A DNA stretch of 40,201 nucleotides from an uncultured Flavobacteriales bacterium (GCA_937899835.1 CALCCE010000020.1:1-40201), one strand, 5' to 3'; shown: positions 1 to 40,201, counted from the first letter of the stretch. Notes: generated by a model from the sequence alone, not told the origin. A program made the numbers and translations.

Positions 1-681
1 CTGTTAGCTTCCAACTACATTCAAAGTTGGATTCGTCAAACCTTGTTGGTTTATCGAGCGGAACAAAACCTGGGAGATTCCGAAAAAGACGTTCAAAAAC
101 AAATTGAAGATTACCGAAACTCTTTATTGATTTATGCTTTTGAAAGGGAATTGGTAAGGCAAAAACTGGATACCAACGTTTCGGCAGAAGAGATTCAGAG
201 TTATTACGAAAATAACCAAGGCAATTTCGAGTTAAAAGACTACATCGTTAAGGTGTTTTACGTAAAACTGGAGAAGAATACGCCAGAGCTTGATAACTAT
301 CGGGAATGGATGGTTTCTAAAGATCCGGAAGACCGGGCAAAATTAGAGGATTATTGCCGCCAGTTTGCTGTGAATTTTTACCTCGACGACGAAAATTGGC
401 TCTACTTTGACGACTTAACCAAGGAGGTTCCGGTGAAGGAATTTAACATCGAAAAGTTCCTCAAAAACAGTAATTTGGTGGAACTTGAAGACGATCTTCA
501 TCTCTATCTGCTCAACGTAAAAGATTATCGATTGAAAGACAGCACTTCACCCTTGAGTTTGGAGCGTGATCGCATTCGAAACATCATCCTCAACCAGAGG
601 AAGGTAAGCCTGATCAATGAAATGAAGGAAACCATCTACCAAGACGCTGTTGGAAACAACCATTTCGAGATTTATAAGTAA
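1..681 (+). CDS. SurA/PpiC-like periplasmic chaperone, 5' truncated by the window
   Basis: The reading frame is open from base 1 and ends with TAA at 679-681, so the N-terminus (including any signal peptide) lies upstream of the window. The visible part is about 226 residues, highly charged and predicted mostly helical, with the alternating hydrophobic and acidic pattern of SurA N-terminal-like folding factors. A segment near the middle (YIVKVFYVKLEKNTPELD) resembles the start of a parvulin domain, but no complete parvulin core is evident. It lies 90 bp upstream of a full SurA-like gene on the same strand. In Bacteroidota such non-catalytic or degenerate paralogues commonly precede surA, and both probably help outer-membrane protein biogenesis. 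The family call rests on this context and general pattern; specific function is inferred. Confidence 0.6.
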   Translation: MLASNYIQSWIRQTLLVYRAEQNLGDSEKDVQKQIEDYRNSLLIYAFERELVRQKLDTNVSAEEIQSYYENNQGNFELKDYIVKVFYVKLEKNTPELDNYREWMVSKDPEDRAKLEDYCRQFAVNFYLDDENWLYFDDLTKEVPVKEFNIEKFLKNSNLVELEDDLHLYLLNVKDYRLKDSTSPLSLERDRIRNIILNQRKVSLINEMKETIYQDAVGNNHFEIYK

Positions 682-771
682 CCCTTGCCAAGCTTCCACG
701 TCTCATTTGATAAAAGTTTACTGTAACCCAATCAGCCCATCCGATTATATCCGCGTTTAACACGGACTTTC

Positions 772-2139
772 ATGAAACATTTATCACATTTTTTACTATT
801 TACGCTGGTCTCGCTCATAGGGCTAAATGCCATTGCGCAAGGAGACAAACAGGTTATTGACAAAGTGATTGCGGTGGTTGGCGACAATGTCATTCTTAAA
901 TCGGACCTGGAAAACCAATACATTTCTTTTTTGGGTTCGGGTGGAGAGGTTACCGCCAACACCCGCTGTGAGATACTGGAAGAGTTGCTCTTTCAAAACC
1001 TGCTTTTGAATCAAAGTAAGCTGGACAGTTTGGTTGTTTCTGAAGGGGAAATTCAAAACGAGATTGATCGGCGTTTGCGTTATTTTGTTAGCCTGTTGGG
1101 GTCAGAAGAACGCCTTGAAGAAGAGTATAATAAGTCTATTGTGGAAATTCGGGAAGAATTTCACGACTTGGTAGAAGACCAATTGTTGATTCAGCGGATG
1201 CAGGGTAAGATTACTGAAAGTGTGGAAATTACTCCTGCTGAAGTGAAAACCTTCTTCAATGACATTCCGAAAGATAGCCTGCCGCTCATTGGGGCAGAGG
1301 CAGAGATTGCTCAGATTGTAAAAGAGCCTCCGGTAAGTGATGAGGAAAAAAAGCGCGTGAAGTATGAATTGGAAGAGCTTCGGCAGCGGGTTCTCAAAGG
1401 TGAAAACTTCGGTACCCTGGCCTATCTCTATTCTGAAGATCCTGGTTCGGCACGTCAAAATGGAGAGCTTGGCTTTCTAAGTCGCACCCAGTTGGTTCCA
1501 GAATTTTCTGCCGTGGCTTTTAATCTGGCTCCTGGTGAGGTTTCCGACATCGTTGAAACCGAATACGGTTTTCACATTATTCAGGGAATCGCCAAAAGGG
1601 GAGAAACCATCAATGTGCGGCACATATTAAAAATCCCAAAGGTTTCTAACGCTGACTTAACCAAAGCCAAACGAGCACTCGAGAAAATTGCGGGCAGTCT
1701 TGTTCAATATGATACCCTCACCTTTGAATTAGCGGCAGGCCTTTATTCCGACGATAAAGAAACTAAGAATAGCCGTGGTATGCTGGTGAACCCTGGTGAC
1801 GGCACCACTCGTTTTCCGTTGGAGCAAATCGGACAAGCCGATCCGAGCTTGTTTTTTGTGGTAGATAAACTGGAGGTAGGGCAAACCTCTGATCCGGTGG
1901 TGATGCAAAAACCAGACGGCTCGCGTGCCTACCGATTGGTAAAGCTTATCAGTGTGACAGAACCTCATCGTGCCAACCTGGCACAAGACTATCAACGCAT
2001 CCACGATATGGCCTTGGCCCAGAAGCGGGAAAAAGCCATTACCGATTGGATCAATCAAAAGATTGGAAATGCCTACATTCGGATTGACGATGATTACGCC
2101 CAGTGTAGCTTCCAAAATTCCTGGGTGATGACCCAGTAA
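772..2139 (+). CDS. surA: SurA-like periplasmic peptidyl-prolyl cis-trans isomerase
   Basis: 455 residues. A signal peptide at 1-23 ends in LNAIAQ, placing the mature protein in the periplasm. Residues about 27-170 match the SurA N-terminal chaperone region, opening with DKVIAVVGDNVILKSDLE. Two parvulin (PpiC) domains follow: about 172-275, with YSEDPGSARQNGELGFLSR and EFSAVAFNLAPGEVSDIVETEYGFHII-type core elements, and about 280-395, opening NVRHIL. The second is the more divergent. SurA proteins chaperone unfolded outer-membrane beta-barrels and isomerise Xaa-Pro bonds. The ATG at 772 is chosen because the signal peptide starts there. A 24-bp gap to the MoxR gene suggests co-transcription. 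Known clients would include barrels such as the PorP/SprF protein at the other end of this window, but that link is only inference. Confidence 0.9.
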   Translation: MKHLSHFLLFTLVSLIGLNAIAQGDKQVIDKVIAVVGDNVILKSDLENQYISFLGSGGEVTANTRCEILEELLFQNLLLNQSKLDSLVVSEGEIQNEIDRRLRYFVSLLGSEERLEEEYNKSIVEIREEFHDLVEDQLLIQRMQGKITESVEITPAEVKTFFNDIPKDSLPLIGAEAEIAQIVKEPPVSDEEKKRVKYELEELRQRVLKGENFGTLAYLYSEDPGSARQNGELGFLSRTQLVPEFSAVAFNLAPGEVSDIVETEYGFHIIQGIAKRGETINVRHILKIPKVSNADLTKAKRALEKIAGSLVQYDTLTFELAAGLYSDDKETKNSRGMLVNPGDGTTRFPLEQIGQADPSLFFVVDKLEVGQTSDPVVMQKPDGSRAYRLVKLISVTEPHRANLAQDYQRIHDMALAQKREKAITDWINQKIGNAYIRIDDDYAQCSFQNSWVMTQ

Positions 2140-2163
2140 GAAACCCCAAAAAGAAACTGAACG

Positions 2164-3141
2164 ATGTCGGAATTGAATTTTTCGAGTGATGTAGAAGCCG
2201 CAAAGGCTTTCATGGGAAAATATGAAACCCTTAACCAAGAAATTGGAAAAGTCATTATAGGGCAAAAAGACGTTGTAAAAAGCGTACTGATTTCGGTCTT
2301 TTCACGGGGACACTGTTTGCTGGTAGGCGTGCCTGGCTTGGCTAAAACCTTGCTGGTAAATACCATTTCAGACGCTCTTGGCCTTGATTTCAGCAGAATA
2401 CAGTTTACGCCAGACCTGATGCCCTCTGACATCATTGGCTCAGAAATTCTCGACGAAAACCGGCAGTTTAAATTTATCAAAGGGCCGCTTTTTGCCAACA
2501 TCGTGTTGGCCGATGAAATCAACCGAACTCCACCAAAGACCCAGAGTGCCTTGCTTGAGGCGATGCAGGAGCGGGCCATTACTGCTTCCGGGCAAACTTA
2601 TCAATTGAGTAAACCCTTTTTCGTTTTAGCTACTCAAAACCCGATTGAGCAAGAGGGAACCTACCCTTTGCCCGAGGCACAGTTAGACCGTTTCATGTTC
2701 AACATTTGGGTAGACTATCCGTCATTCGAAGAAGAATTGGAGGTAGTAAAAGCCACCACCTCAGATCAGACGGTTACTGTCAACAAAGTATTGTCTGCCG
2801 AAGAGATTGTTTATTTCCAAGGGTTGGTCCGTCGTATTCCGATTGCTGACAATGTGTTGGAATTTGCAGTACGCTTAACCGGTAAGACCCGCCCCGACTC
2901 TGATATGGCTCCGGCATTGGTAAAAGAGTTTTTAAGTTGGGGAGCAGGTCCCAGGGCTTCACAGTATTTGGCCATCGGTGCGAAATGTCATGCTTTATTA
3001 AGTGGGAAATTCTCCCCCGATATTGAAGATGTAAAAGCAGTGGCGGTTTCTGTATTGCGTCATCGGATTGTACGCAATTATAAAGCGGAAGCCGAAGGAT
3101 ACTCTGTAGAACGAATCATTGAAGAGTTAACAACCGCCTGA
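2164..3141 (+). CDS. MoxR-family AAA+ ATPase
   Basis: 325 residues, the usual MoxR length. Walker A is GVPGLAKT (55-62), Walker B is IVLADEIN (113-120), sensor 1 is ATQNP (156-160), followed by GTYPLPEAQLDRF, a hallmark of the MoxR branch. The AAA lid follows at about 235-325. MoxR ATPases act as cytoplasmic chaperones, typically with VWA-domain partners, in the maturation of enzyme or envelope complexes. In many Bacteroidota MoxR heads a DUF58/VWA (Bat) cluster; here no such partner follows and the transcription unit ends at a terminator about 30 bp downstream. It lies 24 bp after surA on the same strand, so a link to envelope homeostasis is plausible but inferred. Confidence 0.92.
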   Translation: MSELNFSSDVEAAKAFMGKYETLNQEIGKVIIGQKDVVKSVLISVFSRGHCLLVGVPGLAKTLLVNTISDALGLDFSRIQFTPDLMPSDIIGSEILDENRQFKFIKGPLFANIVLADEINRTPPKTQSALLEAMQERAITASGQTYQLSKPFFVLATQNPIEQEGTYPLPEAQLDRFMFNIWVDYPSFEEELEVVKATTSDQTVTVNKVLSAEEIVYFQGLVRRIPIADNVLEFAVRLTGKTRPDSDMAPALVKEFLSWGAGPRASQYLAIGAKCHALLSGKFSPDIEDVKAVAVSVLRHRIVRNYKAEAEGYSVERIIEELTTA

Positions 3142-3171
3142 TCGGTTTTCAGGACAACCTAACACAGCAAG

Positions 3172-3200
3172 AGCGGAATCGAAAGGTTCCGCTTTTTTTT
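3172..3200 (+). terminator. Intrinsic terminator after the surA-moxR unit
   Basis: A 7-bp perfect stem (AGCGGAA at 3172-3178 with TTCCGCT at 3187-3193) with an 8-base loop runs straight into a run of T ending at 3200. It lies about 30 bp after the MoxR stop codon, as expected for a rho-independent terminator. Confidence 0.85.
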
Positions 3201-3340
3201 GGTTCTCTTCCAATGGTAAATGATCGTGTTTTGTACATCAAACCCGATTTATGTACCTCTCCAATTTTTTGATAGCGCCTATTTTAATCGACTCTTTCGC
3301 TGTTATCATTTAGCCACCAGTTTTGTTCTTCGACTAACTT

Positions 3341-3593
3341 TTAAACCATATTGTTGACCTGACGCCGTGAAAGGCGATGCTTGAACAACACTATGATGTC
3401 TTCCATTTCAGTGGGAGAATGGTCAGTGACATATTGAATCACTTTTTCAGAGTCTTGGCCCTCAATTTCTTCAATGAGCTTGGTATGGTCATCAGGGAGC
3501 CGAAAAGGGACTGAATAAATATTTCAGTTCCTCATTTACAATATGTAATAAAAGATTTACTCGAAGGCTATCCAAGGTGTTTTGCATCATCTC
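3341..3593 (-). pseudogene. Frame-disrupted fragment resembling the FCD effector domain of a GntR-family regulator
   Basis: On the minus strand, MMQNTLDSLRVNLLLHIVNE and ELKYLFSPF are encoded from the ATG at 3590, then the frame stops at about 3492. Skipping one base in the T4 run (plus-strand A4 at 3503-3506) continues the reading as FRLPDDHTKLIEEIEGQDSE and onward through EDIIVLFKHRLSRRQVNNMV to TAA at 3341-3343. The pattern D-H-x-x-L-I-E-x-I-E-x-x-D-x-E resembles the last helices of FCD domains of FadR/GntR-type regulators. The winged-helix DNA-binding half is absent: the GAPDH terminator lies just upstream. The simplest reading is a decayed remnant; a sequencing indel would explain the frameshift but not the missing N-terminus. 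The family assignment is from motif resemblance only. Confidence 0.4.
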
Positions 3594-3616
3594 TTCGGCA
3601 TAGAGAATAGAACAAA

Positions 3617-3653
3617 TAAAAAACGGGCTGCCCGAAAACCGAACAGCCCGTTT
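3617..3653 (-). terminator. Intrinsic terminator of the GAPDH gene
   Basis: A 10-bp perfect inverted repeat (AAACGGGCTG at 3621-3630 with CAGCCCGTTT at 3644-3653) and a 13-base loop lies 27 bp beyond the GAPDH stop. On the minus strand it is followed by a T-rich stretch (TTTATTTG). Confidence 0.85.
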
Positions 3654-3679
3654 GAAATCTAACGAAGATTCGACTTTGA

Positions 3680-5158
3680 TCAATAATAGATCAATCGACG
3701 AACTTTAGCAATGTATTTAGCCATCCGAATCACTTGCTTGGTATATCCAAATTCGTTGTCGTACCATACATACAGTACGATGTTTTTACCATCTGGGTGA
3801 ACCAAAGTAGCAGGACTATCAAATACGGAGCAACAGGTGTTGCCAATGATGTCGTTGGATACCAACTCTGGTTCAATCGAATAGTTGATTTGATTAACCA
3901 GGTCGCCTTCCAAAGCTGCTTTGCGCATGATGCCGTTCACTTCTTCCACAGTAGTGCCCTTTTTAACGGTTAGCATCAAGATGGCCAATGAGCCGTTGGG
4001 AGTAGGTACTCGAACGGCATTGGCCGTCAATTTATTAGACAACTCAGGGATCACCTTAGTCACCGCTTTTCCGGCACCGGTTTCTGTAATCACCATATTA
4101 ATGGCTGCAGAACGTCCACGCCGGGACTTTTTATGCATGTTGTCCAACAAGTTTTGGTCGTTGGTATAGGCATGCACCGTCTCGATGTGTCCTTTCTCTA
4201 CGCCAAGGTTATCTTCGATCACTTTCAGCACAGGCACAATAGCATTGGTAGTACAAGATGCAGCACTGTATAAGGTCTCGTTTTCAATGTCGAGCGACTT
4301 ATGGTTAACACCATAAACAATATTAGGTACTTCTTTACCCGGAGCAGTCAGCAACACTTTGCTTACCCCTAAAGCTTTCAGGTGCAGTCCCATGGCTTCA
4401 CGATCGCGATAAACCCCGGTGTTGTCAATCAGTAAGGCATCTTGAATCCCGTAGGACGTATAATCGATGGAAGAAGGATCTTTACTGGCGATCATCTTGA
4501 CGGTTTGTCCGTTGATGATCAGCGCTTTGTTCTCCAAATCTTCCACTACAGTGCCAGGAAATGGACCGTGAACAGAATCCATGCGCAACAGGGCAGCCCT
4601 TTTGATGATCTCTTTGTCGCTGTCTCCACGGGTAACAATAGCGCGAAGGCGCAACTGTTGACCTTTGCCAGATTGAAGCACCAACTCACGGGCCGCAAGG
4701 CGGCCGATGCGTCCAAATCCAAAAAGCACGACATCCTTTGGAACGATGGGCTCATTGTCAGTTGCTGCAAACTTGCTGAGGGTGTGACCCAAGAAATCGG
4801 CTGGTGTAGGAAATTCGTGTTGCACTTCCAACCACTCACCGGCAAGCTTACCAATATCGAGTTTGGAAGGGGCTAAGTCCATGTTCAGCATTTCACGTGC
4901 CAGGGCCGCAGTTTGATTAACGTGTATGGGCTTGCCCACCACATTATTCGCATAACGGTGCAATTGCAATACTTCAGAAATATTACGGTCCACAAGCGGG
5001 TTGCGAAACAACACGAGTTCCACTGATTTGTCAAACAACAGACGCCCGATCGAGTGGATCAGGTCTACTGCTTCTTTTTCCTGATTGACGTAGTCGTTGA
5101 GGCTGGTTTCGTAATTCGCATCCACCCCGTTCAGGGTGCCTGCATCACGGTTGGTCAT
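3680..5158 (-). CDS. gap: Glyceraldehyde-3-phosphate dehydrogenase, long form with N-terminal extension
   Basis: 492 residues, about 150 longer than a classical GAPDH. The Rossmann nucleotide-binding motif is GFGRIGR (147-153). The catalytic motif SAASCTTNA carries the nucleophile Cys302, with the partner His in the HAYTNDQ segment (about 329). The C-terminus WYDNEFGYTKQ is canonical. Residues 1-140 are a helical extension (FRNPLVDRNISEVLQLH) characteristic of the Bacteroidota long GAPDH class. It oxidises glyceraldehyde-3-phosphate to 1,3-bisphosphoglycerate, or runs the reverse. At the end of the second beta strand (RAIVTRGD) there is Thr-Arg where NAD-specific enzymes have Asp, which suggests NADP use (inference). 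It starts 32 bp after rpoD on the same strand and has its own terminator, so read-through from rpoD is likely. Confidence 0.95.
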   Translation of the reverse strand: MTNRDAGTLNGVDANYETSLNDYVNQEKEAVDLIHSIGRLLFDKSVELVLFRNPLVDRNISEVLQLHRYANNVVGKPIHVNQTAALAREMLNMDLAPSKLDIGKLAGEWLEVQHEFPTPADFLGHTLSKFAATDNEPIVPKDVVLFGFGRIGRLAARELVLQSGKGQQLRLRAIVTRGDSDKEIIKRAALLRMDSVHGPFPGTVVEDLENKALIINGQTVKMIASKDPSSIDYTSYGIQDALLIDNTGVYRDREAMGLHLKALGVSKVLLTAPGKEVPNIVYGVNHKSLDIENETLYSAASCTTNAIVPVLKVIEDNLGVEKGHIETVHAYTNDQNLLDNMHKKSRRGRSAAINMVITETGAGKAVTKVIPELSNKLTANAVRVPTPNGSLAILMLTVKKGTTVEEVNGIMRKAALEGDLVNQINYSIEPELVSNDIIGNTCCSVFDSPATLVHPDGKNIVLYVWYDNEFGYTKQVIRMAKYIAKVRRLIYY

Positions 5159-5190
5159 AGGAATAGATTTATGTAAGGATAGGGTTGAAA

Positions 5191-6057
5191 TTACTGGCCT
5201 AAGTAGGCTTTCAACAGGTTGCTGCGCGAAGTGTGGCGCAACCGTCGAACGGCCTTTTCTTTAATTTGTCGTACCCTTTCGCGGGTAAGATCAAACTTAT
5301 CTCCAATTTCCTCCAGGGTAAGTCCGTGCGGCAATCCAATTCCAAAAAATAGCCGGATAACGTCACGTTCCCTTTCGGTTAGGGTGAGCAGTGAGCGCTC
5401 AATTTCTTTTTGGAGCGACTCCTGCATCAAATGCGTATCAGTTTTAGGAGAATCTGTGTTCGGCAACACATCTGCAAGGCTGTGGGATTCACCTTCTTGA
5501 AAAGGGGCATCCATCGACACATGCCTCCCAGAAACCCGCATGGTATCTTGTACTTTTTCTTCAGGAACTTCGAGGGCCACCGCCAATTCTTCGGCAGAAG
5601 GAGGACGCTCGTACTCTTGTTCGAGTTTAGAAAATGCCTTGTTAATCTTGTTAAGAGAGCCTACCTGATTGAGCGGAAGCCGCACAATACGCGATTGCTC
5701 TGCCAGCGCCTGCAAAATGGATTGACGAATCCACCATACGGCATAAGAAATAAACTTAAACCCACGGGTTTCGTCAAAGCGTTGAGCCGCCTTAATCAAT
5801 CCAAGGTTACCTTCATTGATAAGGTCAGGCAGGGTAAGGCCCTGGTTCTGGTATTGCTTGGCAACGGATACAACGAAGCGCAAGTTAGCCTTAACCATCT
5901 TTTCCAAGGCGTTGGCATCTCCGGTTCTGATAAGACGAGCCAATTCCACTTCGTCCTCGGCGGTAATAAGGTCTTCCCGACCAATTTCCTGAAGGTATTT
6001 GTCCAGGGATTGGCTCTCCCGATTCGTGATGGATTTGGTGATCTTTAACTGCCTCAT
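5191..6057 (-). CDS. rpoD: Primary RNA polymerase sigma factor (sigma-70, RpoD/SigA type)
   Basis: 288 residues from the ATG at 6057. An upstream in-frame start exists at 6147, but the family begins with [18 protein letters not shown], the promoter-like element lies between the two starts, and the extra 30 residues look like untranslated leader. Region 1.2 is [12 protein letters not shown]; region 2 includes [16 protein letters not shown] and [16 protein letters not shown]; region 3 follows; region 4 carries the helix-turn-helix [20 protein letters not shown]. As in other Bacteroidota primary sigma factors, region 1.1 is absent. This factor recognises the TTTG / TAnnTTTG promoters of the phylum, and a match of that type lies just upstream of its own gene. 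GAPDH follows 32 bp downstream. Confidence 0.96.
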
Positions 6058-6103
6058 ATTCTGCGAGATTTGTCGATTCGGTAACCCCCGAAAATTTATC
6101 CGG

Positions 6104-6134
6104 CAAAGGTAAGTTGGTTTTTTTTCAAAACCAA
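6104..6134 (-). promoter_or_regulatory. Candidate rpoD promoter of Bacteroidota type
   Basis: On the minus strand TACCTTTG (6111 down to 6104) matches the -7 consensus TAnnTTTG. TTGG (6134-6131) sits 19 bases upstream as the -33 element. The predicted transcript starts roughly 40 bases before the chosen rpoD ATG at 6057, which also supports that start. Confidence 0.6.
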
Positions 6135-6180
6135 CCGGGGTTTGCAATTCATTGGCCGGTTTTTTGAAACGGTTTTTAAA

Positions 6181-6213
6181 AAATTAAAGCGCTGTTTATC
6201 AGCGCTTTAATTT
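6181..6213 (-). terminator. Intrinsic terminator of htrA
   Basis: A perfect 13-bp inverted repeat (AAATTAAAGCGCT at 6181-6193 with AGCGCTTTAATTT at 6201-6213) with a 7-base loop lies 40 bp beyond the htrA stop. In the minus direction the stem ends in AAATTT followed by more T. Being nearly symmetrical, it could act in both directions, but only a minus-strand gene ends here. Confidence 0.8.
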
Positions 6214-6253
6214 GAACTTATGCAGACAACTTTGGTTCAGTATTTTTCGGAAC

Positions 6254-7720
6254 TTACATTCCAAATCCATAGTAGGCCTGAACCCCGTTGGGATAAACCC
6301 CTTCAATCAATACACCGCCCTTTTTTCCTTTTAGGGCTTCATTGAGTTCGTTGACATTATTCACCGGCTTTTTATCCACTTTGGTAATGATGAAGCCCTC
6401 TCGAATTCCTGAACTCATCAATTTGCCGCGCTGCAGGCGATTCACCTTTAAGCCGGTTTCGATTTTTAGTTTGCTTTTCTCTTCCTCTTCAAGGTTGGAA
6501 AACTCTGCGCCAAGGGCGGAAGATACTTCACTGATGTCCCGATCCATCAAATCAGTATTACCGTATTGATTCTTGAGAACCAAGGGGAATTCGAGTTCTT
6601 TTTCCTCCCGCTGTACTGTAACAATTACACTGTTTCCAGGACGAAATTTAGACAGCTGCTCCTGTAATTCGGGAACATCTTTTACTTCAACGTTTCCAAT
6701 TTTACGAATCACATCTCCTGACTCAATTCCGGCTTCTTTGGCTGCTCCATCACTGGTTACTCCTGCGATATACACACCCGACAAAACATCAAGATCTTCG
6801 GCTTCAGCCAGCTGAGCGTTTACATTTCTTATGGAGACGCCAATGAATGCTCGTTGAACCGTTCCAAATTCCATCAAGTCGTTTACTACTTTTCTAACGA
6901 TGTTGACGGGTACCGAGAAGGCATAACCAGCATAGCTACCGGTGTTGGATTTAATGGCCGTATTGATGCCGACCAATTCTCCTTGGGCATTTACCAAAGC
7001 ACCCCCACTGTTGCCAGGGTTCACTGCCGCATCAGTTTGGATGAACGATTCAACTGCTGAAATACCGCCTTGTGATTTGTTACGCAAGATGTTGATGTCT
7101 CTACCTTTAGCGCTCACTATTCCAGCCGTAACCGTTGATGTTAGGTTGAAAGGGTTACCGACGGCAAGTACCCATTCGCCTACTTTAACGCCGTCAGAGT
7201 TGCCATAAGGTACAAAGGGAAGGTCGTTGGCATCGATCTTTAGGAGCGCCAGATCCGTATTAGGATCGGTGCCAATGACTTCCGCAGTATATTCTTCATT
7301 GTTGTTCAGCGTAACCAGTACTTCGTTGGCTTTATCAATCACGTGATTGTTGGTGACAATGAAACCATCGGCAGAGAGTATCACCCCTGAGCCAGACCCC
7401 TGGGCCTGTTTTTGACCTTGACCGGGATACCCAAAAAAGTATTCCATGAGTGGATCGCCAGAGGTTTGCCTTTGAAACGATGTTTTTACATGCACTACCG
7501 CATTGATGGTACCTTCAGCTGCATTGGTGAAATCAACTGGTGTACCTGCCATGGAAGGAAGCCCAACCAATTGATTATTGGCGGACGATTGAAGATCGTT
7601 AGGTTCTTCTAAATTGGTTTGAACAATGACTTTTGGTTGCTCTTCCAGGAACTTGTATGTTCCCACCGAGACAAAACCGCCAATCATCGCAGCTAAAAAT
7701 AACCCTAAGTACTTTTTCAT
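6254..7720 (-). CDS. degP: HtrA/DegP-family periplasmic serine protease with two PDZ domains
   Basis: 488 residues from the ATG at 7720; an alternative start at 7768 would add 16 residues before the signal anchor MKKYLGLFLAAMIGGFVSVG and is less likely. The trypsin-like triad is His126 (IVTNNHV), Asp156 (NTDLALL) and Ser238 (AAVNPGNSGGALVN). PDZ1 spans about 291-385 and begins FIGVSIRN; PDZ2 is short and C-terminal (about 410-488), with EGFIITKVDKKPVNNVNEL. HtrA proteases degrade or refold damaged envelope proteins, and in other bacteria are induced by envelope stress. It is transcribed alone: a strong terminator follows and the next gene upstream diverges. DegQ-type naming is equally possible. 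Confidence 0.94.
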   Translation of the reverse strand: MKKYLGLFLAAMIGGFVSVGTYKFLEEQPKVIVQTNLEEPNDLQSSANNQLVGLPSMAGTPVDFTNAAEGTINAVVHVKTSFQRQTSGDPLMEYFFGYPGQGQKQAQGSGSGVILSADGFIVTNNHVIDKANEVLVTLNNNEEYTAEVIGTDPNTDLALLKIDANDLPFVPYGNSDGVKVGEWVLAVGNPFNLTSTVTAGIVSAKGRDINILRNKSQGGISAVESFIQTDAAVNPGNSGGALVNAQGELVGINTAIKSNTGSYAGYAFSVPVNIVRKVVNDLMEFGTVQRAFIGVSIRNVNAQLAEAEDLDVLSGVYIAGVTSDGAAKEAGIESGDVIRKIGNVEVKDVPELQEQLSKFRPGNSVIVTVQREEKELEFPLVLKNQYGNTDLMDRDISEVSSALGAEFSNLEEEEKSKLKIETGLKVNRLQRGKLMSSGIREGFIITKVDKKPVNNVNELNEALKGKKGGVLIEGVYPNGVQAYYGFGM

Positions 7721-7877
7721 ATCTCTATTAGTTTGTGGTGTGAGTTTTTTCGTTGGACTACTGATCAAAAAACGCGCCTAAATCCTTCATTGTTGCTGCT
7801 TGGCTGTTAAAGATTGTTAATCGAAAAAGGGCTGTCATTTTGCTAGAATGTAGCTGATTTCAGACCTTTAGCAAGTG

Positions 7878-8714
7878 ATGGGAACACCAAAGGTTTCTGT
7901 ATACATTTTGATTGCTTTTCTGCTTGGTTTGCTGATGGGTGGAGTAGGGGTAAAAGTCTTATTGGAGCGAGAAAATAACAACTCAACAGAAGTAACCGAA
8001 AAGAGCAACAGTGCTGATCCTTCTGCGAAGGTTGTTGCAGACACTGTCACGTTTGCTGAAGAAAAACCAGTAAAGGCTGCAAAGGTGTCATCTAAGGTTG
8101 TCCCAAAACCAAAAGTTGAAAGGCAACCACAAGAGCCATCCTTCAAGAATATAGACTCCACTGTTGTAGATAGCGCAGCCGTCGTTCCAATTGATTCGAT
8201 AATGAACGACAGCATCGGCATAGCAAGTGCCGTAAACCTTATAGATTCTATGGGACTGGTTGCTAAAGAAGATTTCTACGTTAGTGATTCGATATTTGCC
8301 TCGGATACAATTATTACTGGTGAAGCACCTGGAGAAAAACCAATTGTGATCAAGAAAGAACAATATTTAGGGGGTAGAAAATTGATGATAACGGTTTTGG
8401 ATACCACGACTCAAAAGCGGGCCAAGGATTCACTGCTCACCCAGTTGAGCGGAGTAGTAGAGGCCAAAAATCCAGATTCTATTCTGGTGGAGTTTTGGCG
8501 TTCTCCACTCAATTATAAAGGATATAAAATGGCCAATAATAAATTGGTGATCTATGGTTTGCAAAGGCAATTTAAAATTTTGAAGGTCTACCAGTTGAAC
8601 GAGAAAATTTACTTGCAACACCTCGGGGTGGTTTATGGAGTGGAGCATACTTTTGCTTACAAAGCGTTCGATCCTGTGGAAGATCCCAATTTGCTCAACC
8701 GATTGCGTCCATGA
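7878..8714 (+). CDS. Membrane-anchored protein of unknown function, translationally coupled to dapF
   Basis: 278 residues from the ATG at 7878 (a GTG lies one codon earlier); no Shine-Dalgarno is visible. A single transmembrane helix at about 7-27 (VYILIAFLLGLLMGGVGVKV) is followed by a low-complexity, Val/Ser/Asp-rich linker (about 30-140). A compact C-terminal domain (about 155-278) has alternating hydrophobic residues and aromatic segments (WRSPLNYKGYKM, GLQRQFKILKVYQLNEKIYL). The likely topology is an N-in anchor with the C-terminal domain in the periplasm. The stop overlaps the dapF start as ATGA at 8711-8714, implying coupled translation. I do not recognise the family. Position ahead of dapF and mltG hints at an envelope role, by context only. 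Confidence 0.75.
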   Translation: MGTPKVSVYILIAFLLGLLMGGVGVKVLLERENNNSTEVTEKSNSADPSAKVVADTVTFAEEKPVKAAKVSSKVVPKPKVERQPQEPSFKNIDSTVVDSAAVVPIDSIMNDSIGIASAVNLIDSMGLVAKEDFYVSDSIFASDTIITGEAPGEKPIVIKKEQYLGGRKLMITVLDTTTQKRAKDSLLTQLSGVVEAKNPDSILVEFWRSPLNYKGYKMANNKLVIYGLQRQFKILKVYQLNEKIYLQHLGVVYGVEHTFAYKAFDPVEDPNLLNRLRP

Positions 8715-9493
8715 TTACTTCTTTTTCTAAATACCAAGGCACGGGCAACGACTTTGTCATTATCGACAACCGTGAAGGACAATTTCCTGCTCAGGATTTT
8801 AATTTCATTGCCCGATTGTGCGATCGTCGATTTGGAATCGGTGCTGACGGACTCATTCTTGTGCAGGAGGTTGCTGGTTTCGATTTTGAAATGCGCTATT
8901 ACAACGCCGACGGTCGATTGGGCTCAATGTGTGGAAATGGCGCTCGTTGTGCCGTGGCATTTGCCCATACCCTGAATTTATTCGAGTCGAAAACCCACTT
9001 TTTGGCCGTAGATGGGCCACACGATGCTTTTTTTCTGGGCGACCGGGTACGCTTGCTCATGCAGGATGTCAATGACATAGAAGAGGTGGGGAACGACTTT
9101 TTTCTCGATACTGGATCTCCTCATTACGTTCAATTTGTCGAGGATTTGCAGCAATTAGATGTCGCTACTGCGGGACGAGCTATTCGATACAATGATCGTT
9201 TTCGGGAAGAAGGAACCAATGTGAACTTCCTTGAGCTTAAGGATCAGCACCTGGCCATCCGAACCTATGAACGCGGAGTGGAAAACGAAACGTTTTCTTG
9301 TGGAACTGGAGTAGTTGCTTCTGCAATCACCGCTTTTCGAACCGGCATTGCCAAGGATCCAGAGCGCATACTATTGAAAGCAATAGGCGGAGACTTGAGT
9401 GTCTCTTTGGAAAGCAATGGAGCCCATCGGTTTTCCAACATTTGGCTGGAAGGCCCCGCTACATTCGTTTTTGAAGGATCGATCGACCGATGA
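8711..9493 (+). CDS. dapF: Diaminopimelate epimerase
   Basis: 260 residues, close to the family norm. It interconverts LL- and meso-diaminopimelate, the last step before meso-DAP is used for peptidoglycan and lysine. The two catalytic cysteines are present: Cys74 in MCGNGARC and Cys197 in SCGTGVVAS. The N-terminal substrate motif KYQGTGNDFVIID and the middle NADGRLGSM are canonical. It overlaps the gene before it and the gene after it (ATGA at 9490-9493) by four bases each, so the three are almost certainly one transcript. This places a cell-wall precursor enzyme in the same unit as the murein lyase mltG. Confidence 0.95.
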   Translation: MITSFSKYQGTGNDFVIIDNREGQFPAQDFNFIARLCDRRFGIGADGLILVQEVAGFDFEMRYYNADGRLGSMCGNGARCAVAFAHTLNLFESKTHFLAVDGPHDAFFLGDRVRLLMQDVNDIEEVGNDFFLDTGSPHYVQFVEDLQQLDVATAGRAIRYNDRFREEGTNVNFLELKDQHLAIRTYERGVENETFSCGTGVVASAITAFRTGIAKDPERILLKAIGGDLSVSLESNGAHRFSNIWLEGPATFVFEGSIDR

Positions 9494-10020
9494 GCCAATC
9501 CATTTTGCAGGGGGAGCGCATTCACCTCCGAGCCGTAGAACCAGCAGATGTTGACGCATTGTACCAGTGGGAAAACAACCCCGAAAACTGGAAAGTATCC
9601 AATACACTCATTCCTTTCTCCCGCCATTTGTTGGAACAATACGTCCATTCTGAGCACGATTTGATGCTGCAAAAGCAGTTGCGCTTGATGATCATTTCCA
9701 ATGAAAATGGGGCTCCTGTAGGGTGCCTCGATCTGTTTGATTTTGATGCCTTACACCTGAGAGCGGGCTTGGGAATCATCATTGCTGAGGTGGACAACCG
9801 ACGGAAAGGGTTAGCTACCGAGGCCCTTCACCTGATAATCCGATACGGAAAGGAAGTGATTCAATTACAGCAATTGTATTGCAGTATTCTGTCGGGTAAC
9901 GCATCCAGCATTGCGCTATTCGAGAAAGCAGGTTTTATAAGAACTGGTACCCGAATTTCCTGGCGAAGGCAAGCGGACAGCTGGGAAGATGAGCACTTTT
10001 ACCAGTTGATTTTCCGTTAA
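9490..10020 (+). CDS. GNAT-family N-acetyltransferase (RimJ/RimL-like)
   Basis: 176 residues. The opening GERIHLRAVEPADVDALYQW and the acetyl-CoA pyrophosphate loop EVDNRRKGLATEAL (about residues 98-111) define the GNAT fold of the Acetyltransf_3/RimL branch. The usual C-terminal feature is present too: NASSIALFEKAGFIRTG. Substrate cannot be told from sequence; candidates are a protein N-terminus, a polyamine or an amino sugar. It overlaps the dapF stop by four bases and lies 24 bp before mltG. A cell-wall-related substrate is a context guess only. Confidence 0.88.
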   Translation: MSQSILQGERIHLRAVEPADVDALYQWENNPENWKVSNTLIPFSRHLLEQYVHSEHDLMLQKQLRLMIISNENGAPVGCLDLFDFDALHLRAGLGIIIAEVDNRRKGLATEALHLIIRYGKEVIQLQQLYCSILSGNASSIALFEKAGFIRTGTRISWRRQADSWEDEHFYQLIFR

Positions 10021-10044
10021 GCACCAACCCCAATATGGAGTAGC

Positions 10045-11079
10045 ATGTTCAAAAAAGTGTTCATTGTAATGATATTAGTTCTCCTGGCAGGAGGAGGATT
10101 CGTGGGTTGGCAGGCTTATCAAGCCATATACCAACCCAACGTTGTGCTTGAAGATAACGACAGTCCTTATGTATACATAGCCACCGGAGACGATTTTCAA
10201 AAGGTAAGTGCTCAACTCTACGAGCGGAAAATGATCTTGAACCGAAGTTCTTTTGAGTGGGTAGCTGAACAGAAAAAGTATACCGGACACGTTCGACCCG
10301 GCAGGTATAAAGTGGAAGCGGGCATGACCAACTCCGAACTGGTCAACTTGCTCCGATCTGGAAAACAAGAACCGGTAAAACTTGTATTTCACAATGTGCG
10401 GACACTGCCCGACCTTGCCGGGCGCATTGCCCGCCAAATTGAAGCTGATTCTACTAAGCTTGTTTCGGCGATGCTTTCTACAGAGTCTGCTCGTGAATAT
10501 GGTTTCAACGAACACAGTTTTCGTTCCATGTTTATTCCCAATACCTATCAGTTGAACTGGAATACCAGCGCCAAACAGTTTCTCGACCGAATGGCACGGG
10601 AGTTCAAAGTCTTTTGGAACGAAAAGCGGAAAATGAAGGCCCGGGAACTTAATCTGCAACAGAGCGAGGTACATACTTTAGCCTCGATTGTGGAAGAAGA
10701 GACCAGCAAAAGAGAAGAGGCACCAAGAATTGCCGGAGTATATGTAAACCGCTTGCGCAAAGGAATGCCACTGCAAGCGGACCCCACTCTAAAATGGGCA
10801 ATTGGAGATTTTACCATCAAGCGACTGCTTGACAAAGACAAGGAGATCAACTCACCTTACAACACCTATAAATACAGAGGGTTGCCGCCGGGGCCTATCC
10901 GGTTGGCAGATACCCGCTACATTGATGCGGTGCTGGATTACGAACGGCACGATTACCTCTATTTCTGCGCCCGGGAAGACTTTTCGGGTTATACGAACTT
11001 TGCAAAAACTTATGCGCAGCATTTGGTCAATGCCCGGAGGTACCAACGCGCCTTGAACCAAAGAAAAATATACCGTTGA
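10045..11079 (+). CDS. mltG: Endolytic murein transglycosylase MltG (YceG-like)
   Basis: 344 residues, matching the family. A transmembrane anchor at about 4-24 is followed by a LysM-like subdomain (about 40-110) and the YceG catalytic domain. The catalytic Glu lies in LASIVEEETSKREE (Glu217-219), followed by the conserved GVYVNRLRKGMPLQADPT and the C-terminal SPYNTYKYRGLPPGPI and YLYFCARED. MltG cuts nascent glycan strands internally at the inner membrane and sets glycan length. The stop overlaps an alternative TTG start of the next gene, but the likelier ATG start is at 11085. Its place after dapF and before a hexose-phosphate mutase fits a wall-synthesis unit. Confidence 0.94.
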   Translation: MFKKVFIVMILVLLAGGGFVGWQAYQAIYQPNVVLEDNDSPYVYIATGDDFQKVSAQLYERKMILNRSSFEWVAEQKKYTGHVRPGRYKVEAGMTNSELVNLLRSGKQEPVKLVFHNVRTLPDLAGRIARQIEADSTKLVSAMLSTESAREYGFNEHSFRSMFIPNTYQLNWNTSAKQFLDRMAREFKVFWNEKRKMKARELNLQQSEVHTLASIVEEETSKREEAPRIAGVYVNRLRKGMPLQADPTLKWAIGDFTIKRLLDKDKEINSPYNTYKYRGLPPGPIRLADTRYIDAVLDYERHDYLYFCAREDFSGYTNFAKTYAQHLVNARRYQRALNQRKIYR

Positions 11080-11084
11080 CGATC

Positions 11085-12506
11085 ATGAGTATTGAAAAAA
11101 TCAAATTTGGAACCGATGGTTGGCGGGCTTTGATTGCCGAGCGTTTTACGGTAGAAAACGTGGCCCGTATCACGTTAGGAGTCAGTGCATGGCTCAAGCT
11201 GCATTTTGATCAGCCCACAGTAGTGCTGGGGCACGACTGCCGCTTTGCCGGTGAATTGTTTGCCGAAACCATTGCCCGAATCCTCGCCCGGGAGGGAGTG
11301 GAGGTGTTGATGGCACAAGACTTTGTTTCCACCCCCATGGTTTCTTTAGGCACCGTTAGCCATCAGGCGAGTTTGGGCATTATTCTCACTGCAAGCCACA
11401 ACCCACCGGGTTATCACGGTTATAAGCTCAAAGGGCATTACGGAGGTCCTTTGCTACCCGATGGAATCGCAGCAGTAGAGCAGGAGATTCCTGACGTTTC
11501 CAATTACCATCACACGGGTGGCACTTCATTAGCAGAATTTATAGACCAAGGAAAAGTAAAGATCGTTGAATTAGAGGCCGAATACCTGGCAAAGGTGCGA
11601 GGCAGTTTTGATATTGATGCGATCCATCAATCAAACCTCCATTTGGCTTATGATGCCATGTATGGTGCAGGTCAGCGAGTGGTGCCGCAACTCTTACCCA
11701 AAGTGCGTCTGTTTCGCTGTGAGCACAATCCTCATTTTCATGGTATTGCTCCTGAGCCCATTTTAAGGAACCTCGGTTTGTATTCAAGCTTCATTCAAGC
11801 CGTGGGAGATCTGGACTGTGGACTAGCCACCGACGGCGATGCCGATCGTATTGGTTTAATGGATGGAAATGGCCAATACGTCGATTCGCACCACATCATG
11901 TTACTGCTTATTCACTACCTGCATCATTACAAAGGTTGGACAGGAAAGGTGATCACGGGATTCAGTTCTACGGTAAAAATTGCTCAATTGTGTAAGCACT
12001 ATGGACTCGACCTTGAGGTGGTACCCATTGGCTTCAAGCACATTTGTGGAAGAATGCTGGAAACCGACGTGTTGAGGGGGGGAGAGGAGTCTGGAGGATT
12101 TGGCGTGAAAGGCTACATCCCCGAGCGGGACGGTATCTGGAACGGACTCGTGCTGTGGGAGTTTATGGCCACTTCCGGAAAGACCATTCGCGAACTTATT
12201 GATGAGGTGTATGCGCTTGTTGGTTCTTTTGCTTTCCAGCGTATTGATTTGCACTTACCAGAAACGGAAAAACAGGCCATCGTTGCACATTGCAAGGCGG
12301 GTGGTTTTGCCCAATTTGGCGACCTAAAGGTCAATCGATTTGAAGATTTAGACGGCTTCAAGTATTATTTCAATGCTGACGAATGGGTGATGATTCGCCC
12401 TTCAGGTACTGAACCGGTGTTGCGTACGTATGCCGAAGCTGGAACTGCGGAAAAAGCTGCGGCTATTCTTGAAGCCACACATCAGGAAATGCGCCAATTG
12501 TTTTGA
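11085..12506 (+). CDS. Phosphoglucomutase/phosphomannomutase family enzyme
   Basis: 473 residues from the ATG at 11085; a TTG at 11076 is possible but ATG gives the usual start MSIEKIKFGTDGWRALIAE. The four alpha-D-phosphohexomutase signatures are present: phosphoserine loop LTASHNPPG (Ser104), metal loop TDGDADRIG (about 246-254), sugar loop GGEESGGFG, and phosphate loop RPSGTEPVLRTYAE near the C-terminus. It interconverts hexose-1-phosphate and hexose-6-phosphate; glucose, mannose or glucosamine specificity is not decidable here. The sugar loop GEESG is common in glucose/mannose mutases. It starts 5 bp after mltG and probably feeds envelope polysaccharide or wall synthesis. Confidence 0.9.
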   Translation: MSIEKIKFGTDGWRALIAERFTVENVARITLGVSAWLKLHFDQPTVVLGHDCRFAGELFAETIARILAREGVEVLMAQDFVSTPMVSLGTVSHQASLGIILTASHNPPGYHGYKLKGHYGGPLLPDGIAAVEQEIPDVSNYHHTGGTSLAEFIDQGKVKIVELEAEYLAKVRGSFDIDAIHQSNLHLAYDAMYGAGQRVVPQLLPKVRLFRCEHNPHFHGIAPEPILRNLGLYSSFIQAVGDLDCGLATDGDADRIGLMDGNGQYVDSHHIMLLLIHYLHHYKGWTGKVITGFSSTVKIAQLCKHYGLDLEVVPIGFKHICGRMLETDVLRGGEESGGFGVKGYIPERDGIWNGLVLWEFMATSGKTIRELIDEVYALVGSFAFQRIDLHLPETEKQAIVAHCKAGGFAQFGDLKVNRFEDLDGFKYYFNADEWVMIRPSGTEPVLRTYAEAGTAEKAAAILEATHQEMRQLF

Positions 12507-12516
12507 TCTGAATACC

Positions 12517-13434
12517 TTGAATAGAATTGTCTTCATCGGTGTGCTTACTGTAGCCTTGTGCGTTTCTGGGCTATTGGTTAAGGGGCAAGCATTGCAGGAT
12601 TCTGTTCGTCCAGGACGTTTACGGGGTGTAGTGCTCACCGAATCCATTAGCTATTCCATGACCATGGCCGGGTTATACCAGCTTTGGTATAAAGATGAGG
12701 GCCTAAGTAGTTTTCGGTTTTTCAACGACAATCGCAATTGGTTGTTGATGGACAAGGCGGGGCATGCTACCACTTCTTATTATGTGGGTTATGCAGGCAT
12801 GGAAGTTTTGCGGTGGGCTGGCTTGGATCGAAAAAAAGCGATGTGGTATGGTGCTCCATTAGGCTTAGCATTTCTTACTTCAGTAGAGGTTTTTGATGGT
12901 TTCTCAGAAGATTGGGGTTTTTCTTGGGGAGATGCACTGGCTAATTCTGGTGGAACGGCACTCCTCATGGCCCAGGAACTGGCGTGGCAAGAACAGCGGA
13001 TGCTCCTCAAATTTTCTTATGCTCCAACGGAGTTTGCCAATTATGTGCCCAACGTTTTGGGCAGTTCTTGGAACGAGCGCATCTTAAAGGATTACAACGG
13101 GCAAACCTATTGGTTGTCGGTTAATCCTGCTTCCTTTGCTTCTAAGGGCGCCAAAATTCCCCAGTGGCTCAATGTTGCTATCGGATATGGTGCAACCGGT
13201 ATGACCAGCGGGAGCAGTGCCGACATTCGCGAAGTATGGGTGGATGGAAGGTGGCAACGATTTACCCGCCGTCGACAGGCCTATTTGTCCTTAGACATTG
13301 ATTTGACCCGTATTCCGTCCAAGCGGCAATGGGTAAAAACTGCATTAGGTTCCATTGGTTTTTTAAAGGTGCCAATGCCTGCGCTTGAGTGGCGTGAAGG
13401 AAAAGGACTACTCTTTCGGCCGCTGTTTTTTTAA
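12517..13434 (+). CDS. DUF2279 (YfiM-like) exported protein
   Basis: About 305 residues if translation starts at TTG 12517. That codon opens a good signal peptide (NRIVFIGVLTVALCVSG, cleavage near VKGQA) and lies 10 bp after the mutase stop. Longer in-frame starts exist inside the mutase gene (from 12430) but would put a long basic stretch ahead of the signal peptide, so I prefer the short form. The DUF2279 core is recognisable: MDKAGHATTSYYVGY, LAFLTSVEVFDGFSEDWGFS and WGDALANSGGTALLMAQEL, with conserved acidic and His residues suggestive of a membrane-associated or enzymatic pocket. No function is established for the family. It is the last gene of the dapF-mltG unit. Confidence 0.8.
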   Translation: MNRIVFIGVLTVALCVSGLLVKGQALQDSVRPGRLRGVVLTESISYSMTMAGLYQLWYKDEGLSSFRFFNDNRNWLLMDKAGHATTSYYVGYAGMEVLRWAGLDRKKAMWYGAPLGLAFLTSVEVFDGFSEDWGFSWGDALANSGGTALLMAQELAWQEQRMLLKFSYAPTEFANYVPNVLGSSWNERILKDYNGQTYWLSVNPASFASKGAKIPQWLNVAIGYGATGMTSGSSADIREVWVDGRWQRFTRRRQAYLSLDIDLTRIPSKRQWVKTALGSIGFLKVPMPALEWREGKGLLFRPLFF

Positions 13435-13502
13435 AATCTGAATAGTTGGTAGCTCAAGAAACCCTTTTGCGGATTAGGTAGGTTGGGGCAATGCTCCTTT
13501 TA

Positions 13503-14174
13503 TCAGCCCTCACGCATGTCGATCACGTCCCAATCCATGGGAGGCTCGTATTCGAACTGTGTCGCGTCCGCAGGAACGTTGGTCTCCATGTTAGAAAGCG
13601 TGTAGGTAAATACGTTTCCATCCCGGTAAAAAATCTTCATTTCAATCAACTCAGCGCTGTTCGGATTGATTGCCAATTGAAGCGTATGAAAAGGTTTTGA
13701 ATCTGGTTGCATCGGGTACAGACGCACCAGTGATACGTTTTTACCCGCTATTTGCGATTGGCCTTCCATCCGGTATTTGAAAGTTTCCTCATAGGTGGAA
13801 AGCAACTGAGTCGGTGTAATGAAAGCACCGTCCTCCTCCGTACTAACATCGTTGATCTGTACTTCTTCGGTGGCGGGGTTGGCCATCCAAACCGTTTTGG
13901 AGTTGCACACTACCGTTACTTCACCCAGTTTCAGGTGGTATCGGTCACCTTGTAGCAACACGTTGCCTTCCTTGGTTTCGTCCACCCCATCGGTGTTACT
14001 CATTTTGAAAACAAAGTCAAACTTTAAGGAGGTATAGCTCTCGTGTTTATCGGCCAATTGCTTCAGCAACTTACCGGCTTCAGGATCTTTTGGAACAAGC
14101 TCTGATTCAATGACATCTTGTGCCATGGCCACCGAAAAACTGAAAAAGGCCAGGAGGGAAAAAAGTGTTTTCAT
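13503..14174 (-). CDS. lolA: LolA-like outer-membrane lipoprotein carrier protein
   Basis: 223 residues with a signal peptide (MKTLFSLLAFFSFSVAMAQ), so periplasmic. The LolA fold is suggested by an early helix (LLKQLADKHESYTSLKFDF), the alternating strands GNVLLQGDRYHLKLGEVTVV and NSKTVWMANPATEEVQI, and the closing segment. LolA shuttles lipoproteins from the inner-membrane LolCDE complex to the outer membrane. It follows ftsK by 41 bp on the same strand, an arrangement widespread in Bacteroidota, so the two are probably co-transcribed. The Lol partners are not in the window. Confidence 0.85.
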   Translation of the reverse strand: MKTLFSLLAFFSFSVAMAQDVIESELVPKDPEAGKLLKQLADKHESYTSLKFDFVFKMSNTDGVDETKEGNVLLQGDRYHLKLGEVTVVCNSKTVWMANPATEEVQINDVSTEEDGAFITPTQLLSTYEETFKYRMEGQSQIAGKNVSLVRLYPMQPDSKPFHTLQLAINPNSAELIEMKIFYRDGNVFTYTLSNMETNVPADATQFEYEPPMDWDVIDMREG

Positions 14175-14215
14175 GATTGCTAACTTGTGAGCTCAGAGGC
14201 GTTTTAGCCCCGCTT

Positions 14216-16831
14216 TTAAATTTCTTGCTCCTCTCCTTTCAATAAGTGTTCCAAACTCATTTCATCGGGGATTAGTACTTGCCGGGCTTTGCTTCCTTCG
14301 AAGGGACCAATAATGCCCGCGGCTTCCAATTGATCAATGATTCGCCCTGCTCGGTTATAACCCAGTTTTAATTTTCGCTGCAACAAAGAGGCAGAACCTT
14401 GCTGGTGAATGACAACTACCCGAGCGGCATCTTCAAAAAGTGCATCGCGGTCGGCCGCGTCCAGGTCCCCTGCCTGGTTTTGAGCACTTTCATCGATGTA
14501 TTCTGGTAATAGCAAGGCATCAGGGTAAGCCCGCTGCTGGCCAATAAAATCGGTGATCCGCTCTACTTCTGGTGTATCTACGAAGGCACACTGCAAACGT
14601 AGCAGGTCACTACCAGTAGATAAGAGCATATCTCCTCTACCGATCAATTGTTCGGCTCCACCGGCGTCCAGAATGGTGCGGGAGTCAATTTTTGAGGTTA
14701 CCCGAAAAGCAATTCGTGTTGGAAAGTTAGCCTTGATGGTACCAGTAATGATGTTGACCGAAGGACGCTGAGTAGCGATAATCAAGTGAATGCCAATGGC
14801 TCGGGCCAGCTGGGCCAAACGCGCAATGGGAGTCTCCACTTCTTTTCCTGCGGTCATGATCAGGTCGGCAAACTCATCTACGACCAACACAATGTAGGGA
14901 AGGAAACGGTGCCCATTCTCAGGATTGAGCTTACGGGCTTTGAATTTAACGTTGTATTCTTTGATGTTTCGCGTTTGTGCATTTTTCAACAACTCATAGC
15001 GTTGATCCATCTCCACGCACAGGCTGTTCACGGTATTCACTACCTTTTTGGTATCGGTAATGATGGGTTCTTCCTCGCCCGGAAGTTTGGCCAAAAAGTG
15101 ACGCTCAATTTTGTTGAAAAGGGTGAGTTCAACTTTTTTAGGATCTACCAACACAAATTTTACCTCCGCCGGGTGGCGCTTGTAGAGCAGCGATGCCAAA
15201 ATAACGTTGAGGCCTACCGATTTACCTTGACCAGTGGCACCTGCCATCAGCAAGTGGGGCATTTTGGCCAAATCGATGGTGTAGGTTTCGTTGCTAATGG
15301 TTTTTCCCAGCACAATGGGTAATGCCATGTCGCTGCCCTGAAACTTTTCGGAAGACGCAACAGTTCTAAAAGCCACAATTTCTGGCTTTTGGTTCGGTAC
15401 TTCAATACCGATGGTTCCACGACCGGGAATGGGGGCAATGATTCGAATACCAAGAGCCGACAAGCTCAAGGCGATGTCGTCCTCCAGGTTTTTAATTTTG
15501 GAGATACGCACACCGGCGGCTGGCACAATTTCGTAGAGTGTAACGGTCGGGCCAATGGTCGCTTTGATCTTCGCAATTTGAATGTTGTAGTTGCTCAGGG
15601 TTTCAACAATCCGGTTTTTGTTGGTTTCCAACTCATCACGATCCACCTGAACGTTACTACCGGAATAAGCTTCCAGTAAATCGATTGTAGGGAATTGGTA
15701 ATCTGATAGATCGAGGGTGGGATCGTATTCGCCAAACTCTTCTACCGGGTTCACTGGTTTTTCAACCGCAGTATCTTCCTCTTCCTGCTTTTTAGCAGCC
15801 GCTTCTTCCAACGCCTTGTCCAATTCATCTTCTACCAGTTCTCCTGATTCGGGCTCCGTTTTTTCGGGGACACTGGTTTCCAATTCAATTCCGGAATGGG
15901 CTGGCTCAGCTTCTTCCGGAGCTAAGGTGGCGGTTAAAGTAGTTGCTGCTGCAACCGTGGAAGGAGCTCCTTCTACCTCGAGGTCTAAGCCCGGAGAGTC
16001 AGGTTGCTCGGTTTTCTGCTGCTCCAATTCAGTTTGTGGAGCAGAACTGTTGGCCACCAGAACAGGCTCGGGAATTTCTTCATCAGGTATCTCAGAATCT
16101 TCGGTTGGAGGGTCGAACCAACTATCACCTGTGGCTGATGCAGTCGATTCCTCATCCTCAGATGTTGTTTCGGGTTTGCCCAAAAGTGCCTTCAACCGGT
16201 TGAGGTTGGGATCGAAAAAGATGATCACGAAAACCGCCAAAACAAAAAATACGAAGAAGGTGGCCCCAATTCCGCCCAATAAACCAGATAGCCACTTGTT
16301 GGCACTGTATCCGAAAGAGCCGCCTAAAAAGTGCAGGTCGGTGCTGGTTTTTACGAAAGTTCCCAAAGCCATACTCACCCATACCAAAGCAAATGCGGTA
16401 TAAGTAAACGTCTTTTTGAGCGGCAACAAGCTGATTTTGAACAGCACTCGAAACCCTACCAGGAAAAACAACAAAATGAACAGGTAGGAAGAAATACCGA
16501 ACCAACTGTGAATGAACTGATGCGAGATAATGGCACCCAAGGACCCCAACCAGTTTTCGATATGAATCTCGGGAGTGGAAACGAGGTTCCACCAGGAATG
16601 GACCAATTTATCCTGGTCTTCTTTCCAGGTGAAAAGAAAAGAAGTAAAAGCAATCAATAGGTAGGCCGAAAACAAAAGGCAAAGCAAGCCTACAATCCTA
16701 TGAAGCCGGGTATCTTCGAAAAAACGAGTGACTTTTCCGGGAAATTTCAACTTCGCCGAACGCTTTTTCTTTTTGGGCTTTTTTTCAGGACCTGCAGACT
16801 TGTCTTTGTATTGATTCCTGGCTTTACTCAT
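14216..16831 (-). CDS. ftsK: FtsK/SpoIIIE-family DNA translocase
   Basis: 871 residues. A basic N-terminus is followed by four predicted membrane helices (about 44-68, 96-127, 140-160, 182-206), then an acidic low-complexity linker (about 215-370, rich in Glu, Pro, Ser, Thr). The motor domain has Walker A GATGQGKSVG (531-540), Walker B VLVVDEFADLIM (about 655-670) and the FtsK signature IHLIIATQRPSVNIITG. A winged-helix gamma domain at about 800-865 (LQRKLKLGYNRAGRIIDQLE) recognises KOPS-type polarity sequences in other species. It pumps chromosomal DNA through the division septum and activates Xer recombination at dif. A match to the phylum -7 element lies just upstream; lolA follows. Confidence 0.96.
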   Translation of the reverse strand: MSKARNQYKDKSAGPEKKPKKKKRSAKLKFPGKVTRFFEDTRLHRIVGLLCLLFSAYLLIAFTSFLFTWKEDQDKLVHSWWNLVSTPEIHIENWLGSLGAIISHQFIHSWFGISSYLFILLFFLVGFRVLFKISLLPLKKTFTYTAFALVWVSMALGTFVKTSTDLHFLGGSFGYSANKWLSGLLGGIGATFFVFFVLAVFVIIFFDPNLNRLKALLGKPETTSEDEESTASATGDSWFDPPTEDSEIPDEEIPEPVLVANSSAPQTELEQQKTEQPDSPGLDLEVEGAPSTVAAATTLTATLAPEEAEPAHSGIELETSVPEKTEPESGELVEDELDKALEEAAAKKQEEEDTAVEKPVNPVEEFGEYDPTLDLSDYQFPTIDLLEAYSGSNVQVDRDELETNKNRIVETLSNYNIQIAKIKATIGPTVTLYEIVPAAGVRISKIKNLEDDIALSLSALGIRIIAPIPGRGTIGIEVPNQKPEIVAFRTVASSEKFQGSDMALPIVLGKTISNETYTIDLAKMPHLLMAGATGQGKSVGLNVILASLLYKRHPAEVKFVLVDPKKVELTLFNKIERHFLAKLPGEEEPIITDTKKVVNTVNSLCVEMDQRYELLKNAQTRNIKEYNVKFKARKLNPENGHRFLPYIVLVVDEFADLIMTAGKEVETPIARLAQLARAIGIHLIIATQRPSVNIITGTIKANFPTRIAFRVTSKIDSRTILDAGGAEQLIGRGDMLLSTGSDLLRLQCAFVDTPEVERITDFIGQQRAYPDALLLPEYIDESAQNQAGDLDAADRDALFEDAARVVVIHQQGSASLLQRKLKLGYNRAGRIIDQLEAAGIIGPFEGSKARQVLIPDEMSLEHLLKGEEQEI

Positions 16832-16853
16832 CTGAACCTCAAGGTTTAATCTT

Positions 16854-16861
16854 CAAATCTA
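16854..16861 (-). promoter_or_regulatory. Candidate -7 element upstream of ftsK
   Basis: CAAATCTA on the plus strand reads TAGATTTG on the minus strand, matching TAnnTTTG. It lies about 23 bases before the ftsK ATG. No convincing TTTG -33 element sits at 17-23 bases, so this is a weak call. Confidence 0.35.
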
Positions 16862-16922
16862 TAAACTAAACCTGCCAGAAATTCTTGTGTAGGGAGGAGT
16901 TTTCCCCAAGGTTATAAACATC

Positions 16923-16945
16923 AAAGCCCCGAACGACGGGGCTTT
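16923..16945 (-). terminator. Hairpin terminator after the tandem exported-protein genes
   Basis: AAAGCCCC (16923-16930) and GGGGCTTT (16938-16945) form a perfect 8-bp stem around a 7-base loop, 26 bp beyond the stop of the 16972-17628 gene. The T tract is short (the stem itself ends in TTT). Confidence 0.7.
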
Positions 16946-16971
16946 CAGAAAGTATGAAAAGGATGGTCGAT

Positions 16972-17628
16972 TTACCGACCAGTGAATTTTTGCAACTCTT
17001 CGGGCGTCATTGTGGTGTAGCCCTCAGGAATTTCGAAACGGCTATCATCAACCGTTTCTTTAACCACCTCGGTTGCAACTAACGTGAGTGTCATTTCACT
17101 TTGTTGCGTGGAATAGGAAAGCGGAAAACCCTCCAAACCATTGCTGAAATTGAAACTTGAATTTACCTTCAAGTCTTCGGTATAATAGACCGTCATTGGT
17201 GGGTCATCACCAGAAACGACAGTGGCTTTTTTACAGAGAAATCCAGCAATCTCCTTGGTTTCGTCGTGCAAGGTGATCTTCTGGTTGTTGCGCTCCTGTT
17301 CGGCTTTTTCGTAGTCCTCGGGTGTAGATTTTACGGCATATTTGGCACCCATGAGGTCCATTAATACAAAAGAAGTTTTAGACTCATGATTGTTCACCGC
17401 AATGGTGTTGCCGGTCATGCCATCTTGCACCATCGCCGTTTTTGACCCTTTCACATATAGGGTCGATTCTTTTGGCAACATGCTCTCCATGCCAGCTATT
17501 TCGTCTGGCAGATCACTGTAGGTAATCTTGAAAGTGATTTTACCCTCAAACTCTTCGGGTGCAACGGCTGAGGTAAACAACCCCAAAACTGCTACAGACA
17601 CTGCTAAACATGTAAACAACAATCTCAT
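16972..17628 (-). CDS. Exported protein of unknown function (DUF4412-like), first of a tandem paralogous pair by position
   Basis: 218 residues with a signal peptide (MRLLFTCLAVSVAVLGLFTSAVA). The body is beta-rich, opening with FEGKITFKITYSDLPDE, and contains KEIAGFLCKKATV and MTVYYTEDLKVNSSF, the pattern of DUF4412-like proteins that share a LolA/LolB-like half-barrel look. It is clearly related to the neighbour at 17639-18337 (KEIAGYTCKSAKI, FKVFYTDKIKVNAP). It has no lipobox, so the mature protein should be soluble in the periplasm. It starts 10 bp after the neighbour's stop and is followed by a hairpin terminator. No function can be assigned; DUF4412 is a resemblance call, not verified. 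Confidence 0.75.
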   Translation of the reverse strand: MRLLFTCLAVSVAVLGLFTSAVAPEEFEGKITFKITYSDLPDEIAGMESMLPKESTLYVKGSKTAMVQDGMTGNTIAVNNHESKTSFVLMDLMGAKYAVKSTPEDYEKAEQERNNQKITLHDETKEIAGFLCKKATVVSGDDPPMTVYYTEDLKVNSSFNFSNGLEGFPLSYSTQQSEMTLTLVATEVVKETVDDSRFEIPEGYTTMTPEELQKFTGR

Positions 17629-17638
17629 GATTCAATGA

Positions 17639-18337
17639 TTATTGGTCATCCATTATCTTTTCCAGCTTTCCTTCCAATGAAGGATAGTTGATAGGCTTGT
17701 AACCTCCCGGACGCTTAAAGGTTTCCACGGCAATCGAATCCGAAGAAACTTCTTCTGCTACTAATTTCATGTGCATGTTGAACTTGTCGATCTCATATTC
17801 CATCAACATGCCATCAATTTGATGAAAGGGCGTAAACCAATTGGGAGCGTTGACTTTTATTTTGTCTGTGTAAAATACCTTGAAGGATAAATCTGGATTG
17901 TCGGTATCCGTGATTTTCGCCGATTTACAAGTGTAACCGGCTATCTCCTTTACCTCACCTAAGGGCTCAACAGAATACTTGGGAAACAGCTTCAACATTT
18001 CCTGTGCTCCATTCTGATCGAGATCCACCACATATTTGCTGGTGATGATGCGGCACAAGTGCGTTAGTTTGGTATTGGGTTCGTGACTAATGGTGGAAAG
18101 TGAAAACATTCCAAAACCTGCCTTCAGGTCGGTTCTTACCTTGTTTTCTTTAAAGGAAAGCAACATCTGATCAGGTAACACTCCAATCAGTCCTTCTTTA
18201 TCTCCAGGGTTAGGATAGGTGATGTTGTATTTTATGTAGCCTTCTTTTAGTTCCTCGCCCAAAAATTTTGGACCACAACCACCCATAAACAGCATCAGGC
18301 CTGCGAGGAGGAGGATTGAACGTAAATTGTGCTTCAT
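17639..18337 (-). CDS. Predicted lipoprotein of unknown function, paralogue of the gene at 16972-17628
   Basis: 232 residues from the ATG at 18337. A longer frame starts at 18394, but its extra 19 residues precede the signal sequence and overlap the promoter-like element. The signal sequence MKHNLRSILLLAGLMLFMGGC ends in a lipobox-like FMGGC (Cys21), so lipid anchoring is likely. The beta-rich body starts KEGYIKYNITYPNPGDKEG and shares the KEIAGYTCKSA and VFYTDKIKVNAPNWF elements with its tandem neighbour. One member is therefore lipid-anchored and the other soluble. Both begin beyond a candidate promoter and should be co-transcribed. The family is unrecognised beyond a DUF4412-like pattern. 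Confidence 0.78.
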   Translation of the reverse strand: MKHNLRSILLLAGLMLFMGGCGPKFLGEELKEGYIKYNITYPNPGDKEGLIGVLPDQMLLSFKENKVRTDLKAGFGMFSLSTISHEPNTKLTHLCRIITSKYVVDLDQNGAQEMLKLFPKYSVEPLGEVKEIAGYTCKSAKITDTDNPDLSFKVFYTDKIKVNAPNWFTPFHQIDGMLMEYEIDKFNMHMKLVAEEVSSDSIAVETFKRPGGYKPINYPSLEGKLEKIMDDQ

Positions 18338-18373
18338 GTAGGGGGGAAGGTCGATTTCAAATGTAGGTATTGG

Positions 18374-18381
18374 CAAAGGTA
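18374..18381 (-). promoter_or_regulatory. Candidate -7 element for the tandem exported-protein pair
   Basis: CAAAGGTA on the plus strand reads TACCTTTG on the minus strand, identical to the rpoD -7 element. It lies about 37 bases before the lipoprotein start at 18337. The -33 position carries only a TTTAA-like sequence, so the match is partial. Confidence 0.45.
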
Positions 18382-18571
18382 TCAAAATATTCAATCAGAT
18401 TTAAAGAGGCGTTTTGGTTTGAAAATCAGTCGATTATCACTCGATGATTTGCTAAAGCTTAGTTTCGGAACATTTGGGGATGGCAAGAGTTAATTTTGAC
18501 GCCTAATACAGGGATTTGCTTCTTGTTAAGTGTTTGTTTTTCAATAAGTTGACAAAATAAATTTTGTGATT

Positions 18572-18600
18572 TTTGCATCAAGTCTAAAATCCTAACTTTG
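18572..18600 (+). promoter_or_regulatory. Candidate promoter of the arginase-argS unit
   Basis: TTTG (18572-18575) is followed after 17 bases by TAACTTTG (18593-18600), matching the Bacteroidota -33/-7 consensus with acceptable spacing. It predicts a leader of about 58 bases before the arginase ATG at 18665. Confidence 0.6.
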
Positions 18601-18664
18601 AGGCGATTTTGAGCATATACTCGGTAATGCGCAATTAAAAAATTACCCCCGAAACCCAGCGATA

Positions 18665-19609
18665 ATGTCGAAATTGAAGATCATAGATGTGAAGTCGGAA
18701 CTTGGTGCAGGAACCCGAGGATCCAGTCTTGGTCCAGCTGCCATTAGGGTGGCAGCCTGGAATGCAGGAAGCAGTTGGTTTCAAGACAAACCAGTAACCG
18801 AAGTGCCTACCTTAAATGAAAGACTTCACCAAGCTTCAACTACTCGATTTGCAAAACAGGTAGAGGGCATTGCAGCCATGTATCAACGAATAGCTGATAC
18901 TATTGCGGAGACCATTTCTAAAGAACATCTTACGCTCGTTTTATCCGGCGACCATTCTTCAGCCGGTGGCACTATTGCGGGCATCAAAAAAGCTTTTCCT
19001 CAGGAAAAAATTGGCGCTATTTGGATCGATGCCCACGCTGATTTACACTCTCCCTACACAACACCATCTGGCAATGTGCACGGAATGCCCTTGGCTGTCT
19101 CGTTGAGTGAAGACAATGTACAGTGTCAGAAAAATACACCTTCTGAGGAAACAATAGCGCATTGGAATGCCCTAAAAAATACAGGTGTAGATGGCCCTAA
19201 AATTGATCCCAAACACCTGGCTTTTGTTGCGGTTCGAGACACCGAAACCGAGGAAGAAGCGCTAATGGATCGGTTGAATTTGCCTAACCATACTGTAGCT
19301 CAAGTACGCGAAAAGGGTGGTACCGCCATTGCCAGGCAACTTTTGGAGCAAATAGCAGATTGTGATAGCATTTACATTAGCTTCGATGTAGACAGCCTGG
19401 ATCCCGAAATATCTGTAGGAACCGGTACCCCGGTTCCCGATGGTTTGTTAGAAAAAGAAGTTATCGATATGATTTCGGAGTTGCTTCAACATCCCAAGGT
19501 AGTTTGTCTGGAGGTGGTAGAAGTGAACCCGACCCTTGATCAACATTGTAATGCTATGGCAGATGCAGCTTTTCGCATCATTAAAGGCTCTATGCGGCAC
19601 CTTAGCTAA
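18665..19609 (+). CDS. rocF: Arginase (ureohydrolase family)
   Basis: 314 residues. It hydrolyses arginine to ornithine and urea with a binuclear manganese site. Metal ligands are all visible: His97 in SGDHSSAGG, Asp122/His124/Asp126 in WIDAHADLH, and Asp241/Asp243 in SFDVDSLDPE. The TTPSGNVHGMPLA loop with His139 is characteristic of arginases rather than agmatinases. The C-terminus CLEVVEVNPTLD is canonical. It has a good promoter candidate and is followed 13 bp later by argS, so the enzyme that removes arginine is co-expressed with the enzyme that charges tRNA with it. Formiminoglutamase is a possible alternative but the SGNVHG motif favours arginase. Confidence 0.9.
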   Translation: MSKLKIIDVKSELGAGTRGSSLGPAAIRVAAWNAGSSWFQDKPVTEVPTLNERLHQASTTRFAKQVEGIAAMYQRIADTIAETISKEHLTLVLSGDHSSAGGTIAGIKKAFPQEKIGAIWIDAHADLHSPYTTPSGNVHGMPLAVSLSEDNVQCQKNTPSEETIAHWNALKNTGVDGPKIDPKHLAFVAVRDTETEEEALMDRLNLPNHTVAQVREKGGTAIARQLLEQIADCDSIYISFDVDSLDPEISVGTGTPVPDGLLEKEVIDMISELLQHPKVVCLEVVEVNPTLDQHCNAMADAAFRIIKGSMRHLS

Positions 19610-19622
19610 TCAACTTTAAAGT

Positions 19623-21407
19623 ATGAACGTGGAAGACCTTCTCCTGCAACAGGCTGCTGCTGCGGTGACTGCCTTGTATGATGCCCAGGTAGATGAAAAA
19701 CAATTGCAGCTCCAGAAAACCCGGAAAGAATTTGAAGGCGAGTTTACCCTAGTGGTTTTTCCTTTGACCCGAATTTCGCGGCAAAAGCCGGAGGAAACCG
19801 CTGAAGCCATTGGAACTTGGATGCTTGAAAATACGGCAGCCATTCAAGCCTATAACGTGGTAAAAGGTTTCCTGAACCTTGCCCTTACCGATGCTTTTTG
19901 GTTGGGTCACTTGCAGACTATGCGCGGCTTTTCCGATTACGGCATGGCCCAACCAAGTGGCCGAACTGTGATGTTGGAATACTCCTCGCCCAATACCAAC
20001 AAGCCTTTGCATCTCGGCCATGTGCGCAACAACCTGTTGGGATATTCGGTGTCCCGCATTTTGGAGGCCAATGGACATAAAGTGATCAAAGCCAATTTGA
20101 TTAATGACCGAGGAATCCACATCTGTAAGTCGATGCTGGCTTGGCAACGCTATGGAAATGGAGAAACTCCTGAATCTTCAGGCTTGAAAGGCGATCACCT
20201 GGTAGGGAAGTACTACGTATTGTTCGATACCCATTACAAAGAAGAAGTAGCGGAGTTGGAGGCAAAGGGAATCGACAATGAAACGGCCAAGAAAGAAGCT
20301 CCTTTGTTGAAAGAGGCCCAGGAAATGTTGCGCAAATGGGAAGCCAACGACCCTGCAATTCGCAGTCTCTGGGAAACCATGAACAACTGGGTTTACGATG
20401 GCTTTGAAACCACCTACCGCGATCTTGGGGTTTCCTTCGATCAATATTATTACGAATCCAATACCTACCTGCTTGGAAAAGAAACGGTGGAGGAAGGCCT
20501 TGCCAAAGGGGTACTCTACCAAAAAGAGGACGGTTCAGTTTGGGCTCGGTTGAGCGATTTCAAACTGGACGACAAGTTGCTGTTGCGTGCCGATGGCACT
20601 TCGGTATACATGACCCAGGATTTGGGTACGGCAATTGAACGCTTTCGTCAGTTCCCTGACCTAAAGCAATTGATCTATACGGTAGGAGATGAGCAAAACC
20701 ACCATTTCAAGGTCCTGTTTCTCATCTTAGGTATGCTTGGTTACAACTGGGCAAAGGATTGTTCTCACCTTTCCTACGGTATGGTAGATTTGCCTTCGGG
20801 CCGCATGAAATCCAGAGAAGGTACAGTGGTAGATGCGGATGATCTGGTGGCTGAATTGGACGAGCAAGCTGCAGTAGCCACTCGGGAGAAGGGTAAGCTA
20901 GAGGGCATGTCAGAAGAGGAATTGCAAAAGCTGTTTCGAATGATCGGTTTAGGTGCCCTTAAATTTTTCATCTTGAAGGTAGATCCCCAACGCAGGATGA
21001 CGTTCAACCCGGAAGAGTCGGTGAGCCTGAATGGAAATACCGGTCCTTTTGTACAGTACTCTCATGCACGTATTCAATCGCTGTTGCGGAAGATCCCACA
21101 TTCGATGGAGGATGCAGTGGTGACCGATCAAACCTTGTTGGCTCCTGAGCGTTCATTGATTGCCTTGCTCAATGACTATCCCCGAATCGTGAAAGAGGCG
21201 GGGACTGGCTACAGCCCGGCCCTTTTGGCCAATTATGGATACGATTTGGCCAAAAGCTTCAACCAGTTTTACAACGAAGTGAAAATCAACGATCCGCAGA
21301 GTCCTGCAGCACAGGTACATTTCCGATTGGCCTTGGCCGATATGGTCGGACGGGTGGTAAAGTCGTGTATGGGGCTGCTGGGCATCGAAGTACCCGATCG
21401 TATGTAG
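19623..21407 (+). CDS. argS: Arginyl-tRNA synthetase
   Basis: 594 residues. The class I signature HLGH (130-133) follows SSPNTNKPL, and the KMSKS-equivalent is the family-typical GRMKSREGT (about 392-400). The N-terminal Add-1 domain occupies about 1-110 and the helical anticodon-binding domain (DALR type) about 470-594, ending SCMGLLGIEVPDRM. It charges tRNA-Arg with arginine. It lies 13 bp after arginase on the same strand, and its stop is separated by a single base from the stop of the convergent membrane-protein gene. Confidence 0.95.
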   Translation: MNVEDLLLQQAAAAVTALYDAQVDEKQLQLQKTRKEFEGEFTLVVFPLTRISRQKPEETAEAIGTWMLENTAAIQAYNVVKGFLNLALTDAFWLGHLQTMRGFSDYGMAQPSGRTVMLEYSSPNTNKPLHLGHVRNNLLGYSVSRILEANGHKVIKANLINDRGIHICKSMLAWQRYGNGETPESSGLKGDHLVGKYYVLFDTHYKEEVAELEAKGIDNETAKKEAPLLKEAQEMLRKWEANDPAIRSLWETMNNWVYDGFETTYRDLGVSFDQYYYESNTYLLGKETVEEGLAKGVLYQKEDGSVWARLSDFKLDDKLLLRADGTSVYMTQDLGTAIERFRQFPDLKQLIYTVGDEQNHHFKVLFLILGMLGYNWAKDCSHLSYGMVDLPSGRMKSREGTVVDADDLVAELDEQAAVATREKGKLEGMSEEELQKLFRMIGLGALKFFILKVDPQRRMTFNPEESVSLNGNTGPFVQYSHARIQSLLRKIPHSMEDAVVTDQTLLAPERSLIALLNDYPRIVKEAGTGYSPALLANYGYDLAKSFNQFYNEVKINDPQSPAAQVHFRLALADMVGRVVKSCMGLLGIEVPDRM

Positions 21408-21408
21408 A

Positions 21409-23193
21409 TTACAGCCGCGGCTTAAAGATTTTGATCTCAAAATTGTCGAGGTCAATGGCTGCTTCGCTGCGTTTCCAAACATAAATTTTCAACCGGTCTT
21501 CCGCTGCTTTAAAAGGCGGGAGATTGACTCCAAAATGGCTGGTGTGCCATTGGTTGGAGTCTCTGGGCATGTCTTGAATAGGCAATGCTGCCCAAAAGTA
21601 GTTTTCTCCATTCGTGTTTTCGATGCTGAAAACCAGGTTGCACTTTTCAGCGGCTTTAGCTGAAGTGATCCGCCAGGAAATCTGCGCCTCTACATAGGCA
21701 AAATGGTGTTGCTCAAGCGTGCCGGCTATAACGGATAGACCGGGTCCGAACCCTTTACCGGGTAGCTGCGCATAGGAATTCCCGTCATCCTGGATCTTGA
21801 TGGAGTAGGCGGCTCCATCAGAGGCTGAATCGAAGGTGTTGTATTTCTCAAAAATAGGGGAGGGGTGTAAAGGCTGGTAAGGAGGAGCGATTTCTCCCGC
21901 AAGTTGTCCCCCTTTCTCGGGGTGAAGTTGAAGAAAGGTGTAAACATATTTTTCAAAATTCATGGCATTGGGATGTAGAATGCCAAACGTATACTGGTAG
22001 CTCTGCACGAGGTTGAGTAGCAAACAGATGCCTGCAAAAGCCCCGATAATCTGGAATTTTAGGGAGCGGTTTTTCGATTGGCTCAAATAGTGAATGATGG
22101 CCCAGGCCAAGACCGGGTAATGGTCAATAAAAGCCCGGTGCCCGTAGCTGTCTCCAAAATACCAATTCCACCAGGCGGCCACTGGGTAGGTCACCAATAC
22201 CCAATAGCCGGTAAGGAAAAAAGCGGATCGAGGGTGGTGTCTCCACCAATAAAACAAAGCCGGAAGCAACAACAGCGCAATCGGAGTATAAACCCACCAG
22301 CCCTTTCGAAAGCCGAGCAAAACTTGCCATAGTTGGGGAGCTCCCCAATGAAATTTTTCCTGCCCATAAGACCATAGCCAAGCATGCCCACTTTGCCAAT
22401 ACCACAAACCACTCTGCAACCCGAGTAGCAGCACAACGATCCCACCCGAAAGAAGCAAGTTGGGGAGGTGATGCTTTACTTTTCGGGAGAAATCACCTTT
22501 CCATTCTGCCGGAGCAAGAACTGGAACCAGCAGCAATACAACGCCAAGCGTAGGACGAATGAGCAAGAGCAATGCCATCAAAACCGCAGATAACCAGAGC
22601 TTATGCCAGTTTTCGGTACGAAAGAATCGATCGACTTGCCACAACCAGAGGCTCAAGACTGAAAAACTATAGAGGTGTGACATGCTGGGAGCAAGGCTGC
22701 TGTAATACAGCAGGTTGGTGGCCAGCACCACGCCTAAAAGCACAAGGTAGGTGAGTGACCGAGGGTAGCCTCTATGCGTAAAAAATCGTTGAAGGGCATA
22801 TAGCCCGATCCCCAACCAAAACCAGGCAGCAATACCGATAGCTAGCTGAAATGGTAGGCTGTAGCCATCTACCGGGAATCCTCCTATCCATGCCATTAAG
22901 CAACCCAAAGCAAAAAATGGAAGCAGCAGCAGGGATTCTCCCGCGAAGTAGCGGTTTACTTTTCTTCCTTCGGTCTGCGTTTGAAATTTGCCTCGATAAG
23001 CCTTTAGCTCCTCTGCATCAAGGAAAGTATAGTGTGGGTCATGATAAATGAAAAGGGCCGGTAAATAAGCGTAATATCCTCTACCATCGCCCCCAATGGT
23101 CCATTTCCAGCTGTTGCCTTCAGGGCCAACCCACCGCAAAGAAACGGTGAGCAGGGCCACAAAGAAAAGAATAGGGAGCAATGGCGAACGCAT
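21409..23193 (-). CDS. Polytopic membrane protein, probable GT-C-type glycosyltransferase-like
   Basis: About 594 residues from the ATG at 23193 (MRSPLLPILFFVALLTVSL); a start at 23253 would add 20 residues. About ten hydrophobic segments fill residues 1-440. The first periplasmic loop has GGDGRGYYAYLPALFIYHD, with the acidic-residue placement seen in GT-C glycosyltransferase-like proteins (ArnT/PMT superfamily). The C-terminal ~150 residues are soluble and beta-rich (AYSIKIQDDGNSYAQLPGKG), likely periplasmic. It converges on argS with a 1-bp gap and diverges from ffh. A transfer of sugar from a polyprenyl carrier is a reasonable but unproven role; no acceptor is suggested by neighbours. Confidence 0.7.
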   Translation of the reverse strand: MRSPLLPILFFVALLTVSLRWVGPEGNSWKWTIGGDGRGYYAYLPALFIYHDPHYTFLDAEELKAYRGKFQTQTEGRKVNRYFAGESLLLLPFFALGCLMAWIGGFPVDGYSLPFQLAIGIAAWFWLGIGLYALQRFFTHRGYPRSLTYLVLLGVVLATNLLYYSSLAPSMSHLYSFSVLSLWLWQVDRFFRTENWHKLWLSAVLMALLLLIRPTLGVVLLLVPVLAPAEWKGDFSRKVKHHLPNLLLSGGIVVLLLGLQSGLWYWQSGHAWLWSYGQEKFHWGAPQLWQVLLGFRKGWWVYTPIALLLLPALFYWWRHHPRSAFFLTGYWVLVTYPVAAWWNWYFGDSYGHRAFIDHYPVLAWAIIHYLSQSKNRSLKFQIIGAFAGICLLLNLVQSYQYTFGILHPNAMNFEKYVYTFLQLHPEKGGQLAGEIAPPYQPLHPSPIFEKYNTFDSASDGAAYSIKIQDDGNSYAQLPGKGFGPGLSVIAGTLEQHHFAYVEAQISWRITSAKAAEKCNLVFSIENTNGENYFWAALPIQDMPRDSNQWHTSHFGVNLPPFKAAEDRLKIYVWKRSEAAIDLDNFEIKIFKPRL

Positions 23194-23284
23194 AAACAGG
23201 CAGGCAGCTACAAAGGAAAAGTGAAGGTAAAAAAACTCGGCATTCTTCCTCAAAATTGCCCGTCGAGCCAGCGTTTAGATTTGC

Positions 23285-23292
23285 TAAATTTG
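23285..23292 (+). promoter_or_regulatory. Candidate -7 element upstream of ffh
   Basis: TAAATTTG matches TAnnTTTG and lies 24 bases before the ffh ATG at 23317. No good -33 element is spaced 17-23 bases upstream (nearest TTG is 26 bases away). Confidence 0.4.
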
Positions 23293-23316
23293 CGCTTCTG
23301 CGAAAAGCCGCAAAAC

Positions 23317-24660
23317 ATGTTTGAAAATTTATCCGAAAAACTCGAACGCTCCTTTAAAGTACTCAAAGGTCAGGGGCAAATTACCGAGATCAACGTTGCT
23401 GAAACCCTAAAGGAAGTTCGACGGTCGCTGTTGGATGCTGACGTCAACTTTAAGATCGCCAAAACTTTCACCGAAGAGGTGAAACGGAAAGCATTGGGAG
23501 AAAACGTACTAACCTCCGTTTCTCCGGGCCAACTGATGGTAAAGATCACGCACCAGGAGTTGACTAGCCTGATGGGGGGCGAACACACCGAAGTAAACCT
23601 GCAAGGTAGCCCTTCGGTCATCCTTATGTCCGGCTTGCAAGGTTCTGGTAAAACTACTTTCTCTGGAAAACTTGCCAACTTTTTGCGCAATAAGAGAAGC
23701 CGCAAACCTCTTTTGGTAGCGTGTGATGTTTACCGTCCTGCGGCTGTGGATCAGCTCCACGTACTAGGTGAACAATTGGACATTGAGGTATTCTCCGACA
23801 AAGGCAACCAAGACCCGGTGGATATCGCAAAGCAAGCTTTGGTTCATGCCAAAAGCAATGGTTTTAATACCGTTATCGTGGATACGGCTGGACGCCTGGC
23901 CATCGACGAGCAGATGATGAACGAAATCGAGACCTTGAAAAAGGCCATTAAGCCACAGGAAACGTTGTTTGTGGTAGACTCGATGACGGGACAAGATGCG
24001 GTGAATACGGCCAAAGAATTCAACGAGCGCCTCGACTTCGATGGGGTAGTACTTACCAAATTGGACGGGGATACCCGCGGTGGTGCTGCACTTTCAATTC
24101 GTTCGGTGGTCAACAAGCCCATCAAGTTTGTGGGGATGGGCGAGAAAATGGATGCCCTTGACGTATTCTATCCCAAGCGGATGGCCGATCGGATCCTGGG
24201 TATGGGAGACATCGTTTCGCTGGTTGAACGGGCACAAGAGCAATTCGATGCCGAGCAGGCGCAGAAATTGCAGAAAAAGATTGCCAAGAACCAGTTTAAC
24301 TTCAACGATTTCCTCTCTCAGCTCCAGCAAATCAAAAAGATGGGTAACATCAAAGATTTGGTAGGGATGATTCCTGGTATGGGCAAGGCGATGAAAAATG
24401 TAGACATCGACGATGACGCCTTCAAAGGCATTGAAGCAATTATTCAGTCGATGACCAATGAAGAGCGGGAAAATCCGGGCCTCATCAATGGAAGCAGACG
24501 CAAACGGATTGCGAGTGGCAGTGGCACTACCGTTCAGGAAGTGAACCGACTCATCAAGCAATTTGACGATACCCGCAAAATGATGAAGATGATGTCCAAC
24601 AAGCAGAGCATGGCCAAGATGATGCGAAATCTTGGCAAGATGCCCGGTATGGGCAATTAA
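23317..24660 (+). CDS. ffh: Signal recognition particle protein Ffh
   Basis: 447 residues from the ATG at 23317, where the family start MFENLSEKLERSFKVLKGQG begins; an open frame extends further upstream but lacks family similarity and covers the promoter candidate. The N domain spans 1-90. GTPase motifs: G1 GLQGSGKTT (106-114), the CDVYRPAAVDQL segment, G3 DTAGRL (about 188-193), G4 TKLDGD. The methionine-rich M domain (about 300-447) contains MIPGMGKAMKN and ends KMPGMGN. With 4.5S RNA (not in the window) it targets nascent membrane proteins to FtsY. folD starts 24 bp downstream, an association often seen in Bacteroidota. Confidence 0.96.
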   Translation: MFENLSEKLERSFKVLKGQGQITEINVAETLKEVRRSLLDADVNFKIAKTFTEEVKRKALGENVLTSVSPGQLMVKITHQELTSLMGGEHTEVNLQGSPSVILMSGLQGSGKTTFSGKLANFLRNKRSRKPLLVACDVYRPAAVDQLHVLGEQLDIEVFSDKGNQDPVDIAKQALVHAKSNGFNTVIVDTAGRLAIDEQMMNEIETLKKAIKPQETLFVVDSMTGQDAVNTAKEFNERLDFDGVVLTKLDGDTRGGAALSIRSVVNKPIKFVGMGEKMDALDVFYPKRMADRILGMGDIVSLVERAQEQFDAEQAQKLQKKIAKNQFNFNDFLSQLQQIKKMGNIKDLVGMIPGMGKAMKNVDIDDDAFKGIEAIIQSMTNEERENPGLINGSRRKRIASGSGTTVQEVNRLIKQFDDTRKMMKMMSNKQSMAKMMRNLGKMPGMGN

Positions 24661-24684
24661 ATCAATCTAAAAAAACAAACCCAT

Positions 24685-25566
24685 ATGGAACTGCTAGATG
24701 GAAAAGTAACCGCTAATGCGGTGCTGGAAGAGCTCACCGAAGCTGTGAATCAAATGAAAGCAGAGGGAAAAAGAGCTCCGCACCTCGCGGCCATCTTAGT
24801 AGGAAACGACGGTGCAAGCCTCACCTATGTTGGTGGTAAAGTAAAAGCTTGTGAACGAGTGGGTTTTGAATCTTCTTTGATTCGCATGCCCGAAGAAACC
24901 ACTGAGGAAGAATTACTATCTAAAGTAGCAGAACTGAATGCCGACGATTCTATTGACGGTTTCATTGTTCAGTTACCATTGCCCAAGCACATCAACGAAG
25001 ATAAAGTAGTGCAGGCAGTGGCGCCCGAAAAAGACGTGGATGGTTTTCACCCGGTAAATGTAGGCCGTATGGCTTTGGGCTTGCCCAGCTTTTTATCGGC
25101 CACTCCCTATGGGATCGTTCAGTTGCTGGAACGTTATAAGATACCTACCGAAGGCAAGCATTGCGTTATTATTGGGCGCAGCAACATTGTTGGTTCTCCG
25201 ATGAGCATCCTCATGAGGCGCAATGCGCATCCTGGCAATTGCACGGTTACTGTAACCCATAGCCGCACCAAAGACCTCGCTGCATTTACCCGGGATGCCG
25301 ACATTTTAATTGTAGCACTCGGTCGACCGGAGTTTGTGACGGCTGACATGGTGAAAGAAGGAGCCGTTGTGATCGATGTAGGCATTACGCGGGTAGAAGA
25401 CACCAGCCGACCAAAAGGCTACCGGGTGACCGGAGATGTGAAATTTGATGAGGTAGCTCCCAAATCCTCCTTCATTACTCCGGTTCCGGGTGGAGTAGGG
25501 CGCATGACCATTGCATCACTGATGATGAATACCTTGATGGCTGCCCGCAAGGAAATCTATCCTTGA
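24685..25566 (+). CDS. folD: Bifunctional methylenetetrahydrofolate dehydrogenase/cyclohydrolase
   Basis: 293 residues, the standard FolD length. The catalytic Lys is in [15 protein letters not shown] (Lys57, equivalent to the E. coli catalytic lysine) and the folate-site signature is [12 protein letters not shown]. The NADP-binding part includes [18 protein letters not shown], and the C-terminal [15 protein letters not shown] is canonical. It converts 5,10-methylene-THF to 10-formyl-THF for purine synthesis and initiator tRNA formylation. It is co-directional with ffh and ends 43 bp before the convergent phosphatase gene. Confidence 0.96.
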
Positions 25567-25602
25567 GCGAATAATCTTCTTAAAAGTCTAATAAAGTGGG
25601 AG

Positions 25603-25627
25603 ATCGGGCTTAGAACTGAAGCCCGAT
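25603..25627. terminator. Hairpin between folD and the SpoIIE-type phosphatase, spanning the latter's stop codon
   Basis: ATCGGGCTT (25603-25611) and AAGCCCGAT (25619-25627) form a perfect 9-bp stem with a 7-base loop. The phosphatase stop codon (25610-25612) lies at the stem-loop junction. It sits in the right place to terminate both convergent genes, but neither side has a clear T tract. Confidence 0.45.
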
Positions 25628-27397
25628 GACGAGGATATCGTCTACCTGTTCTAATTCACCTTTCCAGGTTTCGATGGAATCATCGAGAAATTCCCGCTGG
25701 TGCGTCATGGGCTTGCCATGCAGGTCCATCAACATCTTTTTGAAAGCGCTATACTTCAATTTCTTTCCTTTCGGTCCGCCAAACTGATCGGCATAGCCAT
25801 CGGAGAAAATATAGACTGAATCGCCTTTGTGCAATTCGATCTCGTTGTTGGTGTAGCGTGCCTCGGTGTTTTCGTAGTAATTACCGATGGCAATTTTATT
25901 CGACTTGAATTCGTGCAATTCACCGTTGCGGATGAGGTATAAGGAGTTATAAGCCCCGGCATACTGAATCATCGGCTCCTGTTTGTTGAAGCTTACTACG
26001 GCCAAATCCATACCGTCCCTTACCGTGGTTCCGGCACTTGCTTGTAGGGTATCGCTCAGCCTTTTGTTCACCTCATCGAGAATCTTGGCAGGTTCTACAA
26101 GGCCTTGTTCGCGCACTGCTTCGCTCAGCAGGTTGTGACTCACAATGGACATAAAGGCGCCAGGAACTCCGTGGCCAGTGCAGTCGGCAGCGGCAAGTAG
26201 CACTTGATTGCCGATGGTTTCCATCCAATAAAAATCACCGCTAACAATGTCTTTGGGCTTAAACAGCACAAAGTGTTCGGGTAAAGAGGTCTCTAAGTCA
26301 GAATCTGCGGGTAGAATAGCTTCTTGAATGCGTTTCGCGTAGATAATCGAGTCAGTTACCTGATTGTAGAGTTCGGCAATTTTCAGGCTTTGTAGTTCAA
26401 TTTCTTCTTTCTTTTGCACTACCTCTGCGGTGCGAAGACGGACCTTTTCTTCCAGTAAGCGCTCGTTTTCCGCCAAATCAGTACGCATCGTTAACAAGGC
26501 CTTACCCAAGACATCCTCGTCACTCAAGGGTTGGAAAGGAGTATTGTACTTACCGGAACCCACATCGTTGGCAAAATCCTTGGTTTGCTTCAGGCCGTTG
26601 ACCACTTTGTTGAGGGCCATGGTCATCTCTCCAATCTCATCGTTGGTGATTTCAGGGGTCTTAGTAGGAAAGACGCCACGACTAAGATCAAGCAACACGA
26701 TGCGCAGGAAATTTACGGGAGAAACAATGGACCGGGTAGTAACGATAGCGATGAATATGCCAGCAATGATCAATCCGATTCCAAGGGAGATGATCAAGGT
26801 TTGTAGCAAGCCAAAGGAATCTACCATGGCGTCCCGCACATCCCTGGAGCTGGTGGCCTGCAATTGAATCAAAGCATCCACTTTTTCCAGAATCTCGTCG
26901 GTCTTCATGTAGATCTCACCGCCCTGGTCCACCATACTATTGGCAATGAAGCGGTTCTCTGGCTCTTCGTAGCTCTCAAAGCTGTTGAGCATCGTTTTCA
27001 CTTCCAGGTGCAGGTCAAAAAGCGTGTTGATGTCTGCGAAAACCAGTTCCATATCCGCTTTTTGCTCATCGGTCCAATAGTCAGAAAGCGTCATGATCTG
27101 ATCCCGGAGTTCAGCATACTCCTTTTCCGACAATTGGTTAAGCTCCAATTTGTCGGGGTTGTCTTCAGAACTTTGGTAGTGAACCCAGTTGTAAATGAGC
27201 ATTTTGGACCGTACCGTCAACAGTTTGAGGTCACCCAATGCATTTAAAGAAGGGTTGTAGATAGTATTGATCTGAGTATCAATCTCCCTGGAATCTTTCA
27301 ACGTATTGAAAGTGGTAATGAAAGCCACTACCGTTGAGAGAATTATGACGGAAAATCCAAGACTTATCCGTCTACCTATGCTGAACCTAAATTTCAT
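25610..27397 (-). CDS. Membrane sensor with HAMP and SpoIIE-type PP2C phosphatase domains
   Basis: 595 residues. Two membrane helices (about 11-31 and 197-220) enclose a helical periplasmic sensor resembling the four-helix bundle of chemoreceptors (about 32-196). A HAMP domain follows (about 221-275), then a coiled coil (about 305-345) and a PPM/SpoIIE phosphatase (about 370-595). Metal-binding positions are present: Asp388 (SGDFYW), Asp405 (AADCTGHGVPGAF), Asp533 (FSDGYADQFGG), Asp586/587. SpoIIE-type phosphatases usually dephosphorylate anti-sigma-factor antagonists or similar phosphoproteins. No STAS protein or anti-sigma kinase is nearby, so the substrate is unknown. It is third in a row after a YfiR-like and a TPR gene (gap 28 bp). 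Confidence 0.9.
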   Translation of the reverse strand: MKFRFSIGRRISLGFSVIILSTVVAFITTFNTLKDSREIDTQINTIYNPSLNALGDLKLLTVRSKMLIYNWVHYQSSEDNPDKLELNQLSEKEYAELRDQIMTLSDYWTDEQKADMELVFADINTLFDLHLEVKTMLNSFESYEEPENRFIANSMVDQGGEIYMKTDEILEKVDALIQLQATSSRDVRDAMVDSFGLLQTLIISLGIGLIIAGIFIAIVTTRSIVSPVNFLRIVLLDLSRGVFPTKTPEITNDEIGEMTMALNKVVNGLKQTKDFANDVGSGKYNTPFQPLSDEDVLGKALLTMRTDLAENERLLEEKVRLRTAEVVQKKEEIELQSLKIAELYNQVTDSIIYAKRIQEAILPADSDLETSLPEHFVLFKPKDIVSGDFYWMETIGNQVLLAAADCTGHGVPGAFMSIVSHNLLSEAVREQGLVEPAKILDEVNKRLSDTLQASAGTTVRDGMDLAVVSFNKQEPMIQYAGAYNSLYLIRNGELHEFKSNKIAIGNYYENTEARYTNNEIELHKGDSVYIFSDGYADQFGGPKGKKLKYSAFKKMLMDLHGKPMTHQREFLDDSIETWKGELEQVDDILVIGLQF

Positions 27398-27425
27398 TAA
27401 CTCAATTCCCGATCAATGAGGGAAC

Positions 27426-28346
27426 TTATTGTTTGTTGGGGTCCATACCAGGTTCTACTCCTTGTTTCGAATCAATTTCCTCCAACTGGCGCTCGTACTC
27501 CCTTGATTTTTCAACGTCGTTCAAACTGAAGTAAATACCTGAAAGTCCAATGAGTGTTTCGCGTCTTTCAGGATTAAGCGCATAAGCTCTTTTCATGTAA
27601 GGAAGGGCCTTGAGAAACAAAGCAATACAAATTTCTTGCTTCTCAATGAGTTCGTCCAATGGCGCGCCATAGTCCATTGTATCAATGATGTGAACTGCTT
27701 CGTTGTAGAAGAAGATGCCAAGGTTGTAGTTACCACTAAGATTGTTGGAATCAAGGTCTAAAACCTTGGTGTATGTCTCAACCACCTTTTCGTATAGCTC
27801 GCGGTCTTTCACTGTTGCCTCTTCATACATTTTATTGTAAGCAGAGCCAAGAACCAAGTAGAATTGAATGTCCCGATCGTCAAAGTTCATCTCGGAATCA
27901 ACTTCCCGCATGAGTTCTTTGAAAAGGTTGTAATGCCTTATCGCGGTTTGAAAATCACTGGAGTCTAATGCAAAGGCGGCATCATTATAAAGCGTAGAAG
28001 CGAGATAATTGAAAGTCTTGTGGATGTTTTCCACATATTCCTTTTTCTCCGCGTCCAGCGAGAGCGCTTTGCGATAAGATGAAATGGCTTCGAGCCGAAA
28101 GGTATGAGCTGTAGACAAGTTTTTGTCGGTTTTAAACAGCTCTTTGTAGATGTATCCACGGATGTACCAGGTGCGGGTTTGATCGGCCAGGGTAGGATCA
28201 GAGGTTGCCTTATCTATCAAAAGTTTGGCTTCCTCGTACTCCTTTTCGCTAATCTTGGCCGCAGCCTGCCCAACTAAGTTGAACTGAGCCATGACCCCCG
28301 AAACCAGGAACAACAGGAATATGAGTAATGTGAGGCGCTTGAGCAT
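27426..28346 (-). CDS. Exported TPR-repeat protein of a YfiR/phosphatase module
   Basis: 306 residues with a signal peptide (MLKRLTLLIFLLFLVSGVMAQ), so periplasmic or surface-exposed. The rest is almost wholly helical with tetratricopeptide-like repeats, for example ISSYRKALSLDAEKKEYVE, KVLDLDSNNLSGNYNLGIFF and YMKRAYALNPERRETLIGLS. TPR arrays bind partner proteins. It lies between the YfiR-like gene (25 bp upstream) and the sensor phosphatase (28 bp downstream), so a role in linking the two is a natural hypothesis. The function is otherwise unknown. The C-terminus is acidic and short. Confidence 0.82.
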   Translation of the reverse strand: MLKRLTLLIFLLFLVSGVMAQFNLVGQAAAKISEKEYEEAKLLIDKATSDPTLADQTRTWYIRGYIYKELFKTDKNLSTAHTFRLEAISSYRKALSLDAEKKEYVENIHKTFNYLASTLYNDAAFALDSSDFQTAIRHYNLFKELMREVDSEMNFDDRDIQFYLVLGSAYNKMYEEATVKDRELYEKVVETYTKVLDLDSNNLSGNYNLGIFFYNEAVHIIDTMDYGAPLDELIEKQEICIALFLKALPYMKRAYALNPERRETLIGLSGIYFSLNDVEKSREYERQLEEIDSKQGVEPGMDPNKQ

Positions 28347-28371
28347 CGTACTGGGGTGGTGATTGCGTTGG

Positions 28372-28902
28372 TTAGTACACTTTAGAGGCTAACTTTTCCA
28401 AAGTCACGCTAACTTTTAGCTTTCTGTTTTCCACTTTTGTTTTATTTAACTCAAACTTCTGCCTTTGGTTAATGATCACAAAGTTAATACCTGGGATGTT
28501 GTTTACCAAATCAGAGCTTTCTGTAACTATCAGAGTTGGAGCACTATCCAACTTTGAGAGGGCATTAGAAAGTTTCGATTCATTCATCTTCGGTATGTAC
28601 AAAACGTGACATTTACCAATGTCGGAGTCTGAATTGTATTTCTGAACTTGTATGCTTTGAGTTGCTACTTTTTTCGTTTTAGACATGTTACTGAGCTCAT
28701 TGTAGAGTGGTGAATCTCCCAATAAGCCAATCACAAAGTTTCCTTGCTTGTATTCCTTAGGCCACTCAATATATCGGGCAAAGTTGTAAATGAAAATGGC
28801 TTTCATCTTAGAATTGGTGTCAGGGTTGGTTTGCACCGATGTCCCTGCAGACAGCAATCCCATTGCACAAAAGAGTAGCGCGATTTTTATTACCTGACCC
28901 AT
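28372..28902 (-). CDS. YfiR-family (DUF4154) periplasmic protein
   Basis: 176 residues with a signal peptide (MGQVIKIALLFCAMGLLSAGT). The family hallmark is the early segment KMKAIFIYNFARYIEWPKE, followed by the FVIGLLGDSPLYNEL strand-helix unit, KCHVLYIPKMNESKLS and TLIVTESSDLVNNIPGINFV, and the closing VTLEKLASKVY. In Pseudomonas, YfiR is a redox-sensitive periplasmic repressor of the diguanylate cyclase YfiN. No diguanylate cyclase is present here; instead a TPR protein and a HAMP-phosphatase follow. Only one cysteine remains in the mature part, so the disulphide control described for Pseudomonas YfiR probably does not apply. It is the first gene of the module. Confidence 0.85.
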   Translation of the reverse strand: MGQVIKIALLFCAMGLLSAGTSVQTNPDTNSKMKAIFIYNFARYIEWPKEYKQGNFVIGLLGDSPLYNELSNMSKTKKVATQSIQVQKYNSDSDIGKCHVLYIPKMNESKLSNALSKLDSAPTLIVTESSDLVNNIPGINFVIINQRQKFELNKTKVENRKLKVSVTLEKLASKVY

Positions 28903-29060
28903 TACCTATTTTGGCACCTATTCCGCGCCAAATCTCGCAATTTAATAAATAATCTGGTGTTTAACTTGGACGTATTAATCAAAGGACTTGCCAAAAATAA
29001 CACTCTGCGAGATCGATGGTTAATGGAATCAGCTTTTCATGGTACCTCCTTCTTAAAAAA

Positions 29061-32000
29061 TTACTTATTCGTCTCTATTAGCAGGAATTCTGTTCTACGG
29101 TTTTCAGCATGCGCTTCAAGTGGGCACCAAACCCCCGAAACACAGCCATTGGCTGGTTGGGTTTCTCCAAACCAATCTCCTTCCATCCGTTCCGGAGCCA
29201 CCCCTCTTTTAATCAGGTAGTTTAGAGTAGCGACTGTTCTCCGGCGGGAAAGCTCCAGGTTGTAACGCGCATTGCCGCGGATATCCGTGTGCGATTGGAT
29301 GGCGATTCGAATGTTGGGGTTGGATTTGAGCCAACTGGCCAAACTATCCAGCTTGTTTCCATCCTCACTGCTAATCCGATCTTCATCGAAAGCGTAAAAT
29401 ATCGTAGGGAACGCTTGATTCCTAATGATTGGTGCAGGCTCCGGAGGAGGAGTAGGATCAGGTAGGGTACTGGAATCCACCCCAACTATCTCGTTCAGTT
29501 CGCCTTTCATAAAACGTGCAATGTCTTCGGCCTCAATCAATACGATAACGTTGTTGTCGCGCTTGAGTGGAGCATATACGAACGCGCCATCGCTCATGGC
29601 GGTGCTGGTAATCACTTCTCCATCAGGATTGAGGATAGATACCTTGAGGTTTGGATCGCTTTCGGCCAATCGAATCAGGTAGTTTTCATCAGGGTCTAGC
29701 TCTTTGAAGTGGAACTTACCCGCACTGTCGGTTACCGCCACTGCGATGATCTCACCGTTGTCGTTCACTGCATAAACTTGCAAACCTGAAGGGTAATCGC
29801 CGGGGAGGGTTTGATAAATCTGGCCAAAAACACCGGCATCATCCGGCAATTCCGATTCGTCAGTGGCTGAAATGGCACCCATACCTGATACTGCTTCTAC
29901 CGGTAGGGCAGTGAATACAAATTGTCCATCTTGTAAGTTTTGGATCAATTCTACGGGTTTACCCGATTGTTCGGAGATTTGCAATTCCGCATCTGCAAGG
30001 TTAAGGGAATCGTTTTCGGCCAAACGAATGAGGTAATTTTGGTCAGGGTTCAACTTGCGAAAACTGAAGGAGCCGTTTTCATCGGTAATCACGGTAGCCA
30101 CCACATTATTGTTCTCATCCAACAGCTCAAGCACTACCCGATCGGCGGGTAAGCCTTTGTATTTGAAAGTTCCCTTGACGTAGGGCGCCTGGTCCTCGGC
30201 TACCATAACCCCCATGCCTGCCACTTCTTCTGCTGGTAGCGCCTTGAATACAAAAGTGCCATCGATCAGCTCCTGCACCAGGTTCAGTTCTCGGCCAGAT
30301 TGCTCAGTAATCAGCAATTTCGCATCCTGTAAATAAGCATCGTCGGCTTCAGCTACCCGTACACTATAGTTTTCGTCGGGCTTGAGCTTATAAAAAATGA
30401 ACCGTCCGGCTTCATCAGTAATCACAGTGGCGATCACCTGGTCATTGTCATCCAGCAGTTGAAGCACCACATTGTCTGCTGGTAAGCCTTTGTACTGGAA
30501 AACGCCACTGATGTAGGTAGCTTCTTCGGCTTCGGTCACCAAAGCAATAATGTTATCTTCCTTAGATACCTTCCGGAAGGTGTAGCGGCCTTTATCGAGC
30601 GGCTCTCCCACATCGGTAATTCGTCCATTTTCGTTCAAAAGAACCACCTGAAATTCGGCATCTTCCTCCTTCAGCTGGAACAGGGCTAGTTCTTCAGGCT
30701 TCAGCCCTCTGAATACAAACTTGCCCTTGCTATCGGTAAAGGTCACAGCGATGATCTCACCATCATCGTTCACCGCATATACTGCCATTCCCTCTGAGAA
30801 ATCACCCGGTAGTTTTGAAAATATCTGCCCGAATATTTCCAATTGTGTCATTTCGTAATCTTCCTCTGAAAGCTCTGGTAAGTTTTCGATCACCTCGGCG
30901 GTCAACGGACGGAAGCTAAATACTCCCTTTTTGAGTTCATAAATGGGTACAACACGTTTTCCATTCTTATTGACCATGAACAATTTGGCTTTTTCGAGCA
31001 GCGCCTTGTCCTCTTCAACAATTCTTACCAGGTAGTTTTTGTCCGGGTCGAGTTGCGAAAACTTAAAGTATCCATCTTTATCCGTCCAAATTTTACCCAC
31101 TACACGGTCTTGATTATCCAAGAGTTCCAACAGCACATTGGAAGCGGGTAGGCTATCGTATTGGAAAATTCCGGCAAACTCCAAGCCCGACTCTTTCATT
31201 ATCGGGGGCAGCCAAACGAATTGATAGATGTCGTCACTGCCGCGTCCTTCTTCCCGATCGGAGGAAAAATAACCCATTGTATCATTGGCAAAGCAAATTC
31301 CAAAGTCGTCAGCCGGTGAGTTGACGGGAGCTCGAAGGTTTTCGGGTTCGGCCCATTTGCCATTGAGTTGACTTGTTTTAAAAAGGTCGAGCCCGCCGTA
31401 GCCGGGATGGACGTTGGAAGCAAAAAATAAGTCCCCATAACCGTCGACAGAAGGGAATACCTCATTTCCGGAAGTATTCACGGGTTTACCCAGATTTACG
31501 GGCTTGCCCCAGGCTTCGCCAATGCGATCACAATACCAGATGTCCAGGCCTCCCTGGCCACCTTCCATATCAGAGGCAAAATAGATTCGATTGCCATCCG
31601 CGGTAAGGTAAGGGTGGCCCACCGAATATTCAGAACTGTTGTAAGGGAAGGCTACTAGCTTACCTAATTTTTTGCCTTTGAATGCCGCCGAAAAAATTTG
31701 CATCTGGTTTTTGTGCTTTCGGCTGCGGCTGGTTTGGCTCACCCTGGTGAAATATACCACGCGGTGCAAGGTGTCAATGGCAAGTGGGCCATCGTGGTAA
31801 TCGCCATTGATTCGGTTGGAAAACAAGCTTGCCTTCTCAAAACCAATACCTTGATTATCGTCAAAAGGGGCGAAATAAATGGAGAGGTAGGGAGTCTGGG
31901 TAGCAGAAAAGGTATTGTCGTTTACCTGATCATTTCCCTGCTCGGTAGTAATGATCAAGCCATCGTTATACACCACCGGACTAAATTCTGCTAATGACGA

Positions 32001-32480
32001 GTTAAGGTTACTGAGTTCCCTGATTTTATACGTTGGGGCTTGTACCGCCCAATCGTCGAGATAATTGCAGCTCTGAAGGAAAAGCCTACCCAGAAAGCTG
32101 TCCGGATTATCTTCCAAAAAGAATTCGAATTGACGACGAGCCTCAATGGTTTTCAGGTTGCGTTTTAAGACTTGTCCATACCGGAGCCGTGCACTTTTCG
32201 GGGCATCGGGCAGGGTAATGAGTTTGGCCAGCAACACTTCAGCATCGTACCAATTGCGCAGGTACTGGTTGCAAATGGCCATCCTTTCAACGATGTGCAC
32301 ATCATTCGAATCCTTGTCGAGGCTTCTTGAGTAAGCCTCCAAAGCTTCTGCATAGCGGTATTGCTCAAATAATTTATCCGCCCTTGAGTTTTGAGCACTG
32401 CTGGATAGCACTAGCCCAAACATCAGACCAGCTACCAAAAGGAAGCGAAACAATGATTGAATATGTAGTGGGTAGTTCAA
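29061..32480 (-). CDS. PorE-like OmpA-family protein: TPR, beta-propeller, five internal repeat domains, peptidoglycan-binding domain
   Basis: 1139 residues with a signal peptide (1-30, ending SSSAQ). TPR-like helices span about 33-145; PD40/WD40-like propeller blades about 165-425 (PYLTADGNRIYFASDMEGGQGG, FPSVDGYGDLFFASNVHPGYGG-type blades). Next come five ~100-residue carboxypeptidase-regulatory-like beta domains (about 435-990), then a Pro-rich linker and an OmpA C-terminal domain (about 1025-1137; IQSHTDIRGNARYNLELSRRR) that binds peptidoglycan. The T9SS protein PorE has the order TPR, propeller, one regulatory-like domain, OmpA; here that domain is multiplied to five. It starts 12 bp after the PorP/SprF-like gene, so the two probably form an outer-membrane complex anchored to the wall. 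Confidence 0.9.
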   Translation of the reverse strand: MNYPLHIQSLFRFLLVAGLMFGLVLSSSAQNSRADKLFEQYRYAEALEAYSRSLDKDSNDVHIVERMAICNQYLRNWYDAEVLLAKLITLPDAPKSARLRYGQVLKRNLKTIEARRQFEFFLEDNPDSFLGRLFLQSCNYLDDWAVQAPTYKIRELSNLNSSLAEFSPVVYNDGLIITTEQGNDQVNDNTFSATQTPYLSIYFAPFDDNQGIGFEKASLFSNRINGDYHDGPLAIDTLHRVVYFTRVSQTSRSRKHKNQMQIFSAAFKGKKLGKLVAFPYNSSEYSVGHPYLTADGNRIYFASDMEGGQGGLDIWYCDRIGEAWGKPVNLGKPVNTSGNEVFPSVDGYGDLFFASNVHPGYGGLDLFKTSQLNGKWAEPENLRAPVNSPADDFGICFANDTMGYFSSDREEGRGSDDIYQFVWLPPIMKESGLEFAGIFQYDSLPASNVLLELLDNQDRVVGKIWTDKDGYFKFSQLDPDKNYLVRIVEEDKALLEKAKLFMVNKNGKRVVPIYELKKGVFSFRPLTAEVIENLPELSEEDYEMTQLEIFGQIFSKLPGDFSEGMAVYAVNDDGEIIAVTFTDSKGKFVFRGLKPEELALFQLKEEDAEFQVVLLNENGRITDVGEPLDKGRYTFRKVSKEDNIIALVTEAEEATYISGVFQYKGLPADNVVLQLLDDNDQVIATVITDEAGRFIFYKLKPDENYSVRVAEADDAYLQDAKLLITEQSGRELNLVQELIDGTFVFKALPAEEVAGMGVMVAEDQAPYVKGTFKYKGLPADRVVLELLDENNNVVATVITDENGSFSFRKLNPDQNYLIRLAENDSLNLADAELQISEQSGKPVELIQNLQDGQFVFTALPVEAVSGMGAISATDESELPDDAGVFGQIYQTLPGDYPSGLQVYAVNDNGEIIAVAVTDSAGKFHFKELDPDENYLIRLAESDPNLKVSILNPDGEVITSTAMSDGAFVYAPLKRDNNVIVLIEAEDIARFMKGELNEIVGVDSSTLPDPTPPPEPAPIIRNQAFPTIFYAFDEDRISSEDGNKLDSLASWLKSNPNIRIAIQSHTDIRGNARYNLELSRRRTVATLNYLIKRGVAPERMEGDWFGETQPANGCVSGVWCPLEAHAENRRTEFLLIETNK
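29511..31178 (-). repeat. Five tandem regulatory-like domains in A-B-A-A-B order within the OmpA protein
   Basis: Type A units carry F-x-Y-x-(G/S)LPA-x-(N/R)V-(L/V)LxLLD followed by ITDExGxFxFxKLxPDxNYLxRxAE (protein residues about 435-535, 657-755, 767-865). Type B units carry IFGQI(F/Y)xxLPGD followed by VYAVNDxGEIIAV (about 547-650 and 881-990). Types A and B share the downstream TDxxGxFxFxxLxP core, so all five descend from one domain. The last three form an A-A-B block. Confidence 0.8.
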
Positions 32481-32492
32481 CGCGGCACCAAA

Positions 32493-33506
32493 CTAAAAGA
32501 AAACCCTCGGAGAAACCATTTTCGATAAAGAAAGATTGAGGTCGTAGCCCAAAAATATTTCATGCGATCCACCGGCATTGCCTCGAAAGCTATTAAAGGC
32601 AAAGTCGTAGGAATAGCCAATTCGCAGCCGTTTTTTAATCACGTATTCTGCAATCGCTAATCCTCCGTATCCACTGCGGTAACCAACGCCAAGCCACAAA
32701 ACATCGTTGAACAGGAAATTGGTATTCACGTCTACAAATGCGGGAGTTGCTCCTGCTTGTTTAATCAGCATAGAAGGGCGAAAAGCAAGGGTTTTATTAA
32801 TTACAAATGCTTTTCCAACAATGGCAGAAAGGTGACGTTCCAGGCGAGACCCGTCTCCCGAATTGGTGGTAGAAGCGAATTCAAGGTCGGGAGAATTGAG
32901 GTGTGCAGCTTCGATTCCGACAAAGAACTTGCGCGTGTTATAATACATCCCAAAATCGAAGTTGGGCAATACGTAAGAGTCCTTGTTCATGTCGGCAAAC
33001 ATGTCGTCTTCATCGCGGTATTCGATTTTGTTCCAGTCAAATGCATAATTGTATATCCCACCTCGGAGTCCAAAGGCCAATTTACCCGGTCCAAGGCGGA
33101 TGCGGTAGGCATAAGTCCCCATGATGCTGATCACATCTTTTGCACCAATCGATTCATTGGTAACCTGAAACCCAACACCGATCTTCCTGCGAAGCAGAGG
33201 TGTGTGAATAGAAAAAGTTTGACTCACGGGAGCTCCGTCTACTCCTAACCATTGGTTGCGGTAGAGCAAATTCATGCTCAAGGCATCCCGGCTACCAGCG
33301 TAGGCCGGATTGATACCCAGCGGGTTGAACATGTATTGATTGAACTGTGGATCTTGTTGGCCCCAAACTGGTAAAGTGAGTATCAGAGCCAGCACAAAGA
33401 GCGCGTATCTCAGCGCAAATTGCAGGCGAATGTAGCCCCAACCCTTTGGCGCTAAAACGGGTCCCACAAGTTCCTGGTCACGAATATGTTTGTAATAATG
33501 TATCAT
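32493..33506 (-). CDS. PorP/SprF-family outer-membrane protein (T9SS-associated)
   Basis: 337 residues. The signal sequence (about 30-50, YALFVLALILTLPVWGQ) follows an unusually long N-region of about 30 residues; a later start is possible but no better ATG is visible. The mature start QQDPQFNQYMFNPLGINPAYAGS is the hallmark of the PorP/SprF family, and the body alternates beta strands of a predicted barrel (AFGLRGGIYNYAFDWNKIEY, PNFDFGMYYNTRKFFVGIEA). SprF-type proteins assist T9SS export or surface attachment of specific partners with type B C-terminal domains. The gene lies 12 bp after the CHU_C protein gene and 12 bp before the PorE-like gene, so that CHU_C protein is the likely client. 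Confidence 0.92.
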   Translation of the reverse strand: MIHYYKHIRDQELVGPVLAPKGWGYIRLQFALRYALFVLALILTLPVWGQQDPQFNQYMFNPLGINPAYAGSRDALSMNLLYRNQWLGVDGAPVSQTFSIHTPLLRRKIGVGFQVTNESIGAKDVISIMGTYAYRIRLGPGKLAFGLRGGIYNYAFDWNKIEYRDEDDMFADMNKDSYVLPNFDFGMYYNTRKFFVGIEAAHLNSPDLEFASTTNSGDGSRLERHLSAIVGKAFVINKTLAFRPSMLIKQAGATPAFVDVNTNFLFNDVLWLGVGYRSGYGGLAIAEYVIKKRLRIGYSYDFAFNSFRGNAGGSHEIFLGYDLNLSLSKMVSPRVFF

Positions 33507-33518
33507 TTTCCCATATTC

Positions 33519-34358
33519 TTAACGTGTTAATTCAACCCATCCTCGATAGGTACGACTCCCTACTTTAGCAATGTAGAAATAGGTGCCTACTGGCGGATCG
33601 TTGCCGTTACTGGTACGACCGTCCCACAAAACAGTGGTGTTGTTGTAGTTTTTTCCTTCCCAAATCAAGGTTCCATAGCGGTTAACGATGAAGATTTCGT
33701 TATCAGGAAATCGTTCGATGTTATCCACAATCCAGGTATCGTTGTGTCCATCTCCGTTTGGAGTGAGGCCCGAATAGAATTTCAATTCACAAGGATTGCC
33801 GTCTTCAAGGCCTACTTCGAAGGTGTAAATTCCAATACAACCATCGTTGCTGGTGACGGTAATGGTGTAGCTTCCGGCAATCAGATTAGATGTACTACGA
33901 CTGGTATCTCCGTTGCTCCAAACGTAGGTGTAAGGAGCATCACAACCGTTGATGGCTCCATTTTCAATAAAAATGGCTCCATTAGCTGCTCCTGCACACG
34001 ATTCGTTGAACACCAAGGCGCTGTCCAGGTTCACCAGGCCACTTCCTTCTTCCAAAGAAGGTTGCTGAAAGCCTTGGGTGAGTTGAAAAAGACCACCTAA
34101 TCCTACGGTTCGCACTTCTGTTTCACCCACGGTGTAGGAAATAGAGCCAGCGCCAGTGGCATCGAATCCGCCAGCAGATCCAACAACCTGACGTTCTAAA
34201 GTTTGGGCATTGACCGAGAGGTCCATCATCCAACAGGCAACAACAAGTAAAAGCGCAATAATGGTGCTGCTGCTAACCTTCAAGGCAGGAGTGGAATTGA
34301 AGACCGTCCACCGCATGAATTGGGCAAAATAAGGGCGATATGTGGGTGCCTCCTTCAT
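33519..34358 (-). CDS. Small exported protein with SprB-type repeat and type B T9SS C-terminal domain (CHU_C)
   Basis: 279 residues. Its ATG overlaps the previous gene's stop (ATGA at 34355-34358), which fixes the start; the signal sequence (about 27-51, STIIALLLVVACWMMDLSVNAQ-type) is preceded by 26 residues. The order is a Bacteroidota module with GSISYTVGETEVRTV (about 55-100), one SprB-like repeat with GAANGAIFIENGAINGCDAP and AGSYTITVTSNDGC (about 115-180), and a CHU_C domain (about 190-279) with GLTPNGDGHNDTW, NRYGTLIWEGKNY and VGTYFYIAKVG. CHU_C marks type B T9SS substrates, attached at the surface with help from SprF-like proteins, one of which is the next gene. It may be an anchor for the fibres encoded upstream. 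Confidence 0.9.
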   Translation of the reverse strand: MKEAPTYRPYFAQFMRWTVFNSTPALKVSSSTIIALLLVVACWMMDLSVNAQTLERQVVGSAGGFDATGAGSISYTVGETEVRTVGLGGLFQLTQGFQQPSLEEGSGLVNLDSALVFNESCAGAANGAIFIENGAINGCDAPYTYVWSNGDTSRSTSNLIAGSYTITVTSNDGCIGIYTFEVGLEDGNPCELKFYSGLTPNGDGHNDTWIVDNIERFPDNEIFIVNRYGTLIWEGKNYNNTTVLWDGRTSNGNDPPVGTYFYIAKVGSRTYRGWVELTR

Positions 34359-36664
34359 CGTTGTGCTTGCTCTTCAGTAGTTGTTTGGTTCGTTTGACTG
34401 TCCATCCATGCTTTGAGGATCACCAATTCTTCACGCAGTTCCTGTATTTGTTGGGCCAGCACTGTGTTTTGATCTTCCAACGATTCATTTTGAGCATGAA
34501 GGGTTTGAATGGCATTGATGTAAGCCAGGAAAATCGGGTCGTTGTTCAGCGATAAATAACCGTCTTTTTGCATGAAAACCGCTTCAGGAAATACTTCCTG
34601 AACTTCTTGGGCCAGTAAGCCAACGTGTGTAGTGTCCGACGGGTGGTTTCTAACATTACCTGTCTTGTAGTTGTACAGTACCGGATGTAGCGCTAAAATT
34701 TCAGGGAGTCCCTTGGAAAAGTTTCCATGTACATCCTTCAAACGTGCATCCGAGGTCGTCGTCCAGGACCCTCCTCCAGGCTTAGAGGCAGTACCGTTTA
34801 CTTCTAAGGTAGTGGTAGGAGCATCGGTTCCTATACCTACTTGCCCTCCATTTAAGTCAATCGTTAGTACCTCAGTTCCATTGCGATCGAAGAAAAATTT
34901 GTCGGAGTTATCGCTATAGCGAAGTCCCCAATTGGGGAAGCTGGTACTGTGCGAAATCACATAGCGGTCGGTATTGGCAAAACCCGAGGAAAACATATAA
35001 ATCATGGGTGAATTCGAGCCATTCGTTGCTGGAAACGTGATGGAAGCCAAAGGATCGGTGAAGGAAAGATCACCTTCGGTTCCCGATACCTGGAATTTAT
35101 CGCCATTGCCCACGGTGAAGGTAGCCGTTGGGGAGGTATCTCCAATACCTACGTTACCACTCGATAGGATGGTCATCCTGTCGGATGCGGAGATAACGGT
35201 AGAGGTGCCAGTAGAAAAGGTGATTTGGGAAGCTTGAACTTCGAAATTACCCGGTGTAGAACCGCTGCTTGCCGCTTGAATAATGCTGGTACCCGAAAAA
35301 TTACCAATGGCCAAATGCGGAGTCGCTGGATGCGCAATAGAAGAGTGGGTTAGAAAGATGCCAAACCCATCCACATTGAGCTCATTGGAATTATCGTTGG
35401 TCGCAATGGAAACACTGCTGGAAAAGTAGTTGTTGTCTTCCCCTTCCATGTACACACCATAGGTAGTGCCTGAACCCGAACCATTATCCGTTCCAAAATA
35501 CATATAATTGGTGCCGGCAGAGGGAGAGAGCTTGGTATAATAACCGTACAACTCCTCACTTGAACTTGAAGTGCCATCGATTAAGGATTGTACCCCGTAC
35601 TTTTCGGCACTCCCCGAGTTGTTCATTACTACTTCCAAACCTACTTTATTGGCTGAACTATTGTAGTTGTTCTCAATCAAAACTCCCTTTGAGCGAGATA
35701 AGCTACTGGCCACAACAACATCCAATTGATGCGTAGTTCGAGGAACAATTGAACCAATTCCCACACTGCCCAAAGCATTGCTGCGGTAAATGTTGTTACC
35801 ACTAATGGTCCATGCCGGGTCTTCCCATGACGCTCCTCCAAAAGCATCAGAGGTAAGCAGCCGTCCATTTGCGCTTCCTGAGCTTATTCGAATGGTAGAA
35901 ACATTCAAGCCGCCATCGATCGTAACGGTAGAATCTGGAGAATCACAATTGAAACAAAACCCGTTGTCGTTAAAAAGCAGGTAAGAGGAAGGATCGTTGG
36001 GTAGAGTGTCACCGGCGTTTCCACTGGTCCAATGGTAAATTCCCGATCGGCCATTCAGGAAAAAATATCCACCTGCCGCACCTGTGTCGTTGTAAAAAGG
36101 CTTTCCTGTGGCATCTAAAAAGAAGTTGTTGCCGTAGTAAGCTGTTAAGTCAGGCAGGCTTGTAGAACCACTCATTTGCAAGGTGTTGCCAATGTGCAAA
36201 TCAGCAGTAGGAGTGGACTGGTCGATGCCGAGGTTTCCATTGCCGGCCAGCACCATTCGTGCCTGTGCATTCGTTCGAAACTGCAGGTCGACAGAATCAG
36301 TAGTACCCAAAAAGTTGGTTCCCGGCAGGGTACTACCATTACCGGTCAAGGTCCAGTTGGTACCAGAACCAGGATGCGTCCAGGAAGTACCGTTCCACCA
36401 GCGAAATCCAGGATTGACATCGGTTTGGAATACCATGAGGCCAACCGCAGGACTCACAATGGCATTGCGTTGTGCTTGGGTCATCCGAGGAACAAGGAAC
36501 CCTTTTGCAGTATCGCTGACATCCAGCATAGCACTTGGGTCGGGGGCGCTGCCATCTCCGTTTATTGAGATGCTTTGGCCCGAACTAAAGAGAGACATTA
36601 GGATCAAGCAAATCATAGGGAGACCGCTTTTGATATAAATGCCTGTGGTTTGGTGAGACTTCAT
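34355..36664 (-). CDS. Tail-fibre-like surface protein with S74 intramolecular chaperone
   Basis: 769 residues with a signal peptide (about 12-30, GLPMICLILMSLFSSGQS). An N-terminal module (about 45-100; SAMLDVSDTAKGFLVPRMTQ) is common in Bacteroidota fibre-like proteins. The middle is Gly/Ser/Thr/Asn-rich beta repeats, including VGIG-x-x-x-P-T-x-x-x-x-V units (NVGIGDTSPTATFTVGNGD, QVGIGTDAPTTTLEVNG). The C-terminus is a Peptidase_S74 domain starting TTSDARLKDVHG, with the Ser638/Lys643 dyad that drives self-cleavage in phage tailspike chaperones. It ends in a coiled coil (about 715-755). S74 domains trimerise the fibre and then cut themselves off. No T9SS C-terminal signal is present. It is followed by CHU_C with an ATGA overlap. 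Confidence 0.9.
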   Translation of the reverse strand: MKSHQTTGIYIKSGLPMICLILMSLFSSGQSISINGDGSAPDPSAMLDVSDTAKGFLVPRMTQAQRNAIVSPAVGLMVFQTDVNPGFRWWNGTSWTHPGSGTNWTLTGNGSTLPGTNFLGTTDSVDLQFRTNAQARMVLAGNGNLGIDQSTPTADLHIGNTLQMSGSTSLPDLTAYYGNNFFLDATGKPFYNDTGAAGGYFFLNGRSGIYHWTSGNAGDTLPNDPSSYLLFNDNGFCFNCDSPDSTVTIDGGLNVSTIRISSGSANGRLLTSDAFGGASWEDPAWTISGNNIYRSNALGSVGIGSIVPRTTHQLDVVVASSLSRSKGVLIENNYNSSANKVGLEVVMNNSGSAEKYGVQSLIDGTSSSSEELYGYYTKLSPSAGTNYMYFGTDNGSGSGTTYGVYMEGEDNNYFSSSVSIATNDNSNELNVDGFGIFLTHSSIAHPATPHLAIGNFSGTSIIQAASSGSTPGNFEVQASQITFSTGTSTVISASDRMTILSSGNVGIGDTSPTATFTVGNGDKFQVSGTEGDLSFTDPLASITFPATNGSNSPMIYMFSSGFANTDRYVISHSTSFPNWGLRYSDNSDKFFFDRNGTEVLTIDLNGGQVGIGTDAPTTTLEVNGTASKPGGGSWTTTSDARLKDVHGNFSKGLPEILALHPVLYNYKTGNVRNHPSDTTHVGLLAQEVQEVFPEAVFMQKDGYLSLNNDPIFLAYINAIQTLHAQNESLEDQNTVLAQQIQELREELVILKAWMDSQTNQTTTEEQAQR

Positions 36665-36673
36665 GGCAAATAG

Positions 36674-39600
36674 TTATCGGCGAATGTAAATGCAACGAAA
36701 GGCGTTCGATCCACTGGAAGGATCGTCGTTGGCGGTGGCTTGCGGATTTCCGTTTCCAACTTTTCGTGCGGTGTTGGAAGTACCATCGTCTACCCACTCC
36801 CAGTTGTCGGCCATATTGGTTAACGAAGTTTGAGTAAATGCCCCATACCATTCACCCCAGGTAGGCAATTTCCGATTGTTAGCTGCGCAGGTTGCTACAG
36901 CGTTGAACCAATTGGATGCAGTTCGTTCAGTGTCTTCAACGCAATAGATGTCATTGACCGGCACAGTACCGGTAGGACAAGCATTTCCGGTATCGGTAGT
37001 GAAGGAAACCCAGTCGGTGCCATTGTATCCTTCGAAGTCATTGCCGGTCCATTGGATCATTCCTGCAGCCGGTGACAAACCGGCGTTAAGGGTATCGATT
37101 TTAATCGCTCCTTCCACGTCCAGCGCTGCTTCAGGTGTATTGGTGCCGCCCACTTTCAAGCTACTGGAAAGCACATTTTCGGTTTCACCTGTCATGTAAA
37201 TGCCGTAGTGTTTCCCAGAGCCACTGGCAGTTACGTCCGCACGATAAGCGTAGCTATTCCCTAAGGTCGGGTTCATAAAGATTTGGCTACCGAAAATTTC
37301 GGTGTTAATCCCAAAAGTTCCGTTTACAACGGTTTGAGAACCATATTTTTTACCTGTTCCAACGTTATCCATCGTAACAAAAATCCCGGTTTGGTCGCTG
37401 GAACCATCGAACAAACTCAGCACCTCCATACCAAACTGGTTGCCTGTGCTGTCGGGAATTTCCAGGTATAAATTAGAGCTGGTGTTGCTAGTAGAGCCAA
37501 TAGAAACACGACCCGAAGGGCGGAAAATGTTGCTGCCACTTACGGTCCATGGGGAAGTAAAAAGCGTGCTGGGGTCTGTCCAAGTTGCGTTGCCCAATAC
37601 ATCTACCGCGGAGAGAACGTAGCCAGGAGACGCATTTTCAGAAATCAAAATGGAATCTGCGGCAATCTGTCCTTTCACATCTAATTGGCCACGGGTAGCA
37701 TCTCCACCGAGGCCCAAACTGTCGTTGATGAACACGTTTCCTTGTTCAAAGTAGCCACTGTATCTCTTCCCTGAGCCTTTAACCGATACGAACAATCCGT
37801 AGGTCAAAACATTTCCAAGTGCCTCCAGTTCCATTCCAATAGCGGTATCGGCTCCTAAAGCAGAACCTCTAAAGGCAATAGCCTCTTGAGTTAATCCAGG
37901 AGATAAGGTAGAGGCCGCATTGGAACTTATCCCGTAAACTTTAAGACCATCTTGGACATTGGTGAAGATCCCAAAGTTGTCTGCAGAGGGGTTTCCAATT
38001 GAATTGAAAAATCCTGCCAAACGACCGCCCGAAGCACTTCCTCCGGAGTTATTTACGGTTAAAGCGACTGCAGCTGAAGAGCCAGTGTAATTGTTGTTGA
38101 GAACAACAGTGCTTGAATCGTTACCCACTACAGATAATTTAGCAGGAGAATCCGAAATACCAATACCTACGTTTTGATTCAAGTTATAAACCATCGTATC
38201 GTTGACCACCCAATCGGTATCATTAGGAGAACTGGCGTCCCAATAAGCTCTTCCGAGTGCATCAGAGCGGAGGTAAGCACCATCAACAGCATTAGTTGGC
38301 AACCAAAGGGTATCTGCACGCAAGCGACCATTGGCCACATCTAACAAGGCTGCAGGACTGGTCGTTCCAATACCTACCTTGCCTAAAGTACCGGCTCCTG
38401 AACCTCCTTCTACGAACATGGTGGCAAGAGTAGAGTTGAACCCAATGGCCAAACTGTTGGTGGTGTTGTTCACAATACGATTGGCGTTGTCGATCCCTAC
38501 GCCAAGCACCATAGATCCGGTTCCGGTTGCCCGAAGCCAACTTCCCATCGCTGCAGATCGTAGGCCAGTTGCGGCATTAAAATGCCCCAGAGCAAAAGTG
38601 TAGGATTGATCAACCGTGTCATTGGCTCCCGCTACAAAATTGAAACTACCGGTAGATAGAATGGTGTTTTGATTACCCGTGATGAATCCATTCTGAGCAG
38701 AAGAATTAACGAAGTTATTTTGTCCCGATGCCATAGAGTACTGTCCATCCACTTCGTTGGAGTTACCAAAGGCGGTGGAGTTGAGCCCATCTACAACGTT
38801 GTCAGAACCAAAAGAGGCTGAATTATTACCGTCAGACTCGTTGTTGTCTCCAAAAGCTACCGAGTTCGTGCCCAGGCGGGAAGAGTTCCATTCTACACCA
38901 TCGGCAGTACCTGCTCTGAAAGCACCGGTGGACTTGTCGAAAAACATCCGTACGTCTTCACCACTATTGTCAAAGGTTGCAGAGCCAACCACCATGCCTC
39001 GGTTGTAATGCGAAGCAATAGGCCGGATGATTCCTACCGTAGAATCTGTAAACAGAACGGTATTGGTATTGAGTGAGTTAAAGCTTAGGTTGCCATTCCC
39101 ATCGGTCATCAACACATCTCCGTTGCTTCCATCGGTAGAAGGGTAGAAGAGAGTATCAGGAAAAGACCCTCCTGCCCAGGTGCGGAAAGTACCGTTCACT
39201 TGTAGAAAGTCCGTGTTGAAATCACCATAGACCAACGGATCATCGGAATTGGTATTCTCGATGTACAGTTTATTCTCTGCGAAGGTATCGTTTTGTGCAG
39301 CCCGATAGCCAAGGAAGACGTTGCCATTCCCTTGGTTATTTAATCCTGATTGAGCACCTAAAGCAACATTACGCTCACCAGCAGTATTTTCTACCAGGGC
39401 AGATTCTCCAATGGCGGTATTTTCAAATCCAGTTTCCAACTGACGTAAAGCAGAGCTGCCGAAAGCAGTGTTACCTTGTCCAGTTGTAGACCTAACTAAG
39501 GTTCGGTTTCCAACACCGGTGTTGCCACTACCGGAGGTGTTATCATGTAAACTTGCTTCTCCAATCGCTACGTTATTATTACCAGTAGTATTTTTTTGCA

Positions 39601-40201
39601 TTGCCTCATAACCAATAGCCACATTAGCGATTCCTTGTCCTCCCGTGCCTTGAGTTTCATTCAGTGCCTGGTATCCAATACCAATATTCGCTTCATTGGA
39701 AAGAGCGCTTAAGGAATCCTGGGCTCCGGCGTCCTCGCCGATGTAGATATTATTGTTAAAGTTCCGTGGCTCAATCCCTCTGTTGGTGAACCGAAATTCC
39801 CGGATCCCGTCAATTGTAATTCTTACAGTCGAATCAACAGGAGAAACAAAAGCAGTTGAGTTCCCCAAACGAATTCTGGTAGAATCATCTGTGGTGTTAA
39901 GAGCGGCAATATCAATTGAAATCGAATCCCCCGTTTGGTCAATCAACACAATGTCGGTACCTACCACTTGCCCGGAAACCAAGGTGTCTTCGAAAACAGA
40001 TTCGGGAATGGTGGCGGTGAAGTTGATGCCATTCTCCGTCACGGTCAGCAAACGAGTGGAGTTGTTAAACATCACAGTGTCCAGGGCCTCATTGCTCGCG
40101 TCTAAATCACCGTCAGCAGTAATGTGAGATGCGAAGTCGGCGGAGTCCAATTGTCGCTGCGCAATTTCATTGGCTATGGCCGTTCCCAGCGCGGTAGAGT
40201 C
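36674..40201 (-). CDS. Giant fibre/adhesin-like protein with YadA-head-like repeats and a C-type-lectin-like C-terminus, 5' truncated
   Basis: The frame is open to the right window edge, so the N-terminus is missing; at least 1175 residues are visible. Numbering from residue 1 at base 40150, a first block of head-like repeats (about 133-285; NVAIGYEAMQKNTTGNN, NTAFGSSALRQLETGFEN) and a second (about 425-555; SVAFGDNNESDG, STAFGNSNEVDG) resemble trimeric-autotransporter heads. VGIG-type beta repeats follow (about 590-1050), with clear similarity to the neighbouring S74 fibre. The last ~100 residues (Cys1058-1158) form a C-type-lectin/FGE-like domain (WFNAVATCAANNRKLPTWGE, NWEWVDDG, FRCIYIRR). 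There is no S74 domain. It ends 9 bp before the S74 fibre gene, so they are one operon. Confidence 0.85.
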   Translation of the reverse strand, partial: DSTALGTAIANEIAQRQLDSADFASHITADGDLDASNEALDTVMFNNSTRLLTVTENGINFTATIPESVFEDTLVSGQVVGTDIVLIDQTGDSISIDIAALNTTDDSTRIRLGNSTAFVSPVDSTVRITIDGIREFRFTNRGIEPRNFNNNIYIGEDAGAQDSLSALSNEANIGIGYQALNETQGTGGQGIANVAIGYEAMQKNTTGNNNVAIGEASLHDNTSGSGNTGVGNRTLVRSTTGQGNTAFGSSALRQLETGFENTAIGESALVENTAGERNVALGAQSGLNNQGNGNVFLGYRAAQNDTFAENKLYIENTNSDDPLVYGDFNTDFLQVNGTFRTWAGGSFPDTLFYPSTDGSNGDVLMTDGNGNLSFNSLNTNTVLFTDSTVGIIRPIASHYNRGMVVGSATFDNSGEDVRMFFDKSTGAFRAGTADGVEWNSSRLGTNSVAFGDNNESDGNNSASFGSDNVVDGLNSTAFGNSNEVDGQYSMASGQNNFVNSSAQNGFITGNQNTILSTGSFNFVAGANDTVDQSYTFALGHFNAATGLRSAAMGSWLRATGTGSMVLGVGIDNANRIVNNTTNSLAIGFNSTLATMFVEGGSGAGTLGKVGIGTTSPAALLDVANGRLRADTLWLPTNAVDGAYLRSDALGRAYWDASSPNDTDWVVNDTMVYNLNQNVGIGISDSPAKLSVVGNDSSTVVLNNNYTGSSAAVALTVNNSGGSASGGRLAGFFNSIGNPSADNFGIFTNVQDGLKVYGISSNAASTLSPGLTQEAIAFRGSALGADTAIGMELEALGNVLTYGLFVSVKGSGKRYSGYFEQGNVFINDSLGLGGDATRGQLDVKGQIAADSILISENASPGYVLSAVDVLGNATWTDPSTLFTSPWTVSGSNIFRPSGRVSIGSTSNTSSNLYLEIPDSTGNQFGMEVLSLFDGSSDQTGIFVTMDNVGTGKKYGSQTVVNGTFGINTEIFGSQIFMNPTLGNSYAYRADVTASGSGKHYGIYMTGETENVLSSSLKVGGTNTPEAALDVEGAIKIDTLNAGLSPAAGMIQWTGNDFEGYNGTDWVSFTTDTGNACPTGTVPVNDIYCVEDTERTASNWFNAVATCAANNRKLPTWGEWYGAFTQTSLTNMADNWEWVDDGTSNTARKVGNGNPQATANDDPSSGSNAFRCIYIRR
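38486..39754 (-). repeat. Two blocks of YadA-head-like repeats in the giant fibre gene
   Basis: Block 1 (about 39296-39754) encodes about seven units of N-(V/T)-(A/G)-(I/F/V/L)-G-x-x-(A/S/T)-x containing a GN-N turn. Block 2 (about 38486-38878) encodes about eight units of S-x-A-x-G-x-x-N-x-x-x-G. The periodicity and residue pattern match the left-handed beta-roll heads of trimeric autotransporter adhesins (Hep_Hag-type). They are protein-level repeats; the DNA has diverged. Confidence 0.75.

Follow-up and report, generated by a model that had tools for sequence, protein, structure and literature searches.

YfiR and the SiaABC proteins are both known as means of c-di-GMP control. In the YfiBNR system of Pseudomonas aeruginosa and the HmsCDE system of Yersinia, a YfiR-family protein occurs with a HAMP effector whose periplasmic domain lies between two transmembrane helices (PMC3375315). 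In its main text, the 2012 study by Malone describes YfiR-YfiN[PAS/HAMP] as a modular system with swapped outputs, comprising GGDEF-EAL, HPT, histidine kinases, and MCP (PMC3375315). In the SiaABCD system of P. aeruginosa, SiaA dephosphorylates and SiaB phosphorylates SiaC, which is an activator of the diguanylate cyclase SiaD (PMC7647112, PMC8457831). RsbU-type PP2C phosphatases, which are activated through coiled-coil linkers, have a SpoIIE/PPM domain preceded by a dimeric sensor and a helical linker; the input domains named for such phosphatases include HAMP, and a helical-linker mechanism has been proposed for those with HAMP inputs (PMC12143880).

Here, we describe a locus within a window of 40,201 nt (the whole stretch of DNA analysed; GCA_937899835.1 CALCCE010000020.1:1-40201) from an uncultured Flavobacteriales bacterium that resembles parts of each of these systems. 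With YfiBNR/HmsCDE it shares the YfiR family and fold, the arrangement of the HAMP effector, and the residues of the proposed effector-binding face of YfiR (PMC3375315). In contrast, the output is a phosphatase and the sensor a predicted helical bundle, a TPR gene is added, and the PAS sensor, the AAVVF motif, and the GGDEF domain of YfiN are all missing, in genomes without any GGDEF protein. With SiaABCD it shares a HAMP-PP2C protein with the SiaA active site and SiaB- and SiaC-type proteins in the genome (PMC7647112), but SiaD is lacking, SiaBC are encoded in another operon, and YfiR and the TPR protein are added. Like the RsbU-type proteins, the phosphatase has its catalytic domain behind a helical linker; however, the activator of RsbU is its cytosolic partner RsbT, whereas the input here is proposed to be periplasmic YfiR/TPR (PMC12143880).

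A preliminary description of the locus had named no characterised example of YfiR wired to a phosphatase. Output swapping as such is not new, since it was described in 2012, when YfiR was already reported beside membrane sensors with varied outputs, there with a PAS sensor and in Proteobacteria (PMC3375315, main text). The same main text contains no phosphatase output, helical sensor, TPR partner, SiaBC link, or Bacteroidota example. Searches of the open-access literature yielded no paper on this operon; those for YfiR in Bacteroidetes or for DUF4154 turned up no pertinent papers other than the ones on Pseudomonas.

We propose, at a probability of roughly 0.6, that YfiR and the TPR protein control the gating of a SiaA-like phosphatase with SiaC as its substrate, in organisms that lack recognisable c-di-GMP synthesis; the control steps and the substrate are the parts that we infer. 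Periplasmic YfiR would bind the helical sensor of the HAMP phosphatase, with the exported TPR protein either joining in this binding or modulating it. Whether the sensor is occupied would alter the packing of the HAMP domain and the helical linker and thereby how active the SiaA-type PP2C domain is; this domain would remove the phosphate from the conserved threonine of a SiaC-family protein. The opposing activity would come from a SiaB-type kinase whose gene lies elsewhere in the genome, and dephosphorylated SiaC would bind a target other than a diguanylate cyclase. The proposal has its basis, by sequence or fold, in operon conservation, the YfiR fold, the SiaA-like catalytic residues, the absence of GGDEF proteins, and the co-occurrence of SiaC.

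Organization and conservation of the locus

The three genes are located on the minus strand and are separated by 25 nt (yfiR/TPR gene) and 28 nt (TPR gene/phosphatase gene), with open reading frames exactly where the preliminary description had placed them (Table 1). Its assignment of the first gene to the YfiR family was confirmed by a match to Pfam DUF4154 'YfiR/HmsC-like' (118 bits, E 4e-34; cut-off 24.9) and by YfiR fold matches. The second gene product, claimed to be an exported TPR protein, indeed matched TPR families in Pfam (PF13181, 30 bits; PF13414, 29 bits) and had a hydrophobic N-terminus in 93/93 orthologs; it had no match in PHROGs. For the third, claimed to be a HAMP sensor phosphatase with a helical periplasmic domain, the SpoIIE/PP2C domain (PF07228, 62 bits over residues 397-594) and, by prediction, the helical sensor held up, while HAMP scored slightly below the Pfam cut-off (21.7 bits; cut-off 25). 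The likeness to SiaA, the SiaC candidate, the absence of GGDEF proteins, and the OmpA-domain gene directly upstream had been missed.

Table 1. Features of the locus (positions counted from the first nucleotide of the window).
Feature	Coordinates	Strand	Basis
YfiR-family exported periplasmic protein, 176 aa	28372..28902	-	PF13689, 118 bits; AlphaFold model best matches P. aeruginosa YfiR 4zhu/4yn7; first triad gene in 93 loci
Exported TPR protein, 306 aa	27426..28346	-	TPR Pfam matches; hydrophobic N-terminus in orthologs
Transmembrane sensor phosphatase, 595 aa	25610..27397	-	SpoIIE, 62 bits; full-length orthologs in 83/296 genomes
Periplasmic helical sensor domain, phosphatase residues 33-196	26810..27301	-	All-helical AlphaFold prediction; no Pfam match; recurs beside YfiR with other outputs
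HAMP domain, phosphatase residues 220-272	26582..26740	-	PF00672, E 2.5e-4; conserved D253/E254/G256
Long helical linker into phosphatase domain, residues 297-361	26315..26509	-	Helix prediction (low pLDDT); conservation
SiaA-like PP2C phosphatase domain, residues 376-595	25613..26272	-	6k4e SiaA-PP2C sequence and fold match; conserved active-site residues
OmpA-domain protein	29061..32480	-	PF00691, 59 bits; 158 nt upstream of yfiR

Conservation was determined in a sample of 296 Bacteroidia genomes from 166 genera. Phosphatase orthologs (E ≤ 1e-100) occurred in 83 genomes and 40 genera, most of them full-length and roughly 40-55% identical. The order YfiR-TPR-phosphatase on one strand was found at 93 of the 103 loci inspected, which are partly non-independent owing to close relatives among the genomes; intergenic gaps in these ordered triads were mostly -4 to 30 nt, with frequent 4-nt overlaps. 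The remaining ten loci comprised three contig ends, two triads excluded by the cut because of their called gene starts or gaps, and five phosphatases that lacked a TPR gene, four of which had yfiR nearby on the opposite strand. As this gene order recurs across the class, the arrangement is not due to chance. The preliminary description had named the co-occurrence of the three genes in other genomes as one of the points on which its reading would stand or fall, and in this respect the reading stands.

None of 60 triad genomes (our own and 59 others) encoded a GGDEF domain; the control search gave positives in E. coli and seven other genomes. A c-di-GMP output of the triad was rejected on this ground.

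The sensor domain and YfiR

Assignment of YfiR below the family level was less direct. The protein scored just below the cut-off of the NCBIfam model YfiR_like_TOL0243 (113 bits; cut-off 125) and far below that of the YfiR equivalog (26 bits; cut-off 85). A single-sequence search of the PDB yielded nothing at E < 0.1, and P. aeruginosa YfiR was reached there only by profile search (E 0.03) and fold search. Based on an AlphaFold model of moderate confidence (mean pLDDT 68), the 15 top fold matches were all P. aeruginosa YfiR (E 5e-7 to 2e-5, TMt 0.67-0.75). The residues F151, F162, and E163, proposed to contact YfiN in P. aeruginosa, align with F141, F150, and E151; among YfiR orthologs F141 and E151 are at least 95% conserved, and F150 is at times Y. 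The mature protein contains a single cysteine, C98, and the disulfide-forming cysteines of P. aeruginosa YfiR are not matched. These are a trait of the P. aeruginosa protein and were not treated as defining the wider family.

The phosphatase protein has two hydrophobic segments, near residues 11-30 and 196-219. AlphaFold predicted residues 33-190 between them as all-helical, with pLDDT mostly 72-90 at residues 80-180 and lower elsewhere, in a model that was poor overall (pLDDT 55). The AAVVF motif is the proposed YfiR-binding element of YfiN. A YfiN-like sensor was rejected here, as the domain showed no CHASE8/PAS match, or indeed any match in Pfam, is predicted to be helical, and has no AAVVF motif; nothing resembling the motif occurred in the sensor of 92 of 93 orthologs.

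By profile search, the sensor domain was present in 103/296 genomes, mostly in triads but also joined to other outputs. At 12 of 20 non-triad sensor loci that were fetched, a yfiR gene was found, in most cases directly upstream and otherwise at a distance of about 2 kb; among the outputs at non-triad loci were hybrid histidine kinases, GAF/PAS proteins, an MCP domain, and a further SpoIIE protein. The other eight loci had no nearby yfiR, indicating that the sensor does not strictly require YfiR. The TPR gene was found at none of the 20, and thus appears to be specific to the phosphatase form. In our own genome, a third YfiR directly precedes the same sensor and HAMP domain (30% identity) joined to a GAF domain. 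Downstream of this third YfiR-sensor pair is a gene for a TonB-dependent receptor, and a second YfiR gene overlaps another such gene.

Since the sensor also often adjoins YfiR when it bears histidine kinase, MCP, or GAF outputs, the partner of YfiR is probably the periplasmic helical sensor rather than the output domain. Rate co-variation across 42 non-redundant triads, calculated after removal of the catalytic-domain signal, was 0.51 for TPR-sensor and 0.48 for YfiR-sensor, compared to 0.08 (TPR) and 0.20 (YfiR) for HAMP; with 42 triads this is a weak test, supporting but not decisive for an action of YfiR and TPR on the sensor. Neighbourhood and co-evolution together suggest that both proteins would act there.

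The preliminary description had suggested that a periplasmic signal may control a HAMP phosphatase, with the inhibition by YfiR in YfiBNR as its model. The phosphatase effector and the neighbourhood tie of YfiR to the sensor were upheld, and by analogy with YfiN, sensor-bound YfiR would keep the enzyme locked in one state, but the transfer of inhibition is weaker than stated: because the sensor is a predicted helical bundle, not the PAS of YfiN, and lacks the AAVVF motif, repression of the phosphatase by YfiR is an assumption on our part. Alternatively, YfiR may serve as a co-receptor that binds a ligand and, once loaded, switches the sensor on, much as a periplasmic binding protein does for a sensor kinase. 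Our proposal would change only as to whether YfiR binding represses or activates and what it signifies. The helical sensor would agree with such a role, and the TonB-dependent receptor genes beside the second YfiR and the third YfiR-sensor pair would suit sensing of an imported ligand. However, P. aeruginosa YfiR represses its partner (PMC3375315) and its proposed YfiN-binding face is conserved here, and we regard a co-receptor as somewhat unlikely.

A functional counterpart of YfiB is another possibility, as triads of this family have a co-directional OmpA-domain gene that precedes yfiR by 65-160 nt. YfiB is itself a Pal/OmpA-type protein. The locus might then work like YfiBNR with a replaced output, and under envelope stress the OmpA protein would sequester YfiR at the outer membrane; such a scheme is compatible with gating of the phosphatase by YfiR and TPR. 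However, the upstream position is conserved only within the same family, the OmpA-domain gene lies downstream in two other genomes, and the protein is of a large T9SS type encoded next to PorP/SprF, so that the adjacency to yfiR may reflect a T9SS-type operon. We therefore consider a YfiB-like role rather unlikely.

The SiaA-like phosphatase and its candidate substrate

The only sequence match of the phosphatase in the PDB was SiaA-PP2C of P. aeruginosa (6k4e; E 6e-39, residues 326-595), which was also the top fold match (TMt 0.77). The SiaA active-site residues D457, D474, G477, D600, G601, and D653 (PMC7647112) align to D388, D405, G408, D533, G534, and D587, which are 98-99% conserved in orthologs. 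The NCBIfam SiaA model NF038263 scored 234 bits against a cut-off of 700, with the match restricted to residues 265-594. By sequence, then, the protein is best described as SiaA-like in its PP2C domain, with intact catalytic residues, and not as a full-length SiaA equivalog. The helical linker, predicted at low pLDDT, is among the best-conserved parts of the protein and would fit the mechanism proposed for PP2C phosphatases with HAMP inputs (PMC12143880). From family knowledge we infer that this linker mechanism, SiaC as substrate, and SiaB as kinase would apply here.

SiaC was detected in 155/296 genomes and the SiaA-like phosphatase domain in 151/296. All 151 genomes with the domain contained SiaC, and four had SiaC without it. 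With respect to the triad-type phosphatase, SiaC was present in 83/83 genomes with it and in 72/213 others, counts that are inflated by shared ancestry; as genomes also often hold many such phosphatases, the co-occurrence supports the phosphatase family as partner of SiaC and not this gene alone. SiaC is the likely substrate of the triad phosphatase, judged from the family to which the enzyme belongs. As no GGDEF protein was found in triad genomes, SiaC must there have a target other than a diguanylate cyclase.

Our own genome encodes seven SpoIIE and three SiaC proteins; the threonine motif YxNTxS of SiaC is retained. Two of the three SiaC genes adjoin genes for SiaB-type DUF6272 proteins, one pair in an operon with another SiaA-like phosphatase. 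The triad and SiaBC shared an operon at no locus inspected; a direct operon link was rejected, the nearest that was noticed being about 20 kb apart, in two genomes. Both SiaBC pairs of our own genome are located beside a TerB-ABC-2 transporter gene, relatives of which lie near SiaBC in some of 20 other genomes examined. As a SiaC-linked output this transporter is a lead only.

The number of SpoIIE proteins relative to SiaC, the different phosphatase in the SiaBC operon, and the separation of the triad from SiaBC at the loci seen would also agree with an operon that works as proposed on another substrate, a STAS-type or unrelated phosphoprotein, with SiaC serving other SpoIIE phosphatases. We find this more doubtful still, given that SiaA is the sole PDB sequence relative of the phosphatase and that SiaC accompanies every full-length ortholog and every phosphatase domain in the sample, including triad genomes that carry a single SiaC. 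Finally, it is highly improbable that YfiR and TPR share a transcript with the phosphatase yet serve a separate envelope role and exert no control over it, as the gene order is strict across the class with 4-nt overlaps, YfiR recurs with the sensor when this bears other outputs, and both proteins co-vary with the sensor.

Implications for signalling in Bacteroidota

The locus may represent a widespread pathway in Bacteroidota, in which a periplasmic sensor complex of YfiR and TPR would act through a SiaA-like phosphatase on a SiaB-SiaC partner switch, independently of c-di-GMP. We put this forward tentatively, as a possibility somewhat short of even; the output would perhaps be T9SS-related functions of the envelope or the ABC-2 transporter encoded next to SiaBC. 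If true, two circuits best known as c-di-GMP controllers would be wired together for a different output. The class-wide combination of YfiR with a SiaA-like phosphatase in the absence of GGDEF proteins points to the YfiR input and the SiaABC relay as general modules which are not bound to c-di-GMP. Bacteroidota have many uncharacterised SpoIIE phosphatases; for one of them, this would provide a concrete, testable input and substrate, and the role of SiaC without a diguanylate cyclase would become a directly addressable question.

Probable partners of YfiR outside the triad

The second YfiR gene of the same genome (locus L014) has a gene for a TonB-dependent receptor on one side and one for a propeller/Y_Y_Y histidine kinase on the other. 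It abuts or overlaps both, indicating that YfiR also pairs with a different kind of sensor. Elsewhere in the Bacteroidota (locus L248), a YfiR gene lies directly upstream of the gene for a methyl-accepting chemotaxis protein that carries the helical sensor of the triad type.

Coordinates of the features described
Feature	Position	Source	Strand	Basis
Second YfiR, TonB-dependent receptor, propeller/Y_Y_Y histidine kinase	L014:658-6592	own genome
YfiR, methyl-accepting chemotaxis protein	L248:3961-6226	Bacteroidota
SiaB-SiaC pair, TerB-ABC-ABC2 transporter	L016:3210-7481	own genome
SiaB-SiaC pair, TerB-ABC-ABC2 transporter	L017:6541-10721	own genome
Putative cell-surface fibre locus	34355-40150	window	minus	domain matches, neighbours

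Two triads with matching scores and a putative fibre locus

Triads L079 and L080, from two sampled genomes, were identical in scores and lengths; one of these genomes, G030, holds two triads. A mis-binned contig in a metagenome assembly possibly accounts for this.

Within the window, a 769-aa protein with a C-terminal Peptidase_S74 (endosialidase-chaperone) domain adjoins an 1158-aa protein with weak YadA-head/ice-binding-like matches. Neighbouring genes encode a T9SS-sorted protein, PorP/SprF and OmpA, and the region looks like a cell-surface fibre locus.

A transporter gene beside SiaB-SiaC

Each of two SiaB-SiaC pairs in the same genome is adjoined by a TerB-ABC-ABC2 transporter gene (~1030 aa). 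Several further genomes of Bacteroidota have relatives of this gene in the vicinity of SiaBC. The transporter is a possible output of SiaC without SiaD.
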